Assembly (NCBI RefSeq): GCF_020037015.1
Contig: NZ_JAIQDE010000010.1
Span: 1 to 64,000 of the forward strand
Length of the DNA: 64,000 bases
Origin: Corallococcus sp. AS-1-6
Lineage (GTDB): Bacteria > Myxococcota > Myxococcia > Myxococcales > Myxococcaceae
Reading direction: 5' to 3'
Below are positions 1-64,000 of this stretch, in pieces. Both the position numbers and the translations under genes were made by a program. The notes below the pieces were generated by a model, which saw only the letters and a list, made by a program, of their open reading frames with translations, had not been told where the DNA came from and searched no databases. Within the stretch, counting starts at the first letter, position 1, and each line of letters starts with the position of its first letter.

Positions 1-828
1 CCCGGCCTCGTTTCGGTGGTGCTCACCGGGGATCGTTACGTCGCCTTTCTCGTTTCCACACCCTCTGTGACTACCTCGCAGTGGAAGGCCGCGCTCTTCA
101 GGGCGAAGAAGGCCTTCGCGCGGACGGACAGGTCCCATCTCCGCTTCGCGGAGTCATGCTTCCGCTTCGTCCAGGCGGCATGGGTCGACAACCTCTGCTC
201 GATCGCGGGGCCGCAACGGGGGAAGTGGGATTGGAAGGGGACCCTCTTCGCAAGTGACGCCCTGACCGAACAGGGGGGGATTGAGACGAATCCGCTGGAG
301 GCCTACGAACAGCGCGTCCGCCGTCATGTGGGCGAGTTTTATCGGTTCGTTCAAGCTGAATGCAGACACTACGACCGTAGCTGGATCGGGGGGCAATGGC
401 TGGAAGAGTCTCTTCCCCTGTTCATGCTTCCGGAGTTCGCGCCATCCCCCCTGCTCTCACGCCTGCTGGCGTGGGATGGGGGTGGAATGAACGACACGGG
501 CTGGAACTCGTTGCTGAATTTCTGGGAGAACCACCTTCATCTTCTGACCCGGAACCGGGAGCTCCTGGTGCGTGAGCGTGCCACCTGCTCCGCCTCCTAC
601 GAACGCCTGTTCAAGGAAACCGGACGGCCCATGCGGCCAAGGTTCCGGGAGCGCCAGTGGTTGAATCAGGTGCTCTGGGCCTGGTTCAGGACCGTGGACC
701 ACGACAACTACCGCAAAGGTCGCAAGCTCGAAGTGCTCCAGTTGCTGACACCCCATGAACTCCAGGAGCTGATGCCCAGGGACGAGAAGTGGAGGACGGA
801 GCTCGCCCAGGAAGCGGAGCCGCCATGA
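1..828 (+). CDS. C-terminal part of unidentified protein upstream of RdrB-like deaminase (possible RdrA)
   Basis: The reading frame is open to the left edge, so only the C-terminal roughly 275 residues are seen; the first possible start inside the window (GTG at 16) is probably internal. The segment is rich in Trp, Arg and His and has no signal peptide, membrane segment, P-loop or other motif I recognise. The stop codon (826-828) overlaps the ATG of the next gene in an ATGA, which implies translational coupling. In RADAR defence loci the large ATPase gene rdrA directly precedes rdrB, so this could be the RdrA tail. That is inference from position only, because the ATPase domain would lie outside the window. 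Its base composition looks less GC-rich at third positions than genes further right, consistent with an acquired island. Confidence 0.6.
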   Translation, partial: PGLVSVVLTGDRYVAFLVSTPSVTTSQWKAALFRAKKAFARTDRSHLRFAESCFRFVQAAWVDNLCSIAGPQRGKWDWKGTLFASDALTEQGGIETNPLEAYEQRVRRHVGEFYRFVQAECRHYDRSWIGGQWLEESLPLFMLPEFAPSPLLSRLLAWDGGGMNDTGWNSLLNFWENHLHLLTRNRELLVRERATCSASYERLFKETGRPMRPRFRERQWLNQVLWAWFRTVDHDNYRKGRKLEVLQLLTPHELQELMPRDEKWRTELAQEAEPP

Positions 829-3602
829 TGCACTCCGGACAAGGCAGGACACTGGGCGCGGTAGCGCCACGGAGCATTCCCGAAGCCTACATGCGGGCCG
901 AAGTGGCGAGCTTTCCACTGACCAGCGAGAAGGCCTTTACGGATGGCTTGATCACGCTGGAGCCCGCGCCGGACTCCCGGAAGGACAGACAGCGGACCTC
1001 GGACCTGTGGCGGGAGTGCGAGCAGCGCCTTTCGGAACATGCCAGCGGCTGGTCCCTGGACCGGCTCGTCGCCCTGCGAGACGAGTTCTGGTTCGCCACG
1101 TCCAGCCGAGACCAGGGGCGGCGCGGCCTGCACCGCGTGCCCATGGCCCGCTACCTGCGTGCCCTGGCCGAGGCACATCTGGAGCGCCGCCCCGGTGTCA
1201 CCGACATCGCGCTGCGCACGGATGTCGATGCGGTGGATGCCCTCACCCACTATCGCTGGCTCCTCTTCGCCATGCCGGAGGATCTGCTCCTCTCCGCGGT
1301 GCGGGAGGAACCTCCTCCGCTTCGGGTGAACATCGATCCCCCCCTCCTGATACGCCAACTGCTGGACCGGGGCGTGGCGGAGATCCACCACCACATCGGC
1401 GCGGGCATGGATTTTCCCCTCCTGTGGGCCGCCCTGCTGTCAGCGCTGGGGAACCCCTCGCTGGAGCACGAGGTGCTGCGGGGGCCGAACCTCCCCTTTG
1501 GTGATGGAACGCTGTTCCTGCGATGGCTGTTGGCCGCCGCAGTGGCGCGCTGCGTGCTCGCTGAGTACCTCCTGCGCGGCCAGAACAGATCCCTGCCGGA
1601 GTTCCTGCGGGAGCTGGCGAGCGCGTCGGCCTGGCAGTACCAGCGGCGGCGGGTGCTGGTGCGGACGCTGGACTCCCTGGCGAGCGGCTCCCAGGATCTC
1701 CTGCCGGACCTCGATCCCCTGCGGAGCCTCTACGCGGACCTCCACCCAATGGCGCTCCAGAACAACGTCGAGCCTCCTCCGACCATCGAGGACGTCTGGA
1801 GGCGGTGCGACCCCATCGCCGTCCGGCTGCGGTTGCGAACCCCCAATGGCGGGGAGCGATGGCTCATACGCCATGGCTTGGCCCGGCTCGACACCCGTGC
1901 CCACGAGCCGGAGGCCCCGGAGGACGACGCCTTCACCCGACTCTTCTGGCAGGTGATGCGGATCCGTTGCATCACCTACCGCAGCCTGGTGCAGCGGCCC
2001 ATGACCGCGGGCCTGCTGTGGTTCATCCGCTTCTCCGGGCGACTGCATCTGGCGACGGGCCCGCTGCGCTCCGTTCGCTCCGAGGCGTCCTATGACGTGG
2101 CGGGAGGAGGCCAGTCCATTGCCTCCCTCGAAATACGCACGGGCTCCAGGAAGACCCCCTCCCTCCTGGCCGAGGAGCTGTGGGCCCTGACCTACTCCTG
2201 GCGGCGTGTGCTGGAGAAGTTGAGCAGCGGGAACACCGCGGGGAGCCCACCCGAGTTCGGCGTGGTCGTGCTCCTGAAGAAGGAGCGGGACCCCAGACAT
2301 GCCTGGGAGGAAGGCCGCCCGCTCGCCTATGGCATGGAGACCCATGCCGAGCCGCAGGCACTCCACCCGCGCCAGTTGGGCGGGCGCTTCGCGGGCTACT
2401 TCGTCGAACAGTCCGCGCACGTCCGTTCGCTGGTGGAGCTGCTGCGGAGGATTCCCAAGCTGCCGTGGCTGGTGCGCGGGCTGGACGTGGCCGCGGATGA
2501 GCTGAGCGTGCCCACCTGGGTGCTCGCGCCCCTGTACCGCGCGGTTCGCCGGGGAGCCGCATGCGCCCCCGGGTTCGCCCACGCGCGCCACCCTCCACCG
2601 CTGCGAATGACCGCCCACGTGGGAGAAGACTTCCGCCACCTCATGGAGGGGCTGCGCCGCATCTACGAGTGCACCCAGTACCTGCTGGATCGCACCGGTG
2701 GGCGCCTGGGCCACGCCATCGCGCTGGGGCTCGAGCCCCAGCAATGGGCCGAATCCGTGGGGACCGTGATGATGCCCGCCGAGGACCGGCTGTGGGGCCT
2801 GGTCTTCGAGTGGCGGCTGTACAGCCAGTACCGGATGCCGCCGGAATTTCGCGCGGAGGCGCCCCCTTCTCGGACTCCGAAGGTGGAGAACACCCTCCGG
2901 GATCTGTCCGAGTTCATCTTCGGAAGAGCCATCCCACCCGCGGTGCTCGCCGAGGCCCACCATGTCCTGCATCAGCTCTGGTGCTGGCCCGTGGGAAGAG
3001 AGGACCGGGACCTGGGGCTGACCACCTTCACCCGCGCGCTCGGGCGCCTGCGCTGGCACGAAGTGCACCAGGCCGTCCATGTCTGCCACCTCCTCGAGCA
3101 CTACCGTGAGGATGAAGCGGTCTACCGGCGTGGGCAGCACCTGGTCGACGTTGCCCTGGACTCCTCGGAGGTGCAGGCGCTGCGCGCCGTCCAGGACGGC
3201 ATGCGCCGGGGCGTGGGCGCCCGGGGCATCGTCGTGGAGGTGAACCCGTCCAGCAACCTGCTCATCGGCAACCTGATGGACCTGCGCAACCACCCCATCC
3301 TGCGACTGTTTCCACCGCAGGTGCAGGAAGGCGCGCCACCTCCCGTGCCCATCGCGGTGGGCTCGGATGATCCCCTCACCTTCAGCACCTACCTCCTCCG
3401 GGAATACTCCCTCCTGTACGAGGCCGCGATGGGAGCGGGCTATCCGGAGCGGGACGTGCATACATGGTTGACTCACATCCGGCAGACGAGCATGGACGCG
3501 CGCTTCACCACCCCCTGGCGGCCCGACGCCCTGAAAATGGCGGACGACCTCCTGATGGCTTTGGAGGCCTACCTCTGGAAGCCCTTCCCGCGAGCAAGGT
3601 GA
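825..3602 (+). CDS. Large adenosine-deaminase-family protein, RdrB-like (RADAR defence)
   Basis: A 925-residue protein, far longer than a housekeeping adenosine deaminase (about 330-350). All ADA metal and catalytic signatures are present in order: EIHHHIGAG (His188/His190), AHVGED (His598, Glu601), RLGHA (His630), VEVNPSSN (Glu805-Asn811) and GSDDP (Asp848, Asp849). The roughly 400-residue insertion between the first and second motifs matches the divergent, enlarged deaminase RdrB of RADAR, which assembles with the ATPase RdrA and converts adenosine nucleotides or RNA to inosine forms during phage infection (family knowledge). The ATG at 825 is preferred over an in-frame start at 789 because it gives the ATGA overlap with the previous stop and has a GGAG-like site (816-819) upstream. 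No signal peptide, so cytoplasmic. A different large ADA-like amidohydrolase cannot be excluded without the upstream partner. Confidence 0.8.
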   Translation: MMHSGQGRTLGAVAPRSIPEAYMRAEVASFPLTSEKAFTDGLITLEPAPDSRKDRQRTSDLWRECEQRLSEHASGWSLDRLVALRDEFWFATSSRDQGRRGLHRVPMARYLRALAEAHLERRPGVTDIALRTDVDAVDALTHYRWLLFAMPEDLLLSAVREEPPPLRVNIDPPLLIRQLLDRGVAEIHHHIGAGMDFPLLWAALLSALGNPSLEHEVLRGPNLPFGDGTLFLRWLLAAAVARCVLAEYLLRGQNRSLPEFLRELASASAWQYQRRRVLVRTLDSLASGSQDLLPDLDPLRSLYADLHPMALQNNVEPPPTIEDVWRRCDPIAVRLRLRTPNGGERWLIRHGLARLDTRAHEPEAPEDDAFTRLFWQVMRIRCITYRSLVQRPMTAGLLWFIRFSGRLHLATGPLRSVRSEASYDVAGGGQSIASLEIRTGSRKTPSLLAEELWALTYSWRRVLEKLSSGNTAGSPPEFGVVVLLKKERDPRHAWEEGRPLAYGMETHAEPQALHPRQLGGRFAGYFVEQSAHVRSLVELLRRIPKLPWLVRGLDVAADELSVPTWVLAPLYRAVRRGAACAPGFAHARHPPPLRMTAHVGEDFRHLMEGLRRIYECTQYLLDRTGGRLGHAIALGLEPQQWAESVGTVMMPAEDRLWGLVFEWRLYSQYRMPPEFRAEAPPSRTPKVENTLRDLSEFIFGRAIPPAVLAEAHHVLHQLWCWPVGREDRDLGLTTFTRALGRLRWHEVHQAVHVCHLLEHYREDEAVYRRGQHLVDVALDSSEVQALRAVQDGMRRGVGARGIVVEVNPSSNLLIGNLMDLRNHPILRLFPPQVQEGAPPPVPIAVGSDDPLTFSTYLLREYSLLYEAAMGAGYPERDVHTWLTHIRQTSMDARFTTPWRPDALKMADDLLMALEAYLWKPFPRAR

Positions 3603-3615
3603 CGGGATTCCCCTC

Positions 3616-3638
3616 CGCGTGACACCCGGGGTCACGCG
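3616..3638. terminator. Hairpin between convergent genes
   Basis: An 8-bp perfect inverted repeat (CGCGTGAC / GTCACGCG) with a 7-base loop lies in the 29-bp gap between the deaminase stop (3602) and the end of the minus-strand gene (3632), overlapping that stop codon. There is no T tract, so it would be a non-canonical bidirectional terminator. Confidence 0.4.
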
Positions 3639-4372
3639 TCCTTGATCTCGACGCCAGCCATCACGGCCGTGGCGTCGATGATGAGCCTCGGGCGTGGCAT
3701 GACCTCCGCCGGAGGCTCCGGGTGGCGCTTGTCGTCGATGCCTCCAAGCAGGGGCGTGCCATGGACCGCGACCTCCCAGTGCCGGGGCACGAAGATCTCG
3801 ATGCCCCCCAGCACCGCGGTGGTCCGGAGGTGGGCGCCCTCCTCCACCGGCAGCGCCCCCTCCAGGTGGAGCACCGCGGCGCCCATGACGGCGGTGACCT
3901 CACCACCCGCCCACGCCTTCGACAGGACGCGCTCGTTGCGCCCGGCCATGATGGCCACGACGGAGGCCCGCTCGCCTGTCACGACGGTCCGCGTATTGGA
4001 GGCCACTGCGCCCGAAGCCGGCTGGTTGCGCAGGCGCGGCTCGACGAGCATGCGGATCCCGATGGCCACGATGAGGACCGGCCAGGCCACCGACCAGACG
4101 TTCACCGAGAACCAGTCGAGCGCGTCGAGCTGAAGCGTCACGCCGACGATGAGCAGGATGAGCGCGCCCAGGCTCCTGCCACCGCTCGATACGAGGTTGC
4201 CCACGGCGATAACGACCAGCAGCAGCGGCCACCAGGTGCCAAGGAACCAGCCCAGGCCCCCCACCCCCAGTTGGGAGAGGAGGAACAGCACGCCCAGCGT
4301 GATGAAGCCCAAGGCGATGATGAAGCGGCCACCGAAACGATGGGGCGCGGGAGCGGGGGCAGCGGTGCTCAT
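3632..4372 (-). CDS. Membrane protein with LiaF-like C-terminal domain
   Basis: 246 residues. After a short Pro/Ala-rich N-terminus come about four hydrophobic helices (residues ~15-105, for example FIIALGFITLGVLFLLSQL and WPVLIVAIGIRML). The soluble C-terminal domain (~125-246) has the pattern of the LiaF/YvqF 'cell wall-active antibiotics response' domain: alternating beta-like segments such as ITAVMGAAVLHLEGA and a 'TTAVLGGIEIFVP' motif. LiaF-type proteins sense or modulate envelope stress through LiaS-like kinases; no kinase or regulator is adjacent here, so the role is only inferred. It follows the P-type ATPase by 33 bp on the same strand and may be the last gene of a three-gene unit. 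Confidence 0.72.
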   Translation of the reverse strand: MSTAAPAPAPHRFGGRFIIALGFITLGVLFLLSQLGVGGLGWFLGTWWPLLLVVIAVGNLVSSGGRSLGALILLIVGVTLQLDALDWFSVNVWSVAWPVLIVAIGIRMLVEPRLRNQPASGAVASNTRTVVTGERASVVAIMAGRNERVLSKAWAGGEVTAVMGAAVLHLEGALPVEEGAHLRTTAVLGGIEIFVPRHWEVAVHGTPLLGGIDDKRHPEPPAEVMPRPRLIIDATAVMAGVEIKDA

Positions 4373-4405
4373 GGTGGGTTCCTCCTGAGGCCCTGTGTTG
4401 GAGAT

Positions 4406-7144
4406 CTACGCATGGGCGCGGACAGGGGACTTCACCGCCCGGCGTGGGAGCCCTCCCCTGCCGCCGCGGCGCCACCGGACGCGGCGGGTCCACGCCTTGC
4501 GCGCCTCCTCCAGCGCCAGCATCCCAACAGCGAACGGCAGCACGAAGAGCCACAGCGAACCAGGCAGCGGAGCCGTGGCGAAGACGCGGTTGCCCCACGG
4601 CGTGTAGACGATGAAGCCCAGCAGCAGCAGCTCCACCGCCACGCCCACGAAGAGCAGCGGGTTGTCCCGCAGCCGCACGGAGAACGTGGGCGCGCGCTCC
4701 GTCCGGCACAACAGCACGTTCATCACCTGCATCACGACGATGGCCCCCAGGCACGCGGCCATGGCCCGCAGGTGCAGCGGCGCGTTCCACGCCAGCGGTT
4801 CGCCGTAGCTCCATCCGCCGCGCCCCAGCACGAAGAAGAAGGCCGCCATGCCCGCCGCTGCCTCCATCACCCCGAGGAAGAGGTACGCGCGCAGCAGCAG
4901 CGGCGCATCTAGCAGCCGCCTCCGGAAGTCCGAAGGCGGCTGGTGCATCACCCGGGCATGGGGCGGCTCCGCGCCCAGCGCCAGCGCCGGCAGCATGTCC
5001 GTGCCCAGGTCCACCGCGAGGATCTGCAGGATGCTCAGCGGCAACGGGATGCGCAGCAGCACGAAGGCCAGGTAGGGGACGATCTCCGGGACGTTGGACG
5101 TGAGGATGTACGTCAGGAACTTGCGGATGTTGGAGTAGACGGCGCGGCCCTCCTCCACAGCGGCCACGATGCTGGCGAAGTTGTCGTCCGCGAGCACCAC
5201 GTCCGCGGCCTCGCGAGCCACGTCGGTGCCCGCCAATCCCATGGCGATGCCGATGTGCGCCTCCTTCAAGGCGGGCGCGTCGTTCACGCCGTCCCCGGTG
5301 ACGGCCACCACCTCGCGCTTGCGCTTGAGGGCCATCACCACGCGCCGCTTGTCCACCGGGGCCACGCGGGCGAAGAGCACCTCGGGCGCGTCCAGCGCCA
5401 GTTGCAGTTGCGTGTCCGAAAGCCTCCGCAGCTCCGCGCTCGTGAGCACCACCGGCCGCTCCGTCCGCACCAACCCCACCTGCCGCGCCACCGCCTCCGC
5501 CGTGCGCGGATGGTCCCCGGTGACGAGGATGACGCGGATGCCCGCCTCGCGGCACCGCTGGATGGCCGCCGGCACCTCCGGGCGGAAGGGGTCCTCCAGG
5601 CCCACCAGCCCGGAGAGCACCAGCCCCTCCTCCCAGTGTGACGGCGACACCCCATCCGGCAGACGCCGGTACGCGAAGGCCAACACCCGCAGCCCCTCGC
5701 GTGCGAGCACCTCGCCCTCGTCGCGGAATCGCCCGGCCAGTTCCGGCGTCAGCGGGCGCACGCCCTGCTCTGTCTCCACCTCCCGGCACAGCGACAGCAC
5801 GGACTCCAATGCGCCCTTGGTGTGGAGCAAGCGCCCCTCCGGCATGCGGTGCACGGTGGAGAGGCGCTTGCGCTCGGGGTCGAAGGGCAGCTCGTCCTCG
5901 CGCCGCGCTTCCAGCGGGCCTGGCCGCGCGCGTGCGCCCATGTGCACCAGCGCCACCTCCATCGGGTCGCCCGCCAGCACCGGCGCTCCGTCACGACGCA
6001 CCTCCTGGAGCATGTGACACAGCCGTGCGCCCTCGAAGAGGCGCGGGTACGAGGCACCCAGCGCGACCAGCATCTGGGGCGAGGTGTCATGGCGGCCGCT
6101 GGCGACGAAGAGGGCGCGCGCCTCCATCCGGTTCTCGGTGAGGGTGCCCGTCTTGTCGGTGCAGATGACGGTCGCCGAGCCCAGGGTCTCCACGGAGACG
6201 AGGTCGCGCACGACGACGTTGCGCCGGGCCATGCGCTGCGACGCCATGGCCAGCGCCAGCGTGACGGTGGGCAGGAGCCCCTCGGGCACGTTGGCCACGA
6301 TGATGCCAATGGCGAACAGCAGGTTCTCCCACGGAGGCAGTCCCAGCGCGCGGCCGATGAGGAAGAAGACGCCACCGAGCGCCATGGCCAGCACCGCGAC
6401 GATGTGGCCCAGCCGGACGATCTCCCGCTGAAGCGGGGACAGCTCCGCGGGCGTCGCCTGCGTGAGGTGGGCGATGCGGCCGAACTCCGTCTGCATGCCG
6501 GTGGCGAAGACGAGCGCCCGCAGCCGCCCGGTGGTCAGGAAGGTGCCCGCCAACACCACGTTCGGGCTGCGCACCAGCTCCTCCTCGCCGCTGGGCCCGG
6601 CCTCGCGAAGCTCCGGCACGGACTCCCCGGTGATGGTGGCGTTGTTCACCCGCGCGCCATGCGTCTCCAGCACGCGCGCATCCGCGGGCACCTGGTCGCC
6701 CTCCTCCAGCAGGAGCACGTCACCAGGAACGAGCGCGGAAGCCGGCAGCAGACCGACCTGTGAGTCGCGCAGCACCTTCACCTCAGCGGGCAGCAGCCGG
6801 CGCAGCGACGCGAGCGCCCGCTCCGCGCGGTACTCCTGGACGAAGGAGAACACCCCGTTGACGAAGATGACGCACAGGATGGCGACCCCCAGCGTCTCCA
6901 TGCCCTGGCCGGGCTCCTGCCACGCGGACACGAAGGCCAGGGCCGCGGCCGCCCAGAGCACGAGCGCGAAGAAGTGGGTGAACTGATGCAGGAAGCGGCG
7001 CACCAGCGATTCCTGCCGGGCATGGGAGACCTGGTTGGGACCGAACTCGTGCAGGCGGCGCGCCGCTTCCGGGCTGGCCAGCCCCTCCTCGCGGCTGTCG
7101 AGGCTGTGCAGGCACTCGGCCACCGTGAGGTGATGGATCTTCAT
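4406..7144 (-). CDS. P-type II cation-transporting ATPase
   Basis: 912 residues, normal length for P2 ATPases. An N-terminal cation ATPase domain is followed by TM1-2, the actuator domain with the TGES loop ('ITGESVPE'), the TM4 signature NVPEGLLPT, the phosphorylation motif DKTGTLTENR (Asp330, codon at 6157-6155), a nucleotide-binding domain, the hinge GDGVNDAPALKEA and a C-terminal set of membrane helices. The PEGLL sequence with 'RMARRNVVVR' resembles the Na+/K+-ATPase-like (IIC) branch more than SERCA-type PEGLPA, so Ca2+ is not assured; Na+, K+, Ca2+ or H+ remain possible. It drives cation export or exchange across the inner membrane using ATP. It lies 42 bp behind the small exported protein and 33 bp before the LiaF-like gene. 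No strong Shine-Dalgarno sequence precedes the ATG. Confidence 0.9.
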   Translation of the reverse strand: MKIHHLTVAECLHSLDSREEGLASPEAARRLHEFGPNQVSHARQESLVRRFLHQFTHFFALVLWAAAALAFVSAWQEPGQGMETLGVAILCVIFVNGVFSFVQEYRAERALASLRRLLPAEVKVLRDSQVGLLPASALVPGDVLLLEEGDQVPADARVLETHGARVNNATITGESVPELREAGPSGEEELVRSPNVVLAGTFLTTGRLRALVFATGMQTEFGRIAHLTQATPAELSPLQREIVRLGHIVAVLAMALGGVFFLIGRALGLPPWENLLFAIGIIVANVPEGLLPTVTLALAMASQRMARRNVVVRDLVSVETLGSATVICTDKTGTLTENRMEARALFVASGRHDTSPQMLVALGASYPRLFEGARLCHMLQEVRRDGAPVLAGDPMEVALVHMGARARPGPLEARREDELPFDPERKRLSTVHRMPEGRLLHTKGALESVLSLCREVETEQGVRPLTPELAGRFRDEGEVLAREGLRVLAFAYRRLPDGVSPSHWEEGLVLSGLVGLEDPFRPEVPAAIQRCREAGIRVILVTGDHPRTAEAVARQVGLVRTERPVVLTSAELRRLSDTQLQLALDAPEVLFARVAPVDKRRVVMALKRKREVVAVTGDGVNDAPALKEAHIGIAMGLAGTDVAREAADVVLADDNFASIVAAVEEGRAVYSNIRKFLTYILTSNVPEIVPYLAFVLLRIPLPLSILQILAVDLGTDMLPALALGAEPPHARVMHQPPSDFRRRLLDAPLLLRAYLFLGVMEAAAGMAAFFFVLGRGGWSYGEPLAWNAPLHLRAMAACLGAIVVMQVMNVLLCRTERAPTFSVRLRDNPLLFVGVAVELLLLGFIVYTPWGNRVFATAPLPGSLWLFVLPFAVGMLALEEARKAWTRRVRWRRGGRGGLPRRAVKSPVRAHA

Positions 7145-7186
7145 GGGTCCGCGTGGGGGCAGGAAGGCTCGGAAGCCCCTCGCGCG

Positions 7187-7663
7187 CTACATCTCGGTCC
7201 GGATGGACTCGTACACCTCGTGGACGGTCGCCTCCCGGGAAGTGAGGTCCCCCAGGGTCATCACGAGGAGGTTGCGCCGGGCGCCGGACACGAGGGTGAG
7301 GTCCCAGTCACACGTCGTTCCATCGGAGCAGGTGCCCGTGCCCTCGGCATGGGTCTGAATCAGGTTGTTGACCCGCCGCGCCTCGGGCTCGCTCAGGAGA
7401 ACGACATCGCGGAGCTTCCCGCCCATCTCCCGGGTGACGTCCGCCACCAGGTCCTCCGTCGCGCGGATGTCCGTCACCATGAAGACCATGGAGAGTTTCT
7501 GGTCCGGACTCGTGGCGATGAGCACGTCGCCGTCCTGGCCGGCCGACCACGATGCCGGCAGCGAGAAGGTCAGCCCCGTCTCTTGATGGACGACGTCACC
7601 CGCCAGCGCCGGAGCAGCGAGCAGGCTCAGCATGAGCAACATCGGGACGAAGAACCTGCGCAT
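7187..7663 (-). CDS. Small exported protein of unknown function
   Basis: 158 residues from the chosen ATG at 7663, which has a GGAG site about 9 bases upstream; a longer open frame to 7720 would place the signal peptide internally. The N-terminus MRRFFVPMLLMLSLLAAPALA is a typical Sec signal peptide cleaved after ALA. The mature part is a single alpha/beta domain beginning with a 'GLTFSLPASW' segment, common in small periplasmic proteins that resemble DUF1795/PsbP-like folds, and it contains one Cys pair (CSDGTTC). The function is not recognised. It is the first gene of a close-packed minus-strand set with the P-type ATPase and may be co-expressed with it. It diverges from the beta-helix gene at 7930 across about 266 bp, which must hold both promoters; no clear operator was seen there. 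Confidence 0.7.
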   Translation of the reverse strand: MRRFFVPMLLMLSLLAAPALAGDVVHQETGLTFSLPASWSAGQDGDVLIATSPDQKLSMVFMVTDIRATEDLVADVTREMGGKLRDVVLLSEPEARRVNNLIQTHAEGTGTCSDGTTCDWDLTLVSGARRNLLVMTLGDLTSREATVHEVYESIRTEM

Positions 7664-7929
7664 GGCGCCCTCCGCGAATGGGATCCCATCTGAGATGGAA
7701 ATGGCGGGCGCGGTACACAAGGGAGCCCTCCGGGGAAGCGCGGCCTCACGGCGTCACGCCTGCCTCCAGGCCCCCTTTCGCGGTCCGTGCCCGCGCCGCC
7801 CCACCCTCCCACGCAGGCAGACCGTTACGCCGCGGCGGTCGCGCCACCACCGCCGGGAGGGACGCCATCGGAAGCGCAATGCCTAGCCTGTCCGCCTACG
7901 GCCGGACTCCTCCGGCCAAGGGAGGCAAC

Positions 7930-9066
7930 ATGCAGCGGACGCATGGATTCGTCGTCGCCGTCGCCACGGCCACATTGATCATGGGGGCGCCCGCCGTCCA
8001 GGCCAGCGGCGGCACCACCGTTCATTGCGGTGACACGATCACCCATCACACGAAGCTCACGCACAACCTCTCTTGTCCGGGCACGGCCCCCTACGCGCTC
8101 CGGGTCTCCGGAGAAGGCGTCGTCCTCGACCTGGGCGGCTACACCATCCGCCGCACCGGACCGGAGAACATTGAGTCTGTCGGCATCACGGTCGACACCA
8201 ACAGCACGGTGCGCAATGGCACGATCGAGGGCTTCGGCCATGGCGTCGCGACCACCGAATCCTCGGGAGTGCGGAACCTGCGTCTTCACCAACTGGAGCT
8301 CGTGGACAACCGAGCCGCCATCTACAACGGCGTCACCGAGATGCGGTTCCTCATCACGGAATGCCGCCTGAGGGGGAACCTGGTCGGGCTGGACGGTGAA
8401 CCCGACGGATCCACCGGTTTATTCGACGTGCGGTCCTCCGTCTTCACCCAGAACGGGACCGCGATGTACGTGGACTTCCATGACCTCGACGTCCTCGACT
8501 CCACCTTCACGTCCAACGAACTGACCGTCTTCTGCCGGCAGGGCCGCGTCCGCGTCAGGTCGAGCACGATCGCGTGGAATGCCTCCGTGAGCACCATCCC
8601 GAACGACGGCGGCTTCCGCCAATGCGACGAGATGCGGTTCGAGAACACGCTCATCTCGAACAACACCGCGCTCGCGCCGCCGGAGGTGCCCGTGTGGCAG
8701 CCGCAAAAGCTCTCGATGATCGACTCGCAGGTCGTCAACAACGGGTCGGGTCTCCAGGCGGCCGCCGACACGGTCTACCTCGACGGGAACACCTTCTTCG
8801 GCAACGCGGACGGCCTGACGCTGTCCGGCCGCGACTGGCAGGTCCCCGTCGTGCTCACGGGGATCATCCGCGGCAACCAGTTCCTGAGCAACGACGGCGA
8901 TGGCCTCCGGGTCCAGGTGCCCGGCAAGCCCACGGTGCGCAGCAACGTCGCCCTGGGCAACACGGGCTATGGCCTCTTCGCGCCGACCGCGTTCGACGGA
9001 GGAGGAAACGTCGCGCGAGACAATGGCGCGGGCAACTGCGTGGGCCTGGTCTGCGCTTCCCACTGA
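7930..9066 (+). CDS. Secreted right-handed beta-helix protein
   Basis: 378 residues from the ATG at 7930, preceded by GGAGG (7921-7925). The frame is open further upstream, but the Sec signal peptide (MQRTHGFVVAVATATLIMGA, cleavage near VQA-SGG) fixes this start. The mature protein shows the periodic short beta-strand pattern of parallel beta-helices (NosD/pectate-lyase-like): 'VVLDLGGYTI', 'SVGITVDTNSTVRNGTIEGF', 'LDGNTFFGNADGLTL', 'IRGNQFLSNDGDGLRV'. Such proteins are often polysaccharide lyases, epimerases or adhesins. No lyase catalytic triad could be assigned, so the substrate is unknown. Several Cys residues (for example near the C-terminus, NCVGLVC) suggest disulphides in an exported location. 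Confidence 0.8.
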   Translation: MQRTHGFVVAVATATLIMGAPAVQASGGTTVHCGDTITHHTKLTHNLSCPGTAPYALRVSGEGVVLDLGGYTIRRTGPENIESVGITVDTNSTVRNGTIEGFGHGVATTESSGVRNLRLHQLELVDNRAAIYNGVTEMRFLITECRLRGNLVGLDGEPDGSTGLFDVRSSVFTQNGTAMYVDFHDLDVLDSTFTSNELTVFCRQGRVRVRSSTIAWNASVSTIPNDGGFRQCDEMRFENTLISNNTALAPPEVPVWQPQKLSMIDSQVVNNGSGLQAAADTVYLDGNTFFGNADGLTLSGRDWQVPVVLTGIIRGNQFLSNDGDGLRVQVPGKPTVRSNVALGNTGYGLFAPTAFDGGGNVARDNGAGNCVGLVCASH

Positions 9067-9285
9067 CGACGTCCTGAGACACGCCGCGCCAGATGCACGC
9101 GAAGGCGCTCTGGTCGTCAGCCCAAGGACGGTGAACCACCTGTCCGGGTCATGGCGGCAATGCCATCCATCCTGGATAGTCGATCCGGTCGCAGGCAGGG
9201 TGAGACTCCTCGCATCTCCGTCCCAAGTCCTCTCATCCACCGCGACTGCTTCGCGAGCCTCACGCTCGCGGCGAGGGGGACGAAC

Positions 9286-11541
9286 ATGAAAAGAGCAGGC
9301 CTTCACCTGATACTGGTGCTCGCGGCAGCGCTGTGCGCGGGCTGTGGTAATTCCGCGGGGGACACCGGGACGGCGCGGTTCGCCGTCTCGGTGCCCCAAT
9401 CCCTCTCCTCCACCATCGCCCGCGTCGCGGTCGCCTCGGGAGGGCCGGACATTCCTTCTGTCTGGGTGGACCTGGCGCCCACGAACGGCGTGTGGGGCGG
9501 CACCATCGGCAACATCCCCGCGGGCACCGACCGCGCCTTCGCCGCGCGGGCCTATGACGCCTCCGGCACCCTGCTCTTCTCCGGCTCCGCCTCCGGAGTC
9601 ACCATCCTGGCGAACCAGACGACCTTCGTCGCCATCACCCTCCAGCAGCTCCATCCTCCGCCGCCCTTCGACAACGAAGCGCCCGTCATCGAGTTCGTGG
9701 TGGCCTACCCCAGCACCGTGACTGCCGGAGGCACCGTCTCCCTGCATTCCTCAGCGCAGGATCCGAACCCGGGTGACACGATCGCCTACGCCTGGAGCGC
9801 CACCGCGGGCACGTTCGCGTCGACCACCGAGCGCTTCACCTCGTGGACGGCGCCCATGTCCACCGGCATCCAGACGCTGACGCTCACCGTGACGGACTCG
9901 CGCGGCCTGGCCTCCAGCGCGATCCTGGTCGTCAACGTCCTGCCCGAAGGCGAGGGCGAAGCCGAGCTGTCCATCTCCTTCAACAGCGCACCGGAGGTGT
10001 CCTCGCTCGACGCCGCGCCCACGCAGCTCGTCGTCGGACAACCGACGACGGTGTCCGTCACGGCGTCGGATCCGGACGGGGACTCGCTCTCGTACGCCTG
10101 GAGCGCGTCGTGCGCGGGAACCTGGACCGACGCGGTCTCCAGCACCGCTCGTTTCACGCCCTCGCTCGCGCCGGCCGAGGCCTGCAACAACTGCCGCCTG
10201 AGCGTCTCCGTGTCCGACGGACGTGGCGGGCACAACACGGGCACCGTCGCCCTGTGCGTCACCAGCACGCCCCCGGTCAACCACCTTGAGCCCGTCATCG
10301 TCCGCTCCTACCGCTCCTCGGACACGGCGAGCCCGGACCAGGTGCTCACGTATGAAGTGGTGGCCAGCGACCCCGAGGGCTCCACGCTCAGCTTCGCGTG
10401 GGACTCCAGTGTCGGCACGACAGGCACTCCCGTGCAGTTGGGCACCCACAGCCGCGTCACCTGGACGGCGCCCACGTGTATCCGCCCGGGCACGACTCCC
10501 ACCGTGACCGTGACCGTGACGAATGCCTTTGACCTCACGGCCAGCCGGAGCTTCACGGTGGAGGGGCTGCCGGACTGCACGCTCGTGGGCCACTGGGATC
10601 CGACCGGCCCCATGGGCGGCGGTCCCCGGTGGGGCCACACCGCGACGCTGCTTCAGGACGGCAGGGTGCTCATCGCGGGAGGAAGCGCGCAGAAACGGAG
10701 CTTCTACCTCGACACGACGGAGCTGTTCGACCCGGCCACGAACACCTGGAGCGCGGGCGCGCCCATGAACGCGCGCCGTCTCTTCCACTCGGCGACGCTG
10801 CTGCTCGACGGCAGGGTCCTCGTCGCGGGAGGCGAAGGCTTGGAGGGCGTCGAGGGCTTCTCCAATGGGGCGGAGCTGTACGACCCCACCACGAACACCT
10901 GGACCCGGACAGGCTCGATGGCCCAGGGCCGCTCCAGGCAACTGGCGACGCTGCTGCCGGACGGCAAGGTGCTCGTGGCGGGAGGCGAGGACATCAACGG
11001 CTACCTCACGTCCTCGGAGGTATACGACCCGGCCACGGGAACCTGGAGCCCGGCGGGCGCCATGGCCGAACCCCACTTCTCCACCGCGCCGCTGCTGCCC
11101 ACGGGCAAGGTGCTCGCCGTGGGTGTCACCGAGGCGGAGCTGTATGACCCGGCCACGCGAACCTGGAGCCTGGCCCATCCTCCGCTCGCGCCCGTGGGGA
11201 GCGAACCGGTGGTGCTGTTCGATGGCAAGGTGCTCGTCGCGGGGGGCAAGACGGCGCAGTTGTATGACCCCTTCCTGAACACCTGGTGCCTGACGGGCGC
11301 CCCCCTCGAACCCATCGGAGGCCCGGCGGTGCGGCTGGCCGATGGCAGGGTGCTCGTCGTGGCCCCGTCGCTGGCGGAGCTGTATGCGCCGGACTCGGGC
11401 ACGTGGAGCATGGCCCCCGCGCCGGCCATCGTTCGCATTGGCTACACGGTGACGGCGCTGCCTGACGGCAGGGCGCTCATCGCCGGGACGCCTCCCAACA
11501 CCGAAATCGATGAGGAGTCCGCGGAGGTCTACACGCCGTGA
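9286..11541 (+). CDS. Kelch-repeat lipoprotein with PKD/Ig-like domains
   Basis: 751 residues from the ATG at 9286 (GAGGGGG just upstream); the longer frame from 9151 has no signal sequence at its start. The lipobox LCAGC follows MKRAGLHLILVLAAALC. Residues ~30-140 form a beta domain found in many myxobacterial lipoproteins. Residues ~140-430 hold tandem PKD/Ig-like modules ('VTASDPDGDSLSYAWSA', 'VVASDPEGSTLSFAWDS'). Residues ~440-751 form a kelch beta-propeller: about seven copies of 'ATLLxDGRVLVAGG...ELYDPATNTWSxxGxM'. No galactose-oxidase copper ligands were recognised, so it is probably a surface binding protein rather than an enzyme. Myxobacterial genomes carry many such paralogs. A decayed copy of its N-terminal coding sequence lies just downstream. 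Confidence 0.85.
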   Translation: MKRAGLHLILVLAAALCAGCGNSAGDTGTARFAVSVPQSLSSTIARVAVASGGPDIPSVWVDLAPTNGVWGGTIGNIPAGTDRAFAARAYDASGTLLFSGSASGVTILANQTTFVAITLQQLHPPPPFDNEAPVIEFVVAYPSTVTAGGTVSLHSSAQDPNPGDTIAYAWSATAGTFASTTERFTSWTAPMSTGIQTLTLTVTDSRGLASSAILVVNVLPEGEGEAELSISFNSAPEVSSLDAAPTQLVVGQPTTVSVTASDPDGDSLSYAWSASCAGTWTDAVSSTARFTPSLAPAEACNNCRLSVSVSDGRGGHNTGTVALCVTSTPPVNHLEPVIVRSYRSSDTASPDQVLTYEVVASDPEGSTLSFAWDSSVGTTGTPVQLGTHSRVTWTAPTCIRPGTTPTVTVTVTNAFDLTASRSFTVEGLPDCTLVGHWDPTGPMGGGPRWGHTATLLQDGRVLIAGGSAQKRSFYLDTTELFDPATNTWSAGAPMNARRLFHSATLLLDGRVLVAGGEGLEGVEGFSNGAELYDPTTNTWTRTGSMAQGRSRQLATLLPDGKVLVAGGEDINGYLTSSEVYDPATGTWSPAGAMAEPHFSTAPLLPTGKVLAVGVTEAELYDPATRTWSLAHPPLAPVGSEPVVLFDGKVLVAGGKTAQLYDPFLNTWCLTGAPLEPIGGPAVRLADGRVLVVAPSLAELYAPDSGTWSMAPAPAIVRIGYTVTALPDGRALIAGTPPNTEIDEESAEVYTP

Positions 11542-11562
11542 GGCGCACCCTGCCTCACCGGG

Positions 11563-11650
11563 TGCGGGTGCGCGCGCCAGTGCTGTGCGCGGGCTGAATG
11601 GACGCATTCAGGGGACACCGGGACGGCGCGGATCGCCGTGTCGGTGTCCT
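11563..11650 (+). pseudogene. Remnant of a kelch-type lipoprotein N-terminus
   Basis: The stretch around 11579-11645 matches the start of the preceding lipoprotein gene (9330-9395): a shared GCTGTGCGCGGGCTG (lipobox region), then GGGACACCGGGACGGCGCGG and CGCCGT-TCGGTG, with scattered substitutions and a stop codon where the mature lipoprotein would continue. Similarity ends near 11650. I read this as the residue of a tandem duplicate or recombined paralog. It is not expected to be translated. Confidence 0.6.
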
Positions 11651-11753
11651 CCGGCTTGCGGGGAGACCGGCTTGGGAGCGCCATCGAGTCCGTGCGCTCT
11701 CCTCGGCGCGCGCGGCAATACCTTCATGACGGTGCGCGGAGGGAGGGAAACCC

Positions 11754-13097
11754 ATGGTGCCGGCGCTCCTCACGGACCTCTATGAGCTCACGATGGTGGA
11801 CGCCTACCTCGCGGAGGGGCTCCACGAGGAGGCGGCCTTCAGCCTCTTCGTCCGCCGGCTGCCCGCGCACCGGAACTACCTGCTGGCGTGCGGCCTGGAG
11901 CAGGCCCTCACCTATCTGGAGACACTCCGCTTCTCTCCCGGGGAGCTCGCCTGGTTGGAGTCACTGGGGCGCTTCTCCCGGCGGCTGCTGGACTGGCTGG
12001 AGCACTTCCACTTCACCGGCGACGTTCACGCCGTGCCCGAGGGCACGCCCGTCTTCGGGCAGGAGCCGCTCCTGGAGGTCGTGGCGCCCCTGCCAGAGGC
12101 GCAGCTCGTGGAGACGTATCTCATCAACCAGGTGCACCTGCAGACGCTGGCGGCCTCGAAGGCGGCGCGGGTGGTGGAGGCCGCGCGTGACCGGCCCGTG
12201 GTGGATTTCGGCGTGCGGCGCATGCATGGCGAGGACGCGGGCCTCAAGGTGGCACGTGCCGCCTATGTCGCTGGGGTGAGCGCCACCTCCAACCTCCAAG
12301 CCGCGCAGCGCTATGGCATCCCTGTGTCGGGCACCCTGGCGCACAGCTATATCCAAGCGCACGACGACGAGCTCGCCGCCTTCCGGGCCTACGTCCACCG
12401 CTTCCCAGACACGACGCTGCTGGTGGACACGTACGACACGCTCGAAGGAGTACGGAAGGTGGTGGCGCTCGCGCGGGAGCTCGGGCCGGACTTCCACGTG
12501 CAAGCGGTGCGGCTGGATTCAGGGGATCTGGCGTCGCTCTCGCACCAGTCCCGCGCGCTGCTGGACGCCGCGGGTTTGCAACACGTGCGAATCTTCGCGA
12601 GCGGCGGTCTGGACGAGGACGAAGTGGAGCGGCTGCTGTCGCATCAGGCGCCCATCGACGCCTTCGGAGTGGGCACGGCCATGGGGGTGTCCGAGGACGC
12701 GCCCGCGTTGGACATGGCCTACAAGCTGGTGGAGTACGCGGGCCGGGGGCGGCTCAAGCTGTCACCGGGCAAGGTGCTGCTGCCCGGCCGCAAGCAGGTG
12801 TTCCGCGAGGAGCAGGACGGCGTGGCGAGGCGGGACGTGCTCGCGTGTCATGACGAAGTCCTCCCGGGGCGTCCCCTGCTGCGGCGGGTGATGCACGCGG
12901 GCCTGCGGCAGGAGGGCGCCTCTCCACCGCTGACGGCGCTCCGGGCGCACGCGCGGGAGGAGGTGGCACGCCTGCCACGGGAGATGCGGCGGCTGGAGCC
13001 GGCACGTCCTCCCTACCCGGTGGACGTGAGTCCCGCGCTGAGCGCCTCGCAGGCGCAGGTGGTCGCCCGATTGCGCGAGCGACTGGAAGCGCACTGA
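11754..13097 (+). CDS. pncB: Nicotinate phosphoribosyltransferase
   Basis: 447 residues. Catalyses nicotinate + PRPP (+ ATP) to nicotinate mononucleotide, the first step of the Preiss-Handler NAD salvage route, in the cytoplasm. The start 'ALLTDLYELTMVDAY' is the family's hallmark N-terminus. Later come 'FGVRRMHGED', 'GVSATSNLQAAQRYGIPVSG', 'GTLAHSYIQAH' and the PRPP/phosphate-binding 'VRLDSGDLASLS' and 'ASGGLDEDEV' segments of the TIM-barrel core. Length is typical. The start ATG has GGAGGG about seven bases upstream. It stands alone, 156 bp after the remnant described above; no NAD-biosynthesis neighbour is present. Confidence 0.93.
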   Translation: MVPALLTDLYELTMVDAYLAEGLHEEAAFSLFVRRLPAHRNYLLACGLEQALTYLETLRFSPGELAWLESLGRFSRRLLDWLEHFHFTGDVHAVPEGTPVFGQEPLLEVVAPLPEAQLVETYLINQVHLQTLAASKAARVVEAARDRPVVDFGVRRMHGEDAGLKVARAAYVAGVSATSNLQAAQRYGIPVSGTLAHSYIQAHDDELAAFRAYVHRFPDTTLLVDTYDTLEGVRKVVALARELGPDFHVQAVRLDSGDLASLSHQSRALLDAAGLQHVRIFASGGLDEDEVERLLSHQAPIDAFGVGTAMGVSEDAPALDMAYKLVEYAGRGRLKLSPGKVLLPGRKQVFREEQDGVARRDVLACHDEVLPGRPLLRRVMHAGLRQEGASPPLTALRAHAREEVARLPREMRRLEPARPPYPVDVSPALSASQAQVVARLRERLEAH

Positions 13098-13177
13098 TTG
13101 CGCTCACCCGTGAGCAGCCACGCCATGCTTCCGGGCCCCTAGGCAGCAAGAGAAGAGCACGCACCTTGGCGGGCACC

Positions 13178-14614
13178 ATGCCCCCCTTCTTCCGCTCTCC
13201 CCGGCCTGCCCGCGCGCTCGGGTTGTCCTTGTTCGTGGTTCCCCTCTTGATGGCGCTGGCGTGCCAGGTCTCCGCGCCCTCCGAGTCTGAAGATGCGCTG
13301 GAGCCGCAGTCGCCGCGTCTCGTCCTGGAGCCCGGACAGCTCGTTGTCTCGATCACCTTCGATGACGCGCGGGCCAGCCAGGTCAACGCGGCAGCCTTGT
13401 TGGAGGCGCGCGGCCTGCGAGGGACCTTCTTCGTCAGCAGCGGCCGGATCGGCCTCTCGGGATACCTGACACTGGATCAGCTCCGGCGCTTCCAGGCCGC
13501 TGGCCACGAGGTGGGCGGTCACACGGTGTCGCACGTCCAGCTCCCCACATTGGACGTGGACTCGCAGCGCCGCCAGGTGTGCGACGATCGCGTCGCCCTG
13601 ATGAACGCGGGGTTCCGGGTGACGTCGTTCGCCTACCCGTCCGGAGCCCGGGACGCGACCACCGAGCAGGTCGTCATCGGTTGCAACTACAACTCCGCGC
13701 GAGAGTCTGGCGGCCTGCGTACGCCGGACAGTTGTTCGGGTTGCCCCTACGCGGAGACCGTTCCGCCACTGGACCCATTCGCTATTCGCAACCACGGCTC
13801 CATCCAGAGAACCCAGACGCTGGCGGACCTGCAAGGCCTGGTGCTCCGCGCCGAGTCCGCCGGGGGTGGCTGGGTGCCCCTCGCCTTCCACGAGATCTGC
13901 CCGGGCCCGTGTCCGACGTCCGAGACGTACGGCATCAACGTGGCCACCTTCACGGCCTTCCTGGACTGGCTCGCGGCGCGCTCCTCGCGGGGCACCTTCG
14001 TGCGCACGGTGGATCAGGTCATCGGGGGCGCGGTGAAGCCACCCGTCAACGGGCCGCCACTGCCCGATGCGGGCACGCCCCCTCCCACGCAATTGCTGGC
14101 GAATCCGTCCCTGGAGACCGACAGCAACGGGGACGGAACACCGGACTGCTGGCAGCGCGGCGGCTATGGCGCCAATTCCTACACCTGGTCGCGGACCTCC
14201 GATGCCCATTCAGGGAACTGGGCCCAGCGCTTGAGCATCACCAGCTACTCCAGCGGGGATCGCAAGCTCATCTCCTTGGAGGATCTCGGAGCGTGCGCAC
14301 CGTCGCTCACCACGGGTCACCGCTACAGGGTGTCCGCCTGGTACAAGGCCACCGCCGCGCCGCTCTTCAAGGCGTACTACCGCAACGCTTCAGGCGGCTG
14401 GGTGTGGTGGGCCCAGAGCGCCCTGCTGCCCACGCGCGGCACCTACGGCTACGCCGAGTGGACGACGCCTCCCGCGCCCTCAGCGGGCCGGGCGCTGAGC
14501 GTGGGGCTGGCCCTGGAGCGCGTCGGCACGTTGACGATGGATGACTTCAGGCTCGAGGACCTCGGTCCAGGCGCCGTCGCGCCGCTCGAGCCCGAACCGT
14601 CGCCGGTCCCATGA
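13178..14614 (+). CDS. Secreted polysaccharide deacetylase with C-terminal binding module
   Basis: 478 residues from the ATG at 13178 (a TTG at 13166 in the same frame is an alternative; neither has a strong ribosome site). The N-terminus is a signal/lipoprotein sequence ('VVPLLMALACQVS'). The NodB-type catalytic domain occupies ~50-280: motif 1 'TFDDA' (Asp62/Asp63, catalytic base and metal), motif 2 'GGHTVSH' (His115/His119, metal ligands), and 'FAYPSGA'. These residues indicate a metal-dependent de-N-acetylase or de-O-acetylase acting on chitin-, peptidoglycan- or exopolysaccharide-type polymers outside the cell. The remainder (~310-470, 'NPSLETDSNGDGTPDCW') is a jelly-roll carbohydrate-binding-like module. 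The true substrate is unknown. Confidence 0.85.
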   Translation: MPPFFRSPRPARALGLSLFVVPLLMALACQVSAPSESEDALEPQSPRLVLEPGQLVVSITFDDARASQVNAAALLEARGLRGTFFVSSGRIGLSGYLTLDQLRRFQAAGHEVGGHTVSHVQLPTLDVDSQRRQVCDDRVALMNAGFRVTSFAYPSGARDATTEQVVIGCNYNSARESGGLRTPDSCSGCPYAETVPPLDPFAIRNHGSIQRTQTLADLQGLVLRAESAGGGWVPLAFHEICPGPCPTSETYGINVATFTAFLDWLAARSSRGTFVRTVDQVIGGAVKPPVNGPPLPDAGTPPPTQLLANPSLETDSNGDGTPDCWQRGGYGANSYTWSRTSDAHSGNWAQRLSITSYSSGDRKLISLEDLGACAPSLTTGHRYRVSAWYKATAAPLFKAYYRNASGGWVWWAQSALLPTRGTYGYAEWTTPPAPSAGRALSVGLALERVGTLTMDDFRLEDLGPGAVAPLEPEPSPVP

Positions 14615-14714
14615 ACGGCAGCCGAAAGGGAGGGACGGGCAGGAGTCCGGCGGCGCGGTCCGCTCGCCCTGCCCTGCTTGCCGGTCCGGAGCGCGCAGCG
14701 CACTGGATGAAGGC

Positions 14715-15341
14715 ATGACGCTCATCCACCAGTTCATGCCCGACTGCGCGTTGCGAGAGGTAGACCGGGTGCCCACCGCCGCGAGCCCCGAGAAGGCCTG
14801 GGCCGCCGTGCGAGCGATGGATCTGCACGACGTCCCGTTCATCCGCTGGCTCTTCGCGCTCCGGCTGCTCCCCGAGCGCATCCTCGCTCGCCTCCGTGGC
14901 AGACCGGTGCGGAGGTCCCCGCACATGCGGATCGACGACATCGCGGCGCCGGGGAACGGCTTTCTCGCGCTGGCCGAGGCCCCCGGAAGCGAGAAGGTGA
15001 TCGGCGCCATCGGGCGCTTCTGGCGACCGCGCATCGACTTCGTGCGAGTGACGCCCGGGAGCTTCACGGCGTTCAGCGAGCCCGGCTTCGGCAAGCTCGC
15101 CTGGAACATCCGGGTGGAGCCGCGCGAAGGAGGCGGCGCGTGGCTGGGTGTCGAGCTGAGGGTGACGGCGACGGACGCGGCCTCGTGGAGACGCTTCCGG
15201 AGGTACTGGTGGCTGATCGGGAGGTTCTCCCGGCTCATCCGCCGGAGCGAGCTGCGATGGATACAGCGGCAGTTGGACCGCGAGCGCTCGCGCGGAAGCG
15301 CGGCTCCGTGCGACCGGACACCGCTGTCAGTCTCGCTGTGA
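14715..15341 (+). CDS. SRPBCC-like protein of unknown function
   Basis: 208 residues from the ATG at 14715 (GATGAAGG upstream); a longer frame to 14541 overlaps the end of the deacetylase gene and looks non-coding in composition. No signal peptide. The pattern of an N-terminal strand/helix, central beta-strands ('FLALAEAPGSEKVIGAIGRFW', 'FTAFSEPGFGKLAWNIRVEP', 'WLGVELRVTATD') and a long basic C-terminal helix ('WWLIGRFSRLIRRSELRWI') resembles SRPBCC/START-like hydrophobic-ligand proteins. The assignment rests on pattern only. Its last codons overlap by 15 bp the end of the convergent LysR gene. Confidence 0.6.
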   Translation: MTLIHQFMPDCALREVDRVPTAASPEKAWAAVRAMDLHDVPFIRWLFALRLLPERILARLRGRPVRRSPHMRIDDIAAPGNGFLALAEAPGSEKVIGAIGRFWRPRIDFVRVTPGSFTAFSEPGFGKLAWNIRVEPREGGGAWLGVELRVTATDAASWRRFRRYWWLIGRFSRLIRRSELRWIQRQLDRERSRGSAAPCDRTPLSVSL

Positions 15342-16325
15342 GGCCCGTGGAGTTCCACCCCTGCGCGGCGGCACCTGTTGCCGTGAGAGAGCCCGCGGTC
15401 CTGCCTTGCCGTGGAGGGCGAAGCGTTCGCGGAGGAGCTGGATGAAGCGGGTCAGCGGGGCGGAACGCGGACGGGATGCACGGGTGACCGCGCTCCAGCG
15501 GCGTCGGATTCCGCGAGGGGTGAGCCGCACGGTCTGCAGCCCGTGGCGCGGGTCCGGCAGCATCCATTCAGGCAGCGCCGTCACGCCGATACCGCCCCGC
15601 ACCAGCTCGATCAGCGCCTCGGTGAGGGGCACCGGAGAGACCCGGTGCGGCTCGAGGCCCGCGGGCCAGAACACGCGCGTGAAGACATCAAGCTGCTCCC
15701 GGGGCGCGGCATAGGTGAGCAGGTGCTCCCGCAGCAGGTCCTGCGCCGTGACATGTCCCTGCCGCGCCAGCGCATGGCCCGCGGGGACCACCAGCAGGAG
15801 TTCGTCTTCGAAGAGCGGGGTCTGCGCCAGTCGGGCCTGCTTCGGGACGTCCGGGGTCAAGGCGAGATCCAACTCGCCATTCAGCAGCGCCCCGAGCGGC
15901 TGACGCGTGGCCTCCAGGACGATGCGCAGCTCGACGCGTGGGTGCTCGGCCTGCCACTGCCCGAGGATGGGCGGCAGCCAGCCATACACCGTGTAGCAGC
16001 CCGTGCTGAGACGGAGCAGGTCGTCCTGAGGGTGCGCGCGGCAGAGCGTCTCGGCCTGGGCCACCTCGCTCAACACCCGCCGAGCGGAGAGGAGCAGCTT
16101 CTCTCCCGAGCCGGTCAGGAGCAGCCGTCGCTGGCGGCGCTGGAAGAGCTGCACGCCCAGGCGCTCCTCGGCGTCACGGAGCTGGTGGCTCAGTGCCGAG
16201 GACGTGAGGTGAAGCTGCCGGCTCGCCGCGGCCAGGCTCCCCGTGTCGGCGACCGCGGCAATCAGCCTGAAGTGACGGAGCTCGAGCATGCCGGGCAGCT
16301 TCACATGAACGCGATTCATCATCAT
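15327..16325 (-). CDS. LysR-family transcriptional regulator
   Basis: 332 residues from the first ATG (16325); the ATG at 16289 ('MLELRHFRLIAAVADTGSLA') would give 320 residues and begins exactly where LysR domains usually begin, so the real start is uncertain. The winged helix-turn-helix covers roughly residues 13-70 ('LAAASRQLHLTSSALSHQLR'). The rest is a periplasmic-binding-protein-like effector domain ('DDLLRLSTGCYTVYGWLPPI' to 'PEWMLPDPRHG'). It resembles MetR-like members in 'SSALSHQLRDAEERLG'. It is divergent from the Tat-exported MBL-fold gene, the usual arrangement for a LysR protein and its target, and a palindrome lies between them. The effector is unknown. Confidence 0.9.
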   Translation of the reverse strand: MMMNRVHVKLPGMLELRHFRLIAAVADTGSLAAASRQLHLTSSALSHQLRDAEERLGVQLFQRRQRRLLLTGSGEKLLLSARRVLSEVAQAETLCRAHPQDDLLRLSTGCYTVYGWLPPILGQWQAEHPRVELRIVLEATRQPLGALLNGELDLALTPDVPKQARLAQTPLFEDELLLVVPAGHALARQGHVTAQDLLREHLLTYAAPREQLDVFTRVFWPAGLEPHRVSPVPLTEALIELVRGGIGVTALPEWMLPDPRHGLQTVRLTPRGIRRRWSAVTRASRPRSAPLTRFIQLLRERFALHGKAGPRALSRQQVPPRRGGTPRASQRD

Positions 16326-16326
16326 C

Positions 16327-16341
16327 GCGAAATCGTTTCGC
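16327..16341. promoter_or_regulatory. Palindrome in LysR/MBL divergent region
   Basis: The inverted repeat GCGAAA-TCG-TTTCGC lies immediately upstream of the first LysR start and 59 bp before the divergent MBL-fold gene. LysR operators are interrupted dyads of about 15 bp with T-N11-A symmetry, so this is the best visible operator candidate. If translation starts at 16289 it lies in the promoter or leader of the regulator gene, fitting autoregulation. Confidence 0.45.
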
Positions 16342-16399
16342 TGTGCTCATGTAGCGCCCATCCGTAACGTGGGACTCCCAATGCCAGGAGGACGGACGG

Positions 16400-17368
16400 A
16401 TGCCCCACACAGACAGCTTCCCGAGGACGCAGAGCCCTGTCGTACGGCCATGCGCGTGTGAGCGCATCGAGGGGGAGCAACGGGTAGGCCCCTCGAACAG
16501 CGAGAGCCGGAACGATCGGGCAAGTCGCCGCGACTTCCTGCGTGCGGCGGCTGCGTTTTCGGTGGGCGCGGTCCTGCTGCCCGCTGGCATGGGCCGCGCG
16601 GCGAAGGCTGCCGACAGCGCCGCGCTTCGTGCCCAGCGGCTGGCCTGGGCCGGAGTGCGGCTGCGGCTCGGACAGGACACGCTCTTCGTGGATCCGCTGA
16701 TCGATCCCACCGTGTGGGGGACCGCGCTGAAGGACCCGCTCGTCCCGCTGGACGTGAGCGGCGGGAACCGCTTCGTCCTGGTGACGCATCGCCACTCCGA
16801 CCACTTCGATCCGGTCGCCGTCCGTCAGGCGTTGGGGGACACCGGGACGCTGGTGTGCGCCCCGGACGTGGCCGTGGCGGCCGCGGCGTCGGGCCTCCGC
16901 GTGCGGTCCGCTCCGCTCTACGAGCCCATCCTGCTCAACGACTTCACCGCCACCGCCGTCCCCGCGGCGGACGGTTATGGAGATCCCCAGGTCTCGTGGA
17001 TCGTCTCTGGAGGAGGCCGCCGCGTCATCCACTGCCGCGACACGCTCTGGCACGGCTCCTGGTGGCGTATCGGGCGTCAGTTCGGCCCCTTCGACGCGGC
17101 CTTCCTGCCCATCAACGGAGCGCGCTTCGGCTGGCGGAAGCCCGTGAGCGACGTGCACGCCGTCCTGACGCCCGAGCAGGCGGTAGCCGCGGCCGTCGTC
17201 CTGGAAGCGCGGCTCCTCGTGCCCATCCACTACGGCGTCGCCGCCTCCGATGACTACCAGGAGGTCCCAGACGCGGAGGCGCTGCTCCTGGCCGCCGCGC
17301 GCAAGCGGAAGGTGAGCGTGGAGTTGGCACGTCCGGGAGAGTGGCTGACCTGGCAGGCCCGGACCTGA
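16400..17368 (+). CDS. Tat-exported MBL-fold metallo-hydrolase
   Basis: 322 residues. A twin-arginine signal is present ('SRRDFLRAAAAFSVGA', Arg43-Arg44) after an unusually long n-region, so a later non-ATG start is possible. The folded protein is then exported by the Tat system. The metallo-beta-lactamase motif THRHSDHFD (His130, His132, Asp134, His135) gives the metal centre; later 'IHCRDTLWHGSW' and 'LVPIHYG' supply the remaining ligands in UlaG/YcfI-like hydrolases. The substrate is unknown. Expression is probably controlled by the divergent LysR gene. The start codon at 16400 was chosen because no ATG lies between it and the Tat motif. Confidence 0.82.
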   Translation: MPHTDSFPRTQSPVVRPCACERIEGEQRVGPSNSESRNDRASRRDFLRAAAAFSVGAVLLPAGMGRAAKAADSAALRAQRLAWAGVRLRLGQDTLFVDPLIDPTVWGTALKDPLVPLDVSGGNRFVLVTHRHSDHFDPVAVRQALGDTGTLVCAPDVAVAAAASGLRVRSAPLYEPILLNDFTATAVPAADGYGDPQVSWIVSGGGRRVIHCRDTLWHGSWWRIGRQFGPFDAAFLPINGARFGWRKPVSDVHAVLTPEQAVAAAVVLEARLLVPIHYGVAASDDYQEVPDAEALLLAAARKRKVSVELARPGEWLTWQART

Positions 17369-17409
17369 CTGCTCCACGTCCTGCGCCAAGGCAGGCAAGC
17401 CTGAGCAGT
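17368..17409 (+). terminator. Weak hairpin after MBL-fold gene
   Basis: ACTGCTC (17368-17374) pairs with GAGCAGT (17403-17409), enclosing a second stem CCTGC/GCAGG. It begins at the stop codon and has no T tract; a low-confidence terminator candidate. Confidence 0.3.
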
Positions 17410-17532
17410 CCATCCCTCCACCCAGCGTCTGTCATTGCCCCCAACCCCGGGAGCAGATGCCGCGCCCTGGCACCCACCCAAGCTTGCAGGCCACCGCGAG
17501 GGGGCATCACGCCCTGTCGGGAGGGGGAAGTC

Positions 17533-18984
17533 ATGATGGGCAGGTGGGGATGGAAGTCGTGTGCGTGGCTGCTGGCGCTCGGGGTGGCCGCATGCGGAGT
17601 GGCGCCCTCGGAGTCAGGCGAAGTGCCCGCGTCGCAGGAAGCGCCGGACAGGCTCGCGAGCGGGGACACGTGCCCCTCCGCCACGAGGCTCGCGGACTTC
17701 TCGGCCGGAGGGCAGTTCGCGGGGCCTTACGAGCTGACAGGCGTGAAGGGGACGCTCTACTTCCCCGTGAACGACGGCATCCACGGCCCGGCGCTCTGGA
17801 GCAGCGATGGGACGCCCGCAGGCACGCGCTTGTTCCGCGACTTCGACGCCCCGGTAGGCAGCCTGACGGAGGCGCGCGGGCTGCTCTTCTTCACCGTGGG
17901 CCGCACCCTCTGGAGGACGGACGGCACCACGGCCGGAACCCTCCCGCTGATCACCGAGCCTTCGTCGCCCTCGCCCCGCTCGAGCCTGACGGTGCTGGGC
18001 GAGTTCCGCAGCCGGCTGTTCTTCCGCATGTACACCCCGGAGCATGGCGTCGAGCTGTGGGCCAGCGACGGCACGCCCGCGGGCACCCGGCTGTACCTGG
18101 ACGTGAACCCGGGCCCTCCCTCCAGCTTCCCCGACGAGCTCGTGGAGACGGCCAGCGGCAATCTCGTCTTCGAGGCGTACGTGGACAAGGACCTGGAGAC
18201 CCACGCGGTGCTGGAGGTGTCCCCCACCAAGGCCGTCGAGGAGCTCTTCCGCGTGGGCGGTGGCGGGGATACCGCCGTCTTCCAGTTGATCGCCGTGGGT
18301 GACCGGGTGTTCTTCCTGGTGGACGAGACGGACGGCTCCCCGTTCCTCTACGTGAGCGACGGCACCCCGGACGCCGCCACGCCGCTCTACTACTGGGACG
18401 AGGTGGACACGCCGTTCTCTTTCACCGCCTATGCCGGCAACCTCTACTTCACCGCCGTGGAGAGTGACTACCCCGGCGCTGGCGTGGAGCTGTGGCGGAG
18501 CGACGGCACGCCCGAAGGCACGGGGCGGCTGGCGGACATCTTCCCGGGCCAGGAGGGCTCCTATCCCCGGGGGCTGACCGTGTTCGAGGGCCTGCTCTAC
18601 TTCTCCGCGGACGACGGTGTGCACGGGCGCGAGCTGTGGCGGAGTAACGGCACCACCGCGGGCACGCGGCTCGCGCGAGACATCCGCCCGGGCGCGGAGG
18701 GCTCGTCGCCCTACGGCCTCACGGTGGCCAGCCGCAAACTCTACTTCGCGGCGGACGACGGCACGCACGGGTTCGAGCCGTGGAAGGTCTTCCAGGGCCG
18801 CGCCCGGCTGGTCGAGGACATCATCCCCGGCCCCATGGGCTCGGCGCCCGGAATCTACGGCGCGGGGTCTGGCGAGTCCGGCGTCTTCACCCGCGCCGGC
18901 AGCTACCTCTTCTTCCCCACCGAGTCCGCCCAGCTCTGGTCCATGCTGACGGGCGCCTACTGCCCGCCGTCCGGCACGCGCTGA
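17533..18984 (+). CDS. ELWxxDGT-repeat lipoprotein
   Basis: 483 residues from the ATG at 17533, preceded by GAGGGGGAAG; the longer frame from 17341 lacks a signal. The lipobox is in 'LLALGVAACG'. Repeats of the ELWxxDGTxxGT type occur through the mature protein: 'ALWSSDGTPAGTRLF', 'TLWRTDGTTAGT', 'ELWASDGTPAGTRLY', 'ELWRSDGTPEGTGRL', 'ELWRSNGTTAGTRLA', each followed by 'D(I/F)xPG...' and 'LYFxADDGxHGxE'. This family (TIGR04534-type repeat) is typical of delta-proteobacteria and is predicted to form a beta-propeller on the cell surface. Its biochemical role is not established; it could bind polysaccharides or mediate cell contact. No operon partner is visible. Confidence 0.88.
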   Translation: MMGRWGWKSCAWLLALGVAACGVAPSESGEVPASQEAPDRLASGDTCPSATRLADFSAGGQFAGPYELTGVKGTLYFPVNDGIHGPALWSSDGTPAGTRLFRDFDAPVGSLTEARGLLFFTVGRTLWRTDGTTAGTLPLITEPSSPSPRSSLTVLGEFRSRLFFRMYTPEHGVELWASDGTPAGTRLYLDVNPGPPSSFPDELVETASGNLVFEAYVDKDLETHAVLEVSPTKAVEELFRVGGGGDTAVFQLIAVGDRVFFLVDETDGSPFLYVSDGTPDAATPLYYWDEVDTPFSFTAYAGNLYFTAVESDYPGAGVELWRSDGTPEGTGRLADIFPGQEGSYPRGLTVFEGLLYFSADDGVHGRELWRSNGTTAGTRLARDIRPGAEGSSPYGLTVASRKLYFAADDGTHGFEPWKVFQGRARLVEDIIPGPMGSAPGIYGAGSGESGVFTRAGSYLFFPTESAQLWSMLTGAYCPPSGTR

Positions 18985-19040
18985 CGCATCCCTCGCACCG
19001 GGCAGGAGCCCAGGTCGCCGCGGGAGTGTCGAGTCCCCAA

Positions 19041-19087
19041 AGACAAAGGCCCTGGAGTCACCGGCTCGCACCGGAAACTCCAGGGCC
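19041..19087 (-). terminator. Intrinsic terminator of tRNA-Pro
   Basis: Read on the minus strand, an 11-bp perfect stem (GGCCCTGGAGT / ACTCCAGGGCC, 19048-19058 with 19077-19087) with an inner CCGG/CCGG pairing is followed by TTTGTCTTTGG. It starts seven bases after the encoded CCA of tRNA-Pro. Confidence 0.75.
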
Positions 19088-19093
19088 TCTATT

Positions 19094-19172
<79 letters not shown>

Positions 19173-19257
19173 AACCGCCGTCGTGAAACGGTGCTGCCTT
19201 ATGCCCTCGCCGCTTTCCTGGGTCAAGCGCGAGGTGACGGGCGCCGGTGAAAAAAAC

Positions 19258-19644
19258 CTACTCGTCGCCCTCTTCCATTCCCTCGTCGAAGTCCTCGCCC
19301 CGGGCCTCCGCCGCGTCCGCCGCCGCATCCTCCTGCGCGTCGATTTCCGCGTGGTTCTCCGGCGGTGCCTCGCCGTTCAGCGCGCTCTTCAACACCTGGC
19401 TCGGCCGGAAGGTCAGCACCCGGCGGGCGCTGATCTCGATCTCCTTGCCCGTCTGCGGGTTGCGCCCCACGCGCGCCTTCTTCTGGCGCACCTGGAAGTT
19501 TCCGAACCCGGAGATCTTGATCTTGTCCCCGCGCTCCAACGTCTCCTTCACGGTGTCGAAGACGAGCTCGACGATCTCCGCCGACTCCTTCTTGGAGAAG
19601 CCGACCTTCTCGTAGACGCCCTCGATGATGTCCGCTTTCGTCAT
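19258..19644 (-). CDS. ihfA: Integration host factor alpha subunit (HU/IHF family), acidic tail
   Basis: 128 residues; the core (1-~92) is a clear IHF/HU protein: 'MTKADIIEGVYEKVGFSKKE', 'GDKIKISGFGNFQVRQKKAR', 'GRNPQTGKEIEISARRVLTF' with the arm Pro that intercalates DNA, and 'PSQVLKSALN'. It bends DNA and assists transcription, recombination and replication. Position just after pheT, as in E. coli, supports IhfA rather than HU. E. coli IhfA has about 99 residues; this one adds a ~35-residue strongly acidic C-terminal tail ('EDAAADAAEARGEDFDEGME') that may modulate DNA binding. The gap to pheT is 94 bp, so a local promoter is possible. Confidence 0.9.
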   Translation of the reverse strand: MTKADIIEGVYEKVGFSKKESAEIVELVFDTVKETLERGDKIKISGFGNFQVRQKKARVGRNPQTGKEIEISARRVLTFRPSQVLKSALNGEAPPENHAEIDAQEDAAADAAEARGEDFDEGMEEGDE

Positions 19645-19738
19645 GCGAGTCCTCTGGCACCCGTGATGGACCGGTGAACGCGGGGCATGGTGTCAGCCTT
19701 CCCCGAACCGTGTCAACGTCCTGACTTCATTCAGGAAT

Positions 19739-22153
19739 TCAGGCGCGCAGCGCCGCCCCCAGCCGCTGGTTCACCTCCGTGATGATGCGCTGGTGGGCCG
19801 CCGTGACCTCCGCGTCGGTCAGCGTCCGCTCGGGCGAGCGGTACCTCAAGGCGTACGCCAGGTTCTTCTTCCCCTCGGGGATGGGCTTGCCCGTGTAGAC
19901 GTCGAACACCAGCGCGTCCTCCACCAGCGGCGCCCCAACCTCCAGGATGACCCGGCGCACCTCCTCGTTGCGCAGCTCCAGCGGCACCACCACCGCCAGG
20001 TCGCGCAGCACCGCCGGGTACTTCGGCAGCGCCGCCGCCTGAGGCACCAGCCGCGCCGCCGCGTACAGCGGCTCCGTGTCCAGCTCGAACACGAACACGC
20101 CCTCCGGCAGGCCCAGCGCCTTCGCCACGCGCGGGTGCACCTCGCCCACCAGGCCCAGCACCGTCCCGTCCTTCAGCGCCACCTGCGCGCAGCTCCGCGG
20201 GTGGTACGCGGGGGCCTCCGCCGGGGTGAAGGCCGCGCCCTCCACGTGCAGGGCGTGCAGCAGCGCCTCCACCGCTCCCTTCGCGTCGTAGAAGTCCACG
20301 CGCGAGTCCTTCTGCGTCCAGCTCCGGCCACCGCCCCGCAGGCCCCACACCAGGCCCGCCACGCGCGGCACCTCGCGAGCCGCCGGGCGCATGCCCTGCC
20401 CGCCTTCCGCGTCCCGGAAGTACGCCCGGCCCGTCTCGTAGAGGCCCACCGACTCCACCTGGTGGCGCACGCTGCGCGACAGGTTCTCCAAGAGGCCCGG
20501 CAGCAGGCTCGTGCGCATCACCGACTGCTCGACGCTCAGCGGGTTCATCAGCGCGATGGGCGCTTCCTTCCCACCCAGCACCTCCAGCGACTTCGGCGCC
20601 ACGAACGAGTAGTTCACCACCTCGGACAGCCCCGCGCCGCCCAGCGCGTGGCGCAGCCGGCGCTCGGCCTCCATGGACAGCGGCTCCGGCGCCAGCGTCT
20701 CCAGCCCGCGCGGCAGCCGCGCCGGGATGTTGTCGTAGCCGTACACGCGGGCGACCTCCTCCATCAGGTCCTCCTCGCGCTCCACGTCCACGCGCGCCCG
20801 CGGCACCTCGTACGTCGTCTGCCCGGCGGACTCCTCCACGGACTTGAAGCCCAGCGCCGTCAGGATGCGCCGGACCTCCGCCTCCGGCACCGCCACGCCC
20901 AGCACCTTCTCCACCCGCGCGTAGCGCAGCGTCGCCCGGCGCGGCGCCAGGGGCTCGGGCTGCACGTCCACCCGGCCCGGGGCCACCGTGCCACCCGACA
21001 GCTCCGCGATGAGCTGCGCGGCCCGGTCCAACGCCGGCAGCACCGCGTCCAGGTCCGCCCCGCGCTCGAAGCGGTGCGACGCCTCCGTGTGCAGCGCGTA
21101 GCGCTTCGCGGACCGGCGCACGCCGGAGCCGTGGAAGTGCGCGGACTCGATGACGATGCGCTTCGTGCCCTGCGTCACCTCGCTGTCGCCGCCGCCCATC
21201 ACGCCCGCCAGCGCCTGCGCGCGGTCGCGGTCCGCGATGACCAGGTCGTCCGCGTCCAGCGTGCGCTCCTTGTCATCCAGCGTGCGCAGCTTCTCGCCCG
21301 GCTTCGCGGTGCGGACCACAATCTCCTGGCCCGCCACCTTCTCCAGGTCGAACGCGTGCAGCGGCTGGCCGTACTCCAGGAGCACGTAGTTGGTGACGTC
21401 CACCACGTTGTTGATGGCGCGCACGCCGCACGCCTTCAGCCGGTCCTGCATCCACTGCGGCGACGGCTGGACGGTGATGCCCTCCACCACCCGCGCCGCG
21501 TAGCGCGAGCAGCGCTCCTTCGCGTCGATGCGCACCTTCACCCGCTCCGCCACGGCCTTGCCGGACTCGGCGGGCTTCGGCTGGGGCACCTTCAGCGGCG
21601 CGCCCGTCACCACGCCCACCTCGCGCGCGATGCCCAGGTGGCTCAACGCGTCCGGCCGGTTCGGGGTGACGTTCACCTCCAGCACGGAGTCATCCAGCCC
21701 CAGGGCCTCCGCGATGGGGAGGCCCAGCTTCGTGTCCGCGGGGAGGATGAGCAGGCCGGACGAGTCCTCCGTGATGCCCAGCTCCTTCGCGGAGCAAAGC
21801 ATGCCGAAGCTGTCCACGCCCCGGAGCGCGGCCTGCTTGATCTCCATGCCGTTGGGCAGCTTCGCGCCCACCGTGGCCAGCGGCACCTTGTCGCCGACCT
21901 TGAAGTTCTTCGCGCCGCACACCACCTGGAACAGCGCGGAGCCGCCGATGTCCACCTGCGTGACGGACAGCTTGTCCGCGTTGGGGTGCTGCACCGACTC
22001 GCGGATCTGCGCCACCACCACGCCGCGCAGTCCCTCGCCGGGGCGCTCCACGCCCTCGATCTCCAGGCCCGCAGCGGTCAGCTTGCGCGCCAGCTCGTCC
22101 ACGGACGGCGGCAGCGCGACGTAATCACCCAGCCACTTCACTGAAATCTTCAC
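19739..22153 (-). CDS. pheT: Phenylalanyl-tRNA synthetase beta subunit
   Basis: 804 residues, GTG start with GAGGA upstream. The beta chain of the (alpha-beta)2 synthetase that charges tRNA-Phe. Domain order: B1 ('MKISVKWLGDYVALPPS'), EMAP-type tRNA-binding domain (~40-150, 'VGDKVPLATVGAKLPNGMEI'), B3/B4 editing domain (~215-380, 'NNVVDVTNYVLLEYGQPLHA', 'RFERGAD'), B5 (~405-475), the catalytic-like domain and C-terminal FDX-ACB domain (~710-804, 'KYPAVLRDLAVVVP', 'GKKNLAYALRYRSPERTLTD') that grips the tRNA anticodon stem. Thirty base pairs separate it from pheS, so the two are cotranslated from one message. Confidence 0.97.
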   Translation of the reverse strand: MKISVKWLGDYVALPPSVDELARKLTAAGLEIEGVERPGEGLRGVVVAQIRESVQHPNADKLSVTQVDIGGSALFQVVCGAKNFKVGDKVPLATVGAKLPNGMEIKQAALRGVDSFGMLCSAKELGITEDSSGLLILPADTKLGLPIAEALGLDDSVLEVNVTPNRPDALSHLGIAREVGVVTGAPLKVPQPKPAESGKAVAERVKVRIDAKERCSRYAARVVEGITVQPSPQWMQDRLKACGVRAINNVVDVTNYVLLEYGQPLHAFDLEKVAGQEIVVRTAKPGEKLRTLDDKERTLDADDLVIADRDRAQALAGVMGGGDSEVTQGTKRIVIESAHFHGSGVRRSAKRYALHTEASHRFERGADLDAVLPALDRAAQLIAELSGGTVAPGRVDVQPEPLAPRRATLRYARVEKVLGVAVPEAEVRRILTALGFKSVEESAGQTTYEVPRARVDVEREEDLMEEVARVYGYDNIPARLPRGLETLAPEPLSMEAERRLRHALGGAGLSEVVNYSFVAPKSLEVLGGKEAPIALMNPLSVEQSVMRTSLLPGLLENLSRSVRHQVESVGLYETGRAYFRDAEGGQGMRPAAREVPRVAGLVWGLRGGGRSWTQKDSRVDFYDAKGAVEALLHALHVEGAAFTPAEAPAYHPRSCAQVALKDGTVLGLVGEVHPRVAKALGLPEGVFVFELDTEPLYAAARLVPQAAALPKYPAVLRDLAVVVPLELRNEEVRRVILEVGAPLVEDALVFDVYTGKPIPEGKKNLAYALRYRSPERTLTDAEVTAAHQRIITEVNQRLGAALRA

Positions 22154-22183
22154 GGGGTTGTCCTCTTGAGTGGTGGGCCGGAA

Positions 22184-23233
22184 TCAGAACTGCGCGAGGA
22201 AGCGCGCGTCGTTCTCGAACATCATCCGCAGGTCGTCGATGCCGTAGCGCAGCATGGCCAGGCGCTCCACGCCCATGCCGAACGCGTAGCCCGTCACCTC
22301 CTTCGGGTCGTAGCCCGCGGCGGTGAAGACGTTCGGGTGCACCATGCCGCTGCCCAGCACCTCCAGCCAGCCGGTCTGCTTGCACACGCGGCAGCCCTTG
22401 CCGCCGCAGGACGCACAGGTGACGTCCACCTCCGCGGAGGGCTCCGTGAAGGGGAAGAACGACGGGCGGAAGCGCGTGCGCGTCTCCGAGCCGAAGAACG
22501 CCTTCACGAACGCGTCCAGCGTCCCCTTCAGCTCCGCGAAGCTCACGTCCTTGTCCACCAGCAGACCCTCCACCTGGTGGAACATGGGCGTGTGCGTGAT
22601 GTCCGAGTCGCGCCGGTACACCCGGCCCGGCATCACCGCGCGGATGGGCGGCTTGCGCGACAGCATGTGCCGCACCTGCACCGGCGACGTGTGCGTGCGC
22701 AAAAGCGACGGGCTGTCCGCCTTCTTCGCGTGGCCCAGCGTGGGCTCGTCCACGTAGAAGGTGTCCTGCATGTCCCGCGCGGGGTGGTCCTTGGGCAGGT
22801 TCAGCGCCTCGAAGTTGAAGTAGTCGAGCTCGATCTCCGGGCCGACCGCCACCTCGAACCCGAGCCGCGCGAACGTCCGGACGATGTCCTCCAGCGTGCG
22901 CGACACCGGGTGCCGTCCGCCGGGCAGCACCGCGCGCCCGGGCAGCGTCACGTCCAGCCTGGGGCCCTTCAACTGGGCCTCCAGCGCCGCGTCCTCCGCG
23001 CGCTTCGTGGCGTCCGCCAGGAGCTGCTCCAGCTCCGCCTTGACGCTGTTGGCCACCTCACCCAGGGCGCGCCGCTCCTCCGGGGGCAGCTTGCCCATGC
23101 CGCCCAGCACCGCGGACAGCTCGCCCTTCTTGCCCAGGTAGCGGATGCGCAACGCCTCCACCTGCGAGGGCTCCGACACGCCGGAGATCTCCTGGCGCGC
23201 CGCGTCCGCCAACGCCTGCAACCGGTCTCGCAT
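22184..23233 (-). CDS. pheS: Phenylalanyl-tRNA synthetase alpha subunit
   Basis: 349 residues, GAAGAGGA before the ATG. The catalytic chain of PheRS. An N-terminal coiled coil (1-~90) is followed by the class II core: '[20 protein letters not shown]', motif 2 region '[12 protein letters not shown]', '[20 protein letters not shown]', '[18 protein letters not shown]', and motif 3 '[18 protein letters not shown]'. Four Cys in '[12 protein letters not shown]' form a zinc-knuckle-like insertion seen in many bacterial PheS. An intrinsic terminator lies upstream, between rplT and pheS. Confidence 0.97.
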
Positions 23234-23285
23234 GGTCCTCTTCCCGCCTTCCGTTCACGCCCCGGAACGCCTTCTGGCGCCGGGC

Positions 23286-23320
23286 AAAAAAAAGGGGCCG
23301 CCCCCTGGTGGAGGCAGCCC
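23286..23320 (-). terminator. Intrinsic terminator/attenuator between rplT and pheS
   Basis: On the minus strand, GGGCTGCC (23320-23313) pairs with GGCGGCCC (23302-23295; one G-U) around a 10-base loop, followed by eight T (23293-23286). It lies 39 bases after the rplT stop and 52 bases before the pheS start. A second perfect hairpin (GCCGGCG-GTGA-CGCCGGC, 23353-23336) precedes it. Confidence 0.85.
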
Positions 23321-23359
23321 GTTTCAGCTTCGGGAGCCGGCGTCACCGCCGGCCGTGTC

Positions 23360-23707
23360 TCAGGCTGCCTTCGCGATGTTGGCGATGGCGGCAAAGCCCG
23401 CGGGGTCCGCGATGGCCAGATCCGACAGGACCTTGCGGTCCAGGGAGATCTTCGCCTTCGCCAGGCCGGCGATCAGCTTCGAGTAGGACAGGCCCACCGT
23501 GCGAGCGGCCGCGTTGATGCGGACGATCCACAGGGAGCGGAAGTTGCGCTTGCGCACCGCGCGGTCGCGGGTGGCGTAGTCCAGGGCGCGCTCGACGGCC
23601 TGGTTCGCACGGCGGTAGCAGTTCTTGCGACGGCCGCGGAAGCCCTTCGCAAGCTTGAGAATGCGATTACGACGACGACGAGCCTTGAAACCCTTTTTGA
23701 CGCGCAT
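23360..23707 (-). CDS. rplT: Ribosomal protein L20
   Basis: 115 residues, typical length. It binds 23S rRNA early in 50S assembly. The N-terminus '[20 protein letters not shown]' is the basic extension that threads into 23S rRNA; '[20 protein letters not shown]' and '[20 protein letters not shown]' are family signatures. AGGAG lies upstream of the ATG. It is between rpmI and pheS as in other proteobacteria. In E. coli L20 represses translation of rpmI-rplT; no leader pseudoknot could be judged by eye here. Confidence 0.96.
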
Positions 23708-23798
23708 GACACACTCCTGACTTCTGGAAGGGAGCCCCGGGGCGCTGGCCTCACGCCGCTCCGCCAGGACTCACGATTGGTTCAAACCCGAGGACGAC

Positions 23799-24005
23799 TC
23801 AGGCGCCGTAGGGGAACAGCTCCTTGATGACCTTCTTCGCGTCCATGTCGCGCAGGTGGCCCGTGCCACGGTTGCCGCGCTTCTGCTTGGGCGTCTTGGA
23901 GAAGGTGAACAGGTGCTTGCTGAACGCCTTGCCGAACTTCACCTGGCCGCTCTTCTTCACGTGGAAGCGCTTCTTCGCGGCGCTGCGGGTCTTCAACTTG
24001 GGCAT
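23799..24005 (-). CDS. rpmI: Ribosomal protein L35
   Basis: 68 residues from the ATG at 24005, with GGAAGG upstream; a longer frame upstream is not the family start. 'MPKLKTRSAAKKRFHVKKSG' is diagnostic, as are 'HLFTFSKTPKQKRGNRGTGH' and the C-terminal 'IKELFPYGA'. A small basic 50S protein made from the infC-rpmI-rplT message. Confidence 0.96.
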   Translation of the reverse strand: MPKLKTRSAAKKRFHVKKSGQVKFGKAFSKHLFTFSKTPKQKRGNRGTGHLRDMDAKKVIKELFPYGA

Positions 24006-24105
24006 GATCCCAAACCTTCCTTCTGCTTCCTGTCGGCCGGCAATCTTCGTGACTGACGGCGGTCCGGGGCACACGGTCCCCGGACGCTTTGGGCGGAAGC
24101 CTCTA

Positions 24106-24756
<651 letters not shown>

Positions 24757-24798
24757 GGGAGGACCCTCCGACGGTCGGGGATGGAGGGTGTCCTCCAA
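24757..24798 (-). promoter_or_regulatory. Hairpin sequestering the infC ribosome binding site
   Basis: On the minus strand the 5' arm GGAGGACACCCTCC (24796-24783) pairs with GGAGGGTCCTCC (24769-24758): 12 base pairs with a two-base bulge around a 13-base loop. The 3' arm contains the infC Shine-Dalgarno sequence, and the ATC start follows one base after the stem. Folding should block initiation. The sequence is certain; the regulatory role is inference. Confidence 0.6.
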
Positions 24799-24857
24799 TC
24801 CCCGGAAAGCCGGGCACGTAGTTCAGCCCGGACGGAGAGTCAAGTCCCCCACACAGC

Positions 24858-26786
24858 TCAGGGCAGCGTGGCTTCCCTGGCCAGCAGGGCCTCGAAGTCC
24901 GCGGACTTCATGGACTTGAGGTCCTCGCCGCCGTACCGGCGGGGGGCGACGGCGCCGGCCTCCACCTCGTTGTCCCCCACCACCAGGGTGAAGGGGACCT
25001 TCTGCATCTGGGCTTCGCGGATCTTCGCGTTGAGCGTCATGCCGCGCTCATCCAGCTCCACGCGGAAGCCCTTGGCGCGCAGGTCGTCCCGCACCTTGCG
25101 TGCGTAGTCCAGTTGACGGTCCGCCACGGTGACGATGGTGGCCTGCACCGGGGCCAGCCACGCCGGGAAGGCGCCCGCGAAGTGCTCGATGAGGATGGCG
25201 GTGAAGCGCTCGAAGGAGCCGAAGATGGCGCGGTGGAGGACCACCGGGCGGTGCTCGGCGTTGTCCTCGCCCACGTAGGTGAGATCGAAGCGCTCCGGGG
25301 CCAGGTAGTCCAACTGCATGGTGCCCAACTGCCACCGGCGGCCAATGCTGTCCGACACCGCGAAGTCGATCTTCGGGCCGTAGAAGGCGCCGTCCCCGGG
25401 GGCCAGCTCGTACGCCAGGCCCAGCGACTCCAGCGCCGCCTTGAGGCCGCCCTCGGCGCGGTCCCAGAGGGAGTCGTCGCCCAGGCGCTGCTCGGGGCGC
25501 GTGGACAGCTTCACCGCGTAGGTGAGGCCCACCGCCTTGTAGACGCGGTCCAGGAGCTGCACGAAGCGCCGCACCTCGTCGGTGATCTGGCTCTCCATGC
25601 AGTAGATGTGCGCGTCGTCCTGCGCGAACTGGCGCACGCGGGTGAGGCCGCCCAGGGAGCCGGCCGCCTCGTTGCGGTGGAGCACGTCCTGGGTGTGCAG
25701 GCGCAGGGGCAGGTCGCGGTAGCTGTGCTTCTTGAAGCCGAAGAACAGGTGGTGCGACGGGCAGTTCATCGGCTTGAGGGAGAAGTCGTGCTCGCCGGAC
25801 TCGCTGTCGAGAACCAGGAACATGTTCTCCTTGTACTTGCCCCAGTGGCCGCTCGTCTCCCAGAGGCCCTTGTTGAACATCAGGGGCGTCTTGATCTCCA
25901 CGTAGCCGTCACCGGCCGTGAGGTTGCGCATCCAGTTGGACAGCGTCTGGTAGAGCGCGGTGCCCTTGGGCGTCCAGAAGGCCGCGCCCGGCGAGTACGG
26001 GTGGAAGTGGAAGAGGTCCAGCTCCTTGCCCAGCTTGCGGTGGTCGCGCTTCTTCGCCTCTTCGATGCGCGTGAGATAGGCATCCAGCGCCTTCTTGTCG
26101 AAGAAGGCCGTGCCGTACACGCGCTGGAGCATGGGGTTGCGGTGGTCGCCGCGCCAGTACGCGCCGCTGGAGGAGAGGATCTTGATGACGCCGATCTTCC
26201 CCGTGCTGGGCGCGTGGGGCCCCAGGCAGAAGTCCACCCAGTCGCCGTGGGTGTAGAGCGTGAGCGTCTTGGCGCCCTTGGCGGCGATGTCCTTGACGAT
26301 CTCCACCTTGAACTTCTCGCCCTTCTCCTCGAAGAGCTTGATGGCGTCCTCCATGGAGATTTCCGTGCGGACGAAGGGCGCGTCCTGCTTGAGCTCCGCG
26401 TTGGCCGCGGCCTCGATCTTCTCCAGCTCCTCCGGGGTGAAGGGCTTCTCGCGGAAGAAGTCGTAGTAGAAGCCCTCCTCCGTCGCGGGACCGATGGTCA
26501 CCTGCGTGCCGGGGAACAGCTTCTGCACGGCGCTGGCCACCACGTGCGCGGCGTCGTGACGGATGAGGTCCAGGCCTTCCGGGCTCTTGGACGTGAAGAT
26601 CTGCAGCTTCGCGTCCTCGTCGAGCGTCCGGGCCAGGTCCATGTCCTGGCCGTTGACCCGGGCGAACAGGGCCGCCTTCGCGAGCCCCACGCCGATGCTG
26701 CCCTTCACGAAGTCCGCGATGGTCGTGCCCCGGGCGGTCTGCTTCTGGCTGCCGTCGGGGAGCGTCACCGTGATGGATTCGGACAT
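24858..26786 (-). CDS. thrS: Threonyl-tRNA synthetase
   Basis: 642 residues from the ATG at 26786 ('[20 protein letters not shown]'); an upstream in-frame extension to 26864 would run through the terminator and is rejected. It charges tRNA-Thr. Domains: TGS (1-~65), the N2 editing domain with '[18 protein letters not shown]' and '[12 protein letters not shown]' (zinc/editing site, includes the HxxxH and C-x3-H pattern), class II catalytic core (motif 1 region, '[10 protein letters not shown]', '[19 protein letters not shown]'), and C-terminal anticodon-binding domain ('[20 protein letters not shown]'). It heads the block thrS-infC-rpmI-rplT-pheST-ihfA. The only sequence between its start and the preceding tRNA includes a strong terminator. 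Confidence 0.97.
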
Positions 26787-26808
26787 GGCGGATAAACCCC
26801 TGCGCTGG

Positions 26809-26853
26809 AAAAAACCGCGGGCGGCAGGCTTTTGAGAAAGCCGGCCGCCCGCG
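26809..26853 (-). terminator. Strong intrinsic terminator between tRNA-Val and thrS
   Basis: On the minus strand a 16-bp stem (CGCGGGCGGC + GGCTTT, 26853-26844 and 26842-26837, pairing with 26825-26816 and 26832-26827; one mismatch) closes a four-base loop and is followed by six T (26814-26809). It starts 22 bases after tRNA-Val and ends 22 bases before the thrS start, leaving no room for a promoter in between. Confidence 0.88.
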
Positions 26854-26874
26854 AGATGGATCACTTACTGATGA

Positions 26875-26946
<72 letters not shown>

Positions 26947-27029
26947 GTCGTGCGGATGGGCGCGGGGAATAACAGCGGGCTCCCGCACCTGTCAAGGAAC
27001 ATGAGCGCGGGCCCTGATCTTCCCCGCGT

Positions 27030-27710
27030 TCACGTCTCCAACAACGCCCGGACGCGTTTCATCACCGCGTCGAACATGGCGGGGGTGAGCCTCCCCGTCT
27101 GGGTGTTCTGCTGGCTGACGTGGTAGCTGCCCACGAGCCACCGGCCGTCCGGCAGCCGGAACTCGGCGCCGTGGCCGAAGGCGGGCCGGGGCGTGGGGAG
27201 CGGACCACCCGTGCGGGCGGCCGAGGCCAGCGCGGCGTTCCACCCGATGGCCCCCAGGGCGAGCAGCACCCGGCCGGGCAACAGCGCCATCTCCCGGTCC
27301 AGGAACGGGGCGCAGCGGGCCAGCTCCTCCGGCAGCGGCTTGTTGTCCGGCGGCGCGCACCGGCCGGCCGCGACGATGAAGGCGTCCGTCAGCTTCAGCC
27401 CGTCGTCCCGGTGCTCGCTGTGACCCTGGTTCGCGAAGCCCGCGCGCTGAAGGCCCGCGTAGAGGAAGTCCCCGGAGCGGTCCCCGGTGAACATCCGCCC
27501 CGTGCGGTTGGCCCCGTGCGCGGCGGGCGCCAGCCCCACGATGATCAGCCGGGCCTTCGGGTCGCCGAAGCCGGGGACGGGCTTCCCCCAGTAGTCCCAG
27601 TCGCGGTAGGCGCGCCGCTTCACGCGGGCCACCTCCTCGCGCCACGCCACCAGCCGGGGGCAGGCCCGGCACGCGATGATCTCCTGGTGCAGCTTCTCCA
27701 GCTTCGTCAC
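27030..27710 (-). CDS. Type-5 (UDGb-like) uracil-DNA glycosylase
   Basis: 226 residues, GTG start overlapping the stop of the upstream permease gene (GTGA). It removes uracil, and in this subfamily also hypoxanthine or xanthine, from DNA in base-excision repair. Cys14/Cys17 ('ACRACP') and later Cys fit the 4Fe-4S cluster of families 4/5. Motif A 'VGLAPAAHGANRTGR' lacks the catalytic Asp/Asn of families 1/4, as family 5 does; 'MFTGDRSGDFLYAGLQRAGF' and motif C 'HVSQQNTQTGRLT' complete the assignment. Confidence 0.92.
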   Translation of the reverse strand: MTKLEKLHQEIIACRACPRLVAWREEVARVKRRAYRDWDYWGKPVPGFGDPKARLIIVGLAPAAHGANRTGRMFTGDRSGDFLYAGLQRAGFANQGHSEHRDDGLKLTDAFIVAAGRCAPPDNKPLPEELARCAPFLDREMALLPGRVLLALGAIGWNAALASAARTGGPLPTPRPAFGHGAEFRLPDGRWLVGSYHVSQQNTQTGRLTPAMFDAVMKRVRALLET

Positions 27711-28858
27711 GGCCCCTGCACCCTCCCCTTGTAGAGCTGCGTGCGGCGGTAGCGCTGGAGGACGACGCTCAGGACGACCTTGAGGATGGCGCTCGCCGGG
27801 ACGGCCAGCAGGATGCCCACGAAGCCGAACAGCTCACCGAAGGCGAGCACGGCGATGATGACCGCCACGGGGGCCAGGCCCACCTTCTCCCCCACCACGC
27901 GCGGGGTGATGACGAAGCCCTCGGCCAACTGCCCGATGATGAAGGTCGCCGCCACCACCGCGAGCTGCCACGGCCCCTGCCAGGACAGCAGGACGCCCAG
28001 CAGGGCCAGCACCACGCCGATGCCCGTGCCCAGGTAGGGCACCATGTTGCCGAAGCCGGCGATGAGGCCAATGGCGATGGCCAGGTCGATGCGCGCCAGG
28101 GACAGGCCCACCGCGTAGAGCACCGACAGGATGGCGCCCACGGTGAGCTGGCCCTGCACGAAGGCGGACAGCACCTCGTCCACCTCGCGGAAGCGCTGGG
28201 TCACCAGCACCACGGAGCGGCGCGGCAGCAGGTCCTGGATGCGCCCCATGAGGCGCGGGTAGTCCTGGAGGAAGAAGAACGCCAGCACCGGCACCACCGA
28301 CAGGCCCAGCAGCGTGGCCGCGAAGCGCGCGGTGTTGCCGGCGAAGCTCGCCACCAGCCGCGCCGCCGTGGGGCCCGCGCTCTGGAGCAGCTCGGAGGCC
28401 TTCTCCCCCAATTCCGCGGTGCGCTGGCTCACCAGGTCCGGCAGCGACACGCCCAGCAGCGACTCCACCTGCGGCACCACCTGGGTGCTGGCGCGCTGGA
28501 AGAAGCCGGGCAGCTTCGCCGCCTCGTCGCGGAACACCGGCACCAGGTACAGGCCCGCGCCCACCATCAGGAGCGTGCCCGCGAAGAAGAGGATGGACGT
28601 GCCCCAGGTGCGGTCCACGCCGCGCCTCTCCAGCAGCGTCACCAGCGGGTTGAACGCGTACGCGCCCGTCAGCGCCAGCAGCACCGGCACCGCCACCCCG
28701 CCGAACACGGACAGGAGCGCGAACACCAGCGCCAGCGAGCCCACCATCACGCCGGACCAGATGAAGTCGACCCGGCGGGCCTCCGCCTCGTCCAGCGCCG
28801 AGGGGTCGCCCGGCGGAGGCACGGGCTCCGGGTGCACGACGTGCAGCACCGGGGACAC
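27707..28858 (-). CDS. AI-2E family transporter / PerM-like permease
   Basis: 383 residues. Pfam AI-2E_transport architecture: paired N-terminal helices ('VMVGSLALVFALLSVFGGVA', 'LTGAYAFNPLVTLLERRGVD'), a soluble region with amphipathic helices (~115-190), and C-terminal helices with the conserved 'PYLGTGIGVVLALLGVLLS' and 'IGQLAEGFVITPRVVGEKVG' segments. Family members export AI-2 or act as Na+/H+ antiporters, so the substrate is unassigned. The GTG start at 28858 is the first usable start after an in-frame stop, though spacing to GGAG is unusually short. Its stop overlaps the glycosylase start by four bases, indicating a two-gene operon. Confidence 0.87.
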   Translation of the reverse strand: MSPVLHVVHPEPVPPPGDPSALDEAEARRVDFIWSGVMVGSLALVFALLSVFGGVAVPVLLALTGAYAFNPLVTLLERRGVDRTWGTSILFFAGTLLMVGAGLYLVPVFRDEAAKLPGFFQRASTQVVPQVESLLGVSLPDLVSQRTAELGEKASELLQSAGPTAARLVASFAGNTARFAATLLGLSVVPVLAFFFLQDYPRLMGRIQDLLPRRSVVLVTQRFREVDEVLSAFVQGQLTVGAILSVLYAVGLSLARIDLAIAIGLIAGFGNMVPYLGTGIGVVLALLGVLLSWQGPWQLAVVAATFIIGQLAEGFVITPRVVGEKVGLAPVAVIIAVLAFGELFGFVGILLAVPASAILKVVLSVVLQRYRRTQLYKGRVQGP

Positions 28859-29072
28859 CTCCGGGGTCGCGATGGGCTGGGGGGCCCCCTTCAGCGCGCG
28901 CTCACTGCCTCTCTTGCGACGTCCGATGACCGCCTCCTGTCCCCGCCCATCCTACGGCGTCTTCAGGCCCTGATTGCTGCCCTTGAGCAGGCTCGGGGCG
29001 TCGCCCGCCCCCTCGCGGTGCGGGGCGCCGACCCTGGCGCGGGCGTGGCCATCCCGGGACGCGCCCGGAGCT

Positions 29073-29462
29073 TCAGGGCGAAACGCCGCCGCTTTCGGGC
29101 GCCAGGGGCCGGAGCTTCACGTTCAACGTCACCCGCGCGCCACGGGGCTGGTAGTAGGTCGTGTAGGGGTAGAACCCGCGCTTCTTCACCTCCACCTGGT
29201 GGAAGTCGGAGTCCCCCAACCGCAGGCTCCGCGACACCCCGGAGAAGTCGCTGCACGTCCCCTGCTCCACGCCGTCCAGGAGGATCTGCGCGTCCGAGGG
29301 CTCGCACCGGAGCACCAGGTCGCCGCGCTTGGCGGAGTTGGACGCCATCAACTGCTCCGCGCGGGCCACCGTCGCGGGCTGCTCCTGCTTCGCCGCGCAG
29401 GCGCCCGCGAGCATCGCCGCCAGCGCGAGCACCGCCGTCGTCCGGAAGGAGCCCACGGCCAT
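29073..29462 (-). CDS. Small lipoprotein with PEGA-like domain
   Basis: 129 residues from the ATG at 29462, which shares its A with the TGA of the preceding gene (TGATG); a GTG at 29465 would add one residue. Lipobox in 'LAAMLAGACA'. After a short linker, residues ~45-120 form a PEGA-type beta-sandwich ('DLVLRCEPSDAQILLDGVEQ', 'FHQVEVKKRGFYPYTTYYQP', 'VTLNVKLRPL') usually found in surface proteins. Translationally coupled to the LPP20-like gene upstream, so the two products probably act together at the envelope; no biochemical role is known. Confidence 0.75.
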   Translation of the reverse strand: MAVGSFRTTAVLALAAMLAGACAAKQEQPATVARAEQLMASNSAKRGDLVLRCEPSDAQILLDGVEQGTCSDFSGVSRSLRLGDSDFHQVEVKKRGFYPYTTYYQPRGARVTLNVKLRPLAPESGGVSP

Positions 29463-30277
29463 CACTGCGTGACGATGACGACCCGGCCCTCGGCCAGGAA
29501 GCGGGTGTTCGCCTCGGTGAGCGCGCGGATGCCCTCGGCGCTCAGGACCAGGTCGGAGCCCTGGAGATGCGCGGCCTTCACCACCAGGGGCTTGTCGCCC
29601 ACGCGCGACGCCTTCCGGGCCGCGTCCAGGCTGTTGAACCAGGCCGCGACGCCGGCCGTGCCGCGCGCCTCTGGCGTGAGCACCGTCGCGCCGTAGAGCG
29701 CCTTGCCCGTCGCGTCCACCAGCCGGGGCGCGAGCACCGGCTTCGCGCCCAGCCCTCGCGCGTCCACCACGAGCCCCGTGTACTTCGCCGCGCCCTCGGC
29801 GTTGAGCACGATGGCCGGCTCCTGCGCGGGCGTCAGGGCCGCGGCGAGCACCGCGAGCGGCACCTCCACGTCCATCTCCACGCCGCTGTCGGAGAAGTAG
29901 CGCGTGGCCACGACCTTGTAGCCGCGGATGGCGCCCTCGACGCGGCTCTTCACCTCGTCACGCGCCAGCTCGTCGCCCACCGTGCGGCCCGCGCTCACCT
30001 GGATGCTCCTGGCCTGCTCCAGCAGGTTGCGGAACGCGTCCTGCTTCGCGGCGCGCTCGGCGCCCAGGCGCGCCTGCCCGGGGTTGGCGGCCTTGAGGTC
30101 CGGGGCTCCGGCGCCCGTGGCGCGCAGGACCTGTCCCTCCCAGTTGATGCCCGGAGTGCCCGCGCCGCGCGCGGGTTCAGCGGCGGGCGTGGCGGGTGCG
30201 GCGACCATCGCGTCCTTGCCCTGGCCCAGCGCCGTCAGCGGCACGACCAGCAACAATCCCCACAGCGAACGCCTCAC
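29462..30277 (-). CDS. LPP20-family exported protein
   Basis: 271 residues from the GTG at 30277, with GGAGGAG 7 bases upstream; the longer frame to 30340 lacks a ribosome site. Signal peptide 'VRRSLWGLLLVVPLTALGQG'. The central region ('GAERAAKQDAFRNLLEQARS', 'VSAGRTVGDELARDEVKSRV', 'IRGYKVVATRYFSDSGVEMD') is the LPP20 fold seen in Helicobacter Lpp20 and FlgT N-terminal domains. The C-terminal part holds a repeat-like domain ('TGLVVDARGLGAKPVLAPRL'). No lipobox Cys is present, so it is probably periplasmic or outer-membrane associated. First gene of a two-gene operon with the PEGA-like lipoprotein. Confidence 0.78.
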   Translation of the reverse strand: MRRSLWGLLLVVPLTALGQGKDAMVAAPATPAAEPARGAGTPGINWEGQVLRATGAGAPDLKAANPGQARLGAERAAKQDAFRNLLEQARSIQVSAGRTVGDELARDEVKSRVEGAIRGYKVVATRYFSDSGVEMDVEVPLAVLAAALTPAQEPAIVLNAEGAAKYTGLVVDARGLGAKPVLAPRLVDATGKALYGATVLTPEARGTAGVAAWFNSLDAARKASRVGDKPLVVKAAHLQGSDLVLSAEGIRALTEANTRFLAEGRVVIVTQ

Positions 30278-30477
30278 GGAGCACTCCTCCCGTTGTCGCC
30301 GCGACACGTCGGCGAGCGCACAGGGAACCTCTCCGGTCATTCAAGGGGGGCACTTCGCGCGAAGTCAAGGCGACCCGGGGACAGTCGGATCCGCCTGATG
30401 GGTCCAGCGCGGGGGACCGCGAACCGCCGGTGGCACCGCGCAATCGCGGTGACGCACGCGGAGGGTAACGCCTTGAG

Positions 30478-30810
30478 TCAGTTGCCTTCGCTGTGACGGT
30501 CGACGTAGGCGTCGATCATCTTGCGGTGCCGCTCGGTGAGCAGCGTGAAGCGCACGCCGGACTGCTCCTTGCGGCCCAGCTCCTTCCACTCGCGTACGAC
30601 TTCACCCTCGGCGTAGATGATCTCCTCGGAGCCAGGGAGCTGGAACTGGAGGCCCACGCGGCGCGCGTCGTGCTGGGGCTCGATGAGGCGCGAGAGGCTG
30701 ACGCCCTCCTGGCTGATGTCCGCGGCCCGGGTCATGTACGGCACGCCGCCCATGTACTTGTTGAGGTAGATGTCCAGGGGCGCCCGATTGGCCTTCCGCT
30801 TCTCGCTCAT
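30478..30810 (-). CDS. PilZ-domain protein
   Basis: 110 residues, single domain. Both halves of the c-di-GMP-binding signature are intact: RxxxR (Arg5-Arg9, 'RKANR') and (D/N)xSxxG (Asp31, Ser33, Gly36, 'DISQEG'). It should therefore bind cyclic di-GMP and relay it to a partner, in myxobacteria often motility or exopolysaccharide control. GGAGG lies ten bases before the ATG. It is divergent from the FKBP gene across 240 bp. Confidence 0.87.
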   Translation of the reverse strand: MSEKRKANRAPLDIYLNKYMGGVPYMTRAADISQEGVSLSRLIEPQHDARRVGLQFQLPGSEEIIYAEGEVVREWKELGRKEQSGVRFTLLTERHRKMIDAYVDRHSEGN

Positions 30811-31050
30811 TGGCTCATGACCTCCGGCTGGTGCAACAGCCTGCTGCGGGGGTGCAGCGACCTGAAGGCACAGTACGTTCAGACGTCATGCGCGCAAGAA
30901 AACGGCGCCCTTCCCGCCCCCCAGGCAGGCCTGCGTGCGCCGTGGTTTTCCGCTCGCTGGATTCTTCGCGTTGGCCTGTGCGCGCGGATGAGCGACCGGC
31001 GGCGCGCGAGCGGCGCTATGGTCCCTGCCATTCTCGTGAAAGGCGGCAGC

Positions 31051-31794
31051 ATGCGTATGCAGTGGAAGGCAGCCCTGGTCCTGATGCTCGGTGCTCCGGG
31101 CCTCGCCCTGGCCCAGGCCCCGACGAAGAGCTCCAAGCCGGCCGCCGCGCCCGCGGCCACCGCGAAGGCGGCCTCCGCCCAGGAGCCCGTGGAGCTCAAG
31201 ACGGAGGATCAGAAGACCATCTATTCGCTCGGCCTCTCGCTGGGCCAGAGCGTGACGGCGCTCGCCCTCACCCCGGAGGAGCTGGCGCTGCTCCAGCGCG
31301 GCATCCAGGACGCGGTCGCCGGCGCTCCGCCCGCGGTGGATCCGAAGGAGTACGCGTCGAAGATCCAGACGCTCGCCAAGGCGCGCATGGCCCAGGTCAA
31401 CGTCGCGACGTTGGACCGCGCGTCCAAGGAGCCCGGCGCCACGCGGCTGCCCTCCGGCGTCATCTACCGCGAGCTCAAGGCCGGCACCGGCAAGTCGCCC
31501 CGCGCCATCGACACCGTGAAGGTGCACTACCAGGGCACGCTGGTGGACGGCTCGGAGTTCGACAGCTCCTACAAGCGCGGCATGGCGGTGGAGTTCCCGC
31601 TCAACGGCGTCATCCCCTGCTGGACCCAGGGCGTGCAGAAGATGAAGGTCGGCGGCAAGGCGAAGCTCACCTGCCCCGCGAGCACCGCGTACGGAGAGCG
31701 CCCGCCCACGGGCTCGCGCATCCCGCCCAACGCCGTGCTCACCTTCGAGGTGGAGCTGGTGGACATCCCCGGCAACACCGCCGCCACGCCGTAG
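31051..31794 (+). CDS. Exported FKBP-type peptidyl-prolyl isomerase
   Basis: 247 residues from the ATG at 31051; a long upstream extension is antisense to the PilZ gene and rejected (ATG at 31057 is also possible). Sec signal 'LVLMLGAPGLALAQA'. An Ala/Lys/Pro-rich linker and an FKBP_N-like dimerisation region ('DQKTIYSLGLSLGQSV', residues ~50-130) precede the FKBP domain (~140-240): 'VKVHYQGTLVDGSEFDSSYK', 'VIPCWTQGVQKMKVGGKAKL', 'YGERPPTGSRIPPNAVLTFE'. The active-site residues (Tyr, Phe, Asp, Trp) are present. Acts on periplasmic or outer-membrane protein folding like FkpA/Mip. Confidence 0.92.
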   Translation: MRMQWKAALVLMLGAPGLALAQAPTKSSKPAAAPAATAKAASAQEPVELKTEDQKTIYSLGLSLGQSVTALALTPEELALLQRGIQDAVAGAPPAVDPKEYASKIQTLAKARMAQVNVATLDRASKEPGATRLPSGVIYRELKAGTGKSPRAIDTVKVHYQGTLVDGSEFDSSYKRGMAVEFPLNGVIPCWTQGVQKMKVGGKAKLTCPASTAYGERPPTGSRIPPNAVLTFEVELVDIPGNTAATP

Positions 31795-31805
31795 CGCGCC
31801 TGCGA

Positions 31806-31832
31806 CGGGGACCCGCGTGCGGCGGGTCCCCG
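31806..31832. terminator. Bidirectional hairpin between convergent genes
   Basis: A perfect 11-bp inverted repeat (CGGGGACCCGC / GCGGGTCCCCG) with a 5-base loop fills the gap between the FKBP stop (31794) and the end of the minus-strand gene (31841). No T tract; likely terminates both. Confidence 0.6.
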
Positions 31833-31840
31833 CGAAGGCG

Positions 31841-32086
31841 TCACGACACGGGCAGCTTCACGGACCGGCCGCCGAAGGGCGGGTTGGCCATGATGGCCTG
31901 GGCCAGCCGGTCCGCGAACGCGCGTCCCTCCTTCTGGAAGGACTCCGTCTCCTCCGCGTTCAGGCGCACGCGCACCTCGAACTGGACGAAGCCGCCCACC
32001 ACCACTTCGATGGACAGCCCCCCGTCCCGCCCGCGCAGCACGCGGTACAGGAGCGGGCTCTGGAGGAGCACCTCCTCGTCGCTCAC
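31841..32086 (-). CDS. Small conserved-looking protein, unknown
   Basis: 81 residues from the GTG at 32086, which overlaps the TGA of the upstream lipoprotein gene (GTGA); the longer frame to 32209 is inside that gene and rejected. Cytoplasmic by composition. Central beta-strands 'LSIEVVVGGFVQFEVRVRLN' then a helix 'AEETESFQKEGRAFADRLAQ'. No family recognised. Coupled translation suggests a link with the lipoprotein. Confidence 0.6.
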   Translation of the reverse strand: MSDEEVLLQSPLLYRVLRGRDGGLSIEVVVGGFVQFEVRVRLNAEETESFQKEGRAFADRLAQAIMANPPFGGRSVKLPVS

Positions 32087-32733
32087 GGGATCTCCGCCAC
32101 CTGCGTGTCCGCCACCGGCGCATTGATGACCATCACCTCCGGCGCGCCGCCGGACGTGTAGCCGCCGAACTTGAAGCAGTCGGTGTCCTCGGGCGTCTGG
32201 CACTTCCACACGCCGGGGTCCGCGTCCACCGGCAGGCGCGTGCAGACCTTCTGCGCGCCCAGGTCCAGCGTCATCATCCGCAGGGGGCCTTCGAAGTTCT
32301 TCGCCGGCAGGCCCAGCGCCTGGCCCAGCACCGCGGGGTCGTGCTTGCCGTCCGCCGTCTTCGCCTTCTCCACCGCGCCGTGGATGGACGCCGACGGCGC
32401 CGCGAACAGGTAGCAGGCCGTGTCGTTGCAGCGGCCGAAGTTCTTCGCGCCCGTCTGCACCACGAACTTCTGGTACGCGCTGTCCGTCATCAGCCAGGAC
32501 ACCTTGCGGTCCGGAAAGTTCTTGTCCAGGTGCTGATCAATCCCGTAGGGGCTGGCCAGCGTGTCCGCCTCCTTGGAGATGGCCTTCTGCGTGTCGTCGC
32601 AGTAGTCCACCAGCGACGCCGTCGACGGCTTCGGCTCCGTCGTGTCCGGCGTCTTCGTGCCGCCCTTCATCGACGCACAGCCCACCACGGTCGACAGCGA
32701 GCCCAGCACCAGCGCACGAGAGATGAAATTCAA
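32083..32733 (-). CDS. Lipoprotein of unknown function
   Basis: 216 residues with a TTG start at 32733: GGAGG lies seven bases upstream, whereas the first TTG (32739) touches the ribosome site. Lipobox in 'LGSLSTVVGCASM'. The mature domain has six Cys ('DYCDD', 'GRCNDTACYL', 'KVCTRL', 'WKCQTPEDTDCFKF') that probably form disulphides. No family recognised. It is coupled to the small downstream gene and follows the metallopeptidase gene by 42 bp, so the three may be one transcript. Confidence 0.72.
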   Translation of the reverse strand: MNFISRALVLGSLSTVVGCASMKGGTKTPDTTEPKPSTASLVDYCDDTQKAISKEADTLASPYGIDQHLDKNFPDRKVSWLMTDSAYQKFVVQTGAKNFGRCNDTACYLFAAPSASIHGAVEKAKTADGKHDPAVLGQALGLPAKNFEGPLRMMTLDLGAQKVCTRLPVDADPGVWKCQTPEDTDCFKFGGYTSGGAPEVMVINAPVADTQVAEIP

Positions 32734-32775
32734 GGTCAATCCTCCAGAAGAGTTAAATGGGGAATGCCTGAACTA

Positions 32776-34857
32776 TCACAGCGCGGCTTCGGTGGCGCGC
32801 AACAAAGCGTCCGCGCTGACGGGGGCTCCGGTGGCGTGGCGCATCCATTCGTCCGGGGTGACGGAGCCGAAGGTGGCCATGCGCTCGAACTCCGCGCCCA
32901 GCGGGCCGTGCTGCTTCAGGTGCTCTTCAATCTGGAAGGCGATGAGGTGCCCGAGCGGGTAGTCTGGCAGGTACAGCGGGTAGCTGATCATGTGGCTGTA
33001 GATGCCCAGGACCGGGCTGTCCTTCCGCCCCAGCACGGGCGCGTAGTAGCGGTTCCACACGTCGCGCGACAGGCCGGCCACCGCGTCGCGGAGCTGGGCG
33101 GGCGTGGCGTCCGGGTGTTCGTACATCCAATGCCACGTGGCCATGTCCACCAGCGCCACGCCGGCGATCTCCCACGCCTGCCAGAAGTCATTGAGCACCC
33201 GCTCGCGCTCGCTGGCCGCGTCCGGCTGGCCCAGGCCCAGGAGCTCCAGGTCGCGCGCCTGGAAGACGAAGGCCAGCGCCTCCGTGAAGGCGTTGTTGGG
33301 GACGCCGGACAGGAGCGTGTGGTCCACCTGGTACAGGCTGAAGACCTGCTCCACGTTGTGCCCCAGCTCGTGCACCGCGATGTTGTAGCCCTTGTAGTCC
33401 ATGCCCCCCTTCTCCACGCGCGTGCGCAGACGCGGGAAGTCGCCCCGGCGCAGCGCCTGCTGGGCATGGCCCGCGCCTCGGGAGGCGTCCACGCGGATGT
33501 ACGACGCGAGCACGTCCGCCTTCTGCCGCGTGAAGCCCAGCCCCTGGAGGATGCGCGGGATGTCGCGCGCGAAGGCGTCCGCCGTGGGGTAGCGCTTGCG
33601 CGTCAGCGCGTCCAACTGCGCCTCCGGCACCTTCGCGCCCGGACGGAAGCCGGGGTACCACAGGTCCTGCGGCTCCAGCGGGCGGCCCAGGCGCGTCTCC
33701 ATCAGCTTCGCCACGCGCGGCACCAGCGGGGACTCCAGGAGCTGGGTGAGCAGCGCGCGCACGCGCTCCTCCGGCAGGCCCCGGTCCAGCTCGAAGGCGC
33801 GGGCGATGCGCGTGGGCGCCACCGGTGAGTACGGGTCCACCTTCCGCGAGGCCTTGAACGTGGCCAGCAGCCGCGCGTAGCGCGTGTCCGGCTCCGGCGC
33901 GGCGTCCGCCTTCACGGCGCGCTGGGGCGCGTTCGCCTCCACCGTCTCCGGCGGCGCCACCGTGACCTTGTTGGTGAACGGATCCCAGTCCACGCGCGGG
34001 TTATCGATGACGGCGGCGGGGATCGTCTGCGTGACGATGCGCTCCATCACCTGGACGATCATCCGCTGCTTCTCCAGGCCCCGCGGATCCGTGTAGTCCG
34101 CCTTCAGCTCGTCGCGCAGGTTCCAGTGGCTGATGAGGCGCAGCCCCTGGGGGAAGAGGCGCTGGCCCTTCGCGTCCACCAGGTGGTGCATCCAGACGTT
34201 GTACTCGGCGATGTAGAGGTTCGCGTCCGCGATGGCCTGCGACACCTTCTGCTCCACCGCCGCGGGCACGCGCCGGTTGAAGCGCGACGCGAGCTTCGCC
34301 TCCGCCCACTGGCGCCGCGTCCACGACGGGCCCTCCTTCACGCGCTCGGCCAGCGTGGTGAGCGGGAAGTTGAGCAGCACCACGAAGCCCGGCTTCGCGC
34401 TGAACAGGTCCGACGTGACGTTGGAGGAAGGGTCATACGCCGCGAGCAGCGGCTCCACCGGCAGCAGCGGCCCCAGGTCCAGGTCCGTGAACCACTGGAG
34501 CTCGCGGCCCAGCTCGTTCATGTGGCCGTCGAGCTGCTCGAACAGTCCTTCAAAGCGCGTGAACGTGGCATCCAGTTGGGGGCCCGTGGGCAGGAACTGC
34601 TCGCGCGCGAAGGCCGCCAGGTCCCCGTCCTCCGGGCGCCAGAGCGCGGCCACCTGCTCCAGGCCCCGCTCGATGCGGGCGCGCTGCGACTCGCCGTGCT
34701 GCTTCACCAGCTCCTGCTCGAGCGCGGCCAGGGACTGCTTCGACACGGGCGCGGACGGCGCGGTGGCGGCGGGCGGCGCGGGGGGTGTGGAGGGCGACGT
34801 CGTGGCGCACCCGAGGGCGACCACCAGGGGGAGGAAGCGCGGACGGAAGGCGGGCAT
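32776..34857 (-). CDS. Lipoprotein zinc metallopeptidase (HELGH, M3/M2-like)
   Basis: 693 residues. Lipobox in 'LPLVVALGCATT', then a Pro/Ala linker. A long helical region (~60-330) precedes the active site 'IAVHELGHNVEQVF' (His496, Glu497, His500; HExxH). The following 'VPNNAFTEALAFVFQARDLE' supplies a Glu about 26 residues later as the third zinc ligand, a gluzincin spacing. The all-helical pattern resembles oligopeptidases of clans such as M2/M3, but the rest of the sequence is divergent. Probably a periplasmic or surface oligopeptidase. Minus strand, followed by two small genes. Confidence 0.72.
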   Translation of the reverse strand: MPAFRPRFLPLVVALGCATTSPSTPPAPPAATAPSAPVSKQSLAALEQELVKQHGESQRARIERGLEQVAALWRPEDGDLAAFAREQFLPTGPQLDATFTRFEGLFEQLDGHMNELGRELQWFTDLDLGPLLPVEPLLAAYDPSSNVTSDLFSAKPGFVVLLNFPLTTLAERVKEGPSWTRRQWAEAKLASRFNRRVPAAVEQKVSQAIADANLYIAEYNVWMHHLVDAKGQRLFPQGLRLISHWNLRDELKADYTDPRGLEKQRMIVQVMERIVTQTIPAAVIDNPRVDWDPFTNKVTVAPPETVEANAPQRAVKADAAPEPDTRYARLLATFKASRKVDPYSPVAPTRIARAFELDRGLPEERVRALLTQLLESPLVPRVAKLMETRLGRPLEPQDLWYPGFRPGAKVPEAQLDALTRKRYPTADAFARDIPRILQGLGFTRQKADVLASYIRVDASRGAGHAQQALRRGDFPRLRTRVEKGGMDYKGYNIAVHELGHNVEQVFSLYQVDHTLLSGVPNNAFTEALAFVFQARDLELLGLGQPDAASERERVLNDFWQAWEIAGVALVDMATWHWMYEHPDATPAQLRDAVAGLSRDVWNRYYAPVLGRKDSPVLGIYSHMISYPLYLPDYPLGHLIAFQIEEHLKQHGPLGAEFERMATFGSVTPDEWMRHATGAPVSADALLRATEAAL

Positions 34858-34868
34858 GCGGGCTCCGG

Positions 34869-34907
34869 AAAATACAGAAGGCCCGACCCAGAAGAGAGTC
34901 GGACCTT
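34869..34907 (-). terminator. Intrinsic terminator of the cold-shock gene
   Basis: On the minus strand AAGGTCCGAC (34907-34898) pairs with GTCGGGCCTT (34887-34878; one U-G) around a 10-base loop, followed by CTGTATTTTCC. It begins 28 bases after the csp stop codon and ends just before the metallopeptidase start. Confidence 0.8.
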
Positions 34908-34934
34908 CATGGGTGAATCAAGAAGCGGTCAGGC

Positions 34935-35138
34935 TCAGATCGCGCGAACGTTCTGCGCCTGCAGGCCCTTGGGGCCCTTGGTGACTTCGAACTCCACCTT
35001 CTGGCCCTCGGCCAGCGTGCGGAAGCCGTCCATGTTGATGGCGGTGTGGTGGCAGAACACGTCCTCGCCGCCGCCGTCCTGGGTGATGAAGCCGAAGCCC
35101 TTCGCGTCGTTGAACCACTTCACGGTTCCAGTTGCCAT
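34935..35138 (-). CDS. Cold-shock-family RNA/DNA-binding protein
   Basis: 67 residues, typical CspA length. It binds single-stranded RNA/DNA and acts as an RNA chaperone. RNP1 'KGFGFI' (13-18) is intact; RNP2 reads 'DVFCHH' (26-31) where most CspA proteins have DVFVHF, so a stacking Phe is replaced by His and a Cys is introduced. The C-terminus '[13 protein letters not shown]' is normal. It sits alone with its own terminator, between two metallopeptidase genes. Confidence 0.95.
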
Positions 35139-35206
35139 TGCCTTGTTCTTCTTTCATCGCGGACAGGAAGAGTCGCCGTCCGGTCCTACAGAGTTCAACC
35201 CTACAA

Positions 35207-35231
35207 GACGGGCGCAGCCTAAGCGCCCGTC
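35207..35231 (-). terminator. Hairpin after M2 peptidase gene
   Basis: A perfect 9-bp inverted repeat (GACGGGCGC / GCGCCCGTC) with a 7-base loop lies 28 bases past the stop of the minus-strand M2 peptidase gene, followed on that strand by TTGTAGG. It also lies upstream of csp, so it may separate the two units. Confidence 0.55.
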
Positions 35232-35258
35232 CCCGGGGGTGTCCACTCCCAGCTCACG

Positions 35259-37100
35259 TCACCAGCCGCACTTCTGGCCCTTGTTCTGCTCCTGCAGCCA
35301 GCGGCGCAGCGGGGCGAAGTACTCCAGCATGGGCGTGGCATCCATCTGGCGCGTGCCCGTCATCGCCGCCAGTGCGTCCGGCCACGGCTTGCTCGCGCCC
35401 AGCTCCAGCATGGCCTGCAGGCGCGCGCCCGCGGCCTTGTTGCCGTAGATGGAGCACTCGTTGAGGGGGCCCTTGATGCCGGCGGCCTCGCACAGCGCCT
35501 TGTGGAACTGGAACTGGAGGATCCGCGCGAGGAAGTAGCGCGTGTACGGCACGTTGGCGGGCACGTGGTACTTGGCGCCCGCGTCGAAGTCCTGCTCCGT
35601 GCGCGCCACCGGCGCGGCGATGCCCTGGTACTTCGTGCGCATCGCCCACCAGCTCTTGTTGTAGTCCGCCGGCTTCACCTTCCCGCTGAACACGTCCCAG
35701 CGCCACTGGTCCACCAGCAGGCCGAAGGGCAGGAAGGCCACCTTCTCCAGCGCGTCCTTCAACTGGAGGTTGATGACGTTCTTGTCGTTCTTCTCCACCG
35801 CGTTGAGCAGGCCCGCCTGCTGGAGGTAGGCCGGGGTGATGGAGAGCGTGAGCGCGTCGCCAATGGCCTCGTGGAAGCCGTCGTTGGCGCCGGCCTGAAA
35901 GAGGACGGGGAGCTTGTAGTAGTACGTGTAGTAGTAGTTGTGGCCCAGCTCGTGGTGGATGGTGACCAGGTCCTCCTCGGTGGGCTTGATGCACATCTTG
36001 ATGCGCAGGTCGTTGTCGTACGTCACGTCCCAGGCGGACGCGTGGCAGACGACGTCGCGGTCGCGGGGCTTGGTGAACTGCGAGCGCTCCCAGAAGGTCT
36101 GCGGCAGCGGCTTGAGGCCCAGCGAGGTGAAGAACTTCTCACCCAGCTTGACCATCTTCTGCGCGTCGTAGCCCTGCTTCACCAGGGCGCTGTCCACGTC
36201 CAGGCTGGCCTGGCCGGGGAACGGCTCCACCAGCGGGTAGATGTTGTTCCACTCCTGCGCCCACATGTTGCCCAAGAGGTGCGCGGGGATGGGCTTGCCG
36301 GCGGGCACGGCGGCCTCGCCGTACTGCTTCGCCAGCCGGCCGCGCACGTAGCAGTGCAGCTCGTCGTACATGGGCTTGACCTGGCCCCAGAGCCGCTGCG
36401 CCTCCTGCTCGAACTCCGCCGGGGTCATGTCGTAGGACGACCGCCACAGCGTGCCCAGGTCGTTGAAGCCGATGTCCTTCGCGCCCGCGTTGGAGAGGTT
36501 CACCAACTGCGTGTAGAGCGGGCGCATGGGGCGGCTGATGGCGTGCCAGCCGGTCCACGCGTCGAGCAGCTCGTTGGCGTTGCGGCTCTCCGCCATGACG
36601 TCGGACAGCTCCTCCAGGTCGCGGCACTTCCCCTTGCCGTCCTTGCCGCAGTACTTGCCCTTGCCGTAGAGGCCCTCCAGCTTCGCGGCGGTGGAGGCCA
36701 GCTCCGCGCGCTGCTTGGGGTCGGACGGGGCGGGCAGCGTCTGGGACACGCGCAGCAGGTGCAGCATGCGCGCGGTGTCCGCGTCCAGCTTCAGCCCGTC
36801 GAAGCGGCGCGAGTCCTTGATGGCGTTGTTGACGTAGGCCATCACCTCTTCGTTGACGGAGGCGGCGTTCCGCTCCGTGTCGTCGGTGATGTACGTGCTC
36901 TTGATCCACTCGGCGGTGGCCTGGCGGGTCCAGAGCTGCTTCAGGTCCGCGTTGAGCTTCTCGGCGAACTGCTTCGCCTCCGCGGGCGTGGCCTTCGCGG
37001 CCGGAGCGGGCGTCGTCTTGGCCTGCGCGCTGGCGGCGGGCGCCGCGAGCGACAGGGCGGCCAGGGCCGCGCGAATGAGGGACTGGGGAGTGCGGGTCAT
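35259..37100 (-). CDS. M2-family (ACE-like) peptidyl-dipeptidase
   Basis: 613 residues from the ATG at 37100 (a GTG at 37112 would add four). Signal peptide 'LIRAALAALSLAAPAASAQA' predicts export. Angiotensin-converting-enzyme-like features: 'TIHHELGHNYYYTYY' (HExxH, His ~383) and 'GANDGFHEAIGD' with the third zinc ligand Glu, plus 'MWAQEWNNIYPLVEPF' and 'VCHASAWDV' typical of M2. It releases C-terminal dipeptides from peptides, probably in the periplasm or outside. Length matches bacterial ACE homologues (~600). Two HELGH peptidases (this one and 32776-34857) flank the csp gene. Confidence 0.92.
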   Translation of the reverse strand: MTRTPQSLIRAALAALSLAAPAASAQAKTTPAPAAKATPAEAKQFAEKLNADLKQLWTRQATAEWIKSTYITDDTERNAASVNEEVMAYVNNAIKDSRRFDGLKLDADTARMLHLLRVSQTLPAPSDPKQRAELASTAAKLEGLYGKGKYCGKDGKGKCRDLEELSDVMAESRNANELLDAWTGWHAISRPMRPLYTQLVNLSNAGAKDIGFNDLGTLWRSSYDMTPAEFEQEAQRLWGQVKPMYDELHCYVRGRLAKQYGEAAVPAGKPIPAHLLGNMWAQEWNNIYPLVEPFPGQASLDVDSALVKQGYDAQKMVKLGEKFFTSLGLKPLPQTFWERSQFTKPRDRDVVCHASAWDVTYDNDLRIKMCIKPTEEDLVTIHHELGHNYYYTYYYKLPVLFQAGANDGFHEAIGDALTLSITPAYLQQAGLLNAVEKNDKNVINLQLKDALEKVAFLPFGLLVDQWRWDVFSGKVKPADYNKSWWAMRTKYQGIAAPVARTEQDFDAGAKYHVPANVPYTRYFLARILQFQFHKALCEAAGIKGPLNECSIYGNKAAGARLQAMLELGASKPWPDALAAMTGTRQMDATPMLEYFAPLRRWLQEQNKGQKCGW

Positions 37101-37443
37101 GGGCGCGGACACTATGGGAAGTGCCCTGCCCTCGCACCCGCGAAGTCACGGCGCCCGCGCGCCCTGCCCCTTGTGTGGACGTTGCGACATCGCCTCCCGA
37201 CGCAGTGCGAAAACCGCGCGGTCCTTCCATGCGTGCGCGGCGTCCAGCGCCTCCGGGCGGCTGGGGGCGGCGCCGCCCACGTGGATGACGACGCGGCACT
37301 CGGGGCCCGCCGATAGGCCTTCCATGCCAGCGAAGGTCACCACGCTCGCGCCGTATGCCTGGACGTGGGAAGCCGTCCGGAGGGCAACCAGCCACGACGG
37401 GCGCGCCCTGCCGTGCCGCTACAGGCAGTGACAGCTTTGCTTC
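37101..37443. other. Gene-poor divergent intergenic region
   Basis: This stretch of about 340 bases separates the minus-strand M2 peptidase from the plus-strand DHH gene and must carry both promoters. The only open frame of note (37146-37343, minus, 65 codons, extendable upstream without ATG) has no ribosome site and no recognisable motif. No operator-like dyad was found. Confidence 0.5.
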
Positions 37444-38544
37444 ATGCTTCTGGGACACACGAAAGACGCGCACTGGCCGGCGCCAGAGGCGGCGATGGAC
37501 CAGGCGCGCGAGTTCCTGGAAGCATGCCGGGACAAGCACGTGCTCGTCGTCCCGCACACGGACGTGGACGGGCTTACCTCTGGAGTGCTGATGCTCCGGG
37601 CACTTCAGTCCCTGGGCGCCCGGCCGACGGCGCGCCTGCCGGGCAAGGGAGAGGACGTCCACCACCCGGCCTTCCTGGAGCGGCTGGTCGCCTCCTCCGC
37701 GGAGGCCCTGGTGGTGCTGGACATGGGCAGCCGCGCGGAGCCGCTGCTGCCCGGGGTTCCCACGCTGGTGGTGGACCACCACGCATCGGAGGACTTCCCA
37801 CCCGGCGCGCGGGTGCTCACCGCCTATGGCCATGCGCCCGTGGCGAACACGAGCCTGCTGACGTACGTGCTCACGTCGTCGTTCATCGTGCCCGGTCCGC
37901 TGGAGTGGCTGGCGGTGCTGGGGACGGTGGCGGACCTGGGCGCGGACGCGCCGATGCCGTTCCTCCGGGACGCGCTGCGGCGGGCGAAGCGCTCGTCCGT
38001 CACGGAGGCGGTGGCGCTGCTCAACGCGGCCCGCCGCTCCAGCCGGTTCGCGGCGCCGCTGGCGATGCAGGTGCTCCTGCGCGCGGGCAACGCGACGGAC
38101 ATCGCGGAGGGGCGCGTGCCCGGCGTGGACGCGCTGCGCGACTGCCGCCTGGAGGTGCAGCGCGAGGTGGCCCGGTGCGCGAAGACGCCGCCGCGCTTCG
38201 CGGGCAACAAGGCGCTCCTGCTCTTCAGCTCCGAGGCGCAGGTGCACCCGCTGGTGGCCATGCGCTGGGTGCAGCGGTTGCCGGACCACATCGTCGTCGC
38301 CGCCAACACGGGCTACCTGCCCGGCCGCGTGAACTTCGTGCTGCGAAGCCGCGAGCCGCTGGACCTGCTCGCGCTGCTGCGGGGCCTGGATCTGCCGCCG
38401 ATGGGAGGCTCGTTCGCGCACGGCCATCCGCGAGCCACGGGCGGGAGCCTGCCCCCGGCGGACTTCCTGCGCCTGATGGATGCGCTGGGGTTCGGAGGCC
38501 TGAGCGACCAGGACGTGGACCGGCGTGGCGTGGCGCCGGGCTGA
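37444..38544 (+). CDS. DHH-family phosphoesterase
   Basis: 366 residues. Metal-binding signatures of the DHH superfamily: 'PHTDVDGLTSG' (Asp40, Asp42), 'LVVLDMGS' and 'VVDHHAS' (Asp111-His112-His113), with a C-terminal DHHA1-like part ('GGSFAHGHPRATGG', the GGGH-like motif). Family members include RecJ exonuclease and NrnA-type nano-RNases/phosphatases; at this length it is closer to NrnA or archaeal RecJ-like proteins than to full RecJ. Substrate (oligonucleotide, cyclic dinucleotide or pAp) is undetermined. Cytoplasmic. It is followed after 21 bp by a lipoprotein gene. Confidence 0.83.
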   Translation: MLLGHTKDAHWPAPEAAMDQAREFLEACRDKHVLVVPHTDVDGLTSGVLMLRALQSLGARPTARLPGKGEDVHHPAFLERLVASSAEALVVLDMGSRAEPLLPGVPTLVVDHHASEDFPPGARVLTAYGHAPVANTSLLTYVLTSSFIVPGPLEWLAVLGTVADLGADAPMPFLRDALRRAKRSSVTEAVALLNAARRSSRFAAPLAMQVLLRAGNATDIAEGRVPGVDALRDCRLEVQREVARCAKTPPRFAGNKALLLFSSEAQVHPLVAMRWVQRLPDHIVVAANTGYLPGRVNFVLRSREPLDLLALLRGLDLPPMGGSFAHGHPRATGGSLPPADFLRLMDALGFGGLSDQDVDRRGVAPG

Positions 38545-38565
38545 GGCGCCCCCGGCTGTTGCGAT

Positions 38566-39120
38566 ATGACGGGGTGGATGCCTCGCGCCCTCTCCGCCCT
38601 CCTCTTCTCGCTGTGCCTCGCCTGCGGTTCGACGAGCGACGATCCGCCCACCCCCGGTGGCGAAGCCTGCGATCGGTACGCGTTCCCGCTGTCGGACACG
38701 TCGCCCGCCAATCACGTGAGCTCGTGCGGCAGCACCGCGTGCGGCAATGGTGAGAACCCGCCCAACTCCGGCCTGCATTGCTCCACGTGGCTGTCGTGCC
38801 GCAACTACACCGAGGAGCAGCCGCGCTGTTCGTGGATCCACAACCTGGAGCACGGCCACGCGGTGTTCCTCTACAACTGCCCGGAGGGCTGCCCCGACGA
38901 GGTCGCGAAGCTGGAGGCCGCGATGGCCAAGGCCGCGGTGGGCAGCAACGGCGTGCGCCGCGCGCTCGTCACGCCGGACTCGCAGTTGCCCACGCGCTTC
39001 GCCGCGCTGCTGTGGCGCCGGACGTACCTGATGGATTCCGTGGATCCAGACGCGCTCACGTGTCTGCTCGCGCTCCAGGATGTGGATGCCAATGAGCCGG
39101 GGCTGATCTGTCCCCCGTGA
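38566..39120 (+). CDS. DUF3105-family lipoprotein
   Basis: 184 residues (ATG at 38566; a second ATG at 38578 just after GGGGTGG gives 180). Lipobox 'FSLCLACGS'. The mature domain has the DUF3105 pattern: 'NPPNSGLHC', 'CSWIHNLEHGHAVFLYNC' and 'ALLWRRTYLMDSVD'. Eight or more Cys suggest disulphides. Function is unknown. Close behind the DHH gene, possibly cotranscribed. Confidence 0.8.
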   Translation: MTGWMPRALSALLFSLCLACGSTSDDPPTPGGEACDRYAFPLSDTSPANHVSSCGSTACGNGENPPNSGLHCSTWLSCRNYTEEQPRCSWIHNLEHGHAVFLYNCPEGCPDEVAKLEAAMAKAAVGSNGVRRALVTPDSQLPTRFAALLWRRTYLMDSVDPDALTCLLALQDVDANEPGLICPP

Positions 39121-39313
39121 AACAAAGGGTGTTCACGGAGGACGTCGCGCGCATGTGAGCGATCCGCCCCACCAGGGTGTCGCGAGCCGCCCGACCTTGC
39201 GCGCGCCGCGCTCACGTCTCTTTAATCCGTGTCACGCGCCGCCCTTGTTTCAATTGCTTCCGTGTCCAATGCGGCGGCACTGACACCCCCTCTCGTCGGG
39301 GTGGCGCGTCGAC

Positions 39314-42300
39314 ATGACCGACACCGTCGACGTCCCCGTGTTTCCCCGGGGTCTGGCTCCTCGAAGCATCGCTGATGCCTTCGAGGCCCAGGCCGCGCTC
39401 CGTCCCCACGCCGTCGCCGTCCGCTGTGACGGACAGCAGCTCACGTACGCGGAGCTGGACGCGCGGGCGAACCGGCTCGCGGGCTGGTTGAAGGCGCGGG
39501 GCGTGGGCCGCGAGCGGCCCCAGGTGGGCGTGTGCCTGCCGCGCTCGGTGGACCTCATCGTCACGCTGGTCGGCATCCTCAAGGCGGGCGGTGCGTACGT
39601 CCCGCTGGATCCGGAGTACCCCTCGGAGCGGCTGGCCTTCATGGCCACGGACTCGCGCGTGCGGATCATCGTCACGCACGCCGGGCTGGAGTCACACCTG
39701 CCGTCCGGGGACTGGCGCACGCTCCGGCTGGACACGGACGCGGACGCGTTGGCTGCCTTCTGCGACGGGCCCATCGCGCGCGACGTGGTGGAGGACGACC
39801 TGGCCTACGTCGTCTTCACGTCCGGCTCCACGGGCCGTCCCAAGGGCGTGTGCGTGCCCCACCGGGGCGTGCTGCGGCTGGTGCTCGGCGCGGACTACGT
39901 GCACCTGGGCCCGGACGAGGTGCTGTTGCAGTTGGCGCCGGTGGCCTTCGACGCGTCCACGTTCGAGCTCTGGGGGCCGCTGCTCAACGGCGGTCGCGTG
40001 GCGGTGTTCTCGCGTGGGGCCGCCGCGCTGGACGAGCTGGGAGACTTCCTGCGCGAGGAGCGCGTGACGACGGCGTTCCTCACCACCGGCCTGTTCAACA
40101 CGCTGGTGGACCGGGGCCTGCCGGGCACCCAGACGCTGCGGCAGCTCTACACGGGCGGAGAGGTGATGTCGCTGCCCCACGCGCGCCGGGCGCTGGAGGC
40201 CCTGCCGCACACGCGCATCTTCAACTGCTACGGCCCCACGGAGAACACCACCTTCACGAGCTGCCAGCTCCTGCGCGCGCCGCTCGGCTCCGAGCCCGCG
40301 CCCATTGGCCACGCCATCTCCGGCACGCGGATGTACGTGCTGGACCCGGAGGGCCGCGAGCTGCCCGTGGGCGCCGTGGGCGAGCTGTACACGGGGGGCA
40401 GCGGCGTCGCGTGGGGCTACTGGGAGCGCCCGGACCTCACCGCCGAACGGTTCCTGCCGGACCCCTTCAGCACCGAGCCGGGCGCGCGCATGTATCGCTC
40501 GGGAGACCTCGCGCGGCGGCTCGAGGACGGCGCGGTGGACTTCGTGGGACGCGTGGACCACCAGGTCAAGGTGCGCGGCTTCCGCATCGAACCTGGCGAG
40601 ATCGAAGCGGCGCTGCGCCTGCGGCCCTCCGTGCAGGAGGCCGTGGTGATGGTGCGCGAGGACGTGCCCGGGGACCGGAGGCTCGTGGCGTACGTGACGG
40701 CGTCGGAGCCCCTGACGGCGCCGGTGCTGCGGGCCCACCTGAAGGGCCACCTGCCCGCGCACATGCTGCCTTCGGCCATCGTCGTCCTGGACGCGATGCC
40801 GCTCACGGCCAACGGCAAGGTGGAGCGCAAGGCGCTGCCGGATCCGCGCGACTGCCCCGGGGCCGAGGAGGACTTCGTCGCGCCGGAGACCGCGCTGGAG
40901 CGGACCGTCGCTCGGGTCTGGGCGGATGTGCTGCGCGTGGAGGCGGTCAGCGCCACGGCGGACTTCTTCGAGTTGGGGGGGCAATCCCTCCTGGCCACGC
41001 AGGCCATTGGCCGGCTGTGTGACGTGCTCCAGCGTCCCGTGCCGCTGCGCTTGCTGTTCGCGAACCCGCTCCTGCGGGACTTCGCCGCCGCGCTGGAGGT
41101 GGCCTCTCCGGTGGCGGAGCGCGCCGAGGCGCCCATCCCTCCGTGCACGGATGCCGCACGGGAACACCTGTCGTTCGCGCAGCAGCGGCTGTGGTTCCTG
41201 GACCAGTGGATGCCGGGCTCCGCGCTGTATTCGCTGCCATTCGCGTTCCGCCTGGAGGGGCTCCTGGACACGGCCGCGCTGGCGCAGGCGCTCCAGGCCA
41301 TGGTGGACCGGCATGAGTCCCTGCGAACCACCTTCCCTGGCGAAGGCGCCGCCATCCAGCACGTCGCCGCGCACCTGCCCGTGACGCTGGAGCGCGCGGA
41401 GACAGGCTCGGAGGAAGAGACGCTCGCGTGCATGCAGCGCGAAGCGGAGCGGCCGTTCGACCTGGCCCGAGGGCCGTTGTTCCGTGCGCTGCTCATCCGT
41501 GAAGCGGAGCGGCGGCACGTGCTGGTGCTCAACCTGCACCACATCGTCTCCGACGGCTGGTCCTTCGGCGTGCTGTATCAGGAGCTGTCCACGGCGTACC
41601 TCGCTCGGGAGCTGGCGCCGCTGCCCCTCCAATATCCCGACTACGCGGCGTGGCAGCGCCAGTGGCTCCAGGGCGACGTGCTCCAGCGGGAGCTGGGCTT
41701 CTGGGAGCGGCAGCTCGCGGACGTGCCGCATGTGCTGGAGCTGCCCACCGACCGGCCGCGTCCCTCCGTGCAGCGGTTCGAGGGCGCCGTCCATCGCTTC
41801 ACGGTTCCGGCGCGTCTCCAGCGGGCGCTGGAGGAGCTGGCGCGCCGTGAAGGGGCCACGTTGTTCATGGTCCTGCTCACCGGGTTCCAGGTGCTGCTGT
41901 CTCGCTACAGCGGCCAGCGGGACTTCGTGGTGGGCACGCCCATCGCCAACCGCACGCGGAAGGAGCTGGAGGGGCTCATCGGCTTCTTCGTCAACACGCT
42001 GCCCATCCGCGCTCGCATCGAAGGGGAGCCGTCGTTCCTCCAGTTGCTGGCACAGGTGCGCGACCGCGCGCTGGGGGCGTATGCCCATCAGCACCTGCCG
42101 TTCGAGAAGCTGGTGGAGGCGCTCCAGGTCGAACGCGAGCCGAGCCGGACGCCGCTCATCCAGGTGCTGTTCGCGCTCCAGAACGCGCCCACGTCGCGGC
42201 TCCAGTTCCCGGACGTCACCGTCACCCCGCTGACGCTCGACACGCGCACGTCCAAGTTCGACCTGTTCCTCGCGCTGGAGGAGTCCGGTGACGCGCTCGC

Positions 42301-45300
42301 GGGCACGCTCGAATACGCCACGGCGCTATTCGACACGGCCACCATCGAGCGTTTCACGGCGCACTACCTCCAGGTGCTGCGGTGCTTCGTGGAGGCGCCG
42401 GACCAAGCCATCGGAGACGCCGTGTTCCTGTCGGAGGTGGAGCGGCGGCGGGTGCTCCGCGACTGGAACGCTTCGGCGCGCCCCTACCCTTCGGAGCTGT
42501 CCATCGTGGACGCCTTCGCGCTCCAGGTCGCGCGGCGGCCCGAGGCCATCGCCGTGAGCCATGGGCCTGTGACGCTCACGTACGCGGAGCTGGATACGCG
42601 CGCGGAGCATCTGGCCCGGCGGCTGCGGACGCTCGGGGTGGGACGGCGCACGCCGCAGGTGGGCGTGTGCCTGCCGCGCTCGGTGGACCTCATCGTGTCG
42701 CTCCTGGCCATCCTCAAGGCGGGCGGCGCCTACGTCCCGCTGGATCCCGAGCACCCTTCCGAGCGGCTCGCCTTCATGGCCACCGATGCGCGGCTGGTCG
42801 CCATCGTCACGCATGAGGCGCTGGCGGCCGGGCTGCCCGCGGGGTCATGGACGCCCGTGTCCCTGGATGTTCCGTGGGATGCCGTGGAAGCACCGGCGGC
42901 CGAGCCCGTGATGCCGGTGGACCTGGCGCACATCATCTACACGTCCGGATCCACGGGCCGTCCCAAGGGCGTGTGCATCCCGCATCAGGGCGTGGTGCGG
43001 CTGGTGCTCAACCCGGACTACGTGCACCTGGGCCCCGGCGACCGGATGGCGCAGTCCACGACCATCGCGTTCGACCTGTCCACGCTGGAGATCTGGGGCG
43101 CGCTGCTCAACGGGGCCACGCTGGTCCTGTTCACCAAGGACGAGATCATCGACCCGGACGTCCTGGCGCGCAGGCTCGAGGACGAGCGCGTCACGCACAT
43201 GGTCCTGGCCACGGCGTTGTTCAACCATGTCGCCCGCTCGCGGCCCGAGGCCTTCCGGCACCTGTCCTGGATGATCTTCGGCGGCGAGGCCGCGGACGTC
43301 GCCAGCGTCAACGCGGTGCTCTCGCACGGCGGCCCCACGGCGTTGATCAACGGCTATGGCCCCACGGAGAACACGTCGTTCAGCACGTGGCACCGGGTGC
43401 CGCACGTGGGCGTCGAGTCCGTGCCCATCGGTGGGCCGATCGCCAACAGCACGGCGTACGTGCTCGATGCCCGGCTCCAGTGGGTGCCGCCTGGAGTCGT
43501 CGGGGAGCTGTTCGTCGGGGGTGACGGACTGGCGCTCGGGTATTGGGACCGGTCGGACCTCACGGCGGAGAAGTTCATCCCCCACCCGTTCAGCGACGTG
43601 CCCGGTGCCCGGCTCTATCGCACGGGCGACCTGGTCCGGCAGCGCGCGGACGGCGTCCTGGAGTACGTAGGCCGCCGCGATCATCAGGTGAAGCTGCGGG
43701 GCTTCCGCATCGAACCCGGCGAAGTGGAAGCGGCCCTGCGGCAGCACCCCGCCGCGCGGGAGGCACTCGTGCTGCTGCGCGAGGACACGCCGGGAGACCG
43801 CAGGCTCGTGGCCTACGTCGCGGCCACCGACACCCCGGACGCGGTGTTCCGCGAGTTCCTCCAGGCACGGCTCCCGAGCCACATGGTGCCCGCCGCCTTC
43901 GTCGTGCTGGAGTCGTTGCCCCTCACGCCCAACGGGAAGATCGACCGGCGCGCGCTGCCCGTTCCCGAAGCCTCCGGCACCGAGGGCTTCATCGCGCCCC
44001 GGAGTCCACTCGAAGCGCGGATCGCGGGCATCTGGGCCTCGCTGCTGGGCGGACGCGAGGTCGGAGCGCACTCCCACTTCTTCGACCTGGGCGGCCATTC
44101 GCTGCTGGCCACGCAGGTGGTGTCCCGCGTGCGGGATGCGCTGGGCGTGTCACTTCCCGTGCGCGCTCTCTTCGAAGCACCTCGCCTGGAGGCGTTCGTC
44201 CGGACCGTGGAGGGCCTGCTGGCGCAGGGGCACAGGGAGGCCTCGCGCATCCCCGTGGTGCCTCGCGGGGCCGGAGCGCTTCCGCTGTCCTTCGCGCAGG
44301 AGCGGCTGTGGTTCCTGGGCCGGCTCCACGACGCACCCGGCGTCTACAACATGCCCATGGCGCTGCGCCTGGACGGCCCCCTGGACGTCCCGGTGCTGCG
44401 CGCCAGCCTGGAGGCGCTCGTGTCGCGGCACGAGTCCCTTCGCACCACGTTCCCGGAGGGCGACCGCCCCACGCAGCACATCTCCGAGGCGCCTGTCTTC
44501 ACGTTGGACGTTCAGCGACTCGACGCGCGGGGGCCCGACGACTCGCGAGTCCAGGCGCGGCTGCGGCAGGAAGCGGACCGGTCCTTCGACCTCGCGCGGG
44601 GGCCGCTGTTCCGGGCGCTGCTGCTCCAGCTCGAAGGCACGTGCTCGGTGTTGGTGCTCAACCTGCATCACATCGTGTCCGATGGTTGGTCGCTGGGCGT
44701 GCTCTACCGCGAGCTGTCCGCTGAGTACGGCGCGCGAATCCAGGGCCAGCCCCCGCGACTGGCACCGCTGCCCGTGCAATACGCGGACTACGCGGCGTGG
44801 CAGCGCGAGTGGCTCCAGGGCGAGGTGCTCCAGGAACAGCTCGGCTTCTGGAAGGAGCAGCTCGCGGACGCGCCGCATGTCCTGGAGCTGCCCACCGACC
44901 GTCCTCGCCCCGCGGTGCAGCGGTTCGATGGCGCCACGTTCCGCTTCACGCTGCCGTCCGCGCTCCGTCATTCGCTGGAGGCCCTGTCCCGAGAGGAAGG
45001 CGCCACGCTGTTCATGACGTTGATGGCGGGATTCCAGTTGCTGCTGTCGCGCTACAGCGGGCAGCGGGACTTCATCGTCGGCACGCCCATCGCCAACCGC
45101 ACGCGTGAGGAGGTGGAAGGCCTCATCGGCTTCTTCGTCAACACGCTGCCCCTGCGGGCCCACCTGCGTGACGGTGCTTCCTTCCGTGAAGTGCTGCGGC
45201 AGGTGCGCGACCGGGCCCTGGGCGCTTACGCGCATCAGGAGCTTCCGTTCGAGAAGCTCGTCGAGGAGCTGCACGTCGAACGCGCCCTGAGCCACGGACC

Positions 45301-48300
45301 GCTGGTGCAGGTGATGTTCGCCTTGCAGAACGCTCCCGGCACGTTGCCCCAGCTTCCGGGCCTCCAGGTCCAGGCGGTGGAGCTGCCGCTCCAGACCTCC
45401 AAGTTCGACCTCAGCTTGATGCTGGAGGAGACCGGCGACGGACTCTCGGGCGTCCTCGAATACGCGAGCGCGCTGTTCGAGCCCCGTACCATCGAGCGGA
45501 TGGCGGGCCACTTCCACCGCCTGCTCGAAGGCGCGCTCCTCCGGCCCGATGCGGCCATCCACACCCTGCCCTGGCTGTCCGAAGCCGAGCGCCAGCAGGT
45601 CCTCGCGTCGTGGAACGACACCGCGCGCCCCTACCCGCGCGACGCATCCCTGGTGAGTGCCTTCAACGCGCAGGTGGCCGCGCGCCCGGATGCCATCGCC
45701 GTGCGACACGGTTCGGATGCGCTCACCTACGCGGAGCTGGATGCTCGCGCCAAGCAGCTCGCGTGGGCGCTCCAGGCTCAGGGGGTCGGACGGGATGCGC
45801 CGCGTGTCGGCGTGTGCCTGTCACGCTCCATCGAGCTCGTCGTGGCGCTCGTCGCCATCCTCAAGGCCGGTGGCGCCTACGTGCCGCTGGACCCGGACTA
45901 CCCGGCGGACCGGATCGCCTTCATGGCCTCGGATGCGCGGCTCGTCGCGGTCGTCACCGCGTCGGCGCTCGCGGATCACGTCCCCTCGGGACCGTGGAAG
46001 GTGTTGCGGCTGGATGCGCTCCCGGCGGGTCTGGAACGCCGTGCGCCGCCGGAGGCGTGCACGGGCGATGACCTGGCGCACATCATCTACACGTCCGGAT
46101 CCACGGGCCGTCCCAAGGGCGTGTGCATCCCGCATCGGGGGGTCGCCCGGCTGGTGCTCGACCCGGACTTCATCCAGCTCCGTCCCGAGGACCGCATCGC
46201 CCAGACGTCCACGGTCGCCTTCGATGCCTCGACGTTCGAGCTGTGGAGCGCGCTGCTCAACGGTGCGACGCTGGTCCTGCTGTCCAAGGAAGAGGTGATC
46301 GAGCCCACGGTGCTCTCGCGGCGGGTCCGTGAAGAGGGCATCACGGTGCTGTTCCTGACCACGGCGCTCCTCAACCACGTCGCGCGCACGGACCCGTCGC
46401 TGCTGAAGGGCCTGCGGTGGCTCCTGTTCGGTGGCGAGGCCGCGGACCCGGCCTGCATCCGCGCCATCCTCTCCCACAGCGCACCGGAGCACATCGTTCA
46501 CGCCTACGGGCCCACGGAGAACTCCGCGTACAGCACGTGGTTCTCTCCGACGCACGTCGACCCTGACGCGGTGACGGTGCCCATCGGGCGCCCGGTCTCC
46601 AACAGCACGGCGTACGTGCTGGACGCGCACCTGCACCCGGTCGCACCCGGCATCGTCGGCGAGCTGTTCGTCGGCGGGGATGGCCTCGCCTGGGGCTACT
46701 GGGAGCGGCCCGACCTCACCGCGTCCGCCTTCGTCCCCCACCCCTTCGCCTCCACTCCGGGAGCCCGCCTCTACCGCACGGGCGACCTCGTCCGTCAGCG
46801 CCACGACGGCGCCTTCGACTTCGTCGGACGCCGCGACCACCAGGTCAAGGTGCGTGGCTTCCGCATCGAGCCCGGTGAAATCGAAGCCGTGCTGCGCCAG
46901 CACCCGGCCGTGCGCGAGGTGCTGGTGCTCGTGCGCGAGGACTCGCCCGGCGACAAGCGACTGGTCGCCTACGTCACCTTCCGTGACTCCGTGACGACCA
47001 GCGACCTGCGCGCCCACGTCCAGGCTTCACTTCCCAGCCACATGGTCCCCTCCGCGTTCGTCCTGCTGGACGCGCTGCCGCTCAACGCGAACGGCAAGGT
47101 GGACCGCCGCGCGCTGCCTGTGCCCGAAGGCGACGTGCCGACCTCGGCGGGCACACGGCCCCTGACGGCGCTGGAGCAGACGTTGAGCGCCATCTGGTGC
47201 GCGGTGCTGAACCGCGCCCATGTCCCCGTCGATGCGAACTTCTTCGACCTGGGTGGACACTCGTTGCTGGCCACACGCATCGTCTCCCGGACGTCGCAGG
47301 TGCTGGGCGTTCCCGTCCCCGTGCGGACCCTCTTCGAGTTCCCCACCATCGAAACCCTGGCGCGCGTACTGGAAGGACGCGCGCGGGACTCGTCGCTGTC
47401 CGTGCCCGCGCTCCGGAGCTGGCACCGGGAAGGACCGCCGCCCCTGTCCTTCGCGCAGGAGCGGCTCTGGTTCCTCAATCAGTTCCACTCGGACCGGGCC
47501 GCGTACAACATGCCCATGGCGCTGCGGCTGGAGGGAGCGCTGGACGTGGACGCCATGGAGGACGCCCTCCAGGCGCTGGTGGACCGGCACGAAGCCCTGC
47601 GCACAGTGTTCCCAGGTGAGGGCGTCCCCGCGCAGCGCATCCTGCCCCGGTCGCCCGTGTCCCTTCGCCGGGTCGAAGCCTCGTCCAGGCACGAAGCGGA
47701 AGCCCTGTTGCGCGAGGACGCGGAGACGCCATTCGACCTCGCGGAGGGCCCGCTGTTCCGTGCCCTCCTGGTGCGCGAGGACGCTGAACACCATGTGCTG
47801 CTGATCAACCTGCACCACATCGTGTCCGATGGCTGGTCGATGGGCGTGCTCTACCGCGAGCTGTCCGCCGAGTACGAAGCGCGGCACGCGGGCCGGGCCT
47901 CGGAGCTGACGGACCTGCCCGTGCAGTACGCGGACCATGCGGCGTGGCAGCGCCAGTGGCTCCAGGGCGACGTGCTCCAGCGGCAGCTCGACTTCTGGAA
48001 GCAGCAACTGGCGGACGTGCCCCACGTCCTGGAGCTGCCCACCGACCATCCTCGTCCAGCAGTGCAGCAGTTCGCGGGCTCCACCCACGTCTTCACCCTT
48101 CCGCGAAGCGTACTCGAAGCGTTGGAGGGCCTGGGCCGCCAGGAAGGGGCCACGCTGTTCATGACGTTGATGGCGGGCTTCCAGTTGCTGCTGTCGCGCT
48201 ACAGCGGGCAGCGGGACTTCATCGTCGGCACGCCCATCGCCAACCGCACGCGTGAGGAGGTGGAAGGCCTCATCGGCTTCTTCGTCAACACGCTGCCCCT

Positions 48301-51300
48301 GCGGGCCCACCTGCGCGACGGTGCTTCCTTCCGTGAAGTGCTGCGGCAAGTGCGCGACCGGGCCCTGGGGGCGTACGCGCACCAGGAGCTTCCGTTCGAG
48401 AAGCTCGTCGAGGAGCTGCACGTCGAACGCGCGCTGAGCCACGGGCCGCTGGTGCAGGTGATGTTCGCCTTGCAGAACGCTCCCGGCACGCCGCCCCAGC
48501 TCCCGGGCCTCCAGGTCCAGGCGGTGGAGCTTCAGACCCCGACCTCCAAGTTCGACCTCACGCTGGCCCTGACCGAAACAGCGGAAGGCCTCAGCGGCAC
48601 GTTCGAGTACGCGACCTCCCTGTTCGAACCCCGCACGCTCGAACGGATGGCGGACCACTTCCGGCGTCTCCTCGAAGGCGCGCTGCATCAGCCGGACGCG
48701 GCCATCCACGCCCTGCCCTGGCTGTCCGAAGCCGAGCGCCAGCAGGTCCTCACGGCCTGGAACGACACCGGCCGGCCCTATCCGAGGGACCTCTCCCTGG
48801 CCCAGTCCTTCGAAGCCCAGGTGTCCACGCGTCCGGAGGCCATCGCAGTGCGCCATGGTGCCCAGACGCTCACCTACGCGGAGCTGGACGCCCGCGCCAA
48901 TCAGCTCGCGTGGGCGCTCCAGGCGCAGGGCGTTGGACCGGATGCGCCTCGCGTGGGCGTGTGCCTGCCTCGCTCCATCGACCTCATCGTGGCGCTGGTC
49001 GCAGTGCTCAAGGCGGGCGGCGCCTACGTGCCGTTGGATCCGGACTACCCGGTGGATCGCCTGGCGCTCATGATCTCCGATGCGAAGGTGCATCGGATCA
49101 TCACGAGCACGGCGTCATCGAACCGCTTCTCGTCGGACAGCGTGGGATTCATCCACATCGATGCGTTGGAGGCCCCCGCGCGTTCGGGCTCGCCCCACGA
49201 CGCGACGCGCTTCCATCCCGCGCAGCCCGCGTACCTCATCTACACCTCCGGCTCCACGGGCCGGCCCAAGGGCGTCTGCGTCCCGCATCAGGCCGTGATG
49301 CGGCTGGTGATGGATCCGGACTACATCTCCTTCGGCCCTGAAGACCGCGTGGCCCAGGCCGCGACGGTGTCCTTCGACGCCTCGACCTTCGAGGTGTGGG
49401 GCGCGCTGCTCAATGGCGCGACGCTCGTCCTGTTCTCGAAGGAGGACATCATCGAGCCCGCGACGCTGGCCCGGGGTCTGCGGGACGAACGCATCACCGC
49501 GCTGTTCCTCACCACGGCCCTCTTCAACCACGTCACCCGCATGGAGCCCACGGCCTTCAACGGCCTGTCCACGCTCCTCTTCGGTGGCGAGGCCTCGGAC
49601 CCGGCCTGCGTGAACCGGCTGCTCGAACACGGCGGGCCTCGCAGGTTGGTGCACGTCTATGGCCCCACGGAGAACACCACGTTCAGCACGTGGCAGCTCG
49701 TCACGAAGCCCGTCTCAGGCACGGTGCCCATTGGCAGGCCGCTCTCCAACAGCACGGCGTACGTGCTGGACGCGCACCTGCACCCGGTCGCACCTGGCAT
49801 CGTCGGTGAGCTGTTCGTCGGCGGGGATGGCCTCGCCTGGGGCTACTGGGAGCGGCCCGACCTCACCGCGTCCGCCTTCGTCCCCCACCCCTTCGCCTCC
49901 ACTCCGGGAGCCCGCCTCTACCGCACGGGCGACCTCGTCCGTCAGCGCCACGACGGCGCCTTCGACTTCGTCGGACGCCGCGACCACCAGGTCAAGGTGC
50001 GTGGCTTCCGCATCGAGCCCGGTGAAATCGAAGCCGTGCTGCGCCAGCACCCGGCCGTGCGCGAGGTGCTGGTGCTCGTGCGCGAGGACTCGCCCGGCGA
50101 CAAGCGACTGGTCGCCTACGTCACCTTCCGCGACTCCGTGACGGCCAGCGACCTGCGCGCCCACGTCCAGGCTTCGCTTCCCAGCCACATGGTCCCCTCC
50201 GCGTTCGTCCTGCTGGACGCGCTGCCGCTCAACGCGAACGGCAAGGTGGATCGCCGCGCGCTGCCCCGTCCTTCCGACGCCGCGGAGACGGAGGAGGCCG
50301 GCGTGCTGCCTCGCACGCCGCTGGAACAACAGCTCGCGGACCTCTGGGCGGAGGTGCTGGGGCGCACGGTCCACAGCGTCACCGCGAGCTTCTTCGACCT
50401 GGGCGGCCACTCGCTGCTCGCGGCGCAGCTCGTGTCCAAGCTGTCGGAGCACTTCCCGTTCAAGGTCCCGCTCCAGGTCCTCTTCCAGAGTCCGACGGTC
50501 GCGGCGCTCGCGCAGTGGCTGCAGGCGAAGCTCACGCCCGATGCACCGGCGGCCACGCAGGGGCCCACGCTCCCGGAGGGCATCGTGCGGCTCCAGGAGG
50601 GACGCCCGGACCTTCCGCCGCTGTGGTGCATGCACCCGGTGGGCGGCACGGTGTTCTGCTACCAGGACCTCGTGCGTGCGCTCGGTCCCGGCCGCACGGT
50701 GTACGGCTTCCAGGCTCCCGGCGTGAACGGCGAGTGCCCGCCGCTCACGAGCATCGAGGTGCTCGCGTCCCACCACCTGGGCGCCATGCTCCAGTGGCAA
50801 CCCCAGGGGCCCCACTACCTCGTGGGCCTCTCCATGGGCGGCACCATCGTCTACGAGATGGCCCAGCGCATGCGCGAGCTGGGCATCCCCCCGGCGCTGC
50901 TCGTTTTCCTCGACACGCCGGGCCCCGGCCAGATGCCCACGCGGTTCGAGGACGACGCCGCGCTGCTCGCGGCCATGTTCGGCGATGACACCCCGACGCT
51001 CGCCCAGCGCCTGCGCGCCCTGCCCCCGCATGAGCAGATGAAGGAGGTGCTGCGGCAGGCCCGCGAGGGCGCGACGGTGCCGGACTCGTATTCGCTGCGC
51101 GACCTGGAGATCTTCCTGGACGTGTGGAAGGCCCACATGCGCGCCCTCTTCAGCTACGCGCCCGTGCCCTACGAGGGCGCGGCCACGTACCTGAAGGCCC
51201 AGGTCCACGTGCCGCCCCACCCGCTGCACCCGGAGCAGCCGTGGCAGGAGCTCGTGCGGCATGGACTGGAGGTGCTGCCCGTGCCCGGCAACCACCAGAC

Positions 51301-51397
51301 GATGATCGAGCCGCCGAACGTCGAGACCCTGGCGAGACACCTGACCGCGTGCCTGCGGCGCGTCGAGGACGCCGTGGCCCGAAGCTCGGTCGCCTAG
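39314..51397 (+). CDS. Four-module non-ribosomal peptide synthetase with terminal thioesterase
   Basis: 4027 residues: A1-T1 / C-A2-T2 / C-A3-T3 / C-A4-T4-TE. A1 ~15-505, T1 Ser558 (GGQSL), C1 ~617-1050 (HHIVSDG, His742-His743), A2 ~1060-1545, T2 Ser1596, C2 ~1655-2090 (His1785), A3 ~2110-2600, T3 Ser2650, C3 ~2711-3145 (His2834), A4 ~3160-3650, T4 Ser3700, TE ~3760-4025 (GLSMG Ser3840, His3994). The free initiating A-T means no N-acylation module. Binding-pocket codes read by eye: A1 DAFFYGCTFK (near Ile), A2 DLLVIGGSFK (no match known to me), A3 DAFFLGAAYK, A4 DAFFLGVTFK (Val/Ile-like). No epimerase or methyltransferase. Expected product: a hydrophobic tetrapeptide released or cyclised by the TE. 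No MbtH, tailoring enzyme or transporter adjoins. Confidence 0.95.
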   Translation: MTDTVDVPVFPRGLAPRSIADAFEAQAALRPHAVAVRCDGQQLTYAELDARANRLAGWLKARGVGRERPQVGVCLPRSVDLIVTLVGILKAGGAYVPLDPEYPSERLAFMATDSRVRIIVTHAGLESHLPSGDWRTLRLDTDADALAAFCDGPIARDVVEDDLAYVVFTSGSTGRPKGVCVPHRGVLRLVLGADYVHLGPDEVLLQLAPVAFDASTFELWGPLLNGGRVAVFSRGAAALDELGDFLREERVTTAFLTTGLFNTLVDRGLPGTQTLRQLYTGGEVMSLPHARRALEALPHTRIFNCYGPTENTTFTSCQLLRAPLGSEPAPIGHAISGTRMYVLDPEGRELPVGAVGELYTGGSGVAWGYWERPDLTAERFLPDPFSTEPGARMYRSGDLARRLEDGAVDFVGRVDHQVKVRGFRIEPGEIEAALRLRPSVQEAVVMVREDVPGDRRLVAYVTASEPLTAPVLRAHLKGHLPAHMLPSAIVVLDAMPLTANGKVERKALPDPRDCPGAEEDFVAPETALERTVARVWADVLRVEAVSATADFFELGGQSLLATQAIGRLCDVLQRPVPLRLLFANPLLRDFAAALEVASPVAERAEAPIPPCTDAAREHLSFAQQRLWFLDQWMPGSALYSLPFAFRLEGLLDTAALAQALQAMVDRHESLRTTFPGEGAAIQHVAAHLPVTLERAETGSEEETLACMQREAERPFDLARGPLFRALLIREAERRHVLVLNLHHIVSDGWSFGVLYQELSTAYLARELAPLPLQYPDYAAWQRQWLQGDVLQRELGFWERQLADVPHVLELPTDRPRPSVQRFEGAVHRFTVPARLQRALEELARREGATLFMVLLTGFQVLLSRYSGQRDFVVGTPIANRTRKELEGLIGFFVNTLPIRARIEGEPSFLQLLAQVRDRALGAYAHQHLPFEKLVEALQVEREPSRTPLIQVLFALQNAPTSRLQFPDVTVTPLTLDTRTSKFDLFLALEESGDALAGTLEYATALFDTATIERFTAHYLQVLRCFVEAPDQAIGDAVFLSEVERRRVLRDWNASARPYPSELSIVDAFALQVARRPEAIAVSHGPVTLTYAELDTRAEHLARRLRTLGVGRRTPQVGVCLPRSVDLIVSLLAILKAGGAYVPLDPEHPSERLAFMATDARLVAIVTHEALAAGLPAGSWTPVSLDVPWDAVEAPAAEPVMPVDLAHIIYTSGSTGRPKGVCIPHQGVVRLVLNPDYVHLGPGDRMAQSTTIAFDLSTLEIWGALLNGATLVLFTKDEIIDPDVLARRLEDERVTHMVLATALFNHVARSRPEAFRHLSWMIFGGEAADVASVNAVLSHGGPTALINGYGPTENTSFSTWHRVPHVGVESVPIGGPIANSTAYVLDARLQWVPPGVVGELFVGGDGLALGYWDRSDLTAEKFIPHPFSDVPGARLYRTGDLVRQRADGVLEYVGRRDHQVKLRGFRIEPGEVEAALRQHPAAREALVLLREDTPGDRRLVAYVAATDTPDAVFREFLQARLPSHMVPAAFVVLESLPLTPNGKIDRRALPVPEASGTEGFIAPRSPLEARIAGIWASLLGGREVGAHSHFFDLGGHSLLATQVVSRVRDALGVSLPVRALFEAPRLEAFVRTVEGLLAQGHREASRIPVVPRGAGALPLSFAQERLWFLGRLHDAPGVYNMPMALRLDGPLDVPVLRASLEALVSRHESLRTTFPEGDRPTQHISEAPVFTLDVQRLDARGPDDSRVQARLRQEADRSFDLARGPLFRALLLQLEGTCSVLVLNLHHIVSDGWSLGVLYRELSAEYGARIQGQPPRLAPLPVQYADYAAWQREWLQGEVLQEQLGFWKEQLADAPHVLELPTDRPRPAVQRFDGATFRFTLPSALRHSLEALSREEGATLFMTLMAGFQLLLSRYSGQRDFIVGTPIANRTREEVEGLIGFFVNTLPLRAHLRDGASFREVLRQVRDRALGAYAHQELPFEKLVEELHVERALSHGPLVQVMFALQNAPGTLPQLPGLQVQAVELPLQTSKFDLSLMLEETGDGLSGVLEYASALFEPRTIERMAGHFHRLLEGALLRPDAAIHTLPWLSEAERQQVLASWNDTARPYPRDASLVSAFNAQVAARPDAIAVRHGSDALTYAELDARAKQLAWALQAQGVGRDAPRVGVCLSRSIELVVALVAILKAGGAYVPLDPDYPADRIAFMASDARLVAVVTASALADHVPSGPWKVLRLDALPAGLERRAPPEACTGDDLAHIIYTSGSTGRPKGVCIPHRGVARLVLDPDFIQLRPEDRIAQTSTVAFDASTFELWSALLNGATLVLLSKEEVIEPTVLSRRVREEGITVLFLTTALLNHVARTDPSLLKGLRWLLFGGEAADPACIRAILSHSAPEHIVHAYGPTENSAYSTWFSPTHVDPDAVTVPIGRPVSNSTAYVLDAHLHPVAPGIVGELFVGGDGLAWGYWERPDLTASAFVPHPFASTPGARLYRTGDLVRQRHDGAFDFVGRRDHQVKVRGFRIEPGEIEAVLRQHPAVREVLVLVREDSPGDKRLVAYVTFRDSVTTSDLRAHVQASLPSHMVPSAFVLLDALPLNANGKVDRRALPVPEGDVPTSAGTRPLTALEQTLSAIWCAVLNRAHVPVDANFFDLGGHSLLATRIVSRTSQVLGVPVPVRTLFEFPTIETLARVLEGRARDSSLSVPALRSWHREGPPPLSFAQERLWFLNQFHSDRAAYNMPMALRLEGALDVDAMEDALQALVDRHEALRTVFPGEGVPAQRILPRSPVSLRRVEASSRHEAEALLREDAETPFDLAEGPLFRALLVREDAEHHVLLINLHHIVSDGWSMGVLYRELSAEYEARHAGRASELTDLPVQYADHAAWQRQWLQGDVLQRQLDFWKQQLADVPHVLELPTDHPRPAVQQFAGSTHVFTLPRSVLEALEGLGRQEGATLFMTLMAGFQLLLSRYSGQRDFIVGTPIANRTREEVEGLIGFFVNTLPLRAHLRDGASFREVLRQVRDRALGAYAHQELPFEKLVEELHVERALSHGPLVQVMFALQNAPGTPPQLPGLQVQAVELQTPTSKFDLTLALTETAEGLSGTFEYATSLFEPRTLERMADHFRRLLEGALHQPDAAIHALPWLSEAERQQVLTAWNDTGRPYPRDLSLAQSFEAQVSTRPEAIAVRHGAQTLTYAELDARANQLAWALQAQGVGPDAPRVGVCLPRSIDLIVALVAVLKAGGAYVPLDPDYPVDRLALMISDAKVHRIITSTASSNRFSSDSVGFIHIDALEAPARSGSPHDATRFHPAQPAYLIYTSGSTGRPKGVCVPHQAVMRLVMDPDYISFGPEDRVAQAATVSFDASTFEVWGALLNGATLVLFSKEDIIEPATLARGLRDERITALFLTTALFNHVTRMEPTAFNGLSTLLFGGEASDPACVNRLLEHGGPRRLVHVYGPTENTTFSTWQLVTKPVSGTVPIGRPLSNSTAYVLDAHLHPVAPGIVGELFVGGDGLAWGYWERPDLTASAFVPHPFASTPGARLYRTGDLVRQRHDGAFDFVGRRDHQVKVRGFRIEPGEIEAVLRQHPAVREVLVLVREDSPGDKRLVAYVTFRDSVTASDLRAHVQASLPSHMVPSAFVLLDALPLNANGKVDRRALPRPSDAAETEEAGVLPRTPLEQQLADLWAEVLGRTVHSVTASFFDLGGHSLLAAQLVSKLSEHFPFKVPLQVLFQSPTVAALAQWLQAKLTPDAPAATQGPTLPEGIVRLQEGRPDLPPLWCMHPVGGTVFCYQDLVRALGPGRTVYGFQAPGVNGECPPLTSIEVLASHHLGAMLQWQPQGPHYLVGLSMGGTIVYEMAQRMRELGIPPALLVFLDTPGPGQMPTRFEDDAALLAAMFGDDTPTLAQRLRALPPHEQMKEVLRQAREGATVPDSYSLRDLEIFLDVWKAHMRALFSYAPVPYEGAATYLKAQVHVPPHPLHPEQPWQELVRHGLEVLPVPGNHQTMIEPPNVETLARHLTACLRRVEDAVARSSVA
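45002..45395 (+). repeat. Near-identical block in NRPS C2, copy 1
   Basis: About 394 bases spanning the C-terminal half of condensation domain 2 recur at 48149-48542 in condensation domain 3, offset 3147 bases (one module, 1049 codons), with only scattered mismatches towards the end. Shows module duplication or gene conversion within the NRPS gene. Confidence 0.85.
46596..47118 (+). repeat. Near-identical block in NRPS A3, copy 1
   Basis: About 523 bases covering the C-terminal part of adenylation domain A3, after the substrate pocket, recur at 49743-50265 in A4 at the same 3147-base offset, with roughly six differences seen by eye, including synonymous ones. The pocket-coding region between the blocks is not homogenised. 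Confidence 0.88.
48149..48542 (+). repeat. Near-identical block in NRPS C3, copy 2
   Basis: Second copy of the condensation-domain block at 45002-45395. Confidence 0.85.
49743..50265 (+). repeat. Near-identical block in NRPS A4, copy 2
   Basis: Second copy of the adenylation-domain block at 46596-47118. Confidence 0.88.
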
Positions 51398-51502
51398 CGT
51401 CCGCAAGGAGCCCTCGGCGGCGTGTCCGATGAGCGGACGGCCGAGGGGCGGGGCGGGCCCGCGACGGAAGGACTGGGGGCGCCTGAGCGTACTAGCGCCT
51501 CC

Positions 51503-53320
51503 ATGACCAACACCATTCGACGCGCCTTCGCGGCGCTGCTGACGCTGACGTGTCTTGGGGCGCTGTCCGCCCAGGCCGCCACGGGTGTGCAGGGCCCCGT
51601 GCCTCCGGCCTTCCAGAATCGCTTGATGGTCGGCCTCTTCGAGGAGGCCGGCCAGAGCTGGATGCGGGACAGCAACGTGCCGTGGGACGCGCGCTACCGC
51701 TACTTCACCAAGGGCTGGGCGAACAACTGGGGCTATGGCGCCCGCGACGGCAGTTGGGCCGCCAGCTTCTTCACGGAGACGAAGGCGCAGGGCTACGTCC
51801 CCGTCGTCACCTACTACCAGCTCTTCGGAGAGCCGGGCGGCGGCGAGCAGGAGACGCTCGCGAAGCTGAAGAACGCCTCCACCATGCGCAGCTACTTCGA
51901 GGACGTGAAGCTGCTCCTCCAGCGCGCGAAGAGCTACGGCGGCCCGGTCGTCCTCCACGTGGAGCCGGACGCGGTCGGCTTCCTCCAGTTCCAGACGGCG
52001 TCCAACCCCAACGCCCCCGCGGCCATCGCCTCCTCGGGGATGCCGGAGCTCGCGGGCCTGCCCAACACCGTCGCGGGGTGGAGCCTGGCGTTCCTCCAGC
52101 TTCGCAAGGCCGTGGGCGCGAACAACGTCGTGCTGGGCCTGCACATCTCCGCGTGGGCCAGCGGCAAGGACATCGCGTTCAACTCGCTCACGGATCCGCT
52201 CCAGCCGGAGGTGGACAAGGTCGTCAACTTCCTCAAGCCGCTGGGCCTGGGCACCAACGTCACCGGCGCCACCTACGACGTGCTCGTGGGCGACCCGCTG
52301 GACCGCGACGCGGACTTCTACCGGCTCACGCAGGGCGCCGACCATATGTGGGACATGAGCGATTCGGCGTCCCTCACGTCGCGCTCCTACAACCGCTACG
52401 CGGAGTGGCTGCGCCTGTGGAACCAGACCTCCGGCAAGCGCTGGATGCTGTGGCAGATCCCGCTGGGCAACTCCAACCACCTCAACATCACCAACAGCGG
52501 CGGTCCGCGCCAGGGCTACAAGGACAACCGCACCGAGTACTTCTTCGGCGCGAGCGGGGATGCGCACCGGCGCAAGTTCGCCAACGTGGGCGTCGTCGCC
52601 CTGCTGTACGGCGCGGGCGCGGGCGGCCAGAGCTCCTACCAGAACGACCTGGGCACCGATGGCCAGCCGTACCTGAAGACGCGCGCGGCCACGTTCCTCA
52701 ACGCGGGCGGGCTGCTCCTGCCGGCGGCCGGCACCACCCTCCCTCCGCCGGGCGGCGGCGGATCCACCGACGGTGGCGCCGTGGACGCCGGCACCCCGCC
52801 GGTCGACGCGGGCACCCCTGACGGCGGCACGAGCCCCGACGGCGGCACCGGCGCCTCCGACGCGGGCACCCCGGCGGATCCGTCGCAGTACGGCTTCGAG
52901 TCCGGCGCGCAGGGCTGGAGCGCCAGCGGCGCCGCGCTGTCGGCGGTGAGCAGCACGACGTCCAAGGCCTTCGCGGGCACCCGTTCGCTGGCCGTGCCCT
53001 TCAACGGCGCGTCCGGCCAGGGCACGGTGGCCGTGGCCAACGCGGCCGTGCCGTCCGGCAAGACGGTGACGTTCCAGGTGTGGCTGCCCACCGGCAGCAA
53101 GATCACCGGCGTCCAGCCCTACACCCTGGAGGGCGCCTCCGCGAACTGGCGCTGGACGGGCAACTGGATCGACGTCAGCAGCCTGAAGGCCGGCGCCTGG
53201 AACGCCATCACCGTGAAGCTGCCCTCTGGCTCCACCACCCCGCTGTACCAACTGGGCGTGGAGTTCCAGACGGCGGGCGCGTGGACGGGGACGGTCTACC
53301 TCGACGCCGTCACCTGGTAG
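51503..53320 (+). CDS. Secreted protein, putative glycoside-hydrolase-like with C-terminal binding module
   Basis: 605 residues from the ATG at 51503, where a Sec signal peptide starts ('AALLTLTCLGALSAQAATG'); the frame is open to 51422 but lacks a signal there. Residues ~30-410 look like a TIM-barrel enzyme ('VVTYYQLFGEPGGGEQETLA', 'VVLHVEPDAVGFLQFQ', 'VVLGLHISAWASG', 'RWMLWQIPLGNSNH'); Glu/Asp in 'HVEPD' could be catalytic, but no family is certain. A 'DGGT/DAGTP' low-complexity linker (~415-460), typical of myxobacterial exoenzymes, joins a jelly-roll carbohydrate-binding-like domain ('YGFESGAQGW...LYQLGVEFQTAGAW'). Starts 105 bp after the NRPS; no role in peptide synthesis is implied. Confidence 0.65.
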   Translation: MTNTIRRAFAALLTLTCLGALSAQAATGVQGPVPPAFQNRLMVGLFEEAGQSWMRDSNVPWDARYRYFTKGWANNWGYGARDGSWAASFFTETKAQGYVPVVTYYQLFGEPGGGEQETLAKLKNASTMRSYFEDVKLLLQRAKSYGGPVVLHVEPDAVGFLQFQTASNPNAPAAIASSGMPELAGLPNTVAGWSLAFLQLRKAVGANNVVLGLHISAWASGKDIAFNSLTDPLQPEVDKVVNFLKPLGLGTNVTGATYDVLVGDPLDRDADFYRLTQGADHMWDMSDSASLTSRSYNRYAEWLRLWNQTSGKRWMLWQIPLGNSNHLNITNSGGPRQGYKDNRTEYFFGASGDAHRRKFANVGVVALLYGAGAGGQSSYQNDLGTDGQPYLKTRAATFLNAGGLLLPAAGTTLPPPGGGGSTDGGAVDAGTPPVDAGTPDGGTSPDGGTGASDAGTPADPSQYGFESGAQGWSASGAALSAVSSTTSKAFAGTRSLAVPFNGASGQGTVAVANAAVPSGKTVTFQVWLPTGSKITGVQPYTLEGASANWRWTGNWIDVSSLKAGAWNAITVKLPSGSTTPLYQLGVEFQTAGAWTGTVYLDAVTW

Positions 53321-53333
53321 TCCAAGCAGTCTC

Positions 53334-53369
53334 CGGTCCCGCGGGCGCGTGCATCCGCCCGCGGGACCG
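53334..53369 (+). terminator. Perfect hairpin after the secreted protein
   Basis: A 14-bp perfect stem (CGGTCCCGCGGGCG / CGCCCGCGGGACCG) with an 8-base loop lies 13 bases past the stop at 53320 and 20 bases before the next start. No T tract; candidate terminator or RNA structure. Confidence 0.5.
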
Positions 53370-53388
53370 ACGTAGGGTAGCGCCGCCC

Positions 53389-54516
53389 GTGAGTTCCCCG
53401 ACCAACGCCGCCCCCATCTCCCGCGAGCGCGTGCGCGCCATCGACTGGCTGCGCGGCCTCTCCGTCCTCGTGATGATCCAGACCCACGCGCTGGTGCTGC
53501 TCACCCCGGAGCTGCGCAAGAGCGTGTGGACCGGACGGCTGCTCAAGGTGGACGGGCTGGTGGCCCCCGCGTTCATCTTCTCCGCCGGGTTCGCGCTGGC
53601 GCTGCTGATGGTGCGCAGCGCCGCCGGGGGCGTGCTGAACGAGCGCGTGCGCCGCAACCTGCGCCGCATCGCGGAGGTGTTCGCCGTCGCCGCGCTCGTC
53701 AACGCCGTCTGGTTCCCCATCCGCACGGAGCCCGTGTGGCTCTTGCGCCTGGACATCCTCCACTGCGTGGGGCTGTGCCTGCTGCTCACCCTGCCCATGG
53801 CCGCGCTCCTGGCCTCGCGCCCGCGCGTGCTCGCGGGCACCGCGCTCGTCCTGGCGATGGTGGCGTTCGCGCTGGCCCCCTTCAGCGACTCCGCGGGCGA
53901 GCCCTGGGCGTCGTTCCTGCGCAAGTCCAGTTGGGCCCCCTTCCCGCTGGTGCCGTGGGTGGGCTTCGCGTGGCTGGGCGCCTTCGCGGGCTGCATCGCG
54001 GGCGCGTGGGGCCGCAAGGGGCTGGCGTGGGCCCTGGGCTTCCTCATCGCGCTGGGCCTCGTGGGCACGCTGCTGCCGGGCGTGCTCAACAACCTCTACC
54101 CGCCGCACCGCTTCTTCGTCACCAACCCGTCCAACTCCGCCACCCGCTTCATGTGGGTCTGCGCGGTGCTGCTCGTGATGCTGTGGGCGGAGGGCCGGAT
54201 GTCACCGGACGCGAAGCCGTCCCGCGCGCGCCGCTTCCTGGAGGTCTTCGGCACCTCGTCGCTGTCCGCCTACTTCTTCCACGAGATGCTGCTGTACTAC
54301 CGCGTCTTCGGCGTCTTCTCGTTCCAGAAGCTGTGGGGCGACTCCAGCGGGTGGCTGAAGTTCTCCGGCCTGCTCGCGCTGCTCATCGCGTGCACGTTCG
54401 TGCTGTGCCTCGCGTGGGATCCGGTGGAGCGCGCGGGGAAGAAGGCCTTCGCGCGCGCCGGACAGTGGCTGCTCAGTGCGCCGCGCTGGCTGAGGCCTGA
54501 TCGAAGGCGCGGATGA
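53389..54516 (+). CDS. HGSNAT/DUF1624-like membrane acyltransferase
   Basis: 375 residues from the GTG at 53389; the longer frame from 53080 lies inside the preceding gene. Starts with '[20 protein letters not shown]' followed by a His in helix 1 ('THALVLL'), the signature of heparan-alpha-glucosaminide N-acetyltransferase-like proteins. About ten membrane helices follow ('[16 protein letters not shown]', '[15 protein letters not shown]', '[20 protein letters not shown]'). Family members transfer acyl groups across the inner membrane onto sugars; donor and acceptor are unknown here. The last 44 bp overlap the convergent VOC-fold gene. Confidence 0.78.
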
Positions 54517-54964
54517 GCTCCGGCGGGGCCTGCACCAGCTCGATCAGCACGCCCTCGCCGCTCAGCGGGAACTGATCGCTGGCCTTCGGGTGGATGAAGC
54601 ACACGTCGAAGCCCGCCGCGCCCTTGCGGATGCCGCCGGGCGTGAAGCGCATGCCCTGCCCCTCCAGCCACTTGACGGCCACCGCCAGGTCATCCACCCA
54701 CAGGCCCACGTGGTTGAGCGCCGGGTCATGGACCTTGGGACGGCCGTCCGGATTGACGGGCTGCATCAAGTCCACCTCGACCTTGAAGGGGCCCGCGCCC
54801 GCCACGACGATGTCCTCGTCCACGTTCTCCTTCTCGCTGCGGTAGGTGCCGTGGGCCGTCAGGCCCAGCGTGTCCACCCACAGCTTGCGCAGGGCGCCCT
54901 TGTCCAGCCCTCCAATGGCGATCTGCTGGATGCCCAGAATCCGGAACGGTCGTGTCGTCTCCAT
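54473..54964 (-). CDS. VOC-fold protein, methylmalonyl-CoA epimerase-like
   Basis: 163 residues from the ATG at 54964; a longer frame to 55048 lacks support. Two beta-alpha-beta-beta-beta modules of the vicinal oxygen chelate fold: first '[20 protein letters not shown]', second '[20 protein letters not shown]'. '[12 protein letters not shown]' and '[10 protein letters not shown]' match methylmalonyl-CoA epimerases (metal ligands His, Glu). It may therefore interconvert an acyl-CoA epimer, but VOC proteins are functionally broad and no propionyl-CoA genes are nearby. Confidence 0.75.
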
Positions 54965-55107
54965 GGCCGGGGACCGTCGCAAAAGGGGTCCCCCCACGCA
55001 AGCGCGGCCCACGCGCGGACCCGGGAAAAATTCACGGGATAAACCCATTCCGGAGGTCGGTCGTTTCCAGGGGCACGCTGACTTCCTCCCGTCGTCCCGG
55101 AGCCGCC

Positions 55108-56919
55108 ATGTCCCCGTTCTTCTCGAAGCGCCGCGTGTCCTTCGTCAGTGGTGCCCTCCTCTGCGCCAGCCTCGTGAGCGCGTGCTCCTCCCGGGAGCCG
55201 GCGCAGGGCCGCCTGTCGGCGCGCGACGAGCTCAAGCCCCAGGCCCTGGCGGCCACCCAGAGCGCCCCCAAGGACGAGGACACGGCCCTCATGGCGCCCC
55301 CGCCGCCCCCGTCCACCCCGGCCGCGGACGCCAGGAACCGCGGTGACATCGCGCCGGCCCCCGCCGAGGAGCGTGAGGCGTCCAGTGCCCTGGCGGCGTC
55401 CGAGCCGGCCACGCGCCGCGCCCCGCCGGCGAAGGCGGCCATGCCCATGGGCGCGGCGCTGGGCACCCTGGGTGCCGCCGGCGCCCCGGCTCCGGTCCAT
55501 CCGCCGGTGGAGAAGCGCAAGCTGGAGATGGACGCGGACAAGGGCGTCGCCGAGGGCGGCAACGTCTTCGAGACCTACAAGGCCAACGCCTTCACCGAGA
55601 CGGCGAAGGACAACCTGTCCACCTTCGCGGCGGACGTGGACACGGCGTCCTACTCCATGGCGCGGCGCTACCTGCAGCAGGGCCAGTTGCCGCCCACCCA
55701 GGCGGTGCGCGTGGAGGAGTTCGTCAACTACTTCAAGTACCGCTACACGCCGCCGGAGGAAGGCGCCTTCACGGTGCACCTGGAGGGCGCGCCCTCGCCC
55801 TTCAACGCGCGCCGCCAGTTCGTGCGCGTGGGCGTGCAGGGCAAGGTCGTCTCCCGCTCGCAGCGCAAGCCCGCGCACCTGGTGTTCCTGGTGGACACCA
55901 GCGGCTCCATGGCGTCGTCGGACAAGCTGCCGCTGGCCATCGAGTCCATCAAGGTCGCGGTGAAGAACCTCAACGAGAACGACACCGTGGCGCTCGTCAC
56001 CTACGCGGGCTCCACGCGGGACGTGCTGGCCCCCACGCCCGCCACGGACGTGAAGAAGATCCACGCGGCGCTGGACTCGCTGACCGCGGGCGGCGGCACG
56101 GCCATGGCCTCAGGCATGGAGCTGGCCTACAAGCACGCGGTGAAGAAGGCCGCGGGCGGCGTGGTGTCCCGCGTGGTGGTGCTCACCGACGGTGACGCCA
56201 ACATCGGCAACACCAGCCCCAAGGCCATGCTGGCCAGCATCGAGAAGTACGTGGCCGAGGGCGTCACCCTCACCACGGTGGGCTTCGGTATGGGCAACTA
56301 CCACGACTCGCTGATGGAGCAGTTGGCCGACAAGGGCAACGGCAACAGCTTCTACGTGGACAGCATGAAGGAGGCGCGCAAGGTCTTCGAGACGCAGCTC
56401 ACCGGCACGCTGGAGGTCATCGCGAAGGACGTGAAGTTCCAGGTGGAGTTCAACCCGAAGGCCGTCAGCCGCTACCGCCTGATGGGCTACGAGAACCGCG
56501 ACATCGCGGACAAGGACTTCCGCGACGACAAGGTGGACGCGGGCGAGATTGGCGCGGGCCACACCGTGACGGCGCTCTACGAGGTGGAGCTCACCGGCGA
56601 CGCGCCCCAGGAGCTGGCCACCGTGCGCATCCGCGCCAAGGCGCCCAACGGCACGGAGGCCAGGGAGCAGGCCTTCCCGCTCACCCGCGCGAACCTGAAG
56701 CCCTCCATGGAGGCCGCCTCCAGCGACTTCCGCTTCGCCCTCGCCGTGGCCGCCACCGCGGACATCCTCCGCGCCGCGCCCGCCGCGGAGGGCTGGAGCC
56801 TGGCCACCACGCAGAAGCTGGCGGAGGGCGCCGTGGCCGGTGACTCCGACCGCACCGAGTTCGTCCGTCTCATCGGCCAGGCACGCGCGCTGACGACCGC
56901 GTCCGCCAGCGGCCGCTGA
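55108..56919 (+). CDS. VWA-domain lipoprotein (YfbK-like)
   Basis: 603 residues from the ATG at 55108 (GGAG nine bases upstream); the longer open frame is antisense to the VOC gene. Lipobox in '[12 protein letters not shown]', then a Pro/Ala-rich stretch. Architecture of YfbK-type proteins: N-terminal VWF-A-associated domain (~165-250, '[20 protein letters not shown]'), the VWA domain with an intact MIDAS '[10 protein letters not shown]' (Asp263) and 'LTDGDANIG' (~255-435), and a C-terminal DUF3520-like domain ('[17 protein letters not shown]', ~450-600). Binds a divalent metal and likely a protein partner on the outer membrane or periplasmic face. Followed by a strong terminator. Confidence 0.9.
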
Positions 56920-56964
56920 AAGCAGCACCCAGCACGACGCAACGGGGAACGCGCAGCAAGGGGG

Positions 56965-57010
56965 GCCCTGCCCGCCACCGGGGATGCACCGGTGGCGGGC
57001 AGGGCTTTTT
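56965..57010 (+). terminator. Strong intrinsic terminator of VWA gene
   Basis: A perfect 17-bp stem (56965-56981 with 56989-57005), loop GGATGCA, followed by TTTTT at 57006-57010. It lies 45 bases past the stop at 56919 and separates the gene from the convergent lipoprotein at 57021. Confidence 0.93.
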
Positions 57011-57020
57011 CAGGAGGGCT

Positions 57021-57623
57021 TCAGATGACGGTGATGACAGGGGGCGTGGTGGTGGTGAAGAAGTCGGTGAAGGTCGCCGACCAGTAGGTCCCCGACTTGC
57101 CGTTGATCTTGCACGCCTTGGTACCGGAGGCCGTCACGTTGGTCCCAGAGCTGCTGACGCCGAGGCCCCCCGTGGAGATGCTGCCCGTCATGTAGTCGCA
57201 GTAGACGTCCGCGTTGCGCGTGGTGGAGAGCGTCGTGGGGTCCACGGCGCGCACCGCCATGATGGTGGCGGCAGAGCCGCTCCAGCCATTCCGCATCGTG
57301 AAGCCCACCGCGAGCCCCAGGCTGGAACCGGAGAGGGACACGGTGCCCGGCGGGCTCAGCGGGACGGACTGGACGACCACCGACGCGCCCGTCGTCAGGG
57401 TGCAGGTGGCGCCGCCCGTGCGGGTGATGACGACGTTGTACTGCGGCGGAGACGTGGTGATCTGCACCGTGGTCGCCTCGTAGTCACAGCCCTGCGAGGA
57501 CGCCGTCGTCAACCGCGCACCCTGCCGCGCGAGCTCCGCGCCGTCCTCCTGCTCCGGACCGCCACAGGCCGACAGCATGAGGGCGGACCCAAGACACACC
57601 ACGGACGTCAGCTTGCTCATCAT
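57021..57623 (-). CDS. Small lipoprotein, paralog family member 1
   Basis: 200 residues (ATG 57623, or the adjacent ATG 57620). Lipobox 'LGSALMLSACGG'. The mature part is a beta-rich domain containing 'SQGCDYEATTVQI', 'YNVVITRTGGATCTLTTGAS', 'SLGLAVGFTM' and the C-terminal 'DFFTTTTPPVI'. The same layout recurs in the two lipoproteins at 58472 and 59151, so these are diverged paralogs. No known family; probably a lineage-specific envelope lipoprotein. GGAA-rich leader upstream; its promoter region faces the divergent expansin-like gene. Confidence 0.75.
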   Translation of the reverse strand: MMSKLTSVVCLGSALMLSACGGPEQEDGAELARQGARLTTASSQGCDYEATTVQITTSPPQYNVVITRTGGATCTLTTGASVVVQSVPLSPPGTVSLSGSSLGLAVGFTMRNGWSGSAATIMAVRAVDPTTLSTTRNADVYCDYMTGSISTGGLGVSSSGTNVTASGTKACKINGKSGTYWSATFTDFFTTTTPPVITVI

Positions 57624-57733
57624 GGGAATTCCTTTCCTTTTTTGGGGAGGGGGAAGGCCCGGACGCTAACAATCCTGCCTGGCGGAACCAATACGCGGAG
57701 TCCTGTCTGCCGTTGACGCGGAGCGCCGCGTGT

Positions 57734-58438
57734 ATGATGCGCGGTATGAACCGACCCGCTTCGTTGCGAAATGCGTGGGTGTTGGCCCTGACCTCGCTGC
57801 CCCTTGGGGCCTGCGGAGACTCCGCCTCCGGGGGCGGCGTGGCCCTGGGCTCCGAGCAGAAAGGGATTGCGACCTATTACGACGCCAACGGGGGCGGCAA
57901 CTGCAGCTACGACCCGAGCGGCGACCTGATGGTGGCCGCGATGAACCGCGAGCAGTACGACAACAGCGCCGCCTGCGGGCAGTGCGTGGACATCGTGGGG
58001 CCCAAGGGCAGCGCGCGCGTGCGCATCGTGGACCAGTGCCCGGAGTGCGAGAAGGGCCACCTGGACCTGTCCGTGGAGGCCTTCGACAAGGTCGCGGAGC
58101 GGAAGGACGGCCGGGTGGACATCACCTGGACGCCGGTGTCCTGCGACGTGGCCGGCCCGGTGAAGTACCACTTCAAGGACGGCAGCAACCCCTGGTGGAC
58201 GGCCATCCAGGTGCGCAACCACCGGCTGCCCATCAAGAAGCTGGAGTGGCGGCGCGACGGGGATTGGAAGGCGCTGGAGCGCCAGAGCTACAACTACTTC
58301 GTCTTCGAGGGCATCGGCGAGGGCCGCTTCCAACTGCGCGTCACCGCCAGTGACGGCCAGCAGTTGGTGGACTCCGTGGAGAAGGTGCTGGACGACGACA
58401 CCGTGGACGGGGCGGAGCAGTTCGCGCCCCAGAAGTAG
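57734..58438 (+). CDS. Expansin-like lipoprotein
   Basis: 234 residues from the ATG at 57734 (57737 and 57746 are alternatives; no clear ribosome site). Lipobox 'LTSLPLGACGDS'. The first domain is a double-psi beta-barrel of the expansin/GH45-like type: 'GIATYYDANGGGNCSYD', paired Cys ('ACGQCVDI', 'DQCPEC'), and 'GHLDLSVEAFDKVAE' with the conserved catalytic-type Asp. The second (~140-230, 'KYHFKDGSNPWWTAIQVRNH', 'WKALERQSYNYFVFEGIGEG') is the CBM63-like cellulose/wall-binding domain. Bacterial expansins loosen cellulose or peptidoglycan without hydrolysis. It is inserted on the opposite strand within the three-paralog lipoprotein cluster. Confidence 0.88.
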   Translation: MMRGMNRPASLRNAWVLALTSLPLGACGDSASGGGVALGSEQKGIATYYDANGGGNCSYDPSGDLMVAAMNREQYDNSAACGQCVDIVGPKGSARVRIVDQCPECEKGHLDLSVEAFDKVAERKDGRVDITWTPVSCDVAGPVKYHFKDGSNPWWTAIQVRNHRLPIKKLEWRRDGDWKALERQSYNYFVFEGIGEGRFQLRVTASDGQQLVDSVEKVLDDDTVDGAEQFAPQK

Positions 58439-58471
58439 GCCGCGCGCCCCGCCGCCCCGTCCGTCACGGCA

Positions 58472-59071
58472 TCAGAACGTCATGATGGACGGGGCCGTGG
58501 TGCTGGTGAAGAAGTCCGGGTAGCTGGCCAGGTACGTGTTGCCCGTGCCCGTCTGGCCGTAGATGGTGCCGTTCTTCGTGCCGTAGACGGTCAGCGTGGT
58601 GCCGTCGGAGGCGATGGACAGGCTGCCCGAGTAGATGGAGCCCCGGCCCAGGTACACGGACAGGCCCGCGTACCGGACGATGTCCAGCGTGTCCGGCGCC
58701 ACGTGCCGGATGCCCAGGGACTGGGGCGCGCTGCCGCTGACGCTGGTCTTGTACGTGTAGCTCACGGCCACGCCCAGGTCGTTGGCCGCCAGCGACAGCG
58801 AGGGCGCGGTGCCGGTGGACGTGCCCACCACGACGCTGCCCGCGCCATACGCGCAGGTGGCGTCCGCCGCGCGCGTGACGATGACGTCGTAGATGGGAGG
58901 CAGCGTGCCCGGCTGCGCCGCGGACGACACCGTGAACGTGCAGCCCTGGGAGGTGCCCGTCACCAGCGCGGACTCCTGGGTGGCGAGGCCCTCCTCCCCC
59001 TCCACGCCAGCGCCACAGGCCGTGAGGCCCACGACCGCGCAAAGGGAAACAACAGACTTGACGTCCAGCAT
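58472..59071 (-). CDS. Small lipoprotein, paralog family member 2
   Basis: 199 residues from the ATG at 59071 (GGAG nine bases before); the frame to 59134 is not used. Lipobox 'LCAVVGLTACGA'. Shares with member 3 'LVTGTSQGCTFTVS', 'YDVIVTRAADATCAYGAGSV', 'SLAANDLGVAVSYTY', 'HVAPDTLDIVRYAGL', 'DGTTLTVYGTKN' and the C-terminal 'YPDFFTSTTAPSI'. Function unknown. Confidence 0.78.
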   Translation of the reverse strand: MLDVKSVVSLCAVVGLTACGAGVEGEEGLATQESALVTGTSQGCTFTVSSAAQPGTLPPIYDVIVTRAADATCAYGAGSVVVGTSTGTAPSLSLAANDLGVAVSYTYKTSVSGSAPQSLGIRHVAPDTLDIVRYAGLSVYLGRGSIYSGSLSIASDGTTLTVYGTKNGTIYGQTGTGNTYLASYPDFFTSTTAPSIMTF

Positions 59072-59135
59072 GGCATTGCACTCCAGGGTTGGGGTGGAAC
59101 CGCGGCGCCCCCTATAAAGGCAGACGTCAGACATT
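59072..59135 (-). promoter_or_regulatory. Conserved leader shared by paralogs 2 and 3
   Basis: Minus strand: TGTCTGACGTCTGCCTTTATAG, then GCGCGGTTCCA-like sequence and a CTGGAG ribosome site, nearly matching the leader of paralog 3 (59742-59789). TTTATA/TTTAAA could be a -10 element, but no -35 is clear. Confidence 0.4.
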
Positions 59136-59150
59136 GGAAACAGATTGTTT

Positions 59151-59741
59151 TCAATAGGCGACGATGGTGGGAGCCAGGGTGCTGGTGAAGAAGTCAGGGA
59201 AGACGGCCACGTAGCGGTCCCCGGAGCCCGTCTCTCCGGAGATGGGGACGTTCTTGGTGCCGGTGGCGATCAGCGTCGTGCCATCCGGTCCAATGCCCAG
59301 GTCCGCGGACCAGATGTACGTCCCCAGCGCGACGGGCATCAGGCCCGCGGAGCGGACGATGGCCAGCGAGTCCGGCGCCACATGCTTGATGGCCACCGCC
59401 ATGGGCGACGGGCCGCCCGTCCGGTACGTGTAGCCCACGGCCACGCCCAGGTCGTTGGCCGCCAGCGACACCATGGAGGGCGGATTGGCGTTGGAGTACC
59501 CGACCGTCACGGTGCTCGCGCTCCAGGGGCAGGTCGCGCTCGCCTCGCGCGTGAGCTTGATGTCGAAGATGGGGGGAACCGGGACGCGCTGCACGAACGA
59601 CACCGTGAAGGTGCAGCCCTGGGACGTCCCGGTCACCAGCGCGGCCTTCTGGGTGGCGAGCGCCCCCGCTTCTTCCGCTCCACCACACGCCATGACGACG
59701 GCGAGCGCACCCAGGGAAACAGCCGACTTGAAGAATTGCAT
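59151..59741 (-). CDS. Small lipoprotein, paralog family member 3
   Basis: 196 residues from the ATG at 59741 (CTGGAGG before it). Lipobox 'LGALAVVMACGG'. Closest to member 2: 'LVTGTSQGCTFTVSF', 'FDIKLTREASATCPWSASTV', 'SLAANDLGVAVGYTYR', 'HVAPDSLAIVRSAGL', 'DGTTLIATGTKN', 'FPDFFTSTLAPTI'. Tandem with member 2 and only 69 bp after the giant ATPase gene on the same strand. Two Cys besides the lipobox one are conserved in the family and may pair. Function unknown. Confidence 0.78.
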   Translation of the reverse strand: MQFFKSAVSLGALAVVMACGGAEEAGALATQKAALVTGTSQGCTFTVSFVQRVPVPPIFDIKLTREASATCPWSASTVTVGYSNANPPSMVSLAANDLGVAVGYTYRTGGPSPMAVAIKHVAPDSLAIVRSAGLMPVALGTYIWSADLGIGPDGTTLIATGTKNVPISGETGSGDRYVAVFPDFFTSTLAPTIVAY

Positions 59742-59789
59742 GGCATTGACCTCCAGGGGTTGGAACCGCGCCAACCCCTTTAAAGGCAA
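59742..59789 (-). promoter_or_regulatory. Conserved leader of paralog 3
   Basis: Minus strand: TGTCTGGCGTTTGCCTTTAAAG followed by GCGCGGTTCCAACCCCTGGAGG, matching the leader of paralog 2. The conservation extends past the coding region and includes the possible -10 TTTAAA. Confidence 0.4.
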
Positions 59790-59810
59790 ACGCCAGACAT
59801 GCAAATCGAA

Positions 59811-62800
59811 TCAGCGCCGCAGCATGCCGCGCAGCAGCTCCAGGGCTTCCGTGACCCCCTGCCAGACCTGGAGCGCCTTGATGCCCTCCCCTTCGCCCTG
59901 CACGTTGCGGCGGGCGGCGCGCTCCAGGGGCAGCAGCGCTCCCTCCACCAGCTCGATCTGCCGGCTGAGCTCCGCCGGAGACGGACCGTTCGCGGCGCGC
60001 TGGAGCGACTCCACCGGGGTGGGCAGCGACACCGACACGGGCCGGTCCGCCAGGGCCGTGATGGCCTTGGAGAGCTGCGCCATGTACGGGCCGAAGTCCG
60101 GCGCGGGCGCCTGGGGCATGGGCGCGTTGCGCAGCGTGGGGGCCTCCTCCGCCTGCGCGGCCACGCGCTCCGTGAGGGCCTTGAGCAGTTGCGCCAGGTG
60201 CTTGAGGTACGGGGCCAGGTCCGTGGCGGGCGCCTGGGCCTGGGGCGCGGCCGGGAGGGACACCTGCACCGGGGCGGGGGGCTTCTGGGCGGCCTCGCGG
60301 CTGACGCGGGCCACCTCCAGCACGGCCTCGCGCAGGGCCTCCAGGTGCGGGGCCACGGGCGTGTCGTCGCTGGGGGCGTTCGCCTGCGCGGCGGCCTGCA
60401 CCACCGCGTCGCGCACGGAGCCCAGTTGCTCCTCGATGGCGCCTAGCTGTCCGGTGACGCGCGCCACGGGGTCGTCCTCCTTGCCCCCCATGCGCTTCAC
60501 GCGGGCGAAGCCCTGCTTGATCTCCTCCCAGCGCTTCGCCTTCTCCGGCGTCAGGCGCCCGCGCATCTCCGCCAGCTTGAGCAGGTTCTGCTCCGCCGCG
60601 GTGGTGAGCGTCTGGGATTCGCCCTGGTAGTGGTCGTCGATGCGGCGCTCCAGTTCGTCGTCCGTCATCGCGGAGACGACCTTCTCCGCCAGCTTGCCCA
60701 TGTTGCGGTAGCTGCCCTGCAGCTTGAACGGCGGCTCCGTGCGGAAGCGCTCGTCCTGCGCGGCGGACGCGATGTACTGGAGGTTCACCTTGAGCAGCAC
60801 CTGCTGCACGCGGAACAGCCGCTGGAAGACGGCGATGATCTCCTGGAGCTCCGCCGCCGCGTAGCCGTGCTTCAGCTCGCCGGAGGGGACCTCCTCGCCC
60901 CGGGCCATGCGGATGAGGCGGTGCACGTCCTGCGGGTCGCGCGTGGCCAGCGGCGCGAGCACCGGGTTGGAGGTGAGCGCGTTCTCCAGGTAGCTGAGCG
61001 CGAACAGCTCCTCCTTGCCGTCCAGGATGTCACCCAGGTTGTAGGTGTCCGCGCGGTTGGCGAGCATGTCCGGGATCCGGAAGCGCTCGCCCGTCTCCGT
61101 GTAGGGGTTGCCCGCCATCACCACGCAGAACTTCTTGCCGCGCAGGTCATACGTGCGCGTCTGGCCATTCCAGACACCCTCCACGCGGCGCTGGCCGTCG
61201 CACAGGGAGATGAACTTCTGGAGCAGCTCCGGGTCCGTGTGCTGGATGTCGTCGAGGTAGAGCATCACGTTGTTGCCCATCTCGAAGGACAGGTTGATGC
61301 GCTCCACCTCCTGCCGCGCGGTGGCGTTGGGCGCCTCCGCGGGATCCAACGACTTCACGGAGTGGCCCAGCGCCGGCCCGTTCACCTTCACGAAGGTGAG
61401 GCCCAGGCGGCTGGCCACGTACTCCATCAGCGTCGTCTTGCCGTAGCCCGGCGGCGACATGAGCAGCAGCATGCCCATGCGGTCCGTGCGCTTGCCCTCG
61501 CCCGCCGCGCCCAACTGCTTGGCCAGGTTCGCGCCGATGAGTGGCAGGTACACCTCGTCGATGAGCCGGTTGCGCACGAAGCTCGTGAGCACCTTGGGCG
61601 TCAGCTCCTCCAGCCGCAGCTTGCGCCGCTCGCGGTCCAGCAGGTCGCGCAGGTACGCGCGGTAGGCCACGTACGCGGGCACGCGCACCTGGCGGAACTC
61701 GCCCAGCCGCGACAGGAACTCGTCCAGGCGCAGGGACAGCTTGCGGTCCTGGATGCGCGGGTGGCTGCCCAGCAGGCCCGTGGCCTCCGTGGCCGTGAGG
61801 GCGCCCGCCGTCTCGCGGTCCAGCTTGCGCTCGGTGAGCAGCACCACCGCCGTCTCCAGCGCGACGTGGGCCGCCTCGCCCGGGCCGCCCTCGCGCTTCG
61901 CGAGGAACGCGTCCACCCAGGCGCGGGCGATGCGCAGGCGCTCCGGCAGGTTCTTCTCCAGGCCGCGCAGGTCGTCGTCGAACGCGGTGCGCGAACCGTG
62001 GCGGTCCAGGTGCGCGAGGAAGGCGTCCTTCAGCGCCAGGGCCTCGCGGCTGGTGGTGAAGCGCGGGCGGTCCACCGCCAGCTCCTCCACCAGGTAGCGG
62101 CCCGCCTGCCGGCCCTCCGCGGGCGAGGCCGCGAGCCCGTGACCCTGGAGGAACGCGAGCACGCGCTCGCCCAGCTCATCCCCCAGCGCCACCAGGTCCG
62201 AGCCGGTGTCGAACGCCTGCCGCAGCCGCGCGAGGCTGCGCGCCCGCCGGTGGAACACGCCCCGGAGCGCGTCGTCCGGATCAAAAGCCCAGTACAGCGC
62301 GGCCCAGGCGCGAGGCCCCGGGGCGAAGCGCAGCAGGCCCGCGCCCTGGTGCAGCGCGAGCAGCTTCTCCAGGAGCACCGTCGCGTCCGCGTCGTGCACG
62401 CCGCGCTCGTAGCCCTCGTCGAAGCGGTCCGCGGCGTACGCGCGCACGCGCTCCATCAACTGCCCCTGCGCGCCGGCCTCGTACAGCGCCGCGAGCGTGA
62501 GGCCGCCCTTCCCCTCCTCCGCGTCCATCAGCAGGCCCGCGGCCAGGTACTCCGCGCGGTACACGTCGCGCGTCTCGGAGACCAGGTGCTGCTCCCAGAG
62601 CTCGCGGTACTTCAGCAGCTCCGGGTCCTCCACCTTCTGCGTGTAGTCGGAGCCGGTGAGCTGGAGGTACAGCGCGCCGTCGCGAGGAACGAGCGTCAGC
62701 TCCAGCGGCTGCGTGTTGACGTGGAAGCGGTACTGCCCCAGCTTGATGAGGCCCTCGCCGCCCTCGAACAGGTCCTGCTTGTCGCGCAGGGCGCGCAGGG

Positions 62801-64000
62801 CGTCCTGCTTCGCGGACTTCACCCGCGACAGCACTTCGTCCGCGCGCACGCTGTCCTGGAGCGCCAGCAACTGTTCGGACAGTTGCCGCAGCTTGAGGAT
62901 CATCGCGTCGGACGCGAAGTAGGCGTTGAGCTCGTCGTCCGCCTTGAACGACTTCGCCCGGCGCTGCACGCCCTGGAGGATGCGCTCCGCCGCGCTGAAG
63001 AGGCCCGAGGCCCGGCGCTGGCGCTCGTCCACCAGCGCCTGCTTGCGCGCGCCGAAGGCCTCCAGCAGCTCCTCGCGCTTCTGGGTGATCTGCCCCAGGA
63101 ACTCGTCGAACTCGCCGAAGCGGCCCTCCAGCTCCTCCAGCAGCACGGTGAGCTTGGAGAGCGCCTCGTCGCACTTCTCCGGCGAGTCCGCCTGCGACAG
63201 CGCGTTCTCGATGCTCTGCCCCAGGAGCTTGAACTGCGCGCCGAACTCCGCGCGCTTCTCCCTGCCGGACAGCTCCTTGCGCTTCGCCTGGAGCCCCGCG
63301 CGAACGCGGTTCAGGCGGCTGAACAGCTCGGAGATGCCCTCAAGAATCCGGGCCCGGGCCAGCGGATCGCCCACCTGGAGTCCGCCCACCACCTCGCCCA
63401 GCACCTCCAGGCCCTGGCCGGTGCGCTCCAGGTCCTCGGCCAGCGGGGCCAGCTCCGCCGTCGTCGCCAGCGGCTCCAGCCGCTCCAGGAGCCCCTCGAG
63501 CCGCGAGGCCAGGGGCTGGAGCGCTTCCCCCTTCTGGAGGAAGTCCACGCACGCGGTGCTCACCGCGTCGGACGCGGCCACCACCGCCTGCTCCAGGGCG
63601 TCCACGCGCCCCAGGTCCATGTAGCGGACGTCCTTCAGCGTGATCAGGTGCCCCCGGTGCCGGCGCAGGTCCGCCAGGGCGCGCATGAAGCCTTCGGCGT
63701 CCGTGAGCCCCTCCGGCTGCGCGTTGAGCAGGAGCGTCTCCTGCGTCTGGAGGGCCTGCGCGAGCGACTCCTCCGCGCGCTTGCGCATCGCGAGGACCTT
63801 CTCGAACTCATCGATGATGAGCTCGGAGGTGCGGCGCAGCAGCTCGATGGGCTCCTGGAGCCCCACCTCCGCGTGGGAGAGCCAGTAGTACGCGTCCAGG
63901 GCGCGCGTGGCCGCGGAGACCAGGTCCTCGTAGGTGCGGCGCGTGGGCCTGTCCGTCCTCGCCACGCGCGGCAGCGTCAGCGCGTCGCTGATGCCGCGCA
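59811..64000 (-). CDS. Giant coiled-coil AAA ATPase ('DNA repair ATPase' type), 5' truncated by window
   Basis: At least 1395 residues; the frame is open to the right edge, so the N-terminus is missing (a GTG at 63965 is probably internal). The long N-terminal part (63965 to ~61600) is predominantly helical and charged with coiled-coil runs. The AAA core has Walker A 'MSPPGYGKTTLMEYV' (61460-61425) and Walker B 'VMLYLDDIQHT' (61267-61235), then 'FCVVMAGNPYTETGERFRIP' typical of MoxR/dynein-like AAA proteins. The C-terminus is Ala/Pro/Gln-rich with heptad-like segments. Such proteins are often annotated 'DNA repair ATPase' without experimental proof, so the function is unknown. No partner (VWA MoxR partner) is adjacent, though a VWA lipoprotein lies 3 kb away. 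Confidence 0.8.
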   Translation of the reverse strand, partial: RGISDALTLPRVARTDRPTRRTYEDLVSAATRALDAYYWLSHAEVGLQEPIELLRRTSELIIDEFEKVLAMRKRAEESLAQALQTQETLLLNAQPEGLTDAEGFMRALADLRRHRGHLITLKDVRYMDLGRVDALEQAVVAASDAVSTACVDFLQKGEALQPLASRLEGLLERLEPLATTAELAPLAEDLERTGQGLEVLGEVVGGLQVGDPLARARILEGISELFSRLNRVRAGLQAKRKELSGREKRAEFGAQFKLLGQSIENALSQADSPEKCDEALSKLTVLLEELEGRFGEFDEFLGQITQKREELLEAFGARKQALVDERQRRASGLFSAAERILQGVQRRAKSFKADDELNAYFASDAMILKLRQLSEQLLALQDSVRADEVLSRVKSAKQDALRALRDKQDLFEGGEGLIKLGQYRFHVNTQPLELTLVPRDGALYLQLTGSDYTQKVEDPELLKYRELWEQHLVSETRDVYRAEYLAAGLLMDAEEGKGGLTLAALYEAGAQGQLMERVRAYAADRFDEGYERGVHDADATVLLEKLLALHQGAGLLRFAPGPRAWAALYWAFDPDDALRGVFHRRARSLARLRQAFDTGSDLVALGDELGERVLAFLQGHGLAASPAEGRQAGRYLVEELAVDRPRFTTSREALALKDAFLAHLDRHGSRTAFDDDLRGLEKNLPERLRIARAWVDAFLAKREGGPGEAAHVALETAVVLLTERKLDRETAGALTATEATGLLGSHPRIQDRKLSLRLDEFLSRLGEFRQVRVPAYVAYRAYLRDLLDRERRKLRLEELTPKVLTSFVRNRLIDEVYLPLIGANLAKQLGAAGEGKRTDRMGMLLLMSPPGYGKTTLMEYVASRLGLTFVKVNGPALGHSVKSLDPAEAPNATARQEVERINLSFEMGNNVMLYLDDIQHTDPELLQKFISLCDGQRRVEGVWNGQTRTYDLRGKKFCVVMAGNPYTETGERFRIPDMLANRADTYNLGDILDGKEELFALSYLENALTSNPVLAPLATRDPQDVHRLIRMARGEEVPSGELKHGYAAAELQEIIAVFQRLFRVQQVLLKVNLQYIASAAQDERFRTEPPFKLQGSYRNMGKLAEKVVSAMTDDELERRIDDHYQGESQTLTTAAEQNLLKLAEMRGRLTPEKAKRWEEIKQGFARVKRMGGKEDDPVARVTGQLGAIEEQLGSVRDAVVQAAAQANAPSDDTPVAPHLEALREAVLEVARVSREAAQKPPAPVQVSLPAAPQAQAPATDLAPYLKHLAQLLKALTERVAAQAEEAPTLRNAPMPQAPAPDFGPYMAQLSKAITALADRPVSVSLPTPVESLQRAANGPSPAELSRQIELVEGALLPLERAARRNVQGEGEGIKALQVWQGVTEALELLRGMLRR

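Follow-up and report, generated by a model that had tools for sequence, protein, structure and literature searches.

Does the adenosine deaminase gene near the start of a Corallococcus contig belong to a RADAR system, and is the copy found there intact? The window analyzed here is a stretch of 64,000 nucleotides from Corallococcus sp. AS-1-6, whose first base is also the start of contig C1. An initial annotation had described a 925-residue adenosine deaminase (ADA) protein with the catalytic motifs, coupled by an ATGA overlap to an upstream gene, and had inferred a RADAR or RADAR-variant system; it proposed comparing the deaminase with RdrB structures and looking upstream for an ATPase of about 900 residues. 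The relevant features are listed below, with positions in the window unless contig C5 is named.

1-77, no strand assigned: end of an IS256-type insertion sequence (its terminal 77 bp) and no part of rdrA; the same sequence occurs at the ends of other contigs
78-85, no strand assigned: 8-bp target-site duplication GCAGTGGA, with its other copy at C5:247215-247222; junctions of the C5 end and the C1 start
78-828, plus strand: interrupted rdrA-like gene, 3' part (C-terminal region), from its match to the intact C5 paralogue
C5:245116-247222 (L013:9117-11223): interrupted rdrA-like gene, 5' part, at the end of contig C5
825-3602, plus strand: rdrB-like adenosine deaminase, 925 aa, with an ATGA overlap with rdrA
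1386-1394, plus strand: HxH zinc motif, H188 and H190 (codons 188-190), counterpart of E. coli RdrB H152/H154
2616-2627, plus strand: HVGE, zinc His and catalytic Glu (codons 598-601), counterpart of E. coli H498/E501
2700-2714, plus strand: GRLGH, the clade-specific Gly626 and then zinc His630 (codons 626-630); Asp at 626 in other RdrB proteins
3366-3371, plus strand: catalytic Asp pair, SDDP (codons 848-849)

The ATG at 825 opens a frame of 925 codons with zero internal stops that closes with a stop ending at 3602, while the preceding frame, open from base 1, ends at 828 and so creates the ATGA overlap. The 925-residue ADA protein and its coupling were thus as first described, and the motifs were confirmed against other RdrB proteins. 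In a 14-row alignment H188, H190, H598, E601, H630, D848 and D849 were invariant, and the segments H598-V-G-E601-D, G629-H630 and D848-D849 aligned with those of the other proteins. The spacing of H598, E601 and H630 equals that of H498, E501 and H530 in E. coli RdrB (numbering from PMC9994260, in part). The protein matched NCBIfam RdrB (E 2e-45), PADLOC RdrB (1e-35) and, in the proposed comparison with structures, PDB RdrB 8fnw (1e-26), values that make a chance match untenable. The score of 155.6 bits nevertheless misses the 800-bit curated NCBIfam equivalog cut-off. In the E. coli RdrB dodecamer the Glu-Arg three-fold interface includes the glutamate triplet E595-E597, which aligned unclearly; phmmer placed it opposite Leu-Arg-Asp, a placement that is uncertain. 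Judged on its sequence, window 825-3602 encodes an intact RdrB homologue with a complete active site.

The upstream gene is a different matter. Bases 1-77 recur without a mismatch at the end of contig C50 (1-77) and, with an offset of two bases, at the end of C3, and they share 89% identity over 75 bases with one end of an element in genome G013. This related element encodes a Transposase_mut protein (Pfam E 9.9e-16), a Mutator-type transposase that we take to denote IS256. The ends of the insertion sequence, GAGGT...GTGGAAACG, are inverted, and the 8-bp duplication completes the features that assign window 1-77 to an IS256-type element. Another 8-bp duplication, CCGGACCT, was read by eye for the same element on C32/C50. 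Two observations count against the assignment: the G013 copy showed no such duplication, and a search of this assembly did not find the element body. The recurrence of bases 1-77 at the ends of other contigs and the 8-bp duplication to either side of the gap led us to reject a gene merely cut by the contig end, and because these bases are the end of an insertion sequence only 78-828 is rdrA, the gene being interrupted.

A search with the intact C5 RdrA paralogue matched C5:245155-247227 to residues 15-654 and C1:64-705 to residues 646-855, and fusing the C5 and C1 flanks at the duplication gave a single frame of 949 aa. The 275-residue upstream piece within the window had no domain match; the Walker A and B domain is on C5. 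The anticipated upstream ATPase of about 900 residues corresponds to an RdrA-like protein of 949 aa once the flanks are joined, its gene split and its ATPase domain on C5. As neither the window rdrB nor either rdrA half contains a frameshift or stop, the split looks recent. From these junctions, the window rdrA is interrupted by an IS256-type element and rdrB is intact, and the reading of this copy as a working locus is not supported.

An intact second rdrA-rdrB locus lies on C5, about 71 kb from the window copy, with rdrA directly 5' of rdrB and a GTGA overlap. This is the genus-wide type, present in 14 of 16 Corallococcus genomes. The two copies share 63-64% identity, compared with 74-88% between the C5 copy and the sole copy in each of 13 other Corallococcus genomes, which rules out a recent duplication as their origin. 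With an insertion sequence splitting its rdrA and an intact paralogue on C5, the window copy could be a decaying, functionless remnant, leaving the C5 copy as the only one that matters. We put this at slightly under even odds, and it is compatible with the explanation that we prefer for the clade as a whole. The unbroken frames of rdrB and both rdrA halves and the apparent recency of the event weigh against decay, as does the finding that E. coli RdrB alone deaminates ATP, making ITP in vitro (PMC9994260, in part), so that the window RdrB could be active or harmful if expressed. The window RdrB would probably escape regulation, lie silent or be supplied in trans with RdrA from the intact C5 locus. 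The split copy provides a ready-made case for asking whether an RdrB deprived of its own RdrA does harm or stays silent.

The window rdrA belongs to a clade whose RdrA proteins are 875-968 residues long by gene prediction. The C5 RdrA matched NCBIfam RdrA at E 1.1e-7, with 30.7 of 600 bits and hence short of the curated cut-off. Profile-profile comparison of clade RdrA with RdrA gave 95% probability (E 2e-8), pairing LPIDNVDRS with ITFDDIDTQ and AAGHQEF with ATGDLRL. A PDB profile search with clade RdrA returned no RdrA chain, only two ORC4 sequences at E 0.26; a single-sequence PDB search with RdrA gave no match, and the AlphaFold model of RdrA (pLDDT 43.7) was too poor for use. Given an RdrB homologue as the deaminase and an RdrA-like P-loop ATPase encoded upstream of it, the label RADAR variant is right; of the initial assignment, that part stands, but standard RADAR does not, as the curated cut-offs were missed and RdrA lacks both the second Walker B acid and the sensor-1 Asp.

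Clade RdrA retains an intact Walker A, RGxGKTT. Its Walker B reads Asp-Asn in 22 of 22 readable sequences, the window's rdrA included, in place of the Asp-Asp that E. coli RdrA has (D221 and D222; PMC9994260, in part) and that 21 of 21 other RdrA loci share, and so lacks the E. coli-type pair. For this count L031/L066, L033/L069, L034/L065, L035/L068, L037/L064, L038/L043 and L039/L070 were each merged into one genome on matching scores, lengths and coordinates, and L032/L067 (G009, whose record begins inside rdrA) and the partial match of G188 (L089, with no RdrA match) were left out. The sensor-1 Asp (E. coli D253) is also absent, with His, Arg, Gln or Ala at the aligned position, but its loss is not specific to the clade, as 6 of 14 Asp-Asp myxobacterial loci likewise lack it (Gln in L050-L052 and L054, His in L055 and L058); Aureibacter RdrA aligned poorly here. 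The Walker B region is the best-conserved part of RdrA, at 0.92-0.96 identity, whereas the C-terminal third reaches 0.49-0.76. Loss of hydrolysis is a prediction, since catalysis might still use the conserved Asp at the second position after the Walker B Asn (IDNVD).

In RdrB the position four residues ahead of the final zinc His is Gly in 21 of 21 clade rows and Asp in 18 of 18 others and in three further plasmid RdrB proteins. In the RdrB tree the Asp-Asn loci occupy one side of a single branch, a pattern of one change that 0 of 500 shuffles equaled (40 rows, with L067 unlabelled and L036, taken as G004, and the three plasmid proteins left out). By these alignments the RdrA Walker B Asn is exclusive to one clade and accompanied by the RdrB Asp-to-Gly change. 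It is conceivable, though we think it unlikely, that this is ordinary RADAR whose Asp-Asn RdrA still hydrolyzes ATP, relying on the first Asp together with the conserved one two positions after the Asn, and that the differences are drift in a very diverse family. Among tested RADAR systems, all of them protective, identity is only 22-25% for the RdrA ATPase and 24-28% over part of RdrB (PMC9994260, in part), which favors such a view along with the intact Walker A and first Walker B Asp and the sensor-1 loss among Asp-Asp loci. Under drift, however, the Walker B region would not stay the most conserved stretch, and the retention of Asp-Asp in 21 of 21 other loci, with the Asn confined to one clade and paired with the RdrB change, also speaks against this view.

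Comparison with known systems places these differences in context. RADAR (E. coli, PDB 8fnt/8fnw and 8hr7; Citrobacter rodentium; Aliivibrio pVSAL840) has tandem rdrA-rdrB genes with close or overlapping frames, as here, and the annotated Aliivibrio system has the same gene order as Corallococcus. The likeness extends to large proteins (E. coli chains of 947 and 799 residues; 875-968 for clade RdrA, 925 for window RdrB), the RdrB zinc tetrad, catalytic Glu and Asp pair, and the RdrA Walker A and aligned ATPase domain. The clade differs in its Asp-Asn Walker B and absent sensor-1 Asp, in the RdrB Gly, in scores far under the curated cut-offs, in near-fixation in one genus and in an additional membrane-protein gene in opposite orientation. 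Accessory membrane proteins also occur in RADAR subtypes, rdrABC with Csx27 and rdrABCD with SLATT (PMC7699616, in part), of which an Aureibacter plasmid carries an rdrAB-SLATT example. Additional genes thus accompany rdrAB in both cases, but the companion here lacks SLATT similarity and is on the opposite strand. Cad1/CAAD, a CARF-fused adenosine deaminase of type III CRISPR, converts ATP to ITP in immunity (PMC11645235, in part) and shares the deaminase, whereas the partner here is an RdrA-like ATPase; in PADLOC and NCBIfam the window RdrB matched RdrB and general adenosine deaminases, with no CARF or Cad1 model.

The membrane-protein gene lies on the strand opposite to rdrAB. It adjoins rdrB in every Corallococcus genome that has the genus copy (14 of 14), over three flank contexts, and is also found beside the window's rdrA, where the protein was scanned as L013:7957-8961, its stop lying at 7765. 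Across the family it is present in 20 of 27 rdrB-bearing genomes and missing from seven, and it occurs in five genomes without rdrB, two of these being weak partial matches; this distribution rules out an obligatory subunit. Pfam gave no SLATT match, and profile comparison with the Aureibacter SLATT protein gave a probability of 0.2%; as a SLATT/RdrD or other named defence protein it was rejected for want of a match. Its AlphaFold model (pLDDT 58.1) was too weak for a fold search.

The explanation that we favor, with a probability of roughly 60%, is a new RADAR variant in which a nucleotide deaminase is gated by an ATP-binding, probably hydrolysis-impaired RdrA, its defence role inferred. RdrA would bind ATP and assemble above the RdrB active site, acting as a slow- or non-hydrolyzing switch and not a motor, and its fast-evolving C-terminal region may detect the trigger. 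Once activated, RdrB would turn (d)ATP into (d)ITP by deamination, like its E. coli counterpart, and poison the nucleotide pool, with the membrane protein a possible accessory serving as anchor, sensor or executor. Mutation of the ATPase site abolishes E. coli defence, and yet RdrB alone yields ITP in vitro (PMC9994260, in part). A natural clade that keeps the ATP-binding motif with the presumed catalytic acid replaced makes the role of the RdrA ATPase in RADAR directly testable.

Defence systems are not usually close to fixation in a genus, and this feature counts against the variant-RADAR explanation and would suit a role outside defence. It is one of several grounds for supposing that a RADAR-derived nucleotide deaminase was domesticated to serve the cell in, say, development, the killing of prey or controlled lysis, and not in phage defence. 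Seven of the 14 genomes with the genus-type copy have the same dipeptidase gene beside it, RADAR is otherwise found in less than 1% of genomes (PMC9994260, in part), and the mean dN/dS of rdrB, 0.21, is near the 0.20 of the neighboring dipeptidase. We nevertheless regard domestication as quite improbable. With dN/dS of 0.44 for rdrA and 0.50 for the membrane-protein gene (7 species, 21 pairs per gene, one flank context only), all three genes of the module are under purifying selection, but evolution is fast in the membrane-protein gene and in rdrA, chiefly toward the C terminus of the latter (its last third), a pattern to be expected if they encode sensors engaged in a conflict. The three flank contexts within the genus, the absence from G001 of the stretch holding the window copy and the presence of the clade in only 6 of 80 family genomes outside the genus also speak against it. 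Carriage by phages or viruses found no support, with no relative in 50,697 phage records and none of 85 pattern matches in viral contigs confirmed.

A bolder extension of the variant-RADAR explanation, which probably goes too far, is that in this clade an ATP-driven RADAR assembly has been remodeled as a switch that binds ATP. RdrA would have given up hydrolysis with the Walker B Asp-to-Asn change and the loss of the sensor-1 Asp, RdrB would have altered next to its final zinc ligand along the same branch, control would have shifted to a membrane-bound third subunit, and the module, near-permanent in Corallococcus, might act against phage or even serve predation or development. A near-fixed RADAR-like module with a membrane companion in one genus offers a place to study RADAR outside rare, mobile defence islands. 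A frame overlap between rdrA and rdrB was predicted in 10 of 13 Corallococcus genomes measured, and the gaps of 55-62 in the remaining three may reflect start-codon choice.

The window begins contig C1 of a 9.5-Mb genome in 82 contigs. The initial annotation had placed at its start a 925-residue RADAR-like adenosine deaminase overlapping an upstream gene, and expected an ATPase of about 900 residues to the left. The features of this locus, and of the end of contig C5 that bears on it, are as follows.

825-3602, forward strand: rdrB-like ORF of 925 residues, its ATG overlapping the TGA of the ORF ending at 828
C1:64-705, in the window: 3' piece of rdrA, residues 646-855 of the C5 ATPase
C5:245155-247227, end of contig C5: 5' piece of rdrA, residues 15-654 of the C5 ATPase
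L013:7765-8961 (C5-end locus, start inferred), divergent, beside rdrA: relative of the companion membrane-protein gene, 36% identical

The deaminase stands as proposed. Its zinc-binding and catalytic residues, H188, H190, H598, E601, H630, D848, and D849, are invariant in an alignment of 14 rows (five of the window's clade, five distant myxobacterial and four plasmid RdrB proteins); in E. coli RdrB the active-site residues are H152, H154, H498, E501, and H530 (PMC9994260). Matches to the NCBIfam RdrB model (E 2e-45, 155.6 bits for a cut-off of 800), the PADLOC RdrB model (1e-35) and E. coli RdrB chain 8fnw (1e-26) mark it as an RdrB relative.

The 275-residue upstream piece in the window gave no family match. 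Contig C5 of the same genome carries an intact paralogous locus (L006), in which a gene for an 875-residue P-loop ATPase overlaps by GTGA that for a 928-residue RdrB-like protein, 63-64% identical to the window RdrB. This ATPase matched the RdrA models of NCBIfam at 1.1e-7 (30.7 bits, cut-off 600) and of PADLOC at 3.5e-5, and a profile of eight relatives, compared with four plasmid RdrA proteins, matched over the ATPase domain with 95% probability (E 2e-8). The PDB RdrA was not reached from the clade ATPase by single-sequence or profile search, and the predicted RdrA structure (pLDDT 43.7) was too poor for fold comparison.

A genome search with the C5 ATPase returned, besides itself, the two rdrA pieces listed. 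Both junctions bear ends of one repeated element: the left end, GAGGTCGT...GTGGAAACG, is common to C11, C32, and C37, while the right end, inverted and similar, is common to C3 and C50. The 8 bases GCAGTGGA flank the element on both sides of the break, and joining the halves without the element and one repeat gives a single 949-residue frame. The shared element ends, the repeated GCAGTGGA and this common frame show the window's rdrA to be split by an insertion sequence; its rdrB is intact. Since the halves contain no frameshift or stop, the split appears to be recent. The same IS256-type element, at the ends of C32 and C50, has a different 8 bases, CCGGACCT, on both sides and interrupts a gene that by eye is serine/threonine kinase-like. 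Corallococcus genome G013 has a related element whose product is a Mutator-type transposase by Pfam (9.9e-16), and no flanking duplication was seen at that copy. Elsewhere in the window's genome, on C4 (L005:1464-2200), lies an element of roughly 740 bp with, by eye, inverted ends TGTCAGGGAAGTTGTCG...; just inside one end is a stretch 94% identical to the insertion sequence end at window 1-77, and the small protein it encodes resembles an HNH endonuclease whose tail is zinc-knuckle-like.

The left-hand neighbour of the membrane-protein gene is also present in Corallococcus genome G001, at 86% identity, and about 540 bp further on the G001 DNA matches the window from 9087 onward. G001 lacks the segment in between, which carries the membrane-protein gene, rdrA, rdrB, and the genes that follow as far as about 9.0 kb, and it has a single rdrB. 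Six further Corallococcus genomes gave no match, at E 1e-20, to the gene beside the window rdrB, which we take to be LiaF-like. The window copy thus lies in accessory DNA, whereas the genus copy, the C5-type locus, does not. Near the site where G001 lacks this stretch is a broken P-type ATPase copy (L096:2627-3388), whose fragments share about 90% identity with portions of the gene at window 4406-7144. Farther along, window 39400-50430 holds about four copies of a module spaced 3.15 kb, 64-74% similar to many G001 stretches (L097); the array resembles the modular repeats of a large synthetase.

E. coli RdrA has D221-D222 at Walker B and D253 at sensor-1 (PMC9994260; also seen in our alignment). 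The aligned residues in the window's clade are Asp-Asn and a non-Asp residue. Counting each genome locus once, the Walker B Asn is present in 22/22 readable clade loci (13 Corallococcus genus copies, the window's rdrA, six other loci of the family and two of other families of the order) and Asp in all 21 remaining loci (14 Myxococcota and seven plasmid). The Corallococcus locus of G009 was left out because its contig starts inside rdrA, making Walker B unreadable. Sensor-1 is less telling, since 6/14 Asp-Asp Myxococcota loci also lack the Asp, with Gln in L050-L052 and L054 and His in L055 and L058; the Aureibacter RdrA aligns poorly around this site. A quick RdrB tree was built from 40 rows, and its branches outside the Asn clade are long; in it the Asn loci form one side of a branch with support 100, requiring one change (0/500 shuffles as low). 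RdrB carries its own clade marker, Gly626 in 21/21 rows, where the 18 others all have Asp (GDR[IL]GH). RdrA residues 226-300, the Walker B stretch, are the best conserved part of the protein (0.92-0.96 identity when L006 is compared with six species, and 0.49-0.76 for the final third of the protein), so the Asn is not a product of decay. In AAA+ proteins, hydrolysis is routinely abolished, with ATP binding preserved, by changing the second Walker B acid to its amide, and the same effect is predicted for the clade RdrA.

In E. coli RADAR, according to PMC9994260, RdrB converts ATP to ITP and dATP to dITP, RdrA docks on RdrB as a funnel, defence requires both active sites, and RdrB overexpression is toxic. 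Beside the observed gene order, motifs, substitutions, and rdrA split of the window's clade, a mechanism may be proposed in which a phage signal leads RdrB to deaminate nucleotides, RdrA would act as an ATP-binding switch, and its fast-evolving C-terminal region would sense the trigger. Mean dN/dS over seven species (21 pairs per gene) was lower for rdrB (0.21) than for rdrA (0.44) and the membrane-protein gene (0.50), a pattern that fits an effector plus a sensor; the neighbouring dipeptidase gave 0.20. A literature search, whose coverage excluded the first RADAR paper and supplementary locus tables that may name such loci, returned nothing on myxobacterial RADAR or a Walker B change in RdrA; one on Corallococcus defence systems turned up a single CRISPR paper.

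An rdrB match was found in 15/16 genomes of the genus, 14 of them carrying the genus-type copy. The sole match in G012 is a relative at 37% identity, accompanied by an Asp-Asp RdrA, and G014 gave no match. Matches occur in 27/96 genomes of the family and 31/195 of a phylum sample that includes them. Distant relatives, all <60% identical, are present in 7 of 72,556 plasmid records, and none was found in phage records. PMC9994260 reports RADAR from 270 genomes among about 38,000. The Corallococcus loci occupy three flank contexts.

Beside flanking gene F3: G000 (the window's genome), G001, G002, G003, G005, G007, G013, and, by left flank, G004
Beside F8/F9: G006, G009, G011
Sharing F31/F32, F40/F41 or F15: G008, G010, G015

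In all three, the genus-copy rdrB is accompanied by the companion gene, encoding roughly 380 mostly helical residues and placed directly 3' on the opposite strand in 14/14 Corallococcus genomes with this copy, though the G004 gene is cut short by the contig end. A simple hydropathy scan at two loci gave two to three membrane segments, and by eye there may be four. Three other family genomes with distant rdrAB have a 61-62% relative about 3.3 kb past rdrB. The companion occurs somewhere in 20/27 rdrB genomes of the family and in five family genomes without rdrB (two by weak partial matches). It is therefore likely a partner of rdrAB, not an obligatory one. Its identity as a SLATT protein was ruled out by Pfam and profile comparison.

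A 44% companion relative in G039 (L077, contig C46) has no rdrAB within the 16.5 kb read, adjoins orthologues of the Corallococcus genus-copy flank genes F10, F43, and F88, and lies on a different contig from that genome's rdrAB. At other Asp-Asn loci, which lack the companion, small genes adjoining or close to rdrA are predicted to encode four membrane segments (L041:4753-5499, L045:9349-9945, L044:3894-4649, L040:14048-14374), the first three giving no Pfam match above noise. Directly upstream of rdrA in G067 is a nucleoside 2-deoxyribosyltransferase-like gene (L044:4659-5117; Pfam 1e-6, just under cut-off). Plasmid pAT1 of Aureibacter tunicatorum (L093) carries an rdrA-rdrB-SLATT operon in which SLATT alone is annotated, rdrA and rdrB being labelled 'hypothetical protein'.
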